From Brachypterus glaber (Eukaryota; Arthropoda; Insecta; Coleoptera; Kateretidae): a DNA stretch of 64,000 bases. Both the position numbers and the translations under genes were made by a program. The stretch is taken from assembly GCA_958510825.1 (NCBI GenBank), contig OY294047.1:49769365-49833364 (forward strand), given 5' to 3'. The notes beneath the pieces were generated by a model that saw only the letters and a program-made list of their open reading frames with translations, had not been told where the DNA came from and ran no database searches. This document shows, piece by piece, positions 1 to 64,000 of this stretch (position 1 is the stretch's first letter; the number at the start of each line of letters is the position of its first letter).

Positions 1-170
1 GAGTCTGGTGCAGTTACTATGTATTAAAATATCTGCAACCCAAGTGTGTAAGTATTGTCATTGTGAGTAGGTGGGTACCTTTAGTCAGTAATAATTTGAT
101 ATAGATACGTTAATTTATTTTTTTAAATAAATATCACGGACTCAGAATTAGCAGCACTTATAAGTATATA

Positions 171-910
171 CAAGGTTACTCAGAAACAGGTTTAGAAATT
201 TTAAGGGGCGATTCTATACTAAAACACCAAAAAGTTTTCGTACAGAAATATCCACAAATCGCTTTTAAGGGAGCTACGGTCTCTTAAAGTGTTATTCTTT
301 AAGAGGCCGTAGTACTCTCATTTTGGAACCGATCGGTCGATTGGTCTTTCTGTCCGGGAAATATTGTATCCACGATAACTTAAGAACGCTTTAAGCTATA
401 GAATTGAAATTTAGCATACAGGTATGTTACCAAAAGTTCTCGCTCTAGATTGTTTTTGGTAAACATTGGGGTTGGACAAGGGGGGCAAATGGAGTAAATA
501 CAATAATTATAATTATCCACAAAAATTTCAAAATTGCTATATAGAGGTTTTTAGGTTGCTGAAATTGAATATGATAATAAAAAAATTCTAACACCACCCC
601 CACGGGGGTGAGGAGGTAAATATTTTAAAATATTTTCAATATTTTCCTCAAAATTGGTATATAGGGGTTTTTGGGGACGACGAAACTGAATTTGATAATA
701 AATTTTTTCCAATTCCACCCCCTAAGGGGTGGGGGTAGTTTTAGTGAAAATTTGTATATTGGAGTCTTTGAGGTTGCTGAAAGTAAATTTGATAATAAAA
801 AATCTATTTAACGAGCGCAGGTGAAAAATGGGAAAGCGATTTTAGTGGGCAGTGTATTTTAATATAGAATCACCCCTTAAAAAGTCCAAACTTATTTCTA
901 AATAACCCTG
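171..910. mobile_element. TA-flanked miniature element, copy A, with internal tandem modules
   Basis: The ends form imperfect inverted repeats (left CAAGGTTACTCAGAAACAGG; right, read in reverse complement, CAGGGTTATTTAGAAATAAG), both flanked by TA, as expected for Tc1/mariner-type TA insertion. Similarity of the arms continues about 45 bp inward to a shared GGGGYGATTCTATA block. The interior has no ORF. It contains about three degenerate copies of a roughly 100-120 bp module (TATATAGGGGTTTTT, a GCTGAAATTGAAT-like stretch, then a CCACCCC cluster) and a block near 370-440 seen again near 16630 and, reversed, near 19210. The ends relate it to the elements at 6166 and 7129, but the interior differs. 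Confidence 0.7.
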
Positions 911-1166
911 TATATGTTAAATTCTAATAATATACCACACAAATAATACTTAATTCAAATCAAACACAATAAAAATAGATCAAGTTTACAAACATAATTA
1001 GCATAAATTAAGAAAATTTATTATAATTTTAAGGTAATATTTGTTTTTTAAATAAAATTTGTCACGTCTACCACTACTTAGTGTTTGCGACTAGAATATT
1101 TTATTGGGTATTGTTATATTTTCTCAAAATATTAAAGTGAGAAAAGAAAAGAAAATTTAAAAATTA

Positions 1167-1537
1167 CACAGCCACGCAAAAAGAAAAAAAAAGTCTGGTA
1201 CTTTTGCCGAGACATATGTATTCCTATGTATTTTGAGTCGCTGAATCTGAATGTCAGGTCAAAATAGCACCTAATAAGATTAGTTTTCTAGATAACCTCA
1301 AAAACGTCATTTTTGAGTATGAAAATAACGTTTTTTGAGGTTATCTCCAAAACTAATCAGATGAGGTGCTGTTTTGACTTCAAATTCGGGTTCAGCGCCT
1401 TAAAATACATACGAATACAATGGTCCCCAAAAAAAATTGACCTTTGATATGAGATTTGGATTCAGCGACCCAAGATACATAGAAATACATGTGTCTTATT
1501 AAAAGTACCAGACTTTTTTTCTTTTTGTGTGGCTGTG
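1167..1537. mobile_element. PIF/Harbinger-like palindromic MITE
   Basis: The ends begin CACAGCCACGCAAAAAGAAA on the left and CACAGCCACACAAAAAGAAA in reverse complement on the right. The arms stay similar for over 100 bp, passing through a GTCTGGTACTTTT block and a TCGCTGAATC block. TTA directly flanks both ends (1164-1166 and 1538-1540), matching the TWA duplication of PIF/Harbinger elements. It has no coding capacity. The same internal theme (a GTCGCTGAATC-like block then a palindromic core) recurs in the elements at 46664 and 52182. Confidence 0.7.
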
Positions 1538-2480
1538 TTACTACATTTAAAAGTGGTTGAAAATATTCCGCTCATTATACTATTCACAGCGCCTGCGCTA
1601 GTGTAGTATTTTATGCTAGTTTTGATTTTTCAAAAATTTTGAAAAATCGTCAGAGACAAAATATTCTTGGATATAAATTTGTTTCATGAAAAAAAAAACA
1701 AGAAAATTTTATTTTTCAAATGTCCGTTCGTCCGTCTGTCTGATGTGACGTTTTTTTTGTGAAGACGATAATTCAAGAAAGAGTAATCCGATCGATGGAT
1801 CGAAAAGCCAATTTTGAAAATAATCCCCCCCAAAACAAAAAAGATATGGGGGTTAAACTTAAAAAATAAAAATAAAAACTATCATTAAAAAAAATATTTT
1901 TTCCCCGTTTTACGCAAAAAGAAAATTTAAATAAAAAAAATATTTTTTTTTTGAAAAAAAAATATATATATATATATATTTTAAAAAATTTTCGTTTTTC
2001 AAAAAAAAGATCTTTTTAAAAAAATGTATTTTTTATTTTTTTTGAAAGTTTTTTTTTTTAAGTATTCTGGAAAATGCAATATACCATTTACCGTGAATTG
2101 TATACAATGGAATGCGTAGCATTACATATTTTCACGGCTTGCTTATTTTTTGTTTAATTCTTATAATGGCAGCAAGAGTTTGAAAAGTTATTTGAGTTAT
2201 ATAAGAAGCTTAGGTTATTGTTACATTTTGTTTTTTGTTGGAAAATTTCAACATGAATCAGAAAAGTTTTCACATAAACTTCGCACAAAACCTTTAAATC
2301 AAACATCTTTTATAAAACAACTCTTATTCGGGTTAACTGAAAGTTTAGAAAAGTTTCTTTTTTTAGCGTTTTGCAAGACAGACATCATCTGTATTCTTGA
2401 AACATACGTTGACACGCCTCGAAAAAAAAAATCGTGAGAAAATTGGTTTATTATGTACTTACAACTTACTTTTAAAATCG
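1538..2480. other. AT-rich spacer, no gene seen
   Basis: Homopolymer A and T tracts and a short TA microsatellite near 1960-1980 dominate. A pyrimidine-rich GTCCGTTCGTCCGTCTGTCT stretch near 1723 resembles the CAGA/GTCT tracts found inside elements elsewhere (16570, 19261, 26270, 62400). Short ORFs here have no recognisable product. Confidence 0.5.
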
Positions 2481-2877
2481 ATACATTACACAGGCCCACA
2501 AAAAGAATGTAAATAACTCTTAACCAAATAATATTTTTGTGTGCTCAAAATAAATTTGATAGTAAAGAAGCTCGATTAGACCCTATTTTTTTTTAAAAAA
2601 GCTACAAATTTCAGCCAAATATAACCAAAACACTTTTCCATTAGACTCTAGCATCAAAGTGTTGATTTTGGGAGTTCTAGCCTTGATCACTTTTGATAAA
2701 AATGTAAAATATCAAAAGTTTAGCAAAATCTGACTGAAACCACTTTTTTATACGAAGGGATTGAAGTACCTTTGAGTTCAGAGAGCTTTTTCATTATAAA
2801 AATCGTTTTAAGCGCCCAAAATCACATAAAAAAAATATTTTTGTTTGTGATAGATATTATTTTTTTTAAAGCTACAC

Positions 2878-3262
2878 AAGCATACAGGAAAAAAGTCCTT
2901 AATATGCATTATAAAAAGTTGTAAAATCTATCATTTTTGTCTGTTTCTTTAAAAGTTAAAAAAGCTTTTAATTTTTAACCAAGGTTAGAAATGAATTCAT
3001 ATCTAACCTGTTTTTTAGCTTTTGGTCATACCTCATAGATGGCGAAACTACAGCCTTGTCTGTAAACAGCTGTAGTTTGCGAATAAAGTAACCTAACATT
3101 TTTGTTTATTTCTACAAACAACAATAAGAAATAATATTTATTCCGAGACTGATAATAGGAAATAACAACGAGCCACTTATTTAAATTATTATTTAGGTGA
3201 CATTTATAGTGAGGTTAGAAACCTGCAAAATTTCTGTAGAAGATCATTTAAAATGGTGAATT
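2878..3262 (+). repeat. Dispersed repeat, partner of 47025-47398
   Basis: About 380 bp recur in opposite orientation 44 kb away. Shared landmarks include CTAACCTGTTTTT, CTCATAGATGGCGAAACTA, GCGAATAAAGTAACCTAAC and GCAAAATTTCTGTAGAAGA. Indels are frequent but order is kept. It has no ORF and no clear terminal repeats, so its class is unknown. A CACAGGCCCACAAAAAGA end-like sequence at 2489, next to TTA, may mark one edge of a larger element. Confidence 0.65.
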
Positions 3263-3720
3263 TTACGAGGTAACAATACTACCCTTTAAAATATCAGCCA
3301 TTTATTGCAATTTAACACAGGGATTTCTCGTTATTTGACTGGACTAGTGAAAGATATTTAAATATTGCTTACAGTTTATTGTTTAGGCATTTTAAATTAT
3401 TCGTCGCGACGTCTAAATTCACTCCCTACGTGCCTTAAAACAAAATAAAGCTAGAAGATATCTTAGATTGCAAATCAAAACAAATGTCAATTAGATACAA
3501 ATAAGCAGAGAAGTTACTAAATTGCTACAAAATCAAAAGAAAACTCTCTACATAAGAAAAAATATTAAAAATCTTTTTTGATATTAAAAACCAATACTTT
3601 GTAAGAAAATTAAATTCTATTTGATGAGGTACATTTCTTTTCTTTTTCGAGAAACTATTATAAAGTTATTATCAAATAACTAACTTCACTCCACTCCATA
3701 ATTGAAGAGTGGAAGTTCTA

Positions 3721-3826
3721 AAGGGTATATGTGCCAAAAATATTAAATCGATATAACCTTTATAGGATAATTGCGCATAATACTAGGTTTTAACACAAAA
3801 TATCAAATTTTGGCGCATATACCCTT
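3721..3826. mobile_element. Very short TA-flanked MITE
   Basis: The ends AAGGGTATATGTGCCAAAA and AAGGGTATATGCGCCAAAA (reverse complement of the right end) are flanked by TA (3719-3720 and 3827-3828). The whole element is only 106 bp with roughly 20-bp inverted repeats. Confidence 0.7.
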
Positions 3827-4590
3827 TACACCTGCGAGGCATTTCCACACAAGCTCCGTGGGTGGCATTACCCAGTATACGGTGGAATTCCGTGCAAATA
3901 TATCTTTTTTTTTTAATATAAAATAACTTTATTTTAACTGGTTGACAGTAATTGGAATAACATAAGATTAAAATATATATGTAAAATTTTACTAAAGATT
4001 AAACTAAATTAATATCTAATGTATTAAAGATGTGATTTTTGATCTTGTTGGTAGAATAATATGTATGCTTCACCTGATACCATCGATCTTAGTGAAATTG
4101 AAGATACTCTAGAGTCGTTGTATTCGTGCCACGTATGATTATAGGGATGTTTACAATAGGCGGTGTAGTGTCCGCTATACGTGGTACCACTGTGATTTGA
4201 AATGGCGTATAATTGTATAATTGTATTTGTATCTTTTCAGTTTTCCTTTTTTTTTATATACATATATTTATTAATAATACTTCTTCGTGCGATAAAATTA
4301 TAGTAAACATATGTCAAATTCATTATATTATTATTAAGTAATATTACCTATATTGCATTTATATATTTTTATCAAGAAATTTCCTTAGGGGCACACCATT
4401 CTCATTCCCCTAATCGTTTTTTTAATCTAGGTAAAAATACTTCTTTTTTTATACTTGCGTAGAGTTTAATAAGTAATACTGATCACCCATAGAACAACAA
4501 ACATCCTCAACATTAATTTTACTTTAAAAAGGATTTATTTTAACTACAGGGGTTGTTATTGAAGACACCCTGTCGATGGTGACGTTTTGA
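3827..4590. other. Upstream region of the neuropeptide gene, no gene seen
   Basis: No coding region or repeat is recognised here. The stretch is the 5' flank of the pyrokinin gene and would be expected to carry its neuroendocrine enhancer sequences, but no specific binding sites can be supported. Confidence 0.4.
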
Positions 4591-4598
4591 GATTACGA

Positions 4599-4640
4599 TA
4601 TAAAAAGCAGAATTCCTCCCAGAAAGATCATTCAGTCAAA
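4599..4640 (+). promoter_or_regulatory. Candidate core promoter: TATA box and initiator of the pyrokinin gene
   Basis: TATAAAA at 4599-4605 is followed by TCATTC at 4628-4633, an arthropod initiator match whose A (4630) lies 31 nt from the first T of the TATA box. This would give a leader of only about 11 nt before the ATG at 4641. The alternative is that ATTCAG (ending 4635) is a 3' splice site of an exon whose 5' leader lies further upstream. Confidence 0.45.
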
Positions 4641-5114
4641 ATGTCCCGGTTCGTCGAAGTATATTGTGTTTTCGTGATTGTGCTAGCGTTAATTTTGGAA
4701 AATGTGCTATCAGCACCGCAGTTCGAGAACGCTGTCGATGAAAAACGGGGCGAAAATGATAAACTATCTTCAGCTTTGTGGTTCGGACCTAGATTAGGCA
4801 GGAAGAAGCGTAATAACAACAACCCTGTGGAGGAAGCTTACAGAAATGAACTCGACCATGAAAGGTATGTGAATTTAATGGAAAGTCTTCAGGATACACC
4901 TTGGGCGATAGTAGCTATTGGAGATGGTAAAAGACATATTTCCAGTTTTACTCCAAGATTAGGAAGGGAATCGGGAGAAGACGTCGTTGTCAGTGACATG
5001 TGGGGTCCAGATATGGAAAGAGCGTATATGCCGATAATTCCAAGATTGGGGCGAGGTCTTGGGAGAAGTATGCCATTTATTCCAAGATTGGGAAGAGAAA
5101 TTGAGAAGGCTTAG
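4641..5114 (+). CDS. Pyrokinin/PBAN-type (FXPRLamide) neuropeptide precursor
   Basis: 157-residue secreted prohormone in one open exon. An ATG 54 nt further upstream is in frame, but the start at 4641 gives a clean signal peptide: residues 1-25 have a hydrophobic core VFVIVLALI and predicted cleavage after VLSA. Dibasic and Gly-Arg sites release, in order, GENDKLSSALWFGPRL-amide (37-52, a WFGPRL tryptopyrokinin-type end), a 41-residue acidic spacer, HISSFTPRL-amide (99-107), a longer peptide ending AYMPIIPRL-amide (110-136, with a monobasic site before AYM), and SMPFIPRL-amide (143-150). A stray GLGR at 139-142 looks like an eroded repeat. PRL-amide peptides act on pyrokinin G-protein-coupled receptors in muscle, gland and diapause or pheromone control. 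No PRV-amide (CAPA-PVK) peptide is present, so this is the pk/hugin-type rather than the capa gene. The IIPRL copy lacks the canonical Phe. Confidence 0.93.
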   Translation: MSRFVEVYCVFVIVLALILENVLSAPQFENAVDEKRGENDKLSSALWFGPRLGRKKRNNNNPVEEAYRNELDHERYVNLMESLQDTPWAIVAIGDGKRHISSFTPRLGRESGEDVVVSDMWGPDMERAYMPIIPRLGRGLGRSMPFIPRLGREIEKA

Positions 5115-5166
5115 TATGAGAAATATAATATATAAGTAGTTTATAACAAAAATTAATTCTAAATTT

Positions 5167-5172
5167 AATAAA
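5167..5172 (+). promoter_or_regulatory. Polyadenylation signal of the pyrokinin gene
   Basis: AATAAA lies 53 nt after the stop codon and is followed by a T-rich stretch, consistent with a very short 3' UTR. Confidence 0.6.
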
Positions 5173-5302
5173 TATTGCATTTTGATTAGTATTATTTTGT
5201 TTTATTAAACTTTACAAAACATTGTGATTCGAACGGGTAGTTTAATACAAATTGTAGGTATATGGTATAAATGGGTAACTAAATTAATTTTTATGGGATC
5301 CT

Positions 5303-5338
5303 TATAAAAAAAATTATCCGCATTGCAGAACCACTCAG
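5303..5338 (+). promoter_or_regulatory. Possible TATA box and initiator of the small ORF at 5358
   Basis: TATAAAA at 5303-5309 precedes CTCAGAG, whose A is at 5337, 34 nt downstream. The ATG follows at 5358. In sequence this AT-rich, TATA matches arise by chance, so support is modest. Confidence 0.3.
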
Positions 5339-5357
5339 AGTTTATTTTTGGTGGATA

Positions 5358-5549
5358 ATGCTTAAAATTTTAAAATTTAACTTTGCTGAAGTATTTTTCA
5401 TTACTAGTTTGACTTTGATTATTTCCCTGACCTGCGATCTCGAGCTTTTTAATGAATTATTAAGTATCAAACATTTTCTAAGCAAAATTAATGGCTTTAT
5501 CAATCAAAATATTGCACAAATTCTTTCAAAAACTAATAATTTTCTTTGA
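5358..5549 (+). CDS. Possible small secreted amphipathic peptide (63 aa)
   Basis: No family is recognised. The ORF starts with a short basic segment (MLKILKF) and a hydrophobic run (VFFITSLTLIISLTC) that reads as a signal peptide with cleavage near Cys26-Asp27. The remaining 37 residues have hydrophobics spaced every three to four positions with scattered Lys, Asn and Gln (LFNELLSIKHFLSKINGFI), which would form an amphipathic helix. There are no dibasic sites and one Cys only. A TATA-like box lies 50 nt upstream; the gene sits 240 bp after the pyrokinin stop on the same strand. It may be a chance ORF in AT-rich DNA or a real secreted peptide; expression data would decide. Confidence 0.3.
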   Translation: MLKILKFNFAEVFFITSLTLIISLTCDLELFNELLSIKHFLSKINGFINQNIAQILSKTNNFL

Positions 5550-5681
5550 AAACGGGATCAGATTAGATCCCGAAACGTTAGAAGTTAACTTTTATTCAGT
5601 TTTTTGTTCTTTTTTAATTATTTTAACGATTTATCAAGAATTTTATTGAAAATTCTTTATTTAGGCAAAATTTTTAAACTT

Positions 5682-5762
5682 TGGTAAGGTATTGACTAAT
5701 AATATTTTTTAGGTAAAGAAGATATAGCAGATAAGTATTATTTTAAAGGCAATACCTTACCA
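5682..5762. repeat. Small hairpin, 13-bp arms
   Basis: TGGTAAGGTATTG and its exact complement CAATACCTTACCA are separated by 55 nt. It may be a residual miniature element. Confidence 0.5.
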
Positions 5763-6165
5763 GCCCATCTAGAAATAGGTGCGCCTGATAAGAACATTTT
5801 AATTTTATTTTCTGTTTTAGATTTTTTATCGATATAAATAGTCATTGAGGCGAAATGGCTCAAATTAATAATACTGTAAATATATATACGCCTCAAATAA
5901 ATTATGGATTCTATAACCTATGATTATTTGTCAATTTTTGTTAGAGTCGCACTATCTAGCGCCGCTATGTAGAAACGCAGTCTTTGGCTCCACCTTACCT
6001 TGACTTGGAGGCTGGGGATTGCCACACCCGTGCTTGTCTCCAATAAGTTCCTGAGGGTCTCAAAAAAATGACTTAAGCTAGCATTATCTGTAGTTTCAAA
6101 ACAAAATATTTATCTTTTTCTACTAAAGACGACGTCTATATTAATATAGATATTAATATAACATA

Positions 6166-6865
6166 CAAGGTTATTCAGAAATAATTTCGAGAAATTTAAG
6201 AGGTGATTCTACACAAACAATATAAAGGTTGGTTCGGAAATGAGCCCTAAGGGAGCTGCGGCCCTTCGAAGATGGACATATTGAATGGGGAACAAAAACC
6301 ACTTAAAACTAAACCAAAAAGTATTCTTTACTAAAACCCAAATTTAATATTAAAGGAGGTTGGACTTTTAAAAAGTAACATTTTTAGTGGCACAAAATCT
6401 TACTTTCTCTTAATTGAATTTTTTTTTTTGAAAACGGTTGCTCCTACAGTAAAAATACATAAAAAGTGTCATATAGTGCATGAAATTTTTTATGTATTTT
6501 TACTGAAGAAATCTATATTTATTACAAATTTTTTTAAAAAATACACATAAAAAAATTTAGGGCAAAATTTTGTTAAGCCTCACATATTTTGTCCGTCTAG
6601 GCACGCCTCTGGATAAATTAAAAAAATATTAACATAAACTTATTGCCCTTATTAATACTAGTATACATGCAAAAGCTAGTCGCTCTAGCTTAAAGGATAC
6701 AAGAGTTATTAATTAAAAACCTTTTTTTTATTACAATTTTAAAGAGTCATAGCTCCCTTGGGGTGCATTTCCGGACTAACCTTTATAGGAACTTTTTTTC
6801 TTTTTCATATTTTTTAATGTAGAATTATCTTTTAAATTTCTCGAACTTATTTCTGAATAACCCTG
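6166..6865 (+). mobile_element. TA-flanked miniature element, copy B
   Basis: The ends CAAGGTTATTCAGAAATAA and (reverse complement of right) CAGGGTTATTCAGAAATAAG lie between TA dinucleotides. Arms of about 90 bp also share the AATTTAAGAGGTGATTCTA block and a CTATAAAGGTTGGTYCGGAA stretch. The interior shares TAACATAAACTTATTGCCC and following sequence with copy C at 7129. There is no ORF. Confidence 0.75.
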
Positions 6866-7128
6866 TATTAAGATATTAATATATTTTATCCACGGCCGTG
6901 ATTAATGGGCCTGTTAATCAAGGGTCTGTAAAAATGAACCGTTTAAACTTTAAAACAGCCCTGGATAAAGTATAGTATTCTACTCGCGTATAATAGCTAT
7001 TAATCATTCGGGTCATTAGGCCACTCGCCTATCGGCTCGTGTCCCAAAATTCACCCTCTTTGATTAATAGCAATTATTATACACTCATTGAATATTAATA
7101 TTATATAATATATAGTATATATAATATA

Positions 7129-7860
7129 CAGCCTGTTCCAGAACTCGCGTACCGAAATTTAAGAGGTGATTCTACATCCAAAAATATGAAAAAAAGTTTC
7201 TATAAAGGTTGGTCCGGAAATGAGCCCTAAGGGAGCTACGGCCCTTCGAAGATGACGTATTGAATGGGGAACAAAAAAAAGCACCAATAAAATTTTAATG
7301 CTGCAGGGTGATTCTTCATTTAAAACTGAGCAAAAAAGTATTATACACCAAAACACCTAAATTTAATATTAAAGGAGTAATACCCTTTTAAAAAGTAACG
7401 TTTTTGGTGGCACAAAATGTTACTTCCTCTTAATTGCATTTTTTTTTGATAACGGTTGCTCCTACAGTGTTACACTATATGATATTTTATATGTATTTTT
7501 ACTCTAGAAATCTATATTTTTTACAACAAATCCAAAAAACATACACATAGAAAAGTTTGGGGCAAAAATGTTTTAAGCCTCATATATTTTGTCCGTCTGG
7601 GCACGCCTCTGGATAAATTAAAAAAATAAATTAACATAAACTTATTGCCCTTATTAATACTAGTATACATGCAAAAGCTCGCCGCTCTAGCTTAAACGGT
7701 ACCCGAGTTATTAATTAAAAACCTTATTTTTATTACAATTTTAAAGGGCCCTAGATCCCTTAGGGCTCATTTCCGGATCAACCTTTATAGGAACTTTTTT
7801 TATATTTTTGGATCTAGAATCACCTCTTAAATTTTGGCATGCCAGTTATGGATCACCCTG
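7129..7860 (+). mobile_element. TA-flanked miniature element, copy C
   Basis: Same family and orientation as copy B, 263 bp downstream. The ends are CAGCCTGTTCCAGAACT and (reverse complement of right) CAGGGTGATCCATAACTGG. Both arms run through AAATTTAAGAGGTGATTCTA and CCTATAAAGGTTGRTCCGG. TA flanks both ends. Short ORFs within it are chance. Confidence 0.75.
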
Positions 7861-8276
7861 TATATTATATATACTATTACTATTGAGTACATATTAGTAT
7901 TTGCCCCCCAAAAACGCCGATAGATAGAGTGCCCTTATTCTGGCGAGTTAATATTATTTTAGTCTGCAATTTGCTTATTAATTAGTAGAACTATTAATTA
8001 AAATTATTCCATTATTCATTTTAATAATTATTAAATTAATCGATAGGAAAGTATAATAATAATAATAATTATAATGATGTTTTAAATACTAATGGTTCTG
8101 TTTCATGTCAAATGTAGGTACTTAATAAATTATAAACAGTATAATAGTAAGGCAATATGTTACGCAAAAAAGGGACATCCAGTATTACTATTTTAGAAAA
8201 AAAAAATTTATGCAATCGTATCTTTTTCATTAAAAAAAATCGGCAGACTAACATCTCTACTCTAAATTTCTCTACT

Positions 8277-9096
8277 AATAATAATAATAATAATAAATTG
8301 TCTTTATTGAGGTAACAAAGGGCGAAGTTTAGCCAAGGGCTACTCTTCCACTTAACCCAAATTACAGAAAACTATAATATTATACAAGAATATGAATAAT
8401 AGATTTAAATACTAACTAGTATTAATTAATTAACAGTGTTGCTATTATTTTTAAGAAACATTATTTGTACTTGTAAAATATAAACTCTATACAATGAATA
8501 AAAAAAAAATTAAAAAAGTAAAACGAGACCAATCCACAAAACAACAACCAGGCTTTGACGGGAATGTATCGATATATAATAGGAATTATATAGTTACCTA
8601 AAACCTAAATTAATAACAAAATGATTCACCTAAATAACTGAGAAAAAAAAATCAAAAGAAAAAAAAATCTTTTGTGACGACTGACAGCAATAAAATAAGA
8701 TTAAAAAAAAAAAACACGCAGTGAAACTTCTTGATAAGGTATGTACGTGTACAGTGAATAAAGAAAAAATATATATATTTGCAATTAATTTTGTTGGATT
8801 GTGAGATACTGAGCTTTTAATATCCGTCTAGAACTCTGCAACGAATAACCAGTAAGACTTACACAATGCAAGTTATATAATTTTACAGAGTTGTAAGTGA
8901 ATGATTTCATGAACATAGCTGTAGCATAACGAGGCATAGTTAAAGTATTTACCCGACGCAAATTTACATTATGGACATTATTTCTAAAAATAAGTTTTTG
9001 ATACAGTGAGACGGGAGTTGCGTTCCTAAGAACTTTGAGACAAAAAATTACATGTAAGATTTTGAACTGATTTTCTATTTTTAGCCAATTTTTTAG
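8277..9096 (-). mobile_element. 5'-truncated LINE 3' end nested in the TIR element
   Basis: On the minus strand, the C-terminal coding part (stop at 8785) is followed by a 3' UTR ending CCTCAATAAAGACAATT and a (TTA)n tail at 8277-8295. The peptide shows the conserved LINE C-terminal pattern: a leucine-rich LHVIFCLKVLRNATP helix, then an RxNTLTMPRYATAMFMKSF block and NSVKLYNL. No target-site duplication is seen at the junctions. It is a dead fragment of a CR1/jockey-type element. Confidence 0.7.
8785..9096 (-). pseudogene. LINE reverse transcriptase C-terminal fragment
   Basis: About 100 residues of the region downstream of the reverse transcriptase thumb, without any catalytic motif. The apparent ATG start (9103-9105) belongs to the host TIR element, not to the LINE, so the frame is open by accident at its 5' end. 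It cannot be functional. Confidence 0.6.
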
Positions 9097-9868
9097 CCCT
9101 AACATCCCTACTCCATAACATCCCTACTCCATAACATCCCTACTCCACAACAACTCTACTCCGTAACATCTCTACTCCATAACATCTCTGCTCCGTAACA
9201 ACTCTACTCCACACTATATGCACTTTATTAGCCACTTAATAATAAATGAGCAGTTCAAAGAACAAAGAATCTTCTTCTTCTAGATTATTTTATTTTTTTC
9301 CTAGAAAACGTTTATCTTTAAATGTAAATCTAGAACAATCATAAATGAATTATTCTAAAAGCAACAATGACCGCGTACTCTTAACATGCACTAATATGTA
9401 AGTAATTAATAAACTCAATTCATTTTTGACAGTGACTTAGCATGACAAATATTCTTTTGAGTTAAGACAAGTGGCTAATCGAGTGTCTATAGTGTGGAGT
9501 AGAGTTGTTACGGAGTAGAGATGTTATGGAGTAGAGATGTTACGGAGTAGAGTTGTTGTGGAGTAGGGATGTTATGGAGTAGGGATGTTAGGGAGTAGAG
9601 AAATTTAGAGTAGAGATGTTAGTCTGCCAAAAAATCTTCATAAAAGAAATACTATTCTTTAGAAAAACACTTTAAAATTTAAAGTACATATAGAATAGGT
9701 GTATACTTTGACACACTGATCTGTGACTACGGAAAATATGTGAAGAATGTGTGTGCAAGTGAGACGCCCGTTGCAGGCACGCACGCCTTATAACGCTTTT
9801 GACGGAAAGAAGTGGGCGCGCATGATACCTCCCCCTTTCGTCGGAGACTTTGTGTCATGTGGAGAACT

Positions 9869-12177
9869 ATAGATAGATAGATAGATAGATATATTTATTT
9901 ACCAATATAACATGATACATATGAGTACACAGAGTAGGTACCTAGACTATATAAACTTAGTCATGTTACAAGATACGTCTAAAAGAATAATAATTTAAGA
10001 ATAAATAGTTTAAACTATATAATAATGCATCATACATTAATATACATCACAATTAAAATAAGGTTTTAAGTTTGTATTTTTGCATATTATCATATTAACA
10101 CTAAACAAAACGTACATCCTCAGCTGAGTACGGTACCAGTTCAATTAGGTAATTTTTTAGTGTGGTTTTAAAATGATTTTTACTACTAATGCTTAAAATT
10201 GTACGTGGTAGTTTATTATAGAATGTTATACCTTTATTATAGCAGTTATCTCTACTTACATTTATCCTAGAAAATGGCTGATATATGTTTTCTTTTTTTC
10301 TTGTCTCGTACCTGTGAATGTCCTCATTTTTTTTTCAGTTCCATATTTTTTTCCCTAACCAGCATAATTAGGTTAAACATATATAGGGCAGGCACGGTTA
10401 AGATTCTAAATTTTTTAAATAACGGTTTGCATGATTCTCTACTAGGACATCCCACGATACATCTTAGTATTTTCTTTTGTAGTATGAGAATTTTGTCTAC
10501 ATCTGTTGCAGAGCCCCAATGTACGATACCGTAGTTAATTATGGATTGTACAATACCATAGTACATAGTAATCAGTACGTCATTTGATACCGAATTCTTT
10601 ATTTGTCTAAACAAAAAATAGGCGGAGCTTAGCTTATTACACAAATACTCTATTTGAGGCGACCAGGTGAATTTTTGATCTAGATACAACCCTAAAAATT
10701 TTGTACATTTTTGTTGACATATAGAGTTATTGTTTATTTTTAAATATAGGCTACTATTTATGGAAGTATTTTTTGTACAGAAGTGTATAAAACATGTTTT
10801 TGAGCTGTTTATCTGGAGGCCATTGTTTTTGCACCAAGAATGCATTTCGTTTATGGCAGTTTGTGCCAAATTTCGGGTGGCATCCAAGTTGGAATCTGCC
10901 ACCATCATTTTTGTGTCGTCTGCAAATATTAGTGTTTTGCCTTTTTTATTGCAGTTTTGCGTCAAATCATTAATAAAACACAAAAATAATAGCGGCGATA
11001 GGATTCCTCCCTGGGGTGTCCCTACATTTGAGCTGTTCAAATTTGAGCTGTGCTGACCGATAACAACTTTTTGCTGCCTATTGGACAAAAATGATTTGAT
11101 CCACATATTAGAGACTCCTCGAACGCCCATCGAATCTATCTTGTCCAATAAACGATCATGAGGTACAAGATCGAAGGCTTTCGTTTGGTCAAAATAGATT
11201 CCAATGATTTTAAGTTTTTTATTTAAACATTCTTGGATATAAGAGATTCCATCATTTAGAGCAGTGAAGGTTGACCTTTTTTTTCGAAAACCGTGCTGGG
11301 CGGGGGTTATTAGATTATTTATTTCTAAAAAGTCGTAAAGTCTTACAAAAAAGGCATATTCCACTATCTTACTGAAGTGACTTTGGACCGAAATTGGCCT
11401 ATAGTTGGAAATATCCTTCCTTGAGCCTTTATTTTTAAATATTGGGCATACCTTTGACTGCTTTAAAGATGTAGGAAATACACCCTCTCTGAAGGATTGA
11501 TTTATTATAAGGGAAAGTGGTTCACTTATTATATCACATACTTCTTTTATTACTTTACCAGGTATTTCATCTAGACCGCTTGATTGCTTTTTACACACCT
11601 TTTTTATTATAATTTCGATTTCAGAGGGGGTTGTGGGTGCTAGAAATAATGAGTTTTTAATACTACTTTTATGTGTTATGTTTTTTGACTCAGATACTGC
11701 GTTTAGTCCTATATTTATAAAGTGTTCGTTAAACAGGTTACATATAATCGTAGGATCAGTAATTATTTTATTCTCTTTCTCTAGCTCTATTTTATTATTT
11801 CTATTTTTGTTTTGGTTTATTATTTTCCAGCTTTCCTTAGATATGTTCTCCGCATTTATTAAACGTTTATCATTATATGTGCGCCTAGCGTTGTTAATTT
11901 GTATTTTACATTTGTTTTTTAATTTTATTAATTTATTATGATATAGTTCACTTTCAATGTGATTATCTAGTGATGCCATCTCAGATAACAAATTTAAATT
12001 TTCTGTTAGATTTTTATTAATCCAAGGAAGCTTTTTTTGTTGCTGAATTTTAATTTTATTTATGGGAAAGCAGTTATTAAAAATAGTGGTAAATTTTGAA
12101 TAAAATAAATTGAAATTATTATCAGTGGTGTCATTATTATTAAATTCCCATTCAGAATTTTTTACTGCTATAAATCA
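9869..12177 (-). mobile_element. 5'-truncated non-LTR retrotransposon (CR1/jockey-like)
   Basis: The element runs on the minus strand from a truncation near 12177 to a microsatellite 3' tail of TCTA units at 9869-9892 (seen as AGATAGAT on the plus strand), preceded by a 3' UTR of about 200 bp. Tails of short tandem units rather than poly(A) are usual for CR1- and I-type LINEs. The endonuclease domain and ORF1 are missing. No clear target-site duplication is visible. Confidence 0.85.
10101..12174 (-). pseudogene. LINE ORF2 reverse transcriptase, frameshifted
   Basis: The frame is open from 12174 with no start codon (5' truncation); from the first Met (11991) 555 residues follow. Reverse transcriptase motifs appear in order: NYRPISV (196-202), HGFRKKRSTF (233-242), IYFDQTKAFD (265-274, catalytic Asp), GTPQGGILSPLLF (324-336), FADDT (356-360, catalytic Asp pair), KFLGLYLD (431-438) and an INYGIVHWGS thumb/connection segment (485-494). 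The frame stops at 10324-10326 right after a run of nine A on the coding strand. One base fewer would continue for about 75 residues to a TAG at 10101, with the usual LINE C-terminal features (TFYNKLPRTI). The single indel in a homopolymer may be a real mutation or an assembly error. Confidence 0.85.
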
Positions 12178-12922
12178 ATTTATTAAAAAATATCGATGAT
12201 GTCCTTACATTATAACAGATAACAATAATTTATTTTATTATAAGCTGTCTAATACATCCTTCTATTTTTTATTTTTAAAGTTTATTACATTTTCATACAA
12301 TAAAATAGGTACCTAGGTATATAACTACTATTTAGGAAATAATAAAAATATAAAATAATGTCAATATTAAAAATTAATATTTTTTTATAATAATAGATTA
12401 ATACCTATAATTATGGCTACTGTATAATTAAAGGTCATAAAAATCACATTAGAAAAATCATAAATAATTTTATAGTAATTTTTAAAAATATTTTAAATAT
12501 TTTAATATTATGCTAGGTAATATTTAATTAAAATAATCATAAAAATTTAATTAAAAATATCATTTTATGTACTATTATTTATAGTTTAATACACGTGCCG
12601 TAAATTTATAAATATTACTTCTTTTATGTTTTCACTTTTTTGGAATTGATGATTCAAAAGAAAATAAAAAATCTGAGCAAGTTTGAAACGTATATTTTTG
12701 GATATTATGCACTTTAAAATTTAAAATTCAGTTAGAGTATCACTTGGTACATTGTATTTACAGGTAATAATATTATTTTAAATTCACATTACCATCGAAT
12801 TTTATCGAATATCGTCAACCATGGACGTTTCGAGGTTCACATCGGCATAAATAATCTCAATTCGAAACAATTGAAGTACAAAACGAAGGGATCTGTATAA
12901 AAACTTTTGCACTATAACAACA
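12178..12922. other. AT-rich spacer
   Basis: Long A/T-only stretches with no ORF, tandem repeat or inverted repeat that can be supported. Confidence 0.5.
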
Positions 12923-13416
12923 TTTTTTCACTACTAGCTTTAGAACATACCATTATTTATCATGTTTTCAGATTGTGAAATCAATGTTCTTTACCTATAG
13001 CAATAATAATTTTTTCTCTCCTAATAGGAGTAAATTTTATAAAAAATTGATATCTGCCACTTGATAGTCCTTGAGTTACAAAGACATGTCATTGCTAATA
13101 ATTTTTAATGGACAAAATGCAACAATATTTTGCCATTGGATAAAAAATGAGCATGGCAAATATTATACAAATTTAATTATAATAGTATATAACACATTAT
13201 TCAGTAAATAAACAACTTACCGATGTTTTTACACATTTTAAAAATATCAAAATGCCACCCACTAGAACTATCAAGTTTATATATTTGTTTTTAGAAATGA
13301 CAATTTTAAAGGCTACTTATTTTTGCTCGGTTAATTAAGATCCAGCAAACATTTTAGTTTATTATTGATATAAAAATGTTAAATAATAAGAATAAATGGG
13401 CTAGTAGTGAAAAAAA
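12923..13416 (-). mobile_element. Element bounded by TTTTTTCACTACTAGC inverted repeats
   Basis: TTTTTTCACTACTAGC at 12923-12938 is repeated as its complement at 13400-13416. The interior (for example TGCAACAATATTTTGCCATT and TCCAGCAAACATTTTAGTTT) recurs in opposite orientation at 23024-23310. It is non-coding. Confidence 0.6.
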
Positions 13417-13419
13417 TAA

Positions 13420-13580
13420 TATATAAACCACGGTGAAGAAGACTATTAGACTCGTTTAGACTTTTTTGACTTTTTGGACTCGAGACTATTATAACCTCGC
13501 ACTCTTAAATCCCTCGCTGCTACGCAGCTCGGGATTTAATACGCTCGGATATAAAAATTGTCTTCTCTACCTTGGTATAT
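13420..13580. mobile_element. Short MITE with GTAGAGAAGAC-type ends
   Basis: The ends read ATAAACCACGGTGAAGAAGAC and, reversed, ATACCAAGGTAGAGAAGAC. The GC-richer core contains the hairpin-prone stretch AAATCCCTCGCTGCTACGCA. A second copy at 22903-23023 lacks a roughly 40-bp insertion of GTCTAAAC/AGTCAAAA-like sequence present here. Confidence 0.55.
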
Positions 13581-14175
13581 AAAAACTATTATGTACTAGT
13601 ATAGAGCTCCGCATTACTTTTTTTAATGTTTCGTAACAAATGCACTTTTAACAATGTTATTATATAAATTTTAAAATAATTTGAGAAAGAGACAATGGAA
13701 GAAGCTGTTTGGTGTATTACAGTATAAAATTTGTATAAAATAAATTGATAAAAATAAAGAGATTTTTTATGACCCAAGATATTTGATAGAAGATAAAAAT
13801 TTTGAGCTATTCGATAATATTTCTATTGAAAATTACCGAGATTTTGGAGATTTGATATTTTTGAAATTTTTGTAATTTTTGAGATTTGTATATAATTTTA
13901 CCATAGCATATACTATGGCTTCAAAAAGATTTGGAAACTACCAAATTTATTACAAAAATAGCATCCAATTTAGTTCTTGTACTCGGCCCTTCAGTTCAAT
14001 AATATAATTATGAATTTATTTTATCGATTAAAAGAAAATTACATTTCTCGTCGACATTGAAGAAAATTGCTCAAGTATAAATGCATTTGACCAAACTGGG
14101 AGGACTAATCATTTTTTACTGATACACATTATACGCAATGTTTCAAAATTCCCACCGGAAATATTACCAGTACTA

Positions 14176-14948
14176 GTCTAAGAGCTGGTGACAATTTTTA
14201 TTTCTTTATTTGCTCCTGGCTGAATTTTATATATGTATTTAAATTAAGCTATTTGTCAGTCGCCAGGCCCTAGATCGGGTTCCTTTGAGTGCTAGAAGCT
14301 CCAAAGAGGTGGTGAAATGGGGTTACGAAAAATATATTTTTAACTTACGGAGTCAAATCACATTACATTTTTGTTTCCTCTTACTATTCTACTTAATTAA
14401 GCATCCCCTAAGTACAGGACTTGTGTGGGATAGTAGTAGAGGGAACCAGGGAACCACCGGCTTTAATTGATTTTCGAACCAATTTATAGGGAGTGTCCGC
14501 TTCACTTACGCCTTCGCCAAATTTCAATTATTAATTAACTGAAAGAGGCAAATCGGCGCCGGTGAGAATCGAACTCACGTTATTTGGGTAGTAGTAGTAT
14601 ATGTCAGTACCGAGGTCAGTTCTATTAAGTTTCTTTTCATTTCTTTAAGAAATTGAGTATCACATATGCCAGGCAATTTTTAAAGACTGTTCTCACCCCT
14701 TGGCACCAGAATTATTGTGTGTAACTTTGAAAATATCTTAATCTGAATGTAATAAATGTAATGAATATGACACGGCAAATAGATTTATTGGTAGCCATTG
14801 CCACAGCTTTTGGAGCTTCTAGCACCCAAAGGAACCGGATCCTGAGCCTAGAAATTTGGAAATAGCTTAATTTAAATGTACTTTAAGACATGTATCAAAT
14901 ACAGCCGGGAGAAATTAATGAAATAAAAATGGTCACAAGCTCTCCGAC
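14176..14948. mobile_element. TA-type element with long TIRs, interrupted by a SINE
   Basis: The left end GTCTAAGAGCTGGTGACAAT and the reversed right end GTCGGAGAGCTTGTGACCAT begin arms of about 170 bp or more, sharing TTTATTTC, a TCCCGGCTG-like block, AAATTAAGCTATTT and GCTAGAAGCTCCAAA. The left flank is TA. A related full copy lies at 38504-39590. There is no ORF. Confidence 0.65.
14353..14625 (-). mobile_element. tRNA-derived SINE, copy 1 (nested)
   Basis: On the minus strand the tRNA-like head carries the B box GTGAGTTCGATTCTCACCGG. The body has TTAATTAATAATTGAAATTT, CGAAGGCGTAAGTGAAGCGG and ACACAAGTCC, and the tail ends in an AATGTGAT remnant. The same order is seen in copies at 22145 and 43708. 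The A box is diverged. It is inserted inside the element at 14176-14948. Confidence 0.75.
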
Positions 14949-15685
14949 TGTAATATTATTACTATAGTAATAATACACAAAACACCAAATGCGAGAATAA
15001 TTCGACTTTTATTATAAAAGTTTATAAGCAAATCTGTTTTATTTTTTTTACTTTTATTTTTGTTTATATATAAACAACATAATTTTAAATGAACATAAAA
15101 CGCGTTGGACTTTTGGCCTAAATGGCCTGTTAATAGCTGAAAACAAAACAAACAACAAAACGCGTTTGTCCGCAAAATCAAAATTTCACGAAAACCCCCT
15201 GACCTCCACTGGTTTCCTTAATCCCAAAATCAATACTCTTTTCTTTAAATTTAAAAATGGCATATAAAAAAGGCAACGCCTATTTTCGGGTTTTACAGAT
15301 TTGACTCTTCCCTCGGTAAATCAATGAATCATAAATTGTAGATGGTTTTTTCATTTGCGAGTTATTTAAGGTAGTACCTTTTAAAATAAACTCCCTGTAT
15401 AGTCAGTCCATGGTTATAGTTTAAGGAATAGGCCTTAAATTATTTGTTACAAATATTTCTAATTTCTAAAAAGAAAGTTTAAAAAAAATGGTTCTACTTA
15501 ATAGAAATACTATTTTTGGAAACTCTGTAGTTATGGAAGTAGTAATAATTTAAGATTACGAATATTAAATCAAATAATAAAAAAAAAAACAATAAGTACT
15601 TAAAGGATATAAACGTGATCAGTTCCTCATTATGGAGATTTAAACCAGTAAAATAAAACAAATAAAACATTACTCAACGCATTAA

Positions 15686-16150
15686 CCCTTTGTTGACGGA
15701 CGGTACTCTGAAGAACCGATTTTTTGTTAAATCATATAAATTCCCTATTACCTTAAAAGCTTCTTATAGCCTACCGGTACTATCAAGTCCTCTTTGAATA
15801 GTTGATATAACCTATTCACAGCAATATGGCAACACTATACAACACAATATCATGATTTTTATAGTCTTGCAGTGACAGTTGGCGTTTTTATAGTGAGTTG
15901 GTTTGTTTTTTTTTTGTATATTTTTTTTATTTACTTGTGTGAAGTTTTTGGTAAGTAAGGCATTATTATTCACCTGTGGGGACGTTCATAATCCTACAAA
16001 ATGACTTGTTTTTTTTTTTTTTTTAAGGGGATGGACCTACTGCTTTAATTTGCCTACCTTCTTCAACGTGCTCAACTCAAAATTTTTTGGAAAGCTTGGA
16101 GCAAAAAAAAAATGTAAAATAATCGTATTGATTAGTCAGGCAACAAAGGG
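15686..16150. mobile_element. piggyBac-like MITE
   Basis: The ends CCCTTTGTTG and CAACAAAGGG are exact complements, flanked by TTAA on both sides (15682-15685 and 16151-16154), the signature of piggyBac-type insertion. The subterminal TACTCTGAAG/ACCGATTTTTTGTTAA block is shared with the copy at 52586. It is 465 bp and non-coding. Confidence 0.85.
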
Positions 16151-16321
16151 TTAATGGAATTATGTAATTTAGGAAACAAAAAATTCCCAACTAAAGACTG
16201 CGATTTTCGCAACTTTTTACTCAAGATTCCAATTCTCTCAGCTGTTTACCCAAGATTGAGATACTTCCAACTTTTCCAACTAATTTTATAATATAATAAT
16301 AATTATAATTATAATAAATTA

Positions 16322-16380
16322 TTAAATATATTTATATTTATATTTATATTTATTTATTTATATTTATATTTATTTAATTT
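16322..16380. repeat. TTTATA low-complexity tract
   Basis: Imperfect TATTTA/TTTATAT hexamer repeats. Confidence 0.7.
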
Positions 16381-16559
16381 ATTAATACACATTTATTATT
16401 AGTTTCAGAAATAAATTTAATTCAAACTTTTTTGTTTCCATTTTGCTTTCCCATTTTAAAAATGGAGAAAGCCTTATATTCTTGCAAAAAGTTTCAATTT
16501 TTTTTGCGTATTTTTCGTTTTATGACGTTTTATGTCGATATAAATCAATTTCGAGCACA

Positions 16560-17265
16560 AAAAAATTGTTGGTCGATCGGTCGGTCGGTCGGTCGTTATG
16601 TCCGGGAAATTTTATGTGTACGATAACTTAAAAACGTTTTAAGCTAGAGACTTGAAATTTGGCATACAGGTATGTTACCAAAAGTTCTCGCTTGGGATTA
16701 TTTTTGGTGATAATTGGTGTACGGCAAGGGAAAAAAGACACTTTTTTACAAAGAAATAGAAAACTGCTATAGGTATAGGGTTTTTGAAGGGTAAAATTGA
16801 ATCTGATAAGAAAAAATTTTCACCCCTACGATGAGGGGGTAAATATTTTTAAATATTTTCAATGTTTTCGTCAAAATTGGTATATAGGGGTCGACGGATC
16901 TGAATCTGATAATAACATTTTTCTAATTTCACTCCTTAAGGCCCCCCCCCCTGTTTTCGTGAAAATTGTTGTATTGGGGTTTTCGAGGTTGCTGAAAATG
17001 AATCTGATAATAAAAAAATTCTAACTCCACCCCTTGAGGTGCGGGGGTAGTTTTCTGGAAAATTGCTATATTGGGGTTTTTTAAAGTGGCTAAAACTAAA
17101 TCCCAAAATAACATTTTTCTAAATCCACCCCCTGAAGGACGGTGAGTAGTTTTCGTGAAAATTGGTATATTGGGATTTTTAAGGTCGCTGAAAGTGAATC
17201 TCATAATAAAAAATCCATTTCACGCGCGGAGTTGAAGAATGGGAAAGCTCTTTTACTAGGCGGTG
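16560..17265 (+). repeat. Repeat with four to five ~95-bp tandem modules
   Basis: It starts with a GGTCGGTCGGTCGG tract, then GATAACTTAAAAACGTTTTAAGC and GGCATACAGGTATGTTACCA, both shared with the element at 171-910. Modules starting near 16880, 16969, 17066 and 17164 repeat a TATATTGGGGTTTT line, a GCTGAAAATGAATCTGATAA line and a CCACCCC line, spaced about 90-98 bp. No terminal repeats or flanking duplication are found. Short ORFs here are fortuitous. Confidence 0.65.
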
Positions 17266-18180
17266 TATTTTTTATTTCTGCCAACTACACAGACACATTT
17301 TTTTTTTAAATTAGGTATTGTGAAAAAAATTTCAAAAATTTATTACTGCTCCGGTAAATTTACTGTTCCGTGTATCATACACGGTGTATAAAAAAAACTT
17401 GCTAAAAATTGTTTTTTTCTCACGGTAACTTTAATCTTAATTAATAAAAATAAACGATTACATATTTTTGTAATTTGAGACTTTTATATTTACATAACTG
17501 CAAAATTATTTAAATTTTATATATCCGATATATTATATATAGATTAGTTAATTAGCTAATTAGTATTCTGATTTTTTTTTATAAAATAAAGATTTTTGTC
17601 ACATCTAATGTAAAATAAATATATATAGTTATATTGGTTTTACTTTCTCCAAGGAAAGTCTTGTTATTAAAAATATGTTAAGAAATATTTATTACTTTTT
17701 TTCTCGACGTTGTATAGGTATACAAAAAAAAACATGTAAAAAAAAACATGTCACGGTAAGAATGCTTTAAGCTAGACTTAAAATATAAAATAGAGGCAGC
17801 CGCCCATTATATAAAGTTCTCGGCTCTGGGGTTTGTTTCTGTCGGGGTGGAGCAAAGGGGTCAAAAGGGGATAAAAACCATGTTTTTATTTCTATTTTAA
17901 TAGTTATATTTTGAAAAAAAAAATGCAGTTTATTTGAAATAAAAAAATATCCAATTTGTACTAAAATAAATACTAAGATTTATCAATATTATAAAAAATA
18001 TTATTTTAATAATTTATTAATTTAAAGATTAAAATAAAAAAAAAACAATTGTTTAATTTTAAATTTGATAAAGAGAAATTAAATTATGAATCTAGAAAAA
18101 TATAAATATTATTAAAATTCAGAAAAAATACTCACTTTGTATGGAAAAAAATATTAACTTAAATAATCACAAAATACACA
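17266..18180. other. AT-rich spacer
   Basis: No coding sequence or structured repeat is seen apart from a short fragment near 17750 that resembles the AAGAACGCTTTAAGCTAG block of nearby repeats. Confidence 0.45.
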
Positions 18181-18560
18181 AAAATATATCACAGAAAGTC
18201 TTTTAAATTGGCTAAGTTTGTGGCTAGACGGTTTGACAGCACGCGTAGATATAACTTTTAGAACAGGCGGCAAAAGAAGATATATATGTATAGACGATAA
18301 GTGAAAATTAGAAAAAAAGTGGCCACCAAACCCGATTCAAATCGTCGCCAGTCTGTCTGGTTTTGCACGCCACTCTTATTATATACAAGCATTAAGAAGC
18401 CCGACCAGATGTCAAGGTTAAGAAGAAGATAATTTTTCTTCTTCTCAGCCAGACTCTTTGGCTGGTGGATATTGCCGCGAGGAGTTATGAGTAACTCGGA
18501 AGACTAACTGTCTTATTTAAAATTTCTCCTCCACCACTAGTTGCAACTAGTTAACTTTGT
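18181..18560. other. Locally GC-richer unannotated stretch
   Basis: Compared with its flanks this block has many more G/C bases and CpG dinucleotides (for example ATTCAAATCGTCGCCAGTC and TTGCCGCGAGGAGTTATG). It has no long ORF and no match to the repeats in this window. It could be a promoter or untranslated exon of a gene outside the window, or an unrecognised element. Confidence 0.3.
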
Positions 18561-18927
18561 TGTTTTTTTTTTTGTAATTATCTTAAAATATAAGTTTTTT
18601 TTTTTAAATATCATACAAAAATATTAAAACACACTAAAATCAAAATTTTGGAGTTGATAATATCATTTTTTGTGTAGTTTTATTTAACGTTTTATGTGGT
18701 TTTTAAATTTTTCTTCTATTGAGAATACAATTTATGTATGCTGTACTGAAAGTGAAAATACCTTACCCCTACGATGGTTTTTTTACTCCTCTTTTCTCTA
18801 ATGTAAAATAGAGCTTATTGTTTGCTTTTTAACTTATAAAATATAATTTATTTGTGGATTAATACGTTATAATTAAGAGGTATGTGTATTAAATATAAAT
18901 TATATTATCTCCCTAAATATCAATTCG

Positions 18928-19081
18928 TGATACTAGGTTAGGTACCGGTGCTTTTTTTACTCATATTAATCCCAATTTTTGGAAAATGCAACTCCTGCTA
19001 AAGCAGTCGTTGCATTTTCGTCATTGGGATTAATATTCGTAAAATTTATGTAAAAAACCACCGATACCTAACCTAGTATCA
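18928..19081. mobile_element. Palindromic MITE with TGATACTAGGTTAGGTA ends
   Basis: The arms TGATACTAGGTTAGGTACCG and (reversed) TGATACTAGGTTAGGTATCG continue with few breaks to a central AATGCAACTCCTGCTAAAGC hairpin, so the whole 154 bp folds back on itself. Confidence 0.7.
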
Positions 19082-19149
19082 CTTATGATATTATCCCTGA
19101 AAATGATAACAAAATTACGACCAAAACAAAAATGTAACCCCCTTTGGCC

Positions 19150-19330
19150 CCCTCCCCCCCCAACCGATTTTTTTCAAATACGGACTTGTCCAAGATAATA
19201 CATCTGCATACCAAATTTTAAGTCGCTAGCTTAAAGCGTTCTTAAGTTATCGTGGATACAGACAGACAGACCGACAGACAGATAGACAGACAGACAGACT
19301 AACAGACACACATACTTTTTTCAGGAAAAA
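19150..19330 (-). repeat. Dispersed repeat fragment with CAGA tract
   Basis: Read on the minus strand, a GTCT-rich tract is followed by GTATCCACGATAACTTAAGA and ACGCTTTAAGCTAG, the same order as in the element at 171-910 (near 367-400) and at 16560. The plus strand shows CAGA units at 19258-19304. Confidence 0.6.
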
Positions 19331-19639
19331 ATAAGATGATTTAAGCAAAAAAAAATTATAATTTTTTTTCCATCACAATACAGGGTTCCTAGAAATTTTA
19401 TATTATGCGTTTGACGAATAAATCTCTAGCTTGCTATGCAAATTCCTTATCTTCTTTTAGCATGAAAAAATGTCATAATATATTATCTCTTCTTCGAAAT
19501 TATTTTCTTGTTAATTTTATTTACGGGGCTAGTCCCTGCGTAAGATGAGATAATAAACTTAAATAAAAAATATTTGATTAAAATAATAATATATTTTCAT
19601 TATAATAAATAATTATAATTAATATTACTGTAAAAATAT

Positions 19640-19990
19640 ATTTTAAAATATACTACTGTTTTTTAAAATTTATTATTACTTTTAAAGGTATTAATTTTTC
19701 ATTTTTTTTTCTTAAAATATGCGATTTTTAACAATTTTTTTTTCTAAAATTTTATTTATATCATTTAAAATTAGTTTAAAAGTATAACTGACGTGTTTGA
19801 AATAATGAAATAATAATAATAATGAAATAAACCATTTTTCAAAAACTGTAAGATTTTGTTTAAGTAATACGTGTGCATAAAAGCTTTTTAATGACCCCCA
19901 CCATTATGCTCCCTAAACATATAAAATATAAACAAAAACGATATTTGGGTTATCTTAAGTCGTTCAAAAATTAAGAGGGGGCGGACTTTA
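19640..19990 (-). repeat. Degenerate fragment of the 41374-type TA element
   Basis: It shares TCATTTAAAATTAGTTTAAA and a TCGTTCAAAAATTAAGAGGG end-like stretch with the element at 41374-42096. The outer CAGTGTGGTCC end is missing. Confidence 0.4.
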
Positions 19991-20235
19991 GAAATCTACT
20001 GTAGATGAAAAATGTATAAAAAAACATGTCACGTTGGTTTTTAAAGTATTTAAATAACTATATAAAAATATAAAAAAAAATAATTTTGGGAGAACTGTTC
20101 CTACAGTTTTTGTTTTAAATATTTTTTTCAGCAAATCAGCATCCAAAAATCTATTAAAATGCACTTTAAAATCTAAGACAGGTTTTTCGTCGCACCCTGT
20201 GTAATAATAAAAATAGGTGTAGCTATATACTGTGT

Positions 20236-20372
20236 ATTTCAGATTATACAAAACAGAGAAAACGAAGATAGAACGATCAGATCAAGGCTGACGTGGGGAG
20301 ACGGTCCGTGCGATGCTCTGTATTTTATTAAAAAAAACACACGTCAGCCTTGATCTTTGTTTTATACGTTTT
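20236..20372. repeat. Foldback, AGATCAAGGCTGACGT arms
   Basis: AGATCAAGGCTGACGT (20280-20295) and its exact complement (20341-20356) enclose a GC-richer loop; weaker pairing of TATACAAAAC/GTTTTATA extends outward. Confidence 0.6.
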
Positions 20373-20425
20373 GTTTACTTTCAAACGGGCGGTATAGTTG
20401 TATTAAAGTTGCAAGTGACTTACAA

Positions 20426-20573
20426 AACAACTTTACACTACGATATTTCAAGAACGCTTTGACACAGACTCTTAAAATTTGGAATAAAGATTTTTTAAGT
20501 AGTAAAAAAACATTGTTTCTAATAAAAAGTCTATATGTCAAAGCGTTCTTAAAATATCATAGTGTAAAGTTGT
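20426..20573. repeat. Foldback, AACAACTTTACACTA arms
   Basis: Arms of about 38 bp (AACAACTTTACACTACGATA, then AAGAACGCTTTGAC) pair with the complement at 20536-20573 with two mismatches. The ORF that spans both arms (20357-20665) is a by-product of the repeat. Confidence 0.65.
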
Positions 20574-21792
20574 TTCGCTTGCTTGCTTTGTTTGGTTGTT
20601 ACTATTCACAAGGATTAATCAGTGTAACCTCAGTTTTTTACAGGTTGTTAACAGCATTTGCATGAATTACTGTCAAATTGCATAAAATATTGACCGACAG
20701 CTTAAAATTAATTGTAAAAAAAGTAAGCCCAAACTTTTAGCAAATTACAAAAAATACACGAACCAATATTAGCAAACAAAAATAAAATCTCTTTTTAGAT
20801 TATTTTTTTCTTTTCACAGGGTTAAATTACAATTTATACCATTGCAGAATATAGTTAGAATTTATGTCAATTGATAAAATATGCGAATTAATTTCTTGTG
20901 AATATGCCTTTATAATTCTTCGCTAAAAAAGAAGAAGATCATCATTATATCCCTCTCTTAATTTTTTTTTAGCTACTTTGGCTAAACAAACATTTACACT
21001 GTAAATTTTACAGTCGGCTGTAATGTTCGTTCAGGATCCCCTGAAATGTACAGTTAAAAAAAACAAGATTGAAAATTTAGTTGCGTAAATTTAATAATTA
21101 CAATACAAACAAAGCCGTTGTCATGTTGAAAATATTTGTCAAAATTACTTATAATAATTAGAAATGCGTTAAAAAATGTTAAGAAATCTCAAACTATTAG
21201 TATATTGGAAGCAGGATGTAAGGTGATTGTGGCTAGTGATCTCTATAGAGACTTTTAATTGTGGCAAGGTTATTAAGTGTTTCGGAGAGTTGTGTTAAGA
21301 TCATAAAAAAAAGAATAATGGTTAAGATTGAAGAAAAAATAGATGGGGGAGGAAAGAGCGTGCAGACTCGGAAAAAAAGAAGAAAGCAAATGAAATACAA
21401 GATGAAAATTTACTTAATTATTTGAGAGAATACCATTTACAAGAAGAGGTGCATGCATCGATAGTTCCAAGATTAAAAAAGCGAAAAAAAATCTCCGAAA
21501 AAACCTTTTTTTAAACGAAAATCATAATTTTCATAAGTTATATGTTTGGTTAGTAGAGTTCAAATTTTTATTTTTTCATAAGATTTACTAAATATTGTGT
21601 TTTAATTTTTGATTAGATTAAACATTCTAAATGTTTGGAGTCCAAGTTTGCCAAAGAAAATATGTTGCCACAAAAGTCTGCTGAATTAAAAACAATGATA
21701 ATAAAAATAAAAATATATAATTATATTTTTTTTTAGATTGTTATAGAATTTCTTAGGTTTGATGCTTGATTTCATTGTTTGTTAATATACTA

Positions 21793-22562
21793 CCCGAGTA
21801 ACATTGAACTTTCTTGACCAGAGTACTTGACAAAGTTCTTTGTAAAGAATTGGACAATTCTTAAGCAAGAGAATTATTCAAGATTATGTATCCAGGCTTG
21901 GGCAATACTTTAGCAAGATTCTGAAAGCAGAGGGTTTAGCAATACTTTGTCAAGTCTGTTAGTCAAGCCTGTAGCAAGCAATTTTACAAGAAATTAGATA
22001 AGATTCTTGGTCAAGAATCTTGACCAACTCTAACAAGTACGATTTGATCATGATAGAGATCGCTTTCGATTTCTTGTCAATTTTTCTTGCTTCATTCTTG
22101 CTCAAGACTTGTCCAAGAATCTTGACAAGGTATCTGTAGCAATTGGGAGGATTGGTGTAGTGGACTACCGCGTCGTACTTGACTAGTTTACTACCTAAAT
22201 AGCGTGAGTTCGATTCTCACCGGAGCCGATTAGCCTTTTTCAGTTAATTAATAATTGAAATTTGGCGAAGGCGTAAGTGAAGCGGACATTCCCTATAAAT
22301 TGGTTCGAAAGTCAATTAAAGCCAATGGTTCCATCTAGTACTAGCCCACACAAGTCCTGGACTTTGTGGATGCTTAATTAAGTAGAATAGTACGAGGTTA
22401 AACAAAATGTAATGTAAAATGGAAATGTAATTCTTTGAGAATTCTTGAGCAATAATCTGTCGACAGTATCTTGCGCCAGAATTGTCAAAATCTGGATTCA
22501 GTTACTTGATCAAGAATCTTGAGCCGGACTTGCTCAAGACTTGACAAAAATTGTTACTAGGG
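21793..22562. mobile_element. TA-flanked element rich in CAAGAATCTTG palindromes
   Basis: The ends CCCGAGTAACA and (reversed) CCCTAGTAACA lie between TA dinucleotides. The interior repeats variants of TCAAGAATCTTGAC many times on both sides of a nested SINE. There is no ORF. Confidence 0.65.
22145..22433 (+). mobile_element. tRNA-derived SINE, copy 2 (nested)
   Basis: An A-box-like TTGGTGTAGTGG (22153) and a B box GTGAGTTCGATTCTCACCGG precede the shared body (CAGTTAATTAATAATTGAAA, CGAAGGCGTAAGTGAAGCGG, ACACAAGTCCTGGACTTTGT, GATGCTTAATTAAGTAGAAT) and an ATGTAATGTAA tail. It sits inside the TA-flanked element at 21793-22562. Confidence 0.8.
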
Positions 22563-22902
22563 TACTTTATGTTATTTAAAAATTATGAAGAGTATATCTT
22601 CAGTACGAAGAATTTTATGAGTGGTTTGTGTTAATTTATTAAGGTTCGATAAAATATTATAGGCTTAAGTGCCTTTATGTGTCTTTAGCTATTTTGGTCA
22701 CTATATTCCTTATTTTAACCTTTTAAGCACTTATTTGGTTAAAAAAAAACAATGAAACGTGTAAATATGAATAAATATAAAAAGTTTTTATAAATAAGTT
22801 TATATCACAAAAACCAAACAAAAATATCTACTGCCTAAAGTATTACATACTACACATAAATTGTATCTTTTCTAAGGTTTTAAGAGCTTTTAATAGTAAT
22901 TA

Positions 22903-23310
22903 TATACCAAGATAGAGAAGACACTTTTTATGGCCGAGCCTATTAAATCCCGAGCTGAGTAGCAGTGAGGGATTTAAGAGTGCGAGGCTATAACAGTCTT
23001 CCCTACCGTGGTTTATATAATATTTTTTTCACTACTAGCGCATTTATTCTTATTATTTAACATTTTTATATCAATAATAAACTAAAATGTTTGCTGGATC
23101 TTAATTAACCGCGAAGAAACAAGTAGCCTTTGAAATCGCCATTTCTAAAAACAAATGAATAAATTGATTTATTTACTGAAACTTAACAGAAAACATCGGT
23201 TAGTTGTTTATTTACTGTATAATATGTTATATTATAATTAATTCATTTATAATATTTGACATGCTCATTTTTTATCCAATGGCAAAATATTGTTGCATTT
23301 TGTCCATTAA
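22903..23310 (+). repeat. Composite repeat, inverted partner of 13090-13580
   Basis: A 120-bp MITE (ATACCAAGATAGAGAAGAC to the CCTACCGTGGTTTATAT end) is followed directly by TTTTTTTCACTACTAGCGCA and the body also found at 12923-13416, in opposite orientation. The second TTTTTTCACTACTAGC end is absent here, so the copy is truncated near 23310. Confidence 0.6.
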
Positions 23311-23387
23311 TTATTTTAATTGTATTTTTTTATTTTTGTTTAAATGCTTTTATAATTTTTAGGAAAAATTAATTATAACAAACGGTA

Positions 23388-24290
23388 GAGGAAAGTCGCC
23401 TAATTTCGGATACCATTTACAATGTATTCAATATTTAATACTCGGTATTACTTTTTGATATTTTTTTTATATAACCAGATACAACTTATTATAGCTAACC
23501 ATGATTTATTATAAAAGCAATTTTATTACAGTTTATTTTTTCCAAAAAACACGGTTAAAAAAAATCAGCGCATTTTTGTGCATTTAAAAAAGGGCTCCTA
23601 ATTTCGGACATATCCGAAAAAAATTTTTCAAGAGTAGATCTGGATCCCATTGCTTATGTTTCTTGTTGTTCCTTCACATTTAAGACGTAATTTAATCATT
23701 AAGCGATTTTCTACGAAATACTATAGGAACTATAATTTTAGATTCCCAATTTCGAATATCTTAGTATCTTAGGTAATTTTCGTTTTTTCAAAACTGTTTA
23801 TCTTAGTTTGTTGTATCCTTATAAAAATAATAATTAATGGTTGGTTATCCTGAATAATAATTACCTTGCGGATATCCGAAATTGGGAATCAAGTGCACAA
23901 AAATGGTCTATCCAAAATTAGGCAACTTTCTGCTTTTTAGATTAGAAATTTGTAGAATGTTTACGTTTTCAAATTGCTTAATTATGAATAGTGGATCAAC
24001 TTAACTAACATCATAACTTACCCAAGACAGAATCAAGAACTTTTATAACGATTATTTATAAAATAAACAAGCATAATAATGCAACTGAGCACAAAACTGC
24101 CATTTGCAATATAAACGATTTGTGCTGCCATTTAAAGGGGAGAAGCTCTACCGTTATCATATTACAGGACGGATTTAGTTTGACTTTTGGCTTCACATAA
24201 AAGTAGGTTTCTGTTTACCTTTGCAGACAGTATCTTAAATACACTACTATCCGAAATTTGGAAACCATCCGAAATTAGGCGCATTTCCTC
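23388..24290. mobile_element. TA-flanked element with CGCCTAATTTCGGAT repeats
   Basis: The ends GAGGAAAGTCGCCTAATTTC and (reversed) GAGGAAATGCGCCTAATTTC are flanked by TA (23386-23387 and 24291-24292). The motif TCCGAAAT or its complement recurs inside (near 23590, 23610, 23875, 24250). At 903 bp it has no coding capacity. Confidence 0.75.
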
Positions 24291-24529
24291 TACATATTTT
24301 TTTTTGGAAGCAGTATTTTTAGTTATCGCAACAGTAGCACCTACTAAATTTACATGTTAACATTAAATATTTAAATATTTTGATAAAAATCTTTGTTAAT
24401 GGTTTTATTTTCATAGAGAAAGTGTTAAACAAAATTATACTGAGATAAGTATTTGATGATAATATTCAAAACCAAACTTAGATGACAGTAAAAATTGTAA
24501 AATGCCAAAAATAGTTATTTATAATAGAA

Positions 24530-24640
24530 GGGCAAAAAGTTAAGTTTTTCGATTGAGTAGGTTTTTAGAAGTCGAGGGCTGGCCGATCGGGCCGGCCCGA
24601 GGGTAATAAACCTACGAAATCGAAATTTAACTTTTTGCCC
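24530..24640. repeat. Hairpin with GC-rich apex
   Basis: The arms GGGCAAAAAGTTAAGTTTTT and (reversed) GGGCAAAAAGTTAAATTTCG pair over about 45 bp, with an apex GGCCGATCGGGCCGGCCC of pure G/C in AT-rich DNA. Related AAAGTTCAACTTTTCGCC and ATCAATCGAATAAAAAA pieces at 25220-25290 suggest it is one end of a larger element of about 750 bp. Confidence 0.6.
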
Positions 24641-25299
24641 GTGTATTATACAATATTTTTTATTCGATTGTTACTAATTATAATAAATTATTAAAATATA
24701 CTTAATTGCAAAAATTATTTCTTTTTAGTGTTTTATTACTTATCTAGTTATCCATGACAAATTGCTATCCAATCAAATCGCTAAAAAAAACAATTGAATC
24801 GTTCCTTTAACTTGCAGTTTCATTTTCAAATTAAAATATCTATTTAGCTTGGTAATTAATTTCTGTTAAAATGTATCTGTTATGAAAAAAGTAATACTTT
24901 TGAACCGTTCTATGAATATTATAAATATTGAAATTGATTTTACAATTGAAATTATGTGTTTTTAATTTATTTTAGTGGATGAATTCAGTTTAATTAGTTA
25001 ACATATATTTTGAGGTTATGTTATAGAAGAAATTTTGATTTTGTATGATATGATTATAATAACTGTATTTGGTCAAAAAGAACAGTTAGTTCAAGACCAA
25101 AAGTGACCTAAAGGTCATATTTCTTTATGAATATTACAGTAATATATCTTCTTTTAAAAAGCTTAAAAATAACAAGTTTTATTTAGCCGCCGAAAATACT
25201 TTTTGGCCCTAGGGCCACAAAGTTCAACTTTTCGCCTGTAAAACATGAACAAAAAGTGCCTCTTTTAAAATCAATCGAATAAAAAAATATTTATTTATT

Positions 25300-26330
25300 T
25301 TTACACATTTGATTTATTTTTTTTTTCATCCCTTTTTATGTTGCATATTTTTTTGTTTTTATTCAGTACACGGAAAAGAAAAAATTTGATGTCCCAAGAT
25401 TTTCCCTTTGACTCATATAATGTTATTATAACTATTTTCTCAGGTTAAAAACAAATAAAAACAGACAGGATTTAAGTGAAACTTAATTAAATTTCGCAAG
25501 AATGAACTTTGAAAAATTTAATTGCTTTTCCACTTTGCAATAATATAGCCCAAAATAGAATTGAATTCAATACGTGTTTGTTTGTCTCATTATATTGCCT
25601 ATTATTATGGTAAAGGGATACTTGAGCTTAGTCCTTTTGTGCATAGACACTAAGGCCTTATAAGGGGTCTTTTAAAGGACTCGTTATAATGTTACAACAT
25701 AAGTATAATAGTACTATACTACTATAATAATAATAATGATAATAATAATATTAATAATACTATATAAAAATATAAAAAAATTGAGTTCTTGGCACTGGTG
25801 CCCAAACACAATTTATACTTACCAGTTTACACTGTGAAAAAAAAAATATTACTATATAATAATGCTATACTGTATTTTTGGACCATTTCCTTTTGTTTTT
25901 TTCTTTTTAGCTTTATCGGGTTCTTTTTCTGGCAGCACCATTATCAGAAATTTATTAAAAGAAAAATTAATTCAAATTAATTTTACCTATGATTGAAATT
26001 TTACTACTGTCAAAATTTGAGTTCTAATTAAAAATGTAAAAACATTTATTAAAATGATTATATATGTTTTTGTAGGGAATTAAATATTATTTTCATTAAT
26101 AAATTGTCCTAGTATAAATAATACATGATATATAGCTAAAAATAATAGTTATTTTGCTCCCTTGCCCTACGCTATTGTTAACCATATTTGATGTGGCCCA
26201 AAAAGGTTCTGAATCGTTTGGTAAAAGATCAAAACGGACATTTCTTTAAAAAGTTATAAGGTTTACATACAGACGGACAGACAGACAGTCATTTTATGAC
26301 AGCCATTCTTTTCACATTTTCACATTTTCC
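25300..26330. other. AT-rich spacer
   Basis: No gene is seen. Short ATT/TAA microsatellite patches lie near 25720-25760, and a GACGGACAGACAGACAG tract near 26272 resembles tracts inside other repeats. Confidence 0.45.
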
Positions 26331-26955
26331 CGCCAGGTGAATTTTTGATATGTTTAGTGTTTTATAATAGGTAGTTGTTTAAAGGCTATTTGGCACCGAT
26401 TCAGATAGTACCCGGTGGCCAAATTTGAACTTATACGAAAATTTTGCAATTTTTTAAAATATTTTTCATTTTGTCACCTCTCTAGCTGGGGCTAGGTTAA
26501 ATCCCGCCAGGTGAATTTTTGATATGTTTAGTGTTTTATAATAGTTAGTTGTTTAAAGGGTATTTGGCACCGATTCAAATAGTACCCCGTGGCCAAATTT
26601 GAACTTATAAGAAAATTTTGCAATTTTTTAAAATATTTTTCATTTTGTCACCTCTCTAGCTGGGGCTAGGTTAAATCCCGCCAGGTTAATTTTTGATATG
26701 TTTAGTGTTTTATATTAGGTAGTTGTTTAAAGGGTATTTGGCACCGATTCAGATAGTACCCGGTGACCAAATTTGAACTTATACGAAAGTTTTGCAATTT
26801 TTTTTAATATTTTTTATTTTGTCGCCTCTCTAGCTGGGGCTAGGTTAAATCCCGCCAGGTGAATTTTTGATATGTTTAGTGTTTTATAATAGGTAGTTGT
26901 TTAAAGGGTATTTGGCACCGATTCAGATAGTACCCGGTGACCAAATTTTAACTTT
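26331..26955. repeat. 174-bp satellite, 3.6 copies
   Basis: Units start CGCCAGGTGAATTTTTGATA at 26331, 26505 and 26853 (CGCCAGGTTAATTTTTGATA at 26679), a strict 174-bp period with more than 90% identity by eye. Internal landmarks are TATTTGGCACCGATTCA, AGTACCCGGTGGCC and CACCTCTCTAGCTGGGGCTA. The last unit stops after about 100 bp. No ORF crosses a unit. Confidence 0.95.
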
Positions 26956-27428
26956 TCTTCGGTCGATTTTAATAACCACCCGTAAATAAAAACAATAGCA
27001 TTTTTAAAAGCCATGTAAAAAAATCATTTTATGATAGATGTCCATAGCTTATATCTGTTAAATTAATCATGATTTTTTTAGGTATGACATAGATCGGTAG
27101 ACATAAAAAAAAAGTTATAAAAAATAAATTTATATAATTATAATTTATAACATTTCTGAAGAAAACTGTTTGTTGTCCAGGTGTCTTTCTTAATAAAGTT
27201 ATTATTTAAATAATTTAATTACACTATAAATTATAATTTAATAACTTTTAAAGATAGGTATTAAAAATTATTTGTGAATGGATGACGCATTGAGACGTTA
27301 CTGTCGTCAAAATTTTGCAGACAAAATAAAAATATTGCATTATGAAATAAGTTTGCGACTTAAGCTTTTAGTGCACCAACTTTTCCATGAGGCGCCAGTT
27401 TAAAAAAAAATCTTTTATTTAACCCTAC

Positions 27429-27582
27429 GGGAACGTTCAAGTATTACGTAATGCAAATTTTGATCATTTTGGACTCCCCCCCCCCTGTAACGCTATTTTC
27501 CTATACCATTAACATGGGCGTAACACTCAAAAATGACCCCCACCCCCCCTCCAGGAGCGTTACGTAATACTTGAACGTTCCC
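27429..27582. mobile_element. MITE with GGGAACGTTCAAGTATTACG ends, copy 1
   Basis: Exact terminal complements GGGAACGTTCAAGTATTACG enclose 154 bp with CCCCACC clusters and a central CCATTAACATGG palindrome. Flanks are TAC and TAG, an imperfect 3-bp duplication. Confidence 0.8.
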
Positions 27583-27792
27583 TAGGATGCGTACCCTAAA
27601 CAATATACACATTTACATACCCTGGGCCTAATATAAAAACTATTAGGTATCATATAAAATTAAACTATTATAATATAATCATCAATATTATTGATGTTTA
27701 AATATAATTTTATTTCTTTATTTAATAAAAAAAGTCCAAACGAAAATGAAACAAAAACCTTAAAAATATCTTAATAAATGTCTTATAATAAA

Positions 27793-27960
27793 TTTTGGAA
27801 AAACTGGCAACTGATTGGTAACAGCGACCCCAAAAACCCCCGAGTACCAAGTTTTAACAAATCCGAGCAACTTTGAAAAATCTAATCCGCCATATTGGAT
27901 CAGCCATTTTTAATTTTGAAAAACTGGCAGCAGATTCGTAATCAGAGACCCCAAGTAGAG
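27793..27960. repeat. Two ~120-bp tandem units
   Basis: TTTTGGAAAAACTGGCAACTG (27793) and TTTTGAAAAACTGGCAGCAG (27913) start units that each continue through a GTAA..CAG..GACCCCAA line. Only two units are present. Confidence 0.5.
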
Positions 27961-28918
27961 CGGAAAGTTTGTCATACGAGCCGGCAGGCAAGTATGACGG
28001 TCCGCGAGCGCGGAATGACTATTCCATACGTGTTGTTGACTATACTTTTTCTTCGACTGCAAATATGAAACACTGTATGGCTTTAAACTGCGGAAAATGT
28101 TAAAAACAATGTTTTTTGTGACTCGACATTGTAAATACAACAAAACACTTATTTTTAAATAAAGCAATTAATATTATTTAATAATTTTATAAAATGAGTA
28201 CTTAAAAAATTTAATTTTAGCACATATTTACAAATTATAATGCAAAAATTGAAGGTTATGTCAGATTGTTGTGACAGATATCCGGTTTAAATATTTAACA
28301 ATAGATGGAGCAAGTTTTAATTTTTTGAACTAAATTAATAAAAAAATGGTCAAATAAATAAAATAAATATTAAGAAAAACTAATAAACTTTATGTAATTT
28401 TAACGCAAAACTTTAAATTGTGTTAAATTATTCAATATTTCATGGTAAAATATATATATTTTTGCTAACTTTGCTACAATTTTCTTTACTTTTATAAACA
28501 AGAGATGGCACTAACACTTGATACCGAATATTCATACCATATCTAGAGCTAGAATGGAATCATTCTATGTTTGAAAAGTGTGTGTATTTGCTTACATTCT
28601 CGACCAGTCGTAGAAAAAACTTATATTTGCTTAGTTGTGTTAGATAGGGAGATAATACTTGTATCTAATTAGTTAGGTAAATATTATTTTTTTAATATTA
28701 TTAATGTTACTAGGAATAATGGGTAAATACGTTTTTCGTGCGCAAATGGCACCATTATATATTTTTAGTTATTATTATTATGCTATTTTTAAGAATAATA
28801 TTATTATGTTAATCTCTTGGTTAATGTTAATGTTAAACAAATATTTTTTAATGGAAATTAAATTTTAATATTTAGAAACATAACGTTAGTTACAAACGTA
28901 TTTAGCTTTTCTAGGAAG

Positions 28919-29300
28919 AACATTTATTTATTTATTTATTTGTTTATTTATTTCAACATGAGGTACAAACGGTATTAACCCAAAATAGTACCCACAAAGT
29001 AATTCAAGTTGTACAGAAAAGCTTTTAGCTTATTGTAAGTAAAAAAAAAATACATGTATATAAATAGCAATTACAAGAAATAACAATATTTTTGAAATGA
29101 CATTCTTAAACGGTCCCTATCATCTGCTGATATACCTTCGATTCTTGAACCTCCTGGCTGTTGCAGAAATGACGGAAAAAGAGCTGTTGGTTTGTCACTT
29201 ATTCCATGGATGAATGGTATTATTATGGGATGCCACATGTAGGGATAGTTTGGCAAATTCATATATTAATTTAACTTGCCAAAAGGCAGGGGAAGCGGCC
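28919..29300 (-). mobile_element. Possible LINE 3' end
   Basis: On the minus strand, TTGTACCTCATGTTGAAATA leads into an AAAT tetranucleotide tail (28921-28956), the usual look of a LINE 3' terminus. The upstream ORF (29071-29262, 63 codons) has no motif I recognise. Confidence 0.4.
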
Positions 29301-29391
29301 CGTTTAGGAGAAAATAAGAAACATTCAAGATACAAAGAAAAAAGCTTATTTTATGTAGAGTAAATCCGTTAAAATGTGATTACTCGTCTTA

Positions 29392-30462
29392 AGGGGTCTT
29401 TCTGCCTTAGAAATTAAAAAAAAAATTAAACATTTTTTTATATATAGAAAAAAAAAAAGATATCATTGTGAAAATTTGTAGGTATGTTTATTTATATTCA
29501 AAGAATACAAATAACATTTCTTTAGATTTTTAAAGTGCCATTTTCTGGCCATAATTTTTTTTTTTGAAAAAAACATCAAAAAACGGTGGACTCCATGATT
29601 CCGGCCATTTGGATCTACTAAAAAAAAAAAACAAAACGGGGTATTATTCGGTACTGAAGTCGCTATAGAAGAATTTTTTTCGCCAAAAAATAACAACGGA
29701 CGTTTTTCAAAAATTTTCAATCATATTCAAACAAAAACGTCCGCCATTTTGTTATTTTTTGGCCAATTTTTTTTTCTTCTAGATAGGATTATAGCGACTT
29801 CAATACTGAATAATATTCTGTTTAGTTTTTTTTTTCAGTCGATCTAAAGGGCCGGAATCATGCACGGAAAAAAAAAATTATAGCTAGGAGCGCTATAACA
29901 CACATACCAAGCAAATTATAATCGCTTATTATATAAATACAAGGCTTTCTCTTACAATTATGGCAGTCAGTGTAAAAATTTATATGAAATACTTTAATTG
30001 TTTAGTGAATAATAAAATATAACAAATAGTATGGCATTTATAGCTTAAATAGATTTAATTATTGTCCGTGCTAATAATTTTTATAATATAATAAAATTTC
30101 TGTAAATTTATAATAGTGCCTGTAATAAATATAATAGTGTCTGTAATATATATAATCGTTTCCAATTTATTTTTAACATTATTAGTTATTGTGTCCCTTA
30201 TAATCTATAGCTTAAATCACTATAATTTGCCACTGTTACCCACTAATTTCGTTCCGTGTGGAGACCACCGTTTTTTGATGTTTTTTTCAAAAAAAATTAT
30301 GGTTAGAAAATGACATTTTAAAAATCTAAAGAAATTTCATTTGTATTCTTTGAATATGAATAAACATACCTACAAAATTTCACAATTTTATCTTTTTTCT
30401 TTCTATATAAAAAAATGTTTAAAAAAGATTATTTTTATAATTTCTAAGGTAGAAAGACCCCT
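29392..30462. mobile_element. Foldback element with >200-bp arms
   Basis: The ends AGGGGTCTTTCTGCCTTAGA and (reversed) AGGGGTCTTTCTACCTTAGA start arms that pair almost continuously through TTTGTAGGTATGTTTATT and AAACATCAAAAAACGGTGG, and then through an inner AAAACGTCCG hairpin. The right arm is broken at 29863-30258 by another insertion. Short ORFs in both arms are antisense images of each other. Confidence 0.7.
29863..30258. mobile_element. Small element nested in the foldback
   Basis: Short ends CACGGAA and TTCCGTG bound 396 bp that interrupt the foldback's right arm. TG lies on both sides (29861-29862 and 30259-30260), where the intact arm predicts a single CATGGAG. The interior repeats ATAATAGTGCCTGTAATAAA-like lines. 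Confidence 0.5.
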
Positions 30463-30998
30463 GAAACTTCGTCCTTTTTACTAGCTAGCGGTTCATAGCT
30501 CTTTATTTGCCTAAATTCTAAACCAGCCGTAGAAAAAGTTAATTTCTAGATATTTCCAAGATTTTATTCTGTCTAAAAGATGGTACATAGAGAAACATCT
30601 ACGAATTTCACCGTATAAATTATTATTATCTTTAAGATCTAGCTATCTTTTAAACATATATAGCAATTAATATAATCTTCTAATTTTTATTTAATTGAAT
30701 ATATTAATAAAAATTTCATAACTCGGTTAAGTTTTAAATTATTATAATATATATATTATAAAACGATAACGGTAAAGTTAGTTTTAATGTATCGCTTTTT
30801 AAATTTTGATGAAAATTAATCGAGATATTAATTATTAAAAATCCATCAATGACGTCATAAAGATTTGATTTAATTTTTAGGCTCCTGGCACTATTAATAA
30901 TTCTGTCGTAATTATTTCAATAAGACAAGGTTTTTTTATAACCTGTGTCTTAGGTTATAAATCCTAGACATAAGTTATAAATATATAATAATTCTTGG

Positions 30999-31572
30999 AC
31001 TATACTCCGTCCATTTATGCAAAATAGTAAGGGACGCGACCCGTTTTACACCACAGAGCGCATTAATATCATAATTATGCATAAACCGTAGTGTATCAAA
31101 AATGTCGGTACTGTTTTCCTGGAAAGGGCCTATCCAAAGACTCGCATAACAAGCATAGTACATAAGAATGGGTTGCCAGCATTGGCTTGATGTGTCGTCA
31201 TATATCTTGTTATAGTTGTTATGCGAGCCTCTGGATAGGCCTTGTTGTAATTTTAACCTAAAAATTTGACGTTTTCCTTGTGTTCAATATAATTTACTTT
31301 TGTATAATATGTAGAATATGCTAATTTAGTGTGAGTGTATGAAGAATAAACCAAAAAAGTATCTTTTTCAATACCATACAAAATAACATTAAGTATAACC
31401 ATTTTTTTATGTAACTTTCTCTTCTTTTATTTGCTTTAACGACCGTCAATCATAGACAAAAAATATCACAATATTTTATATGTTAAAAGGTAGGAGTTTT
31501 TAACCAATGATGTAGCTTAAAAATCGCGGGAATTTTAAACTACTTTATTGCATAATCGGACGGACTATAGCC
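30999..31572. mobile_element. Element with CTATA-TCCGTCC ends and inner hairpin
   Basis: The left end GGACTATACTCCGTCCATTT and reversed right end GGCTATAGTCCGTCCGATTA are similar with one indel and run on to TTATGCA. Inside, AAAGGGCCTATCCAAAGACT (31125) pairs with its near-complement at 31216-31245. Confidence 0.55.
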
Positions 31573-33027
31573 ATTTTAAACCATATTGTACTACCAAAAT
31601 AATTCCATCTGGTTAACTGACAATTTATCGTCAATTAAAAATTGGAGATTAAATAATTATGAGTGACAAATTAGTTGAAACTTAAGATTTCTATAATACA
31701 ATAATAAAATATCTATTAATTTATATGCAAATGTTTTTTTTATGTTTTATTTTATTTGCATATGAAGAATCCAAAGTAAAAAGGTACTTACTAAACTGCC
31801 AGTACAAAAATATCCTGCTTGAGAATCGCGACCGCGTATACATATCCAAGGTATAGTGTTATTTACCCGTCCTACAGAAAAATTAAGAATTGATCCTACA
31901 AAAGGACGAGGTTAGTGTAAGAAGGGTATATTTTAAAATATTTTAAGGTTTTGTCATTGTAAAATTAATTATATTAATTACTAATTAAAAAAAAAGAGTG
32001 CGTTTTTCCATCGAACTCTTCATATATTCTGCACAGACTAAAAATTAATTTAAAACATGGTAATTAATTAATTAAATATATTTTATTTAAAATTTGCTTG
32101 GTAACAATATGACCTATTAAAATAATAAATACGTTAAAACGACATGTGTATTATAAATCTGTTTTTTTTTTCACTACTAGACCTAAAACCTTTCATTTTT
32201 GACTTTTTTGAGCAATGAAATTGAGAAATCAATGACCAACATAAAAATTGACCAAAAAAAAAAGTTTTGGTAAATGTGTTAATCAACTTTAGACTTTCCA
32301 TTTTCAAATAATTTTAAGGCACCATGAATTTAAAAGAACGCTCGCCCAAAAAGTTTTTTTTTTTTATTTCCAAAGCAATTTTTTATTTAACTAGTGAATC
32401 ACTGGTAGTGAAAAGTCACACTAAATTCAGTTTATTAGCATATTTATGTAATTCTAATCTTTTAATTAATTAGTACATTTAAAGCATAGCATAGTTTTGC
32501 ATAAATTTAACTAAAACTTTAGATTAGGATACGGTATTCTTGTACCTCATTTAAACCGAAACAAAAAAACTGTAACAATGACATTAGAATTTGATTTTTT
32601 ATACAACTACTTTGATATAGCATTATTCTAAAATGACTTTCAAGGGAAAAATTAATATCACCTGGCACACTGTGCACTAATTAAAATTTTTGTGTTTGTA
32701 AGACTTCAACCCTCAAGAAAAATCCTGGGTGCGCCACTGGTATGTATAGTTGTCAGGCTTGACCTCCCCATCCCTTACTACTACTTTGTACATAAGAAAC
32801 TGTTTCTTAAATAAACAGTGCCTAGGACCTAGGTTTGGACTTTTGGATGCTATATCCTTAGCTTTATAGAAGCAAACGATACTCTACTGCTTCTAGACAA
32901 TCAATCTAAGAGGGCAATGGCCAGTTAAATTTTCGTAAGAATGCTTGTACAGATGTATATGATTTAAGAGTAAAAACTAGACAGTCAGATCTAGAATTTT
33001 TTTAATAATTAATTAATTTAATTTTAA
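31573..33027. other. Gene-free AT-rich stretch
   Basis: No gene is seen. At 32166-32414 TTTTTTCACTACTAGACC and CTGGTAGTGAAAAG form weak inverted ends resembling those of the 12923 element. A CTGGGTGCGCCACTGG phrase near 32725 looks repeat-derived. Confidence 0.4.
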
Positions 33028-33353
33028 CCCTTAACTGGTCAACATATTTGTTACGTAAAAGGTCAGGCGTAGTCTGGGGGAGCACTTATTTTGAGAGGAA
33101 AAAACACGAATAAAAATACAAATAAAGTTTTTATTTGAAATGGATATTGTAAACATTATTAAACTAGAATATATAAAAATTAACGTCATTAAAACAAAAC
33201 ATAATAAAATATTAACTTAGATTAGCAAAAACAAAAAAATTGTAAACTAAGAGCTATGAACAATAGAAAAAAGTCAAAAATATGTCAGTTCATAACATTT
33301 CTTATTATCCAAACCGCATAGTCTTTCAGACCACTCCGCTGACATGTTAAGGG
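33028..33353. mobile_element. piggyBac-like MITE, second family
   Basis: The ends CCCTTAACTGGTCA and (reversed) CCCTTAACATGTCA are flanked by TTAA (33024-33027 and 33354-33357). It is 326 bp with no ORF. Confidence 0.75.
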
Positions 33354-33875
33354 TTAAGATAACAGGTTAAACTACCAGTAACCCGTTTCTATTGAGTGGT
33401 TTTTAATATATGCAGGTGTTAACTTTTTTTATTTATCGATATATAGTTTATTTTTGATATATGCATCGATTAAAATTAATTAAGTAGATACAAATCTTTT
33501 AAAACAGGTGTTTTATCGGCAAAATTCACCGAATTATATTTGGCCATTTAGGAAAAAGCCGTATATGCAGTTTTTGGTCAGTTAGGTGTATTCTTATGAA
33601 TTTCACAATCACAGATATCGATATATATCGTATATACATATTTAAACTTTTGTGTCTCGGAGGTCGACTCAATGATGCTTTCATTCACCAGATCCTTAAA
33701 GGTACCTTGATGACCATGGTGTATATATTTCCAAAATACAGTAGTATAGAAACAAGGTATCGATAGAGTAACATACAAATTTCATATGTTGTAAAAAATA
33801 ATCTCAGTTAGTATGTTAAATTTACGGATTTCTTTTTTTTTTTGGATTCTTATTTTTAACACAAGAATCCGAAAA

Positions 33876-34213
33876 ATAGTTATTTATGGTACTAGTGGGT
33901 AAAGTAAGATATTGACCATGAGGAAATTAACCTGCGAGGCTTCAGCCAAGCAGGTTAATTTTCGAGAGGGCAATATCGGTTTACCCATGAGTGCCATACA
34001 AGGTTTTATCCAATAAATAGCTTAGGAATTCATATTTTTATTAAAAATTTTAATGACATTTACAAGAAAATAATTTGACAAGTGACAGTTGAGTGGGTAA
34101 AATAAATAATTATCCACTCAATAAAGTAAAAGCCACGTGGGGCTTATTTTTGAGTTTATTTATTTAAAATAAAGCTGGTAATTATCTTATTATCTGTATG
34201 TATTGGATAAAAA
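33876..34213 (+). repeat. Hairpin-ended repeat, inverted partner of 40102-40440
   Basis: About 340 bp are nearly identical to the complement of 40102-40440. Landmarks are GTACTAGTGGGTAAAGTAAG, GGCAATATCGGTTTACCCAT, TTGACAAGTGACAGTTGAGT and CTGTATGTATTGGATA. The first 110 bp fold into a hairpin: GGGTAAAGTAAGATATTG with CAATATCGGTTTACCC, and AATTAACCTGC with GCAGGTTAATT. Confidence 0.75.
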
Positions 34214-34549
34214 TTTAATTTGACACACTAACTGGGTTTCTTTGTGCAGGGTCACATATTGGTACGTACGTAATTTTTTACTTAAATAAAGAACTAATTA
34301 TACTTTTCGACATGACATGACACCTTCTTTTACTTACCAATCATGCTTTTTTTAAGATACGTCTTTTTTTTAGGGAACGGTAGTTTATATATTATAAATT
34401 TATGGAAAATATTTTTTTTTTCTGTAATTAACTAAATAAATTTATGATCTAGATCTTGTTTGGCTAAATTTACTTTGAAGGTTAAGGTAGGGTCTTTTTT
34501 ATAATTAGAATGCTTTGTATAATACCTTTATGGGGATATACTCATGTAA

Positions 34550-34700
34550 GTAGAGTCCGCGCGTGATAAGAATGGTACAGTGAGGTCGTTAAATACGGAA
34601 TGCGCAGTAAGTCAAAACGGATTGTCTACATGCACGCTCCTTAGCAACCGACGTTCACTCCAAAAAGTCCACAATGTCCGCAGTGTTGTCATTAAGTTTA
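34550..34700. other. CpG-rich patch, unassigned
   Basis: A short stretch with many CpGs (GAGTCCGCGCGTGATAAG, GAATGCGCAGTAAG, TAGCAACCGACGTTCAC) in AT-rich surroundings. It has no ORF. A distant promoter or repeat remnant are both possible. Confidence 0.25.
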
Positions 34701-35282
34701 TGACGTAGTTATTTTTTTTAGTATATCGTGGATAATTTATGTTTTTTACTCTTTATTAAAAAAAAATAGGGATTGTAAATTAACTGTCCATTTTTAATTT
34801 TTATTCTTTATATTATCTACAAATAATATTTCAGCAGAAATTTCTCCTGAAAAACTAGTTTTCTTTTGGATAAAAAAGTCCACAAGGATTTTAAATAAAT
34901 ACTAAACAAAAAAATAAATATTTACTTTTTTTTGGATTCTCCATATTAACATACACAACAATAAACATGTATAATATTAATATTATATTGATTTTATATC
35001 AGCTATTTAATAATCACAAGATTTATTACGAACCTTAAACTTGAAACACAAAAGATATTAATATTTATATTTGATCATGAATATATTTAAAATTTACTAT
35101 TCAACTATGAATTTATTAAAAACAATATGTTTTTACTTTCGCGAAAACATGAAAGTGAAAAAAAAAGTCATAGGTAATGAGAAAAACGTATTTATCAATT
35201 TTAATTATTCATGTTATTTGTTGCAACAAACCATGGTTTTACTGCAGTGCTTTTTATGCACAGATAAGTAAAACCAGCACTT

Positions 35283-35343
35283 CTAAGCTGAAAGGTCCTA
35301 TCTACATATGTTTAACATATACAGATAGGACCTTTCAGCTTAG
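35283..35343. repeat. Perfect 21-bp-arm hairpin
   Basis: CTAAGCTGAAAGGTCCTATC and its complement are separated by a 19-nt loop. As transcribed RNA it would form a pre-miRNA-sized stem, but no flanking stem extends it. Confidence 0.6.
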
Positions 35344-36498
35344 CAAGGCAGAGCATTGGGCGTAGAACACAACTAAAACTTTACACATATTTTAAAATAT
35401 AAAAATGTGTAATTTAAGTAAAAATATACCTCATATTATGCAATATATCTGTTCCATATTTTAATTCGCTTACTTACGCCGTTTTAAAATTGAAGGCATT
35501 GTACCATTTAGGGCCAATTGAAACACTTTTTGGTCGGGGATTATCTCTAAACCGAGTTTAAGTTAAAAATTTTCGGCACGCCTTCGATTATTTTGAAATT
35601 TGGCAATTTTGTTTTATTAAAAAGGAAAAAAATAAGGTTTCAAGCCCTTTATATTTTTCACTTATACAATTTTCAACCATTTTTTACGATTGATGGTAAT
35701 TTTACGAATTGTAGGGAGTCCCCATTAGCACCCTTAAAAAAGTTTGATTTCATATTTTCAGAATTTTCTTACACTCAAATGAAAATTTTAAGATAATAAA
35801 AAAGTACAAGGTCCACCCTAATGCTACATATTTTACCCTGTAGTAGTAATGCATAGGTACGTACAGAATTTTCAGTGAACTGGTAAAATTTTAATAAAAA
35901 ACGATGGTATAATGTACAACTACCTTCTACGTTTTTTTTTCAATTTCTCTAGGGACGAATATAAAAGGGAAACCAGTGAGAAATTGATTTATTTTTTATT
36001 GTATCGAAAATAAATAACAAAAATCAAACTTATGGGATTTGAGATTTGGGATTTGGCACTGCATACTTATTTTTCATATAGTTTTTTTTATAACAAAATA
36101 CTTTAAATATGTTTGAATTAAAAAACAAAATACTGTGCAACATACATACTTCTCCGCTTGGATTTAGGGCTCAAACTGAATGTCCGAAAGGTACTGAGAC
36201 ACAAAAAGCCGCAGTTAGTCGGAATGAGGAGAAATTACCAATGGCGATTTCTCCCGTTAGATTAGACAGGGACAAAAGTTCTACCCAAAAAGGATAGAAG
36301 ACATACATACACTCCCACTTCCACCCAACCAAACGAATTCTGTATTTGTTCTTTATTGAACAAATACAATATTTACTTGGCCGGGCGAAAAGTTAACTAT
36401 ATTATTTTTATTAAAGAAATTACTGGCGCCATCTAAATTTTAGTAGAATTATCTTATTCTACAGATTCACATTAGCTATGTTCGTTCGTGCCACTCAG
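35344..36498. other. Gene-free stretch
   Basis: Several short ORFs but no recognisable product. A moderately GC-rich segment at 36155-36330 (GGTACTGAGACACAAAAAGC) could be a repeat fragment. Confidence 0.4.
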
Positions 36499-36588
36499 TG
36501 CTACACTTTCCGGCCAACCAAATAAATACTGTATTTGTTGTATGAAAAAAAAATACAGTATTTATTTCGTTGGCTGGAAAGTGTAGCA
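36499..36588. repeat. 37-bp-arm hairpin
   Basis: TGCTACACTTTCCGGCCAAC and the next 17 bp pair with the complement ending 36588 with only a couple of mismatches. The loop of about 16 nt is A-rich. Confidence 0.7.
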
Positions 36589-36875
36589 CAAATGAGATAG
36601 AGATAGGGTAGACGTCTTTTGTTTCTTAATTCTAGTTGTAGAGAGCTCCATTGCATACTATCCAGGCGTAAATCTACGCCATGTAGGTAAGGGTTTCCAT
36701 ATATACAAAATCGTTCTGTAATTGTTACGGTTACAAATTTTTTGAGGTACCATTTGCAGCAGCAGTGGAAGTTGTTACGGTTTTCCATACGTACTCCATT
36801 TTCAGACTAACGATTCGTTATTGTTGAATCAAACAACTTGTGATTTTCAAGCAGATAAATCGAATTGCTTAGAAA

Positions 36876-37369
36876 CAGGGACGGACTGGCAATATATGTA
36901 TATTACCAAGAAAATGCCCATAATTCCAAAACATTTTTACATAGATATTTATATAAATTTTTTTACCGAAATCAAATCATCTCATAAATAATAAACACTG
37001 AAAAAAACCGCATAAAAATAAATTGATTTCAATATTTTTGTTAATTTTCACTTTTATTTTTAAATATATCTTCGTACGTCATTTTAAGACACATATTTAT
37101 AAAAAAATTAATCATACATAATTCTTATTAATTTTATTTAAATTTTGACAAATATTTTCTTTAAAATTTAATAGAAACTATCAGCAAATCAAATAAATTT
37201 ACTTGTTATGTATTTTTTTACTGGTTTATAGAATGTACTAAGAAAAAAAGTTTTATCAAAATTTATCTGGATGGGCATTTGCCCGAAGATTATTAAAATA
37301 ATTTAAAATAATTTTTATATTTTCCACAAATATATTTTTTCCCGGTGATCCATAGACAGTCCGGCGCTG
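36876..37369. mobile_element. hAT-like MITE
   Basis: The ends CAGGGACGGACTG and (reversed) CAGCGCCGGACTG have the CAG start typical of hAT TIRs. Flanks CTTAGAAA (36868-36875) and CATAGAAG (37370-37377) match at 6 of 8 positions, an aged 8-bp duplication. Internal AATGCCCATAA and TGGGCATTTGCCCG blocks are complementary. It is non-coding. Confidence 0.65.
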
Positions 37370-37649
37370 CATAGAAGCAACTTGGCAACCGGTGAAATTT
37401 AAATAGAAACTATTTTAAAATGCAAATGGACAGCTAAATTGTCACATAAAATACATAAAGTATGAGGCGATAAAATATGAAGTGATAAACTTTTTGGTGA
37501 TTGGTTTTACGTGTGCATGAATGTCTATCGATTAAATTAGCAACATCCTCACAGCAAGGTCGAAAAAAAATTGTTTTTGACTGCAAATGTTATTTTATTA
37601 TACAAGATGATTTAGAAATAGGGTACAAAAGTTTGAAGACTGATAGAAC

Positions 37650-38475
37650 TTTCTTGGTGTCCTAAAAGTCAACTGCATCAGCTACGCCGATGATATGGTC
37701 CTTCTTTGCCCCTCACTTCAAGGTCTACGTATGCTTATAAAAATATGTGAAGACTTTGCCAAATCACGTTCTCTTAAATACAATAGTAATAAGAGTAAAG
37801 TTTTAGTATTCAAGTCCACAAATTATAGAGACCTCTATGTTCCTCCTGTTTATTTAAATAACTCTGCTGTTGAACGCGTGTTCGAAATCAAATACCTAGG
37901 TCACGTTATCAATGATATGCTAAGTGACAACTCTGACATTCAGCGTCACAAGAAAAACCTTTGTGCCCGCGCAAACATGTTAGCTAGAAAATTCTCTAAG
38001 TGCTCTGTCGAGGTTAAGAACTCTCTTTTCAGGACATTTTGTTCTAACGCTTACTGTGGTGAAATTTGGCTTGATCATACGGTGGCCTCGTGGCGAACTC
38101 TTCGCGTATGCTATAATGATGCATATCGCATTATCCATAGACTACCGCGCTATAGTAGTGCCTCGGAAATGTTTGCCTCTGCCCGAATAGATACCCTGGA
38201 TGCTCTGAGACGCAAGTTGCTCGCCTCTTTTGTGAAGCGGCTACTCTCCAGTCCTAATGTTTTCCTAAAAGCGTTTGTATCTTCGGACTGCTTTTGGGTT
38301 TCTGCACAAATCGCCACTTGGCGTCGCCTTTGTTTCTTACAAGTGACCTAATCATTTTATTTATTTATAAATTATAATTATTTTGTTTTGCTTTATTTTT
38401 ATTTTTAATCATTTTATTATTTTGTAGTATATGGCCATTGTGCTGTAATAAAATTATTATTATTATTATTACTAA
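37650..38475 (+). mobile_element. LINE 3' fragment with ATT tail
   Basis: A 5'-truncated non-LTR element that starts just before the RT YADD box, runs through a 110-bp 3' UTR and ends in AATAAAATTATTATT repeats (38448-38472). It differs from the 9869 element in both RT sequence and tail, so it belongs to another LINE family. Confidence 0.75.
37683..38351 (+). pseudogene. Reverse transcriptase C-terminal fragment
   Basis: The frame opens with YADDMVLLCPS (the YADD at 37683-37694 holds the catalytic Asp pair), then LKYNSNKSKVLVF, the IKYLGHVINDMLSDN palm-end block, RANMLARKFSKCS and a thumb/connection region WRTLRVCYNDAYRIIHRLPR. Motifs A and B, the endonuclease and ORF1 are absent, so it cannot act. 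The reading frame is otherwise unbroken over about 220 codons, suggesting a fairly recent insertion. Confidence 0.8.
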
Positions 38476-38503
38476 CAGATCGAGAGAACTATAAATCCAC
38501 ATA

Positions 38504-39590
38504 GTCGGAGAGCTGGTGATAATTTTTATTTCATTTTTTGCTTAGTTTAGTTTAGTTTAGTTTATTCGTTTATAGTCGTTCGGCTATATTTTATATATGT
38601 CTTAAAGTACATTCAAATTAAGCTATTTTCAAATTGCTAGAAGCTCCAAAAGATATGGCAATGAGATACCAAAACATCTATTTTTAACTTTCCGAGTCAT
38701 ATACATTTCATTTAATATGTACATTCAGATTAAGCTATTTTCATAGCTATACACAATAATTCTGACGCCATGGAGTGAGAAAAGTCTTTAAAAAGTGCCT
38801 TTAAAATATGTGATACTTATTTTTTTTTATGAAATGAGAATTTATGAAATGACATTTTGATTAAATGAAAATTATTGAGACTTTTTAGTGTTGACATATG
38901 TCGGATAAAGTTGGGAGTTGCGTTCCACCCGTGGAACCGGCAACAAGAGTCTACGGCGCGATTGGTAAATCATTTAACGGTGTTTAGTCACAGCCAGACT
39001 GTTTTATGTTAAAATCTGATTGTTAAGAAAATATCTATACTACGAAACGGTTCTACATATTTAAATTGATTTAAATTGAATATTTTATGTTTGTGATGTA
39101 CTTTTGTGGGTTAACCACGTTTTTTTGTGAGGTTATGTTGATAAGAAATTATATTTAGTTGAAACGATTAGAGAGACTCGCTTTAAGTCTCTAATACTTG
39201 TACCTGGTCAATAAGAACGAGAGTTCAAGACCATTAAGTCCTTTTGGGTCACTTTAATTTAGTGTCCGAAAGGAAATTTTGAAGAAGAAGAAGAAGAACA
39301 GATAAAGTTGTTAAAGTCTTTTTTTAACTCTTAGCCTAGTTAATAATTGTGTAAAAGTGTGAAAATAGACTAATCTAAACGTAATAAATGTTATTTGTTT
39401 GACTCGGTAAGTTAAAAATATATTTTTCGGGGACCCCATTTCACCACCTTTTCGAGGCTTTTAACATCCAAAGGAACCCGATTCAGGACCTGACGATTTG
39501 CAAATAGCCTAATTTGAATGTACTTTAAGACATATATAAAATACAGCTGGGAGCAAATAATGAAATAAAAATGGTCACGAGCTCTTAGAC
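38504..39590. mobile_element. TA-type element with long TIRs, copy 2
   Basis: The ends GTCGGAGAGCTGGTGATAAT and (reversed) GTCTAAGAGCTCGTGACCAT are flanked by TA on both sides. Arms of about 300 bp share AGTACATTCAAATTAAGCTA and CAATAATTCTGACGCCA-like blocks with the copy at 14176. A small TTTAG-repeat insertion with TTTATTCGTTTATAGTCGTT lies at 38539-38585. The interior includes a GAA trinucleotide tract (39282-39298). Confidence 0.65.
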
Positions 39591-40101
39591 TACCAGAGAG
39601 TAAAACCGACAGACTGATAGGCTGACAGAAAATTAATTTTTTGCATAAAAAAAGGTTAAGAAACGTAAAAAAAGCATTTTTTTTTTCAAAATAAAAATAA
39701 ATTACTAACAGAAGGAAAGTCTCCTTGAGGATGTTAATAAAATAGATGTCTTATTTTTTATAATTTATGACATAAGAAATAGATAACGGCGATTCTTATG
39801 ACTAATAAATAGGGTGTGATGAAGATCATCATGTTACTATAAAATTGTCAAGTAGTGCCATAAATTTTTATTTCATATTTAATGTCTTTTTATTAAGTTA
39901 AGCATGACTAAAATTGGGTGCGTAAAGAATTTAAATACATTTAAAAAGATTTAAAATTTTTCTATAATTTTATAATACACACTAAAAAAAAAACAGAGAG
40001 TGGAGACGAGCTAAAATAAAATAATAAATACAATAATTATTTGGCATTTAGGGTTTACAAGATTTTATTTTTTAAACTTTGATGGAAGTGGAATAAATCT
40101 A
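39591..40101. other. Spacer, no gene
   Basis: AT-rich sequence with no supported feature. Confidence 0.4.
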
Positions 40102-40440
40102 TTTATCCAATACATACAGATAATAAGACAATTACCAGCTTTATTTTAAATATATAAACTCAATAATAACCCCAGCGTGACTTTTACTTTATTGAGTGGA
40201 TAATTATTTATTTTACCCACTCAACTGTCACTTGTCAAATTATTTTCTGGTAAATGTCATTAAAATTTTTAATAAAAATATGAATTCGTAAGATATTTAT
40301 TGGATAAAACCTTGTATGGCACTCATGGGTAAACCGATATTGCCCTCTCGAAAATTAACCTGCTTGGCTGACGCCTCGCAGGTTAATTTTCTATGGGCAA
40401 TATCTTACTTTACCCACTAGTACCATAAATAACTATTTAT
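40102..40440 (-). repeat. Hairpin-ended repeat, inverted partner of 33876-34213
   Basis: Same element as at 33876 in opposite orientation. Its hairpin stem (AAATTAACCTGCTTGGC with GCCTCGCAGGTTAATTT) and outer GGTAAACC and GGGTAAAGT blocks are intact. The two copies are 5.9 kb apart and could pair as one large inverted repeat. Confidence 0.75.
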
Positions 40441-41373
40441 GTTTCGCCCGAATATTAGCAAATTGATTAAGGATTAAATTGAAACTTATTATAGTATGTT
40501 TGGCATTGGTAATAGATATATTTTTTTTAAATGTTATTTTATCTTTAGTTTAATATACAGTATATGAGAAAATTAAATGTGTGATGACGTACGCTACTTG
40601 ACGTACCCTACAATATTTCCACCAAAATTTAAATATTTTATTTTCTAATTTATCTCAAAGAAATAAAAACAAAAACTACAATTTGAATTAAAAAAACTCT
40701 AAATTTAACAGTAAAATACAACACTACTTAAATACAACACATGAATTATAACTGGAATTTCTTGTTTGGCCGGTTTGAAACGAACTGTAACTTAATTTCA
40801 TAAAAAAGTGTTTCGATTGGATAAATTTTGATTAATTTTGTTAGGGTGCGTTGATGTTGTGTAAAATATAATTTTATTTGGCTATTAATTAAAAAACAGA
40901 TTAATTTTAAATAACATATGTAAAATTTAGTCTTCAATAACTATATTTCATAATAAAAGTATGGTATGTAAATAATTTTAAATTTTGCACCTTGGTTTTA
41001 AATTATACGGAATGGATGTTTGGATGAAATGTAAGGAGTTTTACTAAAATGATTTTCGTTTGCTCTTAGAGCTAAAATGGCAAAGAGATTAATAACTCTT
41101 TTGCCTTTTAGTTCATATAAATTAACAATTAAAAATTAAAAAAAAATAAATATAAAAAGTATAAACATAATAGGTTTATTATGATAATATTTCGTTTAGA
41201 TTTATGTAAAGCCCGAGGACATATTGATAAACGCTTTCATTTTTTATTATTATTTTCATTTTTTAATATTCTCTTAATATAATTATATTATAATTACAAA
41301 AGCATTTGGTTGTATGGTTGTTACAAAAGCATTTTTAGTAAAGAAACTGAATCCATTAAAATGTGATACTATA
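40441..41373. other. AT-rich spacer, no gene
   Basis: Only short chance ORFs. No repeat with definable ends is seen. Confidence 0.45.
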
Positions 41374-42096
41374 CAGTGTGGTCCAAAAGTCACCCCCCCC
41401 CCTCTTAACTTTTGAACGAGTTGAGATATCGATTTCAAATTTAGAACTCTTAAATAAGACAACTTAAACTATCTTTAAGCATATATTTGATACTTTTATC
41501 TCTTAAAATGTGAGCAGGGGGGCATGGGGGGAATTTGTTTAAATAGAAAGGGGTTCGTGTGATACATCATTTAAAGCCTTTAAAATTCTCTATATAACCA
41601 TACATTTTTAAAATTTTTAAACATGTTTTTTGAGGTTTTGATTTTTCAGTTTTTTGTGCTAAAAAAATAAATGTTTAAGTTTTTTTTTGTTAATTTTTGT
41701 TTATGTCAACTAAAATTAGTTTAAAAGTATAATTTACTTTTTTCCATTATGAAATTAGGCATTTTTAAAAAATTGTTTGGATCTTTTAGAGAAATTTTGA
41801 CAAAAATACCCATTTTCAACCCTATTTTAAACCCAAAAATAAATGTTTTAAAAAAATAAAAAATATACAGTTAAATGTAGAATTTTATAAGCTTTAAAAT
41901 GATGTATCATACGACCCACCTTTACAATTAAAAAAATGTCGCTCTATGCCCCCCTGCCCACATTTTAAGAGCTAAAAGTATCAAATATATGCTTAAAGAT
42001 AGTTTAAGTTGTCTTATTTAAGAGTTCTAAATTTGAAATCGATATCTAAACTCGTTCAAAAGTTAAGAGGGGGGGGGTAACTTTTGGACCGCTCTG
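41374..42096. mobile_element. TA-flanked element with ~230-bp TIRs
   Basis: The ends CAGTGTGGTCCAAAAGTCAC and (reversed) CAGAGCGGTCCAAAAGTTAC lie between TA dinucleotides and have poly(C/G) runs next to them. The arms pair through GAACGAGTTGAGATATCGAT, TTAAGCATATATTTGATAC and a GGGGGGCAT block. The interior is non-coding. Fragments of the family occur at 19640, 50940-51180 and 62802. Confidence 0.8.
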
Positions 42097-42770
42097 TATA
42101 TAGTAGCATGCTAAAAATAAAATGGTCAGAGAGAGTTAGAAACGAGAGCGTACTGCGAAGAATCGGGGTACTGGATAATCCATTTGAGGATTCTAGGTTA
42201 GTCTGGAACATGAAAATTTGATATCCCGGAATGAATATATGTTAACCCAATAAAAAAAATAATTATTCCTTGGTTAGAATTAAGGATTGAAACTTCAAGT
42301 CCTTCCCGTTCAAACATACAGTAAATATTGGCACCAATGTTGGACACTGGAAGAGTGGACCCCGAAGTACAAAAAAAATCAATATGCGCTTTCTGTCCTT
42401 CTAGAAAACGCCGAATGAACAATATTTTTTCTACGATCTAATAGAAAAGTTAACATTTCTACAAGTTCTCAAACTTCAAAATAACCTATTTCTTAGTTTT
42501 TTACTTTTCTTCTAGTTACCATGACATCAAGTAGAAAAGTGATTTTTTTTGCGCGCACAGTGTAGGCAACCGGCATGTCAATCGTAAAACAGCTGTCAGT
42601 TATATGCGACGAGATGTTGGTCAGCCATTTTTTTAATATAAATTATTATTTATTTTGAATCAAATCTCAATTTGGTGTTCTAAATATTTGTGTGCTATAT
42701 ATTTGTTGTTAAAAGGAATTATGGAGATTTGCAGATAATTGTACTTAAGTTCTGCGAGCTTGTAAGGTAA

Positions 42771-42927
42771 GGGAACGTTCAATTATTACGTAACGCAAAT
42801 TTTGATCATTTTAGACCCCCACCCCACCCCTGTAACACTATTTTCCTATACCATTAACATGGGCGTAACACTCCAAAATGACCCGACCCCCCCCCCTAGG
42901 AGCGTTACGTAATACTTGAACGTTCCC
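42771..42927. mobile_element. MITE with GGGAACGTTC ends, copy 2
   Basis: About 90% identical to the 27429 copy throughout. Flanked by TAA on both sides (42768-42770 and 42928-42930). Confidence 0.85.
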
Positions 42928-43707
42928 TAACTCACTATCTGAAATATATTTATTTATTTTAGATCGTAGAAAAAATGTTGTTTGTATTACGAGCGCAAAA
43001 TGTATTTCTGCTTTCGCGTGATTGCTGATCTCGTCAAATGTATACTTGTTACACATTTTTATACGAATGTACATTACGTTACGTAATGTTTAATGTAAAA
43101 TAAATTTTTGTCTAGTTGTTTATTTAATCAATAATGTTTTGTTTAATCTACGTGAATTCTTACTTTATTTTAACAAAAATTAAAATAGAATGATATAATT
43201 GAAGATGCTTAGTAGTAAAGTACAGTAAAATAAGGCTTAGTATTCTAGGGTTAAAGCTAGTTATTTGTTTTTTTTTTTACTAGATTAACTTTTTTTTTAT
43301 TAGAAAAAGGTGAAATGGTTTCTGTAATTGAAAGCTTACACTAACAGTATGGTAAAAACCACCTTTTCAAAATGTGCCGTTTTATAAACAGAGTAGTTTA
43401 GTGTGAAGATTGCAGCCATTGATCACGGCATCGAAGGCCAAATAGTGTTAATAATTTAAGACACGAACGAAACTAGGAAATTGGAGAAAAAAGTAGCTTT
43501 TAGTTAAAGGCCAGGAGGTGTGTCGAAAAAAATGTTCATCAAAGTATCAACAAAATATATTCTGGTCAGATTTTAAGGCTTTGGACTTTTTGTGTATTCC
43601 AGGATATTTATTCCAGATTTTCCGAAAACCGTCGAAAATAAAAAAAAAATATTAACGTTTTTCTCCTGGAAAGGTTTAAATTCAGCAAAAACATATTAAT
43701 TATTATT

Positions 43708-43956
43708 GGTGGCAATGGCTTAGTGGCTAGTGCATCAGAATGACGAGCCGACAAGCGTGAGTTCGATTCTCACTGGCACCGATTTGCCTGTTTCAGTTAA
43801 TTAATAATTGAAATTCGGCGAAGGCTGTAAAGTAAAGCGGACACTCCCTAGAAACTGGTTCCCTCTATTACTAGCCCACACAAGTCCTGGACTTAGGGGA
43901 TGCTTAATTAAGTAGAATAGTACGAGGTTAAACAAACATGTAATGTAATGTAATTA
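43708..43956 (+). mobile_element. tRNA-derived SINE, copy 3 (best preserved)
   Basis: The head reads like a tRNA: start GGTGGCA, A box TGGCTTAGTGGCTAG, B box GTGAGTTCGATTCTCAC and a TGGCACC acceptor-like end. The body TTAATTAATAATTGAAATTC, GTAAAGCGGACACTCCCTAG, ACACAAGTCCTGGACTTAGG and GATGCTTAATTAAGTAGAAT leads to a tail of TGTAA units. It would be transcribed by RNA polymerase III and mobilised by a LINE partner. Confidence 0.88.
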
Positions 43957-43963
43957 GGCTTCG

Positions 43964-44227
43964 GATCAACGAACTAATAACTATTCTCTCTAGAATAGGC
44001 ATTTCATTCGTAAAAACTGACAAAAACGTCGGAAACATAAACATTCGTCTGTCTTACTCGCACATATTTGTTCTAACAGAGACAACAATACCAGTTACTG
44101 GTAATTGTTATTGTTCAGGCCTGAATATACCTACTATTTGTTTACAAATAAACCGAGATATTGGCGATACTTTATTTTAACGGTATGCCTATTCTAGAAA
44201 GAAGAGTTCTTAGTTCGTTGCTTTGGA
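43964..44227. mobile_element. MITE with AACGAACTAATAACT ends, copy 1
   Basis: The ends CAACGAACTAATAACTATTC and (reversed) CAACGAACTAAGAACTCTTC begin arms of about 40 bp through TCTAGAATAGGCAT. The core has palindromic CAGTTACTGGTAATTG and TTCAGGCCTGAA. Copy 2 lies at 63457-63711 in opposite orientation. It starts immediately after the SINE tail. Confidence 0.75.
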
Positions 44228-44744
44228 TCTAAATATGCAAAAAAGGTACCTATAATAATTTTGTTTTTGTGCTAAAACTTGCTTTTGCTCTCAAAAATGG
44301 TATAAAGTTATAGATAAATTTTCTACATATCCAGCCAGTTTCTTCCCTATTTATCATTGCCTCATCCTATTTTTATAAGAAATATATTAGTATTCCAAAT
44401 TTCAAGTTTATGACTAAAGCATTGATTTATAAAACGCAAAAATAAGTTAAAAAAAATCAAATATTTATTTTTTTCCATCCAAACCTATCAATCTCTTGGG
44501 CTATAAGAAAGCATTGTAAATTCAATTCGATTCATCGACTTTCACAATAACTTAAATACTCTTTCAAACAAACTTAAACGAAACAAGTCTTAATAAAATA
44601 CATTAAAAATGAAAAACCATCGGAAAACGATTTAAAAAACTATTAGTTTCGTATTTTATTGATAATTTTGTGTTTATGTTTGGAATTTAAAATGAATACT
44701 TGGTTTAACTAGGCTGATAGTTTTAAAACAAGGGTAATTTTGGT

Positions 44745-45130
44745 GTATTAGCTCTGGAAATTGGGAAATTAGCAGAATTTGGGGTACTAGGAAATTGGAA
44801 TATTTAATAAATCAGGGGAATTAGGCCAATAAGGAAATTAGCTAAAATGGGGAAATTTGGTTAATTAGAAATACTAAGGGAATTAGGAGTACTTTAATTA
44901 AGGGAATAACCAAAATAATGGCAATTAGTCAATTAGAGGAATCGAAAAAATTGGAGTAAAGAGGACAATAAGATGAATTTAAGAAATTAGAGAGGGGTGA
45001 GGAAATAATGGGAATTGGGGACTAAGGAAACTAGTTTAACTGGGGTCATTTGTAGAATTAGAAAAAAGAGGAATTAGGGAATTAATTCAATTAGGGGGTA
45101 TAGGGGACTTAGGGGTATTAGTTGGTAATT
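44745..45130 (+). repeat. Degenerate GGAATTAG-type minisatellite
   Basis: Nearly 390 bp made of short purine-rich words (GGGAATTAGG, GGAAATTAGC, GGGGAAATTTGG, GGGGACTTAGGGG) in irregular 8-12 nt spacing, strongly asymmetric for G over C on the plus strand. No fixed period can be read. Confidence 0.65.
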
Positions 45131-45778
45131 AGCGTGTTTTTTTTATAGAATTGTAGTTTTCTTATATCTTTTTAGCCTTACTTGTTTTTTTAATTTTCTC
45201 GTTTTGAGTCACAACATGTTTAACAGTTAAGAGTCATTTTGTCTTTTTTCTAGTGTTTTATAACATTGTCAAAGAACTTTTACCTCAAGAAGGAACATGA
45301 TGAAATCTACCGTATGCTTTGTTTGAAGCGTGAACCAACTACGGTGAGGGGCTGGTGGGGAGTGACTATTGTTTACACTTAGTACTCGTAAAGAGAGAGA
45401 ATGAATGTGTAAACTCACAGCCTAATGTCGTAAAATGACTGACAGGGGTACAGTGTTGCCGATTGGAAACATATACTTTGTATATTTTATTGTAAATTTT
45501 AAGAAACATTAGTTCTGTATGAGTTTTATATGAACTAATATTTTAATTTTAATAGATTTAAATATACTATATTATTAAACATAATTATAGTATACACAAT
45601 AAAGTTTTTTACATTTTTAATTTAAGTATAATGATTTGAATTCATGATAAGGTGAAAACTACGCAACATCGCTACTAGGTAGCCTGAAAGTCGACTAGCG
45701 ACATCTACATTTTACACCACAAACTTTCAATAAATATTTTTAGTTACTTTTGTGTCAGAAGTGTTTATGCGAAATAAA

Positions 45779-45890
<112 letters not shown>

Positions 45891-46663
45891 AGGTACAGGA
45901 ATATGCGTAGTTATAAATTAATTTTAAACTAGTTAACCAGTTATAGTCTAAATGTGATCATAAATTAATTATTGATTTTGGATAATAATTCTGATATGCA
46001 TACATAGTAATATAGTATACTTAGTGTAAAACGATAGATATTCTACAGAAAAACATAGTAGGTAAATAGTTAAAACCGCAGTTTCTACCTCGTGAAAATT
46101 TTTCAATAAGCTATTTTTGAGAAAATCGATTTTTTCGATTTTTGTTAATCAATAAACTGTCTATGAGGGACTAGAGAAAAATTGGGAGTCCTATAAAAAT
46201 CTAAAGTTTAAAGTTGGACTTTGATCTGTCAAGTGTTATGGTCTGTAGACCTTTCAACAAAGGGATGGACGGACAGACGTATATGCAAATCTTCGGTGTT
46301 TTGCTATCTAGGGGCCTCAAAATGGATAAATACAAATAACCTTACAACAATATCATTAATTTTGAATTTTAATCATTTCACTATTATTTAGCTTAGAACA
46401 AACACATTGTGTTTGCTCTATGGTTTTAGGTACTTACTGGGTTTTTGGTTTATTCACTTTTGCTAATTATAAGGAATGTCAAATGGCATAAGTATAAACA
46501 GAGTGCCGACATATTGGAAAACTTTTAATTGATTTATTTGATATGGACCAGTTACAGGTTACGCATTATGAATTATTTACCGTATTAAATACAGAACGGT
46601 TTTTTATATTTAAAACCCCTAGAAACTTTAGTTATTGAATACAAGAATAAAAGAGCCTTTTAA

Positions 46664-46956
46664 AGGCCCACAAAAAAATGTTATGTGTTCTAAGGTTGAG
46701 ACCCACCTCTTCTTATGTATTTTGAGATGCTGAACACGAATCTGCCATAAAAAAGCAACTCATTGGCTCATATTTTTGCTACAATGAAAAAACTGTCTAA
46801 AATTGTGAAAATTTTATGTGCAATTTTATTCTAGCAAAAAAATGAGCCCATGAAGTGCCTTTTTTATGAGAGATTTTTGTTCAGCGAATACATAAGAATA
46901 AGTGGACCCACTTGAGACCCGTCTCAACCCCATCAAAAAAAAATTTTTCTGGGCCT
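46664..46956. mobile_element. PIF-like palindromic MITE
   Basis: AGGCCCACAAAAA and the reversed end AGGCCCAGAAAAA enclose two long arms sharing GTGGACCCAC/GGGTC, TATGTATT, GCTGAACACGAATCT and ATGAGCCCATGA-type blocks around an AATTTTATG core. The left flank is TAA; the right flank is unclear. Confidence 0.6.
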
Positions 46957-47024
46957 GTTTTATTAATAAAATACCTTGGTAATTAGCATAAAAAATTCAA
47001 AAAATAATCATTTCACTATTTAAA

Positions 47025-47398
47025 TCAAATCAAATGCTCTTCTACAGAAATTTTGCAGAAAGTCCAAACGTCACTGTAAATTTCAACTAAATAATAATTT
47101 AAATAAGTGTCTAGTTGTTATTTTCTATTATTAGTCTCGGTACGAACCATATAATATATAAAAAAATATTATTTCTTATTGTTTTTCCTAGAAATAAACA
47201 ATAAAGTTAGGTTATTTTATTCGCAAACCACAGCTTACAGACAAAGCGATAGTTTCGCCATCTATGAGGTATAATCAAAAGCCCAAAAACAGGTTAGATA
47301 TGAATTCATATCTAACCAAGGTTAAAGAAAAGCTTTTTTAACCTAGGTTTATAATGCATATAAAGAACGTTTTTTCTGTATGCTTGTCAATAAAATAT
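47025..47398 (-). repeat. Dispersed repeat, partner of 2878-3262
   Basis: Reverse-orientation copy of the 2878 repeat, with the same block order and several indels. It lies directly beside the palindromic MITE at 46664. Confidence 0.65.
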
Positions 47399-47729
47399 TT
47401 CACTGGATTACTCTAATAGTTTTATAGATGAGGTAAAGCAAGAACCTCGGCTTTGCACGTAGAGTACAAGTAAAATACTTGAATTAATAGCGTTTTACCG
47501 ATCTGTAATAATGCCATTATATTGATAAAAGAAATTTCATTGACTAGGTGTTGCGATCAAGGTTTTTAACTGTATGTGGGTGTTAAAACTTATATTAATT
47601 TTTAATTAAGAAAACATCATAATATATTTTCACCAAATTAATTTTGCATTATTTATGACTTATAAAAAATAAATAAATTTTTATATTTCTGTATAATTAT
47701 TTGTTATAAGGTTGTATCTAATAAACACA

Positions 47730-48175
47730 CTGGGTGTCCAACAATTTTTTATTCAGCCTATATCTCGAGATCCATTGTTAAAAAAGATAAAAATAAAAAA
47801 AACTCTTGAATGGGACCAAAACAACTTTTAATAACCATACTTCTTATGACTCACGCCCATAGGATCAACACTAACTTTGTTTTTATTTTTTTTACAATTA
47901 TTTCCCTTTAAAAAAAAAATATTTGTTTGTCATCATTTTCCTTTTTTTCTTTATAAAAAAAGAACAATGAATACACAAAAAATACAGGAGTGTCACTGGA
48001 AAGGGGGTGGCTCTAAGTGGGTACGTTGTAGGCTTTGATAACTTCTAGATAGATTCTATAATAATTAAAAGTCATTTTGTTTTTAACTAAGACTCTTTTT
48101 TGATAACATTTTAATCTTTTTAATAATAGAGATTTGGATGTGTAAAATATTGTAGGACTACCTGTATATTTTGTT
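47730..48175. mobile_element. Possible element with GTGTCCAACAAT-type ends
   Basis: CACTGGGTGTCCAACAATTT at the left resembles the reversed right end ATACAGGTAGTCCTACAATA. Similarity is short, so the call is tentative. No ORF is present. Confidence 0.35.
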
Positions 48176-48447
48176 TAAATTATATCGTTAATAAATTTAA
48201 ATGTCCATAATAAACTTTTAGAAAATTTGATTTAATTAATTACAGTTAATTATTAGTTTATAAGTAGTATAAGAGTATTATTTAAAAATTGTCAAAAAGA
48301 AACTGTTTTGTCTAAGAGAACTTGTTTCCTTCTTTTTCATTAGTTTTTTTGTCTCTTTTATTTTTTAAGAAACAAAAATAAGTTCGATTCCATTTTCATT
48401 GTAATAGTAACAACAACAAAATTTTAATGTACAGGGTGATGCACCTC

Positions 48448-48860
48448 CAGGCCCGTAACTGAAAAAAAAAAAAACAGGGGGTGCTGATCATCCCCTGACA
48501 GAAATTTTTTATAATATTTTCAGTGGTGCTCCGAAGCATTTTTTTGGGGGGGGGGGGGAGCAGACCAAATGTTTTCCAAATAAAAATTTAAAAATTGAGA
48601 AGTTTCCCAAATCAAAAAAAAAACATCTTTACTCCTGACCCTGAAACTCAAAAAAAGCTTTACTACCCCCGACCGTAAACTTTTAATGATTTAAAAAAAA
48701 GGTGCTCACCTCTGAAAAATTCCCAACCCAACCCACTCAATTTTACCAACTGGACTTGAGCACCCTCTGTGGGGGTGCTTAGAGCTTATTTTGCCTGGGG
48801 GTGCTCAAAACATGCCGGGGGGTGAGGAGCACCCCCTAACACCCCCCAGTTACGGGCCTG
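48448..48860. mobile_element. hAT-like MITE, GC-rich
   Basis: Perfect 14-bp ends CAGGCCCGTAACTG and its complement are flanked by TGCACCTC and TGCACATT (6 of 8 match), consistent with a hAT insertion. Inside, GGGGTGCT/AGCACCCC motifs recur in both orientations, with a run of about 14 G at 48547. Confidence 0.75.
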
Positions 48861-49869
48861 TGCACATTTCACTACACAAGTCAATGGCTAAAACAATTTA
48901 ATTTTTTTTTTTACTTGTATCTCCTTTTCTGTTTTTAAAACGGTGTTAATAATATTCTCCATCTTATTTTCAAGATTTTTTTCCAGAAGACTTAATTTTA
49001 TTAGTTTATTTTTAAATTATTTATTTATTAAAATTTATTAATTGGTTAAAAACTGTAATTTTCTTTTCGAAATTTTATTATTACTTTTTAGTAACTTAAA
49101 AGTTATTAGCTCTTGAGTTACAGGTTTTTCGCTCCACCCTATATTAACGTTTCCATATTTCGAAAAGTATTTAAATCACTGTGTGCAATTAATTATTTTT
49201 TAAAAAGTAATAAATATATCATTAATAAAATGTCACTCCTTAATAGTTAATAATTTTAACACATATATATTTTTTAAATATCAATAATAATTGCAGAAAA
49301 AGCCAAGGATAATAATAATCAGGAACCAATAATTCTAACAACTATAAATAAACAGTATATTATGGTTATTAACTATTAGATTTTATGTTTACACACCTTT
49401 TTTTTCTTTAATTAAAATAAATTTTATATGTCCAGCCAGCATCTGCCACTGCATTAACCGACATTAATTTACTTTTTTCTATTTTGCGTCTCTTATAAGC
49501 TCATAATTACACGCATTTTGCGTGTTCTTATAGGCCCATAAGAGGTCTCTACTTTTTTTTCGGTTGGGTTGGCAACATACAAAAGCCTATCTCTTAACTT
49601 TTTGCTTGCAAATGTCAATGTCGATTTAAAGTTAATTTTTTTTACAAAATTTTGTGTTTGGGTTATTTTTTACCGTGTTAAAATTGTGGACTGGTTAATT
49701 GCAGTGAAAAAAGAAGAGATGACTGTAAAATATATCAAAATATCATTTTTTCTTAGAATTTTAAACATAGTGTAAATTCTAATGCCAACCCAAAACAAAA
49801 ATCCCTAAATCAGTCATCAATTTAAATGTAAGTTTTTTAAATTTTAGAGCAAAATAGAAAAAATTGTAT

Positions 49870-49965
49870 AAAGCACTCGTTTCATAACACGTTTTTAGAG
49901 CACTAGTACTTTTTTTCTAAACTTGTACTCGTGCGCTAAAAACGTATGTTATGAAACTAGTACTT
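49870..49965. repeat. Foldback beside the cuticle gene 3' end
   Basis: Arms of about 38 bp (AAGCACTCGTTTCATAACAC and on to GAGCACTAGTAC) pair with the right half with several mismatches around a T-rich loop. Confidence 0.65.
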
Positions 49966-50084
49966 TAATATACTATAAATTAATACAATTATCTCAGAAC
50001 CATAGTTCTATTATAATAGTCAAATAAAGAGATCGTATAAATACTATTAAAGGAAAAATATGCAATAATTTTGTTTACAGCATG

Positions 50085-50090
50085 TTTATT
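50085..50090 (-). promoter_or_regulatory. Polyadenylation signal of the cuticle gene
   Basis: AATAAA on the minus strand, 51 nt past the stop codon. Confidence 0.55.
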
Positions 50091-50141
50091 TACAGAAAAT
50101 TAATCAATTTTAAGGCTTACATAAAATATAGTATCTTATGT

Positions 50142-53100
50142 TTACCAGGAGTGAGCATAACCAGGTGCACTAGCATAACTATAAGCACCCACTGGACCAG
50201 CAGCGTAAGTGTGAGCAAGAGCTGGGGAGGCATATTGAACTGTGTATTGAGCTGGGGCTACAGCTACAGTTTTGGTGGAGTAGGCAGATAAAACCGGGGT
50301 GGCTACAGCATGAAGTGGAGTAGCAATAGCACGAGCTTCTACTACTGGAGCAGCTACAACTGGAGCAACAGCATGAGCTAGGGGTTCTTTAGAAACCACT
50401 GCGTTAAATCCATTTACAGCATCCGCTGCATAGTTTACGGTACGTTTTGTTCCATCGGAATCAATCAGAGAGTAACTTCCTTGGACAGAGTCTCCACGAC
50501 GAGACTCGTGAGCGGATTTGTGGTCTCCGGTGAGGGGGTCAGAAACGCCGTATCCATAATCATAGGCAGCTGGAGCTTCAGCTACTATTGTTTTAGTGAC
50601 TATTGGATCAGCTGCGTAGGCGATGGGAGCAGCATGGGTGTAGGCTGATACTACTGGAGCTACTACACCGTGGGAGGTGTAAGTGGATACTCCTGGAGCA
50701 ATAAATCCAGCACGAGCTACAGCTACGAACGTGGCGAAAGCGACAAACTAAAAAAAATCGTTAATAAATAATGATAAACAGAATGCTTCATTTATCATGG
50801 CAATCCTTAATATTTAAATAACTGGTAAATATATCAAAAAAGTTAGTAAAGCCTAATGGAAGCACAAAATGGTGTACATTTTTTTTAGGGAGCACAATGG
50901 AGGAATAAAGGAGGTCTTGTAGTATAATATTGTAAAGCTCGTAAAATTTTCAATTTTTTATTATTTTTATTTTTTTATTTGAGGGGGTCAAAAAGTGTTG
51001 AAAATGGGAAATTTTGTTTATTTTTTTTTTAATAAATAATTTTTGTTTGATGAATAATTTATTGATTCAAAACGTAAATTATACTTTTAAACTAATTTTA
51101 AATGATATAAACAAAAAATTCAAATAAAAATCTAACACAATAGTTTTTTAACAAAAAAATTAAAAATTTAACACCTTCAATTTAGTTTTTTTTTTTAATT
51201 ACAAATTATTTGGCCAAAAAGAAAACCTAATAAGCTTGTCATTAAAAAGATGTCCCGCCTTACGCCCTGCCTCCCTAAAGATATCAAATATAAAGTGGAG
51301 TGGGGTAAGTGTAATATCGGGATAAGTGTAACCACCGTAATTTTTTTCTTGTTCAATAAAAAATGTGTTTTTAGCAATATTACAGTATATTTAAGGTTTT
51401 CCATACTAATTAATGTTTTTTTAGGAGGTATAAGCAGAAATAAATAACTTTTCTTCTTGCATACGTTTTAACTAAAATATCAAGTGAGGCCTTTACTTTT
51501 ATTGATTTTTTATAAGCGTTATTGTAAGGGTTTATTTAAAATATTTTGTAACATAGTTTTTGACCAGAATTCCATATTTTAAATCAAAAATTGTCCAAGA
51601 CCAAGCCTTAAAATTTGAAATTACTGCTTACGCTTGCCCCTCCTAAATTCATAGAAGGGGCAAGTGTAACTGGTGGTCCTGGAGTAGTGTAACTGCGTTT
51701 TTAAATAACTTGAGTAAAGGTTTTTTATAGGATTTTTAGTTTAGTTTAGTTTAGTGTAGGTTTTCTATAGGTTTTCTTTTGTTTCAGATTTTAAATTGAA
51801 GTGAAATGGTATTATCTACAATAGAGTTTAAATCTGTTTTGCTATGAGAGATAAAAATATGATTTTTTTATGAAAGCTAAATTCTTGGACTGTTACACTT
51901 GCCTTCGTAACATACACCAAGTTTTTATATGTCCGAGGCCAGCCGTGGTTACATTTGCCCCAAACGGCGGGGAAAGTGTAACCACACGACGTGGTATAAA
52001 ATTACTCAAAAACTTGTCACTACTGTTTTTCTAAACCCCCAGGTTACCTAAAAAAAATTAAAAAAAATAAGTACTGCCCTGCTAATCACGACTAATTTTT
52101 AAAAACGAACTAAGCATTTATGCCGTTACACTTACCCTACTCCACCTTACACCATTTTCTGCTCAAATTAAGCTCTTATAACACCGGCACACAAAAAAAA
52201 AAAATTGTCTGTACACCGGGCGCCACCTATCTACGGGCATGTTTTTCGACCCGCTGAATACGAATTTCAAGTCAGTTTAGGCCGTCCAGCTTTCAATTTC
52301 GAGTAAAAAATTTTTTTTCTTGCCAAAACATCGAATTTTCGCTATTTTTTGGGTTTTTTTGCAATTTACTCGAAATTGAAGGCTGGACGGCCTAAACTGA
52401 CTTGAAATTCGTATTCAGCGGGTCGAAAAACATGCCCGTAGATAGGTGGCGCCCGGTGTACAGACAATTATTTTTTTTGTGTGCCGGTGTAATTAGTGTT
52501 TAAAATTTTTCGGTTGTTATGATAAATGGACTACCCTGTACACAACTAAATAAAACAACAATTACTCAAGATCTTGATTTCTTAACCCTTTGTTGCCTGA
52601 CTAATCAAAAATACGATTACATCACAATTTTTTTTGCTCCAAGTGAATTTGCATACATTAATTTTTTGAGATTTTTTTGGAAAAGCTTTCCAAAAAATTT
52701 TGAGGAGTACGTTGAAGAAAGTAGGCAAATTAAAGCAGTCGGTCCATCCCCTTAGAAAAAAACAAGTATTTTTGTAGGTTTATGAACGTCCCACAGGTGA
52801 ATACCAATGCCTTACTTGCCAAAAACTTCACATAAGTATATAAAAAAAAATATATATCAAAAAAAATCAAACCAATTCACTATAAAAACGCCAACTATCA
52901 CTGCACGACTATAAAAATCATGATATTGTGTTGTATAGTGTTGCCCTTTTGCTGTGAATAGGTTATATCAACTACTCAAAGAGGACTTGAGAGTACCGGT
53001 CTGCTATAAGAAGCTTTCAAGGTAATAGGGAATTTATATGATTTAACAAAAAACCGGTACTTCAGAGTACCGTCTCTCAACAAAGGGTTAAACTTTTAAC

Positions 53101-53196
53101 GCATTGTATATTTTACTGCAATAAACTATTGTATCAATTTTAATTAGGCAATTACTACAAATATATAATTAAACTTTAACTTACTTTGAATGCCAT
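50142..53196 (-). CDS. RR-2 cuticular protein (chitin_bind_4), two exons
   Basis: Exon 1 codes only MAFK (53196-53185), with donor GTAAGTT; exon 2 (50747-50142) follows a T-rich TTTTTTTTAG acceptor and codes 201 residues to a TAA, 205 aa in all. [17 protein letters not shown] is a signal peptide; splitting it after four codons is the standard layout of insect CPR genes. Residues about 65-125 are the RR-2 consensus: [39 protein letters not shown], then [18 protein letters not shown]. This domain binds chitin in hard cuticle. The flanks are Ala/Val/Pro/Tyr-rich with AAP-type repeats ([11 protein letters not shown]), as in this family. The exon is distinctly GC-richer than its surroundings. The 2.44-kb intron is unusually large for this class because of transposon insertions. 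Confidence 0.95.
51295..52145. mobile_element. Element with GTGGAGTGGGGTAAGTGTAA ends, in the cuticle intron
   Basis: The left end GTGGAGTGGGGTAAGTGTAA and reversed right end GTGGAGTAGGGTAAGTGTAA differ at one base. The interior repeats AAGTGTAAC with short variants at several places (near 51326, 51660, 51970). Short ORFs are chance. Confidence 0.7.
52182..52489. mobile_element. Nearly perfect PIF-like palindrome, in the cuticle intron
   Basis: CACCGGCACACAAAAAAAA and its complement end an element whose arms of about 130 bp match almost base for base (CCGGGCGCCACCTATCTACG, CGACCCGCTGAATACGAATT, GGCCGTCCAGC). TAA flanks both ends (52179-52181 and 52490-52492). Such low arm divergence points to recent insertion. 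Confidence 0.85.
52586..53087. mobile_element. piggyBac-like MITE, in the cuticle intron
   Basis: CCCTTTGTTG and CAACAAAGGG ends between TTAA duplications (52582-52585 and 53088-53091). About 80% alike, in opposite orientation, to the copy at 15686, including the GGTACTTCAGAGTACCG subterminal palindrome. Confidence 0.85.
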
Positions 53197-53219
53197 TGTA
53201 ATGTTTCTGAGATTCTAGA

Positions 53220-53256
53220 AGGAATACTTTTGGAACAATCATCCCCAACTTAAATA
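53220..53256 (-). promoter_or_regulatory. Candidate TATA box of the cuticle gene
   Basis: Minus-strand TATTTAAG (53256-53249) lies about 55 nt upstream of the ATG, so transcription would start near 53225 with a leader of about 30 nt, typical of cuticle protein genes. Confidence 0.5.
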
Positions 53257-53507
53257 CAAAAATTGCAAGGCCAAATTTTTGATAATATTTCGAGTATGTA
53301 CCACGCCTTTTATTTTTTCATAATTTGTAAAATTTGATCTTTGTTTTAATTAAAAAAATGTGAAATTAAATCAAGGTTTTGCTTTTTAATCAGGAAATGT
53401 ATTAAATGTTTTACTTTACATGCTTCATTTAAACAAAGAAATTAGTTGTCTCAAATAAGCAAGAATACTTTTTCATAAAAAAATAAAAATTAATTACTGT
53501 AAACATA

Positions 53508-54484
53508 TCGTCGTGTTACCTTAACTACCTCGTATCTCCAAATTCACAGGTTTTTAGGGGACACAAAAAACCGGTTAACTTTAAAATTCTTATTTTTTTT
53601 TATTGTAATATAGACAAATATAAGTGTAGTTATTTCTTGTGGGCCCTTCAAGCATAAAAGATTGCAAAATTATTAGTTATTTGAGTCAAAAATTAGAATT
53701 ATGGAGATACGAGTTAGTTACAGTAACTATTATTTCCAAGTCGTAACCCTGTACTGGAGATACGAGGTTGCTCAATTAAAAACTGTGAAATATTTAAGGC
53801 ATGTAATTTTTAAATATTTACAATATTTTAGTAAAAAATAGTATATTGGGGGTTTTCAGTTTGCTTTAACTGAATCTGATGATAATTTTTTTCTAACTTC
53901 TTCCGTGGGAGTGATTATTTTAAAATGTTTACAATATTTTTGTAAAAGTTGGTATATAGGGTTTTTTGAGGTAGCTAAAACTAAAAAGTCCAAACTAAAT
54001 ATTTAAAAAAAAGTACACCCCATAAGCCGGGGGTAGATTAACGTTTTTTTTATTAAATTTAGCTTAAGCGACCTTAGAAGCCCCTAGATATAAATTTTAT
54101 AAACATTTTAAGAAAAAAAAACGATAAAAGGGATATTTTTCACCACTGGGGTGAGAGCTAGGGTGGTAGGTCTTTTTTTACTTCACCAATATATTTTCCG
54201 CATCCAAATACATAAGTATGCAAAGTTTATCTTCTTAGATATTTTCACCTGCGGGAAATTTTTTATTTGCTAGGCCTAATATTGGAGATACGAGGTAGTT
54301 ACAGTTATTTATTTTAAGTAGTAAAGGAGAGACGAGGTAATTAGTTCCACATACCTTATAAACCAATTGGAATTTTAAATTAGGACTTTGTTTAGGTCAT
54401 TACTAATCATGTACAGAATTGATTAGTGCAAAAAACCGAAAATCGAATTTTTGGAGATACGAGGTAGTTAAGGTAACACGACGA
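53508..54484. mobile_element. TA-flanked element with perfect 35-bp ends
   Basis: TCGTCGTGTTACCTTAACTA then CCTCGTATCTCCAAA appears at one end and as its exact complement at the other, between TA dinucleotides. The end-proximal word GGAGATACGAGGTAGTTA recurs inside at about 53703, 53756, 54292 and 54326 in one orientation. The core (53840-54060) contains two of the TATATTGGGGGTTTT modules also present at 171 and 16560. Confidence 0.8.
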
Positions 54485-55514
54485 TATCTAATAATTTTTA
54501 TGATTTTATGTTTATGGATATCTCTGTGAATATTTTTTTACATTTTGAGGGGTAATGGAAAAAATATAATAATTTTTGTTGTGTATTTTTTTTTACCTTA
54601 AAAGTTGTTTTTAATTTTTTCTTCTGTTGTGAAAAATAAACAAGTTATGTACAGAAATAATTTTTTACATTTTGGGTTACAGGGTGGGGTCATGAAAAAA
54701 AAACTATAAATTAATTTCGTGTAATTTTTATTTCTCTTTTAGGTGGTTTTTAATTTTTTTTTGTATTGTGAATAATAAAAAATTTACTGCCAAAACAAAA
54801 AATTTGGTCCAAATTTGATTTTTTCTAAAATATTTTTGTCGATCGAATTATTCTTTCGACTTATCGACGATAACTTATCGACTGGGCAAAAAAACGTGAC
54901 CTACGGACAGGCAAAATGTTGGTTAGAATTTTTTTTTTATTTTGGACAAAAAAGTTATTTTTTTGGGGCCTGAAGTCAACGTATAATATGCCTTACATCA
55001 GAGAAGTATAATAAATAAATATTCAAGTATTCCCAATTAAGCTAGAGATAATTAATTTTTGTATTTAAAAAAAATATTATAGTTTAAACACACTTTCCAT
55101 GACCTTTAGGTCACTTAGAAGTCAATCCAAATTATTGCATTAAAAAATTAAAAGCAGTTCAATAAAAGCTACCAGTTTTTATTTTAATATAATTAACTTT
55201 GTTTTAAAATCTTGTTTTTTTCTAATTAATTTAATAGAAATCTACATAAACATAAACTTAATAATCAATTCGTGATTTTATATAATATATAAATACTATA
55301 AAACCTATTTTACGTTATATTTCTTATTCCATAGAATAATGTATGTAACATACAGTATGTTTAAAATATCTTTGCATTTAAATAATAAGTCGTTTTTAAA
55401 ACAGAGTGACTAAAAAAAACAAAAAAAATAACAGGAATCTATAGCAAGCTGCCAACTAAATAACTGTGTATTGATAAGAGGGCATCACACTCCCAAATAA
55501 CACCGATGATCTAA
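54485..55514. other. AT-rich spacer
   Basis: No gene or bounded repeat is seen. TTTTTTACATTTTG-type lines at about 54535 and 54665 repeat twice. Confidence 0.4.
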
Positions 55515-56205
55515 GAATAGTAATAGTAGTAATAGTAATAGTAATTTATTAACCAATTTTTTATACACAAGGTACATCTTGGTATGTCAAAATTCATATT
55601 CATATGCAACATATCCTTATAATTTTTGTATATATTTTTTGCCAGGTAGGAATTGTTGAGATATTGTAGATTTTAATAAATGAGTCTTTTTTGTAATTCC
55701 TAATGTGTATATTTTATAAGTGTATATAATTAAGCCCTAATGTCTTTAATAGTCAGGCAATTTTTAGTCTCCTTTGAAATAAGTTTTTCGTTTTTCGTGG
55801 ATAATAATTTTCCCCCCACCTTTTAGTTTAACTTTAAATTCCGCGCACTTTTTAAATTTAATTGTCATTTAGTTAACCTCTACGCCATATATCTAATATT
55901 GTGTCTTTAATCTTTAATTTAATAGATGTAGAAAACCTTTCTTTCAAACAAAAATAATGTTAAAATCTATGTCCGGAACGACAAATCTTGCTGATTAAAT
56001 GTGTTTTTATATATTTTTCTAGGTATGTAAAAGTTTTTTAATTTGCAGGTTATGTCTTTTTCATGTTTTTATATAATATACTGACTGTAATTATTGTTCT
56101 AGCTTGAAAATGGGAATTATGTTCTCGAAACTTAAGTAGCACTTATAAAATATACACATTAGGAATTACAAAAAAGACTCATTTATTAAAATCTACAATA
56201 CCTTA
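55515..56205. repeat. LINE-like tail plus inverted repeat
   Basis: On the minus strand GGTTAATAAATTACTATTAC looks like a LINE 3' end with a TAATAG-type tail at 55515-55550. A 60-bp segment at 55660-55720 (AAATGAGTCTTTTTTGTAAT) recurs as its complement at 56140-56205, so two oppositely oriented fragments of the same element may flank a 410-bp spacer. Confidence 0.45.
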
Positions 56206-58307
56206 TAATTTTCTCATATCATTCTTCTAATGCATATTCTAAAAAATATCTGTTAATAATGTTCTTAAAAATTATGCTATGCATATTTTAAGAATGTTCT
56301 AATGGTTTTATTTAAATTTGTCGCTGTTCTGCAATACATTTTTGACATGTTGGAGTTGTAATTCTACAGTAGCCGATAAAAAATTATACATTTAATTGTT
56401 TTTGGTAATTCCAATCGTGTATTATTTGATTATAATTATAGACCTAAGTCTAGTGATTGGTGTAAGCTATGTAAGATTGTATAGTAAGCATAGAAAGGCA
56501 TGTACCTGTATACAAACAAATTAATGCACGAAAATGTTAATATTCCTAAATTTTAAATGTTTTCTATAATTATATAATAGTTTAAGACATTGTTTTGTAC
56601 TACACAGTGTCATTATTACACATGTCACTATTCTGTTTATTGAATACTTTAGATTTGACACATCATAAATTAGGTTAGATACTTTTGCAAGTTATAAGAA
56701 GATGCTGGGCATATTCTGCAAGATTTTTTTAGAATGATCATAGAGCTTTCGTATAATTAAAACGGTATCCATTGAATGTCTTAAAACCTTCTAAGAACGT
56801 TCTACGTAAAACATCGCATATTCTTAGAATCATACAACATTCCCAATATTTATTTTAAGAATATTCTTAGAACTGTTTTGTGCTATGCGGGTTTAAAGTG
56901 CGAGAAGCCGTTTGAAATTATATTCCACGTACATTTTGCCATGGGCTCTAGAAAAATAACATAGTTGTTTTTTTTATTTATACTATATCTTTTGCTGTTT
57001 TCCGAAATAAATGGTTCTTTCTGGACCACTGTTTTATGTGTTGGAGGTGTTTTTACTGTTCTATTTCATAACCTATATATTTAAAGAAAATTCTGGATGT
57101 TTCAAATTTTATTCCTTATTGATCGGATCAATATTCTGGTCACTTTAATACTTCTTTAATAAATTTAACCACTCAAAGTCCACAGTGAATGATGAAAGAA
57201 GACTTGACTTCCTAACGATCTCAACAAACTAAAGGTAAGTTCACGAGAAAAGGACCCTAGTCAGCCACAGTGTGACTGATTGCAATACCGAAACTGGTAT
57301 TACCGTAATACCGGTATTTTGGTTAAAAATATACCGTATTACCGATATGGCACACAATATCCCCCGGATATCCTCTCAATGTCCTATTAATGTCGCATTT
57401 CCCGGGACATTAGGCGTATATCCCAAGTATATCCCAAAAGGTATGTTCTGAGGATATACTGCACTAAGGTGCAGCTTGACAACATTGGAAAAAAGCTCCT
57501 TTTTTTAAATTGGACTGTTCTATTTGTCAGTGTAAGTACTTGGTGTAGAATTTTCTGGCAAGGCATCAAACATTTTTGTTTCAAAATGGGACCTTTTTTA
57601 TTGGACCCCACACTAATAGATAATTTAATTTAACATTTTCTCATTAGGAAAATATTCATTCTATCAAATTAAATTGACTTATATTGAGTTATATTATAGA
57701 ATAAGTTTTGATTTGGAAACTTAAAACTGTTAAAAATTACTTATAAACTAAAACTTTTTTCTTCTCAATTTTTTAAAAATATGTTTGTAGGTCGAAGAAA
57801 CTATTTTTTTTTATTTCACTAATGAATTATTATGATAGGGAGACCCGTAAATTGTGTCACTTAGTATGGCCTTTTTTATTTGTAATTTATTTGAAATCGT
57901 TTGATACCTTTACTTGCCACCAAGCGAATTAAATTTTCACAAATGGGCCCAAAATAGGTTTAAGGGGCCGTGTAGAAATTACATGAGGATTTTTGACCGC
58001 CGCCTTATTTAAGATTTTATATCATATGGTCCATATTTTTTTTTATTCATTCTATTTTCACACGTTTCGGATGTTTATATTTTATTTAAACTACCAGTTT
58101 CAAAAATATTGACCGTTATCATCAGGAGTTTAACTGAAACTCAAAAAATCTATAGTTTTTTAATGTGAATTCGGTAAAATAGTTCTGTATTAAATTTTAA
58201 AACAAATTTTGAGTCACCAACATTTCGGCTTTTTTATTTATACCAAGAACGTGCGTTTTTTGGAAGTAGGGTTTTTGGCATCTCGACCTGGTATTATTGA
58301 AGTAGAT
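56206..58307. other. Gene-free stretch
   Basis: No host gene is seen. Between 56220 and 56890 words such as ATTCTTAGAA and TTCTTAAAA recur in both orientations, and 57285-57345 has clustered ACCGGTAT/ATACCGTA words; neither shows element boundaries. Confidence 0.4.
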
Positions 58308-58344
58308 ATTTATTATTCCATCAATCTATTTTCTGATCATCGTA

Positions 58345-58409
58345 CAGAGTGATTGGTAGAATGACAGTTTCGGGCTGCTGACCCTCTTCAGTACCAAGAG
58401 TCAACTCTG
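58345..58409 (-). ncRNA. Type I hammerhead ribozyme, copy 1
   Basis: Minus-strand order: CAGAGT, internal loop, TTGGTA (stem I, 5' side), core CTGAAGA, stem II GGGTCAGCAGCCC, core GAAA, CTGTCAT in place of stem III, then TC and cleavage, TACCAA and ACTCTG (stem I, 3' side). Both stem I helices pair fully (6 + 6 bp) and both conserved core strands are intact. Stem II is reduced to three GC pairs plus a wobble. Stem III cannot pair (C opposite U), so cleavage is expected to be weak or absent. Predicted cut: between 58359 and 58358. Confidence 0.72.
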
Positions 58410-58783
58410 CACGCTGATTAAGAAAACGTTTTTAGACTTTATTCGCAAAAGGAATATAGTCATTATATTGATATAGACTTGTGCGCCATCTATTGCTAGA
58501 TGTAGATCTACTCATACTTCTCCTGGTCTAGAGACTTTGAATGGTAGCAAGTTGAAGACTTGTGCGTCTCAAGCACATATGATTAGTAAAGACTAAAATT
58601 TTTTATTTTAAACAAAATTATAAAAATATTAATTTATTATTTCATCAGTCTATTGTCTCAAGTACATAGTACCACTAACGTGTGGTTAGACGTAGAATTA
58701 GTAAGGACTAAATTTTTTATTTTTAAACAAAATTATAAAAATATTAATTTAATATTTCATCAGTTTATTTTCTAATAATCTTA

Positions 58784-58850
58784 CAGAGTGATATTGGTAG
58801 AGTGACAGTTTCGGGCTGCTAGCCCTCTTCAGTATCAAGAGTCAACTCTG
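58784..58850 (-). ncRNA. Type I hammerhead ribozyme, copy 2
   Basis: Same layout as copy 1. Core CTGAAGA and GAAA are intact, and stem II has five pairs (GGGCT, loop AGC, AGCCC), the best of the three. Inner stem I has one A-C mismatch (TTGATA with TACCAA); the outer CAGAGT/ACTCTG helix is perfect. The stem III segment CTGTCAC cannot pair. Predicted cut: between 58800 and 58799. Confidence 0.72.
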
Positions 58851-59137
58851 CAAGCTGATTAAGAAAACATTTTTAGACTTTATTCCTAAAAGGAATATAG
58901 TCATTAGATCGATGTAGACTTATTCGCCATCTATTGCTATATGTAGACATCCACTCATACCTCTCCTAGTCTGGAGACTTTGAATGGTAGCAAGTTAAAG
59001 ACTTGTGTGTCTCAAGCACATAGTACCACTAACGTGTGGTAAGACGTAGGATTAGTAAGGACTACAATTTTTAATTTTAAACAAAATATAAAAAATATTA
59101 ATTTATTATTTCATGAATCTATTTTCTAATCATCGTA

Positions 59138-59202
59138 CAGAGTCGTATTGGTAGACTGTCAGTTTCGGGCTGCTGGCTCTATTCAGTACCAAATCAACTC
59201 TA
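59138..59202 (-). ncRNA. Type I hammerhead ribozyme, copy 3
   Basis: This copy keeps the tiny stem III that the others lost: after GAAA, CTGACAG forms two pairs (CU with AG) closed by a GAC loop, directly followed by the TC cleavage dinucleotide and TACCAA, which pairs with TTGGTA over six bases. However, the core reads CTGAATA, with the invariant G8 changed to U, and stem II is weakened (GAGCC/GCCC), so it is probably inactive. The outer helix has one G-U. Predicted cut: between 59154 and 59153. Confidence 0.72.
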
Positions 59203-61281
59203 TGTTTTAAAGTAATTCTAGTAAATAAGGTAAAGTAACTCTAGAAAATAAATAGGTAATAATTTTTGTTATTTATCTAATCTGAAGATTACATGTAAAA
59301 TTCAAAAAATGTTAATAATTAATTATTAATTTATTGCATATTTACGATAATAAAATACATAAAATATATTTCATACAATTCCTTTACTTCAATGCCAAAT
59401 TTTTAACATACTGCTCGATTAATTATAATTATTATTAAAATTAAATCCCACACTGAAAAAATGAACCAAGTCCATTTCAATTTCTAAAGGTCTAAATTTT
59501 AATAATTTTTTAAATATTTAACTATGATTAAAAGTTAAAAAATCCTATCCTCATTACTGACCTCCTTAGTTAAACCGTCCTAACTAATTTTTCGAATAAA
59601 TGGCTAAATTCCTTGACTTCAACGATTTAATTTCAATTTTCCTTTTCCATGACTTCCCTGGTTTTTCCTGACTGGTGGGAACCCTGAAGAATAGATAAAT
59701 ATGGCGTAGAACAACCGGTATATGCAGATAAATGTCGCAAATGACAAAAAAGTTAGTTATGTCCAAATTAAGGAGGGCAGATTAGGACTCATATCGTCCC
59801 TAATACTGCCATACCGCGTATCGTCATTTGACAGAAATCATGTTTATTCAATTAGAATGACGCATGACTAATTTACTAAGATATAAGGAAAATTCTCACA
59901 AAAATAATCCTTCACATAGTAGCTCATTTATTCCTAGATAGATTTCGATAAATAACCTTAGGGTCATAGGTTTTTAAATACTAAAACCTAAAAAACCTAA
60001 GATTGTAAACTTATATTGAAAATTAAACTTAAAATGACGATAAACTAAGTATTTTTAATTTTTGGATTTAAATCGTTTTTTCCGTACTGCACCTATCATG
60101 AATAAAAAATGCTTCCAGCCATTAGAGGAACTATCTTTCTGCATCATTAAAATAATTATATCAAATTTATTTATATTCATATTCATTAATAATAATAATG
60201 GCTAATAAATTAATATAAAAAATGATAGGCACTTAAATACCTATCTTTAATTACGACAGTGATTAAATTATTTTAAATGTTATAAAATGATTGGATCAAA
60301 ATGTCGAAGAGGTACAAAAAGTAAACAAAACGACAAAAAAGGTTAATTTTTCGAAAACAAAAAAAATATTGAACGTTTCTATTTAAAGTTATTTGCCTAT
60401 TTTGCCCCCTAGAACGTTGAATTATGAAACTTACATTTCAAATTTAAGATCATTAGCACAAAGCGTTTTGGAGAAAACAGTGCATAGTTGAAAACGGTTT
60501 CGAGAATTTTATGTCATATGAATGTAGTGAATGTTATAATTTGGCCAATAACACAATTAAGTTACCTTTAATTTACAAATATAAGATTTTTTTCAGTATT
60601 ACTTTTTTTAACTTTTTTTAAAATATTTAAATGGATATCTCCGGTACCGCTTATCCGATTTTAAAAATTAAAAATAAATTTAAATCAAAATAAAAATACC
60701 TTTCAAATAATGCATCACATGACTCATATTGCTATTTAAGATTTCAAAGTTGGGGTTTCTGGGGATTAGGGGGCGAGTTTTAGAACCTTACCGATTACAT
60801 AAATAAAAAGCTTACTGAAAATGTCTAATTGACCTACTTTTTAGATTTTTGATATCTCTTACAGTTTTCAAGATAATGCCTGTAGGAAAGTTAATGGGAC
60901 ACCCTGCATATCAACAGGGATAAACCCAGAAAAAGGGGGCCCTATGCCAATATGATATTAAAGGGTATGTAATCTTATTTTTTTTCATAATTTTACATAA
61001 AAATATACCCATCTCGGAGGGGGGAACGTCCCCACCACCCCACTTTGCATTTACCCTGTATAGTGCAGTGGATTTGGCCCCGTTTAACCCTTTATTCTCG
61101 TGCGTATTATTGCAGTAATTCATAGGTCTGTTTATTATAAACTTTGAAACAATGAGTTCCTTCCGATTCTATTTAACAAAAACTAAGAACGAAAGTAATT
61201 TGATTGGTTGTTTTTAGAACTTCATGAATTATTTATTTATTTTTTTTTATTTGCAAGTAAAAATTTATATTTTTGGCAATA
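59203..61281. other. Gene-free stretch
   Basis: AT-rich with no supported gene. The GGGACACCCTGCATATC at about 60897 looks like the end of a TA-type element whose other end I could not place. Confidence 0.4.
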
Positions 61282-61516
61282 GGGAACGTTCAAGTATTAC
61301 GTAATTTGTACCAAATTTCATACACTTCATACCCCGGTTCCCGCGGTATTAAAGGCCTTAGAGATTTTATATTTTAGCTACCCCCCCTACCCTAACACAC
61401 CACCTATGGGAGGGGCCAAAACATGAAATCTCTACATCCTTTAATAACGAGAGACACGGGGTATGAAGTGTATGAATTTTGGTAAAATTTGAGTAACGTA
61501 ATACTTGAACGTTCCC
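61282..61516. mobile_element. MITE with GGGAACGTTC ends, copy 3 (diverged core)
   Basis: Shares the first 23 bp (GGGAACGTTCAAGTATTACG) and its complement with the 27429 and 42771 copies. The core is different: long arms with TTCATACACTTCATACCCCG and a CCCCCCTACC centre. ATA flanks both ends. Confidence 0.75.
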
Positions 61517-61894
61517 ATACTTATAAATATTTTTTTTCTATAATTTACGTAATTATTCAACACACGATAGGTTGAATGAATATGTCAAGAGAAACTGAAA
61601 GTGCCACTATTTTTGTAGTTAATTATAGATAAAAAATCAGCTTGAATCAAAATACTAGCTGATTTTTTGAAAATATCTATATTTTTCACTTTTTACCAAT
61701 ACAAAAAAAGCAATTAAAATTTTTCGAATTTTTTTTACTAACGCAAGACTTTCCTTGGGGAAAGTACTAGCATATTTGAACTCTCAATAGACATTTTTTT
61801 ATATCTCTAAAATGAAACCCGGGAAATAATTATGTTTGGCAAGAATTTATTTTTCAAGAAAAACTAGATGAAACGTTGCCAGCACCCTGTCAAA

Positions 61895-62547
61895 ACATCG
61901 GCACTATTGGGAAAACTAATAACCTGCTATTAGCTTGTATAATATTTATATTAAACTTTAGCTTTTCTTGTACACTTAATATATAATTAAAAAAAATGCA
62001 TATAACATTTTTTATAGGGCTTAAACAGAGCTTTTATTTAAAATATAATTTTTTGAAATCGGGTTATAAATATGTGAGATATACTAAAAAAACCTTTCAC
62101 TGTTTTAAACGCCAATATCTCGAAAACAATGCGTTTTAGGAAAACGTTGTTTATAACATTTTTTGACCAATTTAAAATTATCTTTTATATAAGTGCTAAA
62201 TTAACCAAATAAAATAATAATTGCCTTAATTATAAACAAAAAACGCTAAAAAAAGGAGTTTTACCCTATTTTTACCCCCTTACCCCCAATCGTTTACCCC
62301 CAAAATCTAATCAGCTCTTTGGAATACGATAAGAAACAATATGCAAAAAACCTCAAGTCGATAACTCATGTAGAAATGGAGTTATAGAGTTTACACCCAG
62401 ACAGACAGACAGACAGACAGATTTTTTTTACTGATTTCGACTCAGAATGGTCTAAAACGTCCAAACGTAAAAAAAACGTCGTCAAAGATTTTGACTTTTC
62501 GGTGATTTCAATACATCGGCACTCTTAGTAGCACTAAGTGCCGATGT
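61895..62547. mobile_element. Element with ACATCGGCACT ends
   Basis: ACATCGGCACT at the left is matched by AGTGCCGATGT at the right, where a second ACATCGGCACT (62512) makes a terminal hairpin. The interior has a CAGACAGACAGACAGACAG tract (62400) and CGAAAACAATGCGTTTTAGG. No ORF. Confidence 0.55.
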
Positions 62548-62579
62548 AAACTAGTTTATCTTTTTAATTTTTTGTACCG

Positions 62580-62797
62580 TTCTTAGTTGCTGCTATTTAA
62601 CGCACCTGTGTGTTCGCTTCCTGCTGTTAGACCGTCTTTTGTTCGGCAAGAGAAAGGAGAAATACGTCCGAAATGGACATGAGTTATTGCGGGCCTGCTA
62701 ATTTGCATGTGAGCCGTACACTGCCGTGAATCACACAGCAGTGATCTTGGCTATCGATTCTCTCATTAAATCGAGAACTGAAGATAATGCTTTGTTT
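62580..62797 (+). other. GC-richer unassigned stretch
   Basis: Balanced base composition (GCACCTGTGTGTTCGCTTCC, GCAAGAGAAAGGAGAAATAC) stands out from its flanks. Open frames are short and match nothing I recognise. It could be an exon, a promoter or a transposon remnant. Confidence 0.25.
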
Positions 62798-62801
62798 TAT
62801 A

Positions 62802-63300
62802 CAGAGCGGTTCAAAAGTCGTCGTCCCCTCTTAACGTTTAACGAGTTGAGATACAAAGAAAAAGAGGATTCCTTGGACCAAGGACATGTGTCTTTCGATA
62901 TGTCAAAGCCATATTCTCTTGTATCAAGGCCAGCATTTCTTTGAACCAAAGTCAATGTCCTTGAATGTAGAGCTCGAATCTTTATTCAAAAACTTGTGCT
63001 CTTTATTTAAGAACATTGACTGGTTCAAATAAATGCTTGCCTTAAAACAAGAGAATATGGCTTTGAACATATCGAAAGACACGTGTCCTCGGTTTCAAGG
63101 AATTCTATTGATCTGTGTATTGACTTCAAGTTTAGAACGCGTAAATACTCAAACTATCTTTTTGAATAAATTTTATTTTTTTGACTTAAAAAATGTGGAC
63201 TGGGAGCTGAGGGATGATTTTTTTAAACAGAAAGTGAGGTAGTGTTTTATACATCGTTTTAAAGCTCAGAAAACTCTTTATTTGTCCATATATTTATTAT
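62802..63300 (+). mobile_element. Truncated copy of the 41374-type TA element with a nested insertion
   Basis: The TA-flanked end CAGAGCGGTTCAAAAGTCG and ACGAGTTGAGATA match the 41374 family, and after an interruption the match resumes (AGTTTAGAAC, CTCAAACTATCTTT, CATCGTTTTAAAGC). The far end was not found. Confidence 0.65.
62864..63107. mobile_element. Foldback nested in the TA element
   Basis: Arms of about 100 bp (AGGATTCCTTGGACCAAGGA, GTGTCTTTCGATATG, AAAGCCATATTCTCTTG) are repeated as complement on the right. The inner third has TTGACTGGTTCAAATAAATG. The short ORFs on both sides are images of these arms. Confidence 0.7.
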
Positions 63301-63456
63301 TTTTTTTAGAAGTTAACATTAAGACATTTAGCCCATGAGAGACCAAATTTGTATAATTGAATTATGAATTAAACTGAAATTAATACTAATTGAATGTATG
63401 TTGGTTCATGTATACAACTGTATACAACTGGTGAAGTTAAATGCGCGAAATAACCG

Positions 63457-63711
63457 TACGAACTAATAACTCTTCTTTCTAGAATTCGCATACCGTTAAA
63501 ATCAAGTATCGCCAACATCTCGGTTTGTTTGTAAACAAATATTAGGTATATTCAGGCCTGAACAATAACAATTACTAGTAACTGGTATTGTTGTCTCTGT
63601 TAGAACTAAGATGTGCGAGTAAGACAGACGAATGTTTATGTTGCCGACGTTTTTGTCAGTTTTAAAGAATGACATGCCTATTTTAGAGAGAAGAGTTATT
63701 AGTTCGTTGAT
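63457..63711. mobile_element. MITE with AACGAACTAATAACT ends, copy 2
   Basis: About 90% identical, in opposite orientation, to 43964-44227, with the same TCTTCTTTCTAGAAT arms and GGCCTGAACAATAACAATTA core. Confidence 0.75.
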
Positions 63712-64000
63712 CGGACACCATCAAACACACCGACCACACGACAAACACACACAGATAATAAAAATAAAATTAAAAATCTCGAAAAAAGTCTTTTAAACGA
63801 ATGTACAGATAAACAAACAGACGAATTATGAAAAAAACAGACCTAGATATGCTTAGAATTTAATAATAAAAAGTCCAAAAATTTTTAAGTATCTTATGGA
63901 TCCATGGAGAGATGTCTTAAAGTGATTAAAGGAAACTCGTCGACAAGAAAATTTTTAATATTTTATAAATATTTCACCCTGTTCCTTCTTTTTTTCCATT

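Follow-up and report, generated by a model that had tools for sequence, protein, structure and literature searches.

Introduction

In several phyla, animal retrozymes give rise to small circular RNAs in large amounts (PMC7229834). As set out in the available portions of that source (Cervera and de la Pena 2020), metazoan non-LTR retrozymes carry a type I hammerhead in low-GC tandem monomers of 170-400 nt, have no LTRs, occur in many copies per genome and are associated with short target site duplications which, when present, exceed 4 bp. Hammerhead repeats have also been published from insects, in cave crickets (PMC2837043), in mosquito and in 'insects' (PMC7229834), and both the retrozyme class and insect hammerhead repeats are already known. 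The pDo500 satellite of Dolichopoda cave crickets is an insect tandem repeat with an embedded hammerhead (PMC2837043, in part). In the portions of PMC4918200 consulted, the plant LTR retrozymes are likewise non-autonomous, with hammerheads in repeats and proposed RNA circles; their hammerheads are of type III, and they have LTRs, a PBS, a PPT and 4-bp duplications.

The second group of relevance is that of the Penelope-like elements (PLEs), whose protein cuts and extends both DNA strands, with reverse transcription starting at two adjacent internal RNA sites (PMC11167929, Frangieh and others, here and below from the portions available). The two starts explain the optional 30-40 bp PLE 'tail', called unique to PLEs in that source, and from its numbers we calculate that one published start lies about 85-92 nt past the hammerhead cut. 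Type I hammerheads and tandem arrays are features of PLEs as well (PMC11167929), and the accessible part of PMC3846280 describes inverted pLTRs with the tail on one of them, duplications of 8-10 bp and in-trans transposition of foreign sequence placed between pLTRs. PLEs have been put forward as a strong candidate for the mobilisation of retrozymes (PMC7229834), and a review of December 2024, in the part cited, still names LINEs or PLEs as the helper (PMC11722881).

The repeat described here comes from the beetle Brachypterus glaber and is represented by a decayed array in the stretch of DNA that was analysed, 64,000 nt in length and hereafter called the window. A preliminary description of the window had likened this repeat to metazoan retrozymes and to hammerhead satellites such as that of cave crickets, and its placement with the retrozymes is supported: the 354-nt monomer, the GC content of 35.7%, the tandem arrays and the type I hammerhead all fit the published kind, as do the lack of LTRs, the short target duplications (8-15 bp in 21 of 31 beetle arrays) and the many copies per genome (PMC7229834, portions compared). 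The beetle repeat differs from those retrozymes in being a new sequence family and, by the descriptions compared, in having paired, fixed 3′ ends and head-to-head halves. From pDo500 it is distinguished by sequence and host (PMC2837043), and from the plant LTR retrozymes by its type I hammerhead and its 8-15 bp duplications (PMC4918200), as far as these are covered by the sources consulted. As in PLEs, going by the portions used of PMC11167929 and PMC3846280, its 3′ ends lie at two sites past the hammerhead, copies occur inverted, a short end is combined with a long one, and target duplications are short; unlike PLEs, it has no reverse transcriptase or nuclease, its hammerhead is of canonical size, and its two sites lie ~46 nt apart rather than the 30-40 of PMC11167929. 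No earlier report of such a paired-end signature in a retrozyme was found in the literature searched, which covers subscription papers thinly.

Results

A decayed hammerhead array in the window

Self-comparison of the window, together with alignment to 354-nt monomers from the genome, defined the array and its parts as follows.

58308..59201 (894 nt), minus strand: putative retrozyme array of ~2.5 monomers, decayed
59137..59201, minus strand: hammerhead copy C, at the 5′ array edge; GUC site and stem III (ACT/AGT) kept, G8 gone, stem II weak
58783..58852, minus strand: hammerhead copy A; core kept, a single mismatch in stem I, stem III without its middle pair
58343..58411, minus strand: hammerhead copy B; core kept, as is the inner part of stem I; stem III without its middle pair
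58800..59153, minus strand: monomer of 354 nt, from the C cut to the A cut; predicted circle stabler than shuffles (z -3.9, 100 shuffles)
58359..58799, minus strand: monomer of 441 nt, from the A cut to the B cut, with an internal duplication (z -2.9, 100 shuffles)
58575..58773, minus strand: internal duplication by self-comparison, two neighbouring copies (58575-58658 and 58690-58773)
58308..58312, minus strand: 3′ edge of the array, at site a (see below), 51 nt past the B cut, B being 2 nt shorter here

On the minus strand, where the array reads from 59201 to 58308, the hammerheads follow in the order C, A, B, with cleavage-to-cleavage spacings of 354 nt (C-A) and 441 nt (A-B), the extra length of the second unit being an internal duplication of ~115 nt. 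The preliminary description had seen in all three the full hammerhead plan. The parts do occur in the order described, and the internal loop within stem I and the stem II loop are present, but every copy is defective in its own way: A and B keep the core and have a damaged stem III, whereas C has lost G8. Since each copy is differently defective, the locus is, to judge by its sequence, a broken and decayed relic of the retrozyme family. The pairings CAGAGT/ACTCTG and TTGGTA/TACCAA, reported for all copies, hold with two exceptions: in A, TACCAA faces TTGATA, which leaves an A.C mismatch, and in C the repeat does not include the T of TAGAGT; because the copies are homologous, these pairings do not count as independent evidence.

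With gaps left out, 39 of 347 aligned positions are different between C and A, namely 9 of 65 positions in the hammerhead and 30 of 282 in the remainder; between B and A, the counts are 4 of 68 for the hammerhead and 15 of 146 upstream. Neither among the window copies nor among the genomic arrays compared was the hammerhead consistently more conserved than the remaining monomer. Self-comparison revealed no inverted piece in the window array, and its flanking sequences share no repeat beyond chance level, since 530 of 5000 random pairs did as well. No ORF of at least 70 aa (nor of at least 110 aa) overlaps the array. An ORF for reverse transcriptase and GIY-YIG is absent from it, and the 354-nt unit is too short for one; as the repeat has no reverse transcriptase or nuclease ORF, we do not class it as a PLE.

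For the window array alone, B and C might together form one complete hammerhead, B supplying its catalytic half and C its substrate half, and this hammerhead is predicted to be able to cut the GUC of C. This fold was obtained by unconstrained cofolding of B and C. When the array was folded, its joint probability at 37 °C was 0.25, and none of the other eight core-site pairings exceeded 0.0008; across 16 flank settings it came to 0.02-0.36. Set against this, the value fell to 0.041 when folding was done at 25 °C and to 0.005 when ~300 nt of flank were included on either side, the loop exceeds 700 nt, a length at which folding is unreliable, and the fold model has no loop-loop contacts. We treat such a composite ribozyme as a tentative and rather doubtful proposal.

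Descriptor and covariance-model searches

When applied to the 64-kb window, a strict type I descriptor matched A and B only, and it gave no match in 100 dinucleotide shuffles. For covariance-model searching, which the preliminary description had proposed with the Rfam hammerhead models, we also used an independent model (R1), trained on 31 type I hammerheads of phages that had been picked from a viral contig scan. With its filters off, R1 scored A at 19.3 bits (E 0.0056), B at 17.2 bits (E 0.025) and C at 14.2 bits (E 0.21) in the 64 kb, ranking them first to third of 23 matches; the fourth had 12.7 bits (E 0.6). The window hammerheads are thus weak by R1 score, yet top-ranked, and C, taken alone, is not significant. 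With the shuffles and this ranking, the earlier judgement that coincidence is unlikely stands. On 25 phage loci outside the training set, R1 gave 28 matches at 24-63 bits and two at 15.5-16.7 bits, the range of B and C in the window; these two are probably due to chance.

Rfam itself gave no support. At the gathering cut-off it had no match in the whole window, at E up to 10 it found no hammerhead in 57000-60500 or in 58330-58410, and at E up to 1 it listed none in three genomic arrays with intact copies inside (L140, L148 and L149), whose microRNA-family matches we discounted as probable inverted repeats or stretches of low complexity. As a control, the gathering cut-off was applied to 10 phage loci and gave 0 matches, although five of them (L010, L043, L054, L073 and L078) hold structure-checked type I hammerheads; in evalue mode, RF00163 reached 25-30 bits on L043, against a cut-off of 34. 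Because clear type I hammerheads of phages fail the same cut-off, the silence of Rfam carries little weight. By the descriptor and by R1, the hammerhead observation at 58308-59201 is confirmed at the level of sequence.

Exact-pattern scans returned no relative in viral contigs and none in prokaryote genomes. The strict type I hammerhead pattern itself occurred in at least 120 viral contig stretches, where 91 of 137 matches were structure-checked; the Rfam gathering cut-off misses those tested.

A family of hammerhead arrays in the beetle genome

A search of the 648-Mb genome with the window array yielded at least 166 matches (40 of 3036 candidates scored). Our sample, which is not random, comprises the 35 best-matching arrays besides the window among the matches listed, and these occupy separate places on 10 contigs. 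They contain 209 hammerheads by the anchor used (208 by a slightly different one), and 164 of the 209 are intact in core, stems I-III and cleavage site together, where intact means CUGANGA, GAAA, a UH site, at least 5/6 pairs in stem I, at least three pairs in stem II and 3/3 in stem III, an internal shift being counted as failure. The preliminary description had made its reading depend on a model hit above threshold or a related genomic copy in which G8, stem II and stem III are restored together, and such copies are common here.

The commonest form, TTGGTA CTGAAGA GGGCCAGCAGCCC GAAA ACTGTCAGT C TACCAA, is present in 83 copies and scores 28.4 bits under R1 (E ~3e-6). At default filters R1 found 30 matches in 12 array loci that hold 86 hammerheads by anchor, the filters having lost this commonest form; when they were switched off for seven of the 12 loci, 56 of 58 matches were hammerheads, at 17.6-31.3 bits (57 hammerheads by anchor).

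Full monomers measure 354 nt in 116 of 160 cases, with a GC content of 35.7%. Median divergence is 0.85% within arrays compared with 2.3% between them, the nearest or tied relative lies inside the monomer's own array for 136 of 160, and internal divergence is zero in L140 (one pair) and L148 (three pairs). Such homogeneity within arrays fits the copying of one RNA circle for several rounds; it also fits unequal exchange or an uncleaved multimeric transcript. The largest array seen (L152) has at least 25 hammerheads in 9 kb. Taken together, these comparisons support an unnamed beetle non-LTR retrozyme family with the window array as a decayed member, and within the databases and genomes searched the family appears to be new by sequence.

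Two single arrays deserve mention. One long array (L153) has intact hammerheads in 4 of 15 cases. In another (L151:2174-2816), two monomers have ~118-120 nt extra near position 46-49, the region that is duplicated in the second monomer of the window.

Paired 3′ ends of the retrozyme insertions

Counting monomer positions from the hammerhead cleavage site, we mapped the ends of the 31 arrays with both boundaries, having excluded four (L129, L132, L141 and L152) in which the stretch ended inside the array. The 3′ ends gather at two places, site a at ~+52 (...GGAATAATAAA) and site b at ~+98, mostly +97 to +103 (...TCTGTCCTTA(C)). Zones of 48-65 and 86-106, drawn after the ends had been inspected, take in 58 of 65 3′ ends against 5 of 61 5′ ends, and a zone-free measure, circular concentration, was 0.83 for 3′ ends against 0.26 for 5′ ends. 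Six of the 5′ ends lay at position 1, and we rejected these as traces of cleavage, since a rotated query shows that most of those examined continue past the cut site; they are still counted among the 61 and are at least partly query-edge artefacts. A further 5 of the 61 lie at position 286-287, possibly a preferred stop of the reverse transcriptase.

Two-ended insertions, with 3′ ends pointing outward on both sides and a head-to-head joint inside, make up 22 of the 31 arrays, the other nine being one-ended; across arrays, 23 joints are head-to-head and 0 tail-to-tail. Among the 22, one end falls in each zone in 18, both ends lie in the b zone in one, and one end lies elsewhere in three. If ends were chosen independently, at least 18 mixed pairs in 19 would arise with P 3e-5. 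Exact flanking repeats of 8-15 letters exceeded 95% of 500 cross-locus controls in 21 of the 31 arrays, and some of these strings include 1-3 letters belonging to the end of the element. The array ends listed show neither a poly-A nor a simple-repeat tail.

These ends bear on two other readings of the family. If it were plain satellite DNA, spread by unequal exchange and with a hammerhead that has no role in mobility, internally homogeneous arrays of up to at least 25 hammerheads in 9 kb (L152) would be expected, as would a hammerhead not clearly better conserved than the remaining monomer; the dispersal of 35 arrays over 10 contigs, the flanking repeats in 21 of 31, and 3′ ends that are fixed while 5′ ends vary make this explanation improbable. 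We give a little more room, though still not much, to movement by LINE (non-LTR) machinery, with the inversions arising from L1-like twin priming, for LINE-type reverse transcriptase frames are present in the window and the 8-15 bp flanking repeats and variable 5′ ends fit LINE target priming too. L1 twin priming should leave an inverted part whose outer end is internal and variable in position. Both outer ends of the retrozyme insertions instead lie at set 3′ sites, one of each in 18 of 22, like the 5 of 5 in the resident PLE (below), and the ends listed are without poly-A or simple-repeat tail. LINEs are among the possible helpers listed in the part of PMC11722881 cited.

A resident Penelope-like element with paired ends

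A search of the same genome for the GIY-YIG domain gave at least 31 matches (150 of 419 candidates scored), and one locus (L189) encodes RVT_1 and GIY-YIG in one frame. Measured from the conserved hammerhead-like GAAAC-TA-GTC, the 3′ ends of the resident PLE lie at +50 to +63 (10 ends) and at ~+86 to +88 (8 ends), which puts the two sites at roughly +55 and +87. With longer queries the long ends fall at +86 to +92, with single values up to +102 where flanks match by chance; one odd row of that mapping, in L146, stands at +164. Five two-ended PLE insertions were recognised (L166, L183, L184, L185 and L188), and in all five there is one end of each kind, the halves meet head to head, and the flanks have strings of 10-18 nt in common. 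Two further loci, L170 and L190, have a common flank and may be one insertion. Two 3′ sites, inverted copies and a pairing of short with long end were thus found in 18 of 22 two-ended retrozyme insertions and in 5 of 5 of the resident PLE, the spacing between the two sites being ~46 nt in the former and ~32 nt in the latter.

Retrozyme and PLE have this anatomy in common; clear sequence similarity is absent. When the monomer was compared with 30 GIY-YIG loci, the sole clear match was a 37-nt piece in L167. R1 found no hammerhead on 20 PLE loci, and the PLE motif reads TTGA(A/G)GA in 18 of 18 ends shown (PLE loci L166, L170 and L180-L190), where the canonical form is CTGANGA; from these letters, the hammerhead-like motif of the resident PLE may be inactive or protein-dependent. 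The string AAATTAAT occurs near site a in both retrozyme and PLE, which may be chance.

Type I hammerheads and tandem arrays are also found in PLEs (PMC11167929, in the portion available), and the end signature of the repeat is PLE-like, as would be expected if the repeat were not a retrozyme but a pLTR remnant, or had arisen from an autonomous PLE by internal deletion. We regard such an origin as highly improbable, given ~354-nt units without a coding part in 35 arrays, no clear match to the 30 GIY-YIG loci besides the 37 nt in L167, and a resident PLE whose motif is different and is missed by R1. The piece in L167 (positions 325-361) is diverged, resembles the retrozyme cut-site region and lies near a GIY-YIG fragment; it may be an old retrozyme relic or a part of the PLE.

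A proposed route of mobilisation

The paired ends of the retrozyme correspond to the two-start 'tail' pattern of the PLE type, which is also seen in the PLE of the same genome, and this suggests that Penelope machinery probably mobilises and inserts the retrozyme. In light of these comparisons, we consider it likely that the window array goes back to an old insertion of a beetle non-LTR retrozyme and has since become inactive, and that RNA of the family, which has many hammerhead-intact copies elsewhere in the genome, is cut and circularised, with insertion by the PLE protein. Tandem arrays would be transcribed and the RNA cut by its type I hammerheads into 354-nt monomers, which a host ligase would close to circles, as proposed for animal retrozymes (PMC7229834, in part). 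The protein of the resident PLE, presumably the enzyme with reverse transcriptase and GIY-YIG domains, would bind this RNA downstream of the hammerhead, make a staggered cut in AT-rich DNA and use both cut strands to prime reverse transcription, with site a (~+52) serving one and site b (~+98) the other; what we observe of this step are the ends, the way they are paired and the flanking repeats. Each cDNA, which might comprise several rounds of the circle, would stop at a variable 5′ position, and the two would be joined head to head, leaving the joints seen in the arrays. The window copy would have one end of this kind, at site a, and would have decayed afterwards.

Self-cleavage and circular RNA are, for the beetle family, predicted from the hammerhead and the array structure. 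Head-to-head arrays are also compatible with an uncleaved multimer or with unequal exchange and are not proof of a circular template, and 4 of the 22 two-ended insertions speak against the proposed route in that they do not have one end per zone, as do the 9 of 31 arrays that are one-ended.

We extend the proposal, with somewhat less confidence though still as more probable than not, to animal retrozymes in general, which would be passengers of PLEs: the PLE protein would recognise circle RNA next to the hammerhead, make a staggered cut in an AT-rich target and, using both strands, begin rolling-circle reverse transcription at two fixed points of the circle, leaving head-to-head arrays with one short and one long end. 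If this is true, the hammerhead both makes the circle and marks the loading site of the PLE. The enzyme that returns retrozyme RNA to DNA has been a question of LINE or PLE, and a paired end signature common to a retrozyme and a PLE of the same genome provides direct genomic evidence on the copying enzyme and points to the RNA positions at which PLE initiation would be expected. Array ends mapped relative to the hammerhead cut give a simple criterion that can be applied to other species.

Other features of the window

Two reverse transcriptase frames (RVT_1) lie at 10324-12174 on the minus strand and 37647-38351 on the plus strand; no GIY-YIG domain was reported for either, and by our judgement of their sequence they appear LINE-like. 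The one tRNA that ARAGORN found in the window, a tRNA-Val at 43707-43782 on the plus strand, is far away from the array, and a tRNA origin of the repeat was set aside. An exon of a PBAN-type neuropeptide lies at 4563-5114 on the plus strand (gene 4656-5111), with 51% to Brassicogethes; the best seven named relatives are from beetles, followed by two moths. An RR-type cuticle protein at 50142-50747 on the minus strand has relatives in mixed insects. These two genes and the tRNA-Val fit an insect genome, probably that of a beetle. At 9108-9622, a 16-bp minisatellite forms two arms in inverted orientation, with seven units of TAACATCTCTACTCCA in one and eight of its reverse complement in the other, on either side of ~280 bp, in what looks like a fold-back element, and 26328-26954 holds a satellite-like tandem repeat of 174 bp in 3.6 copies with 95% matches.
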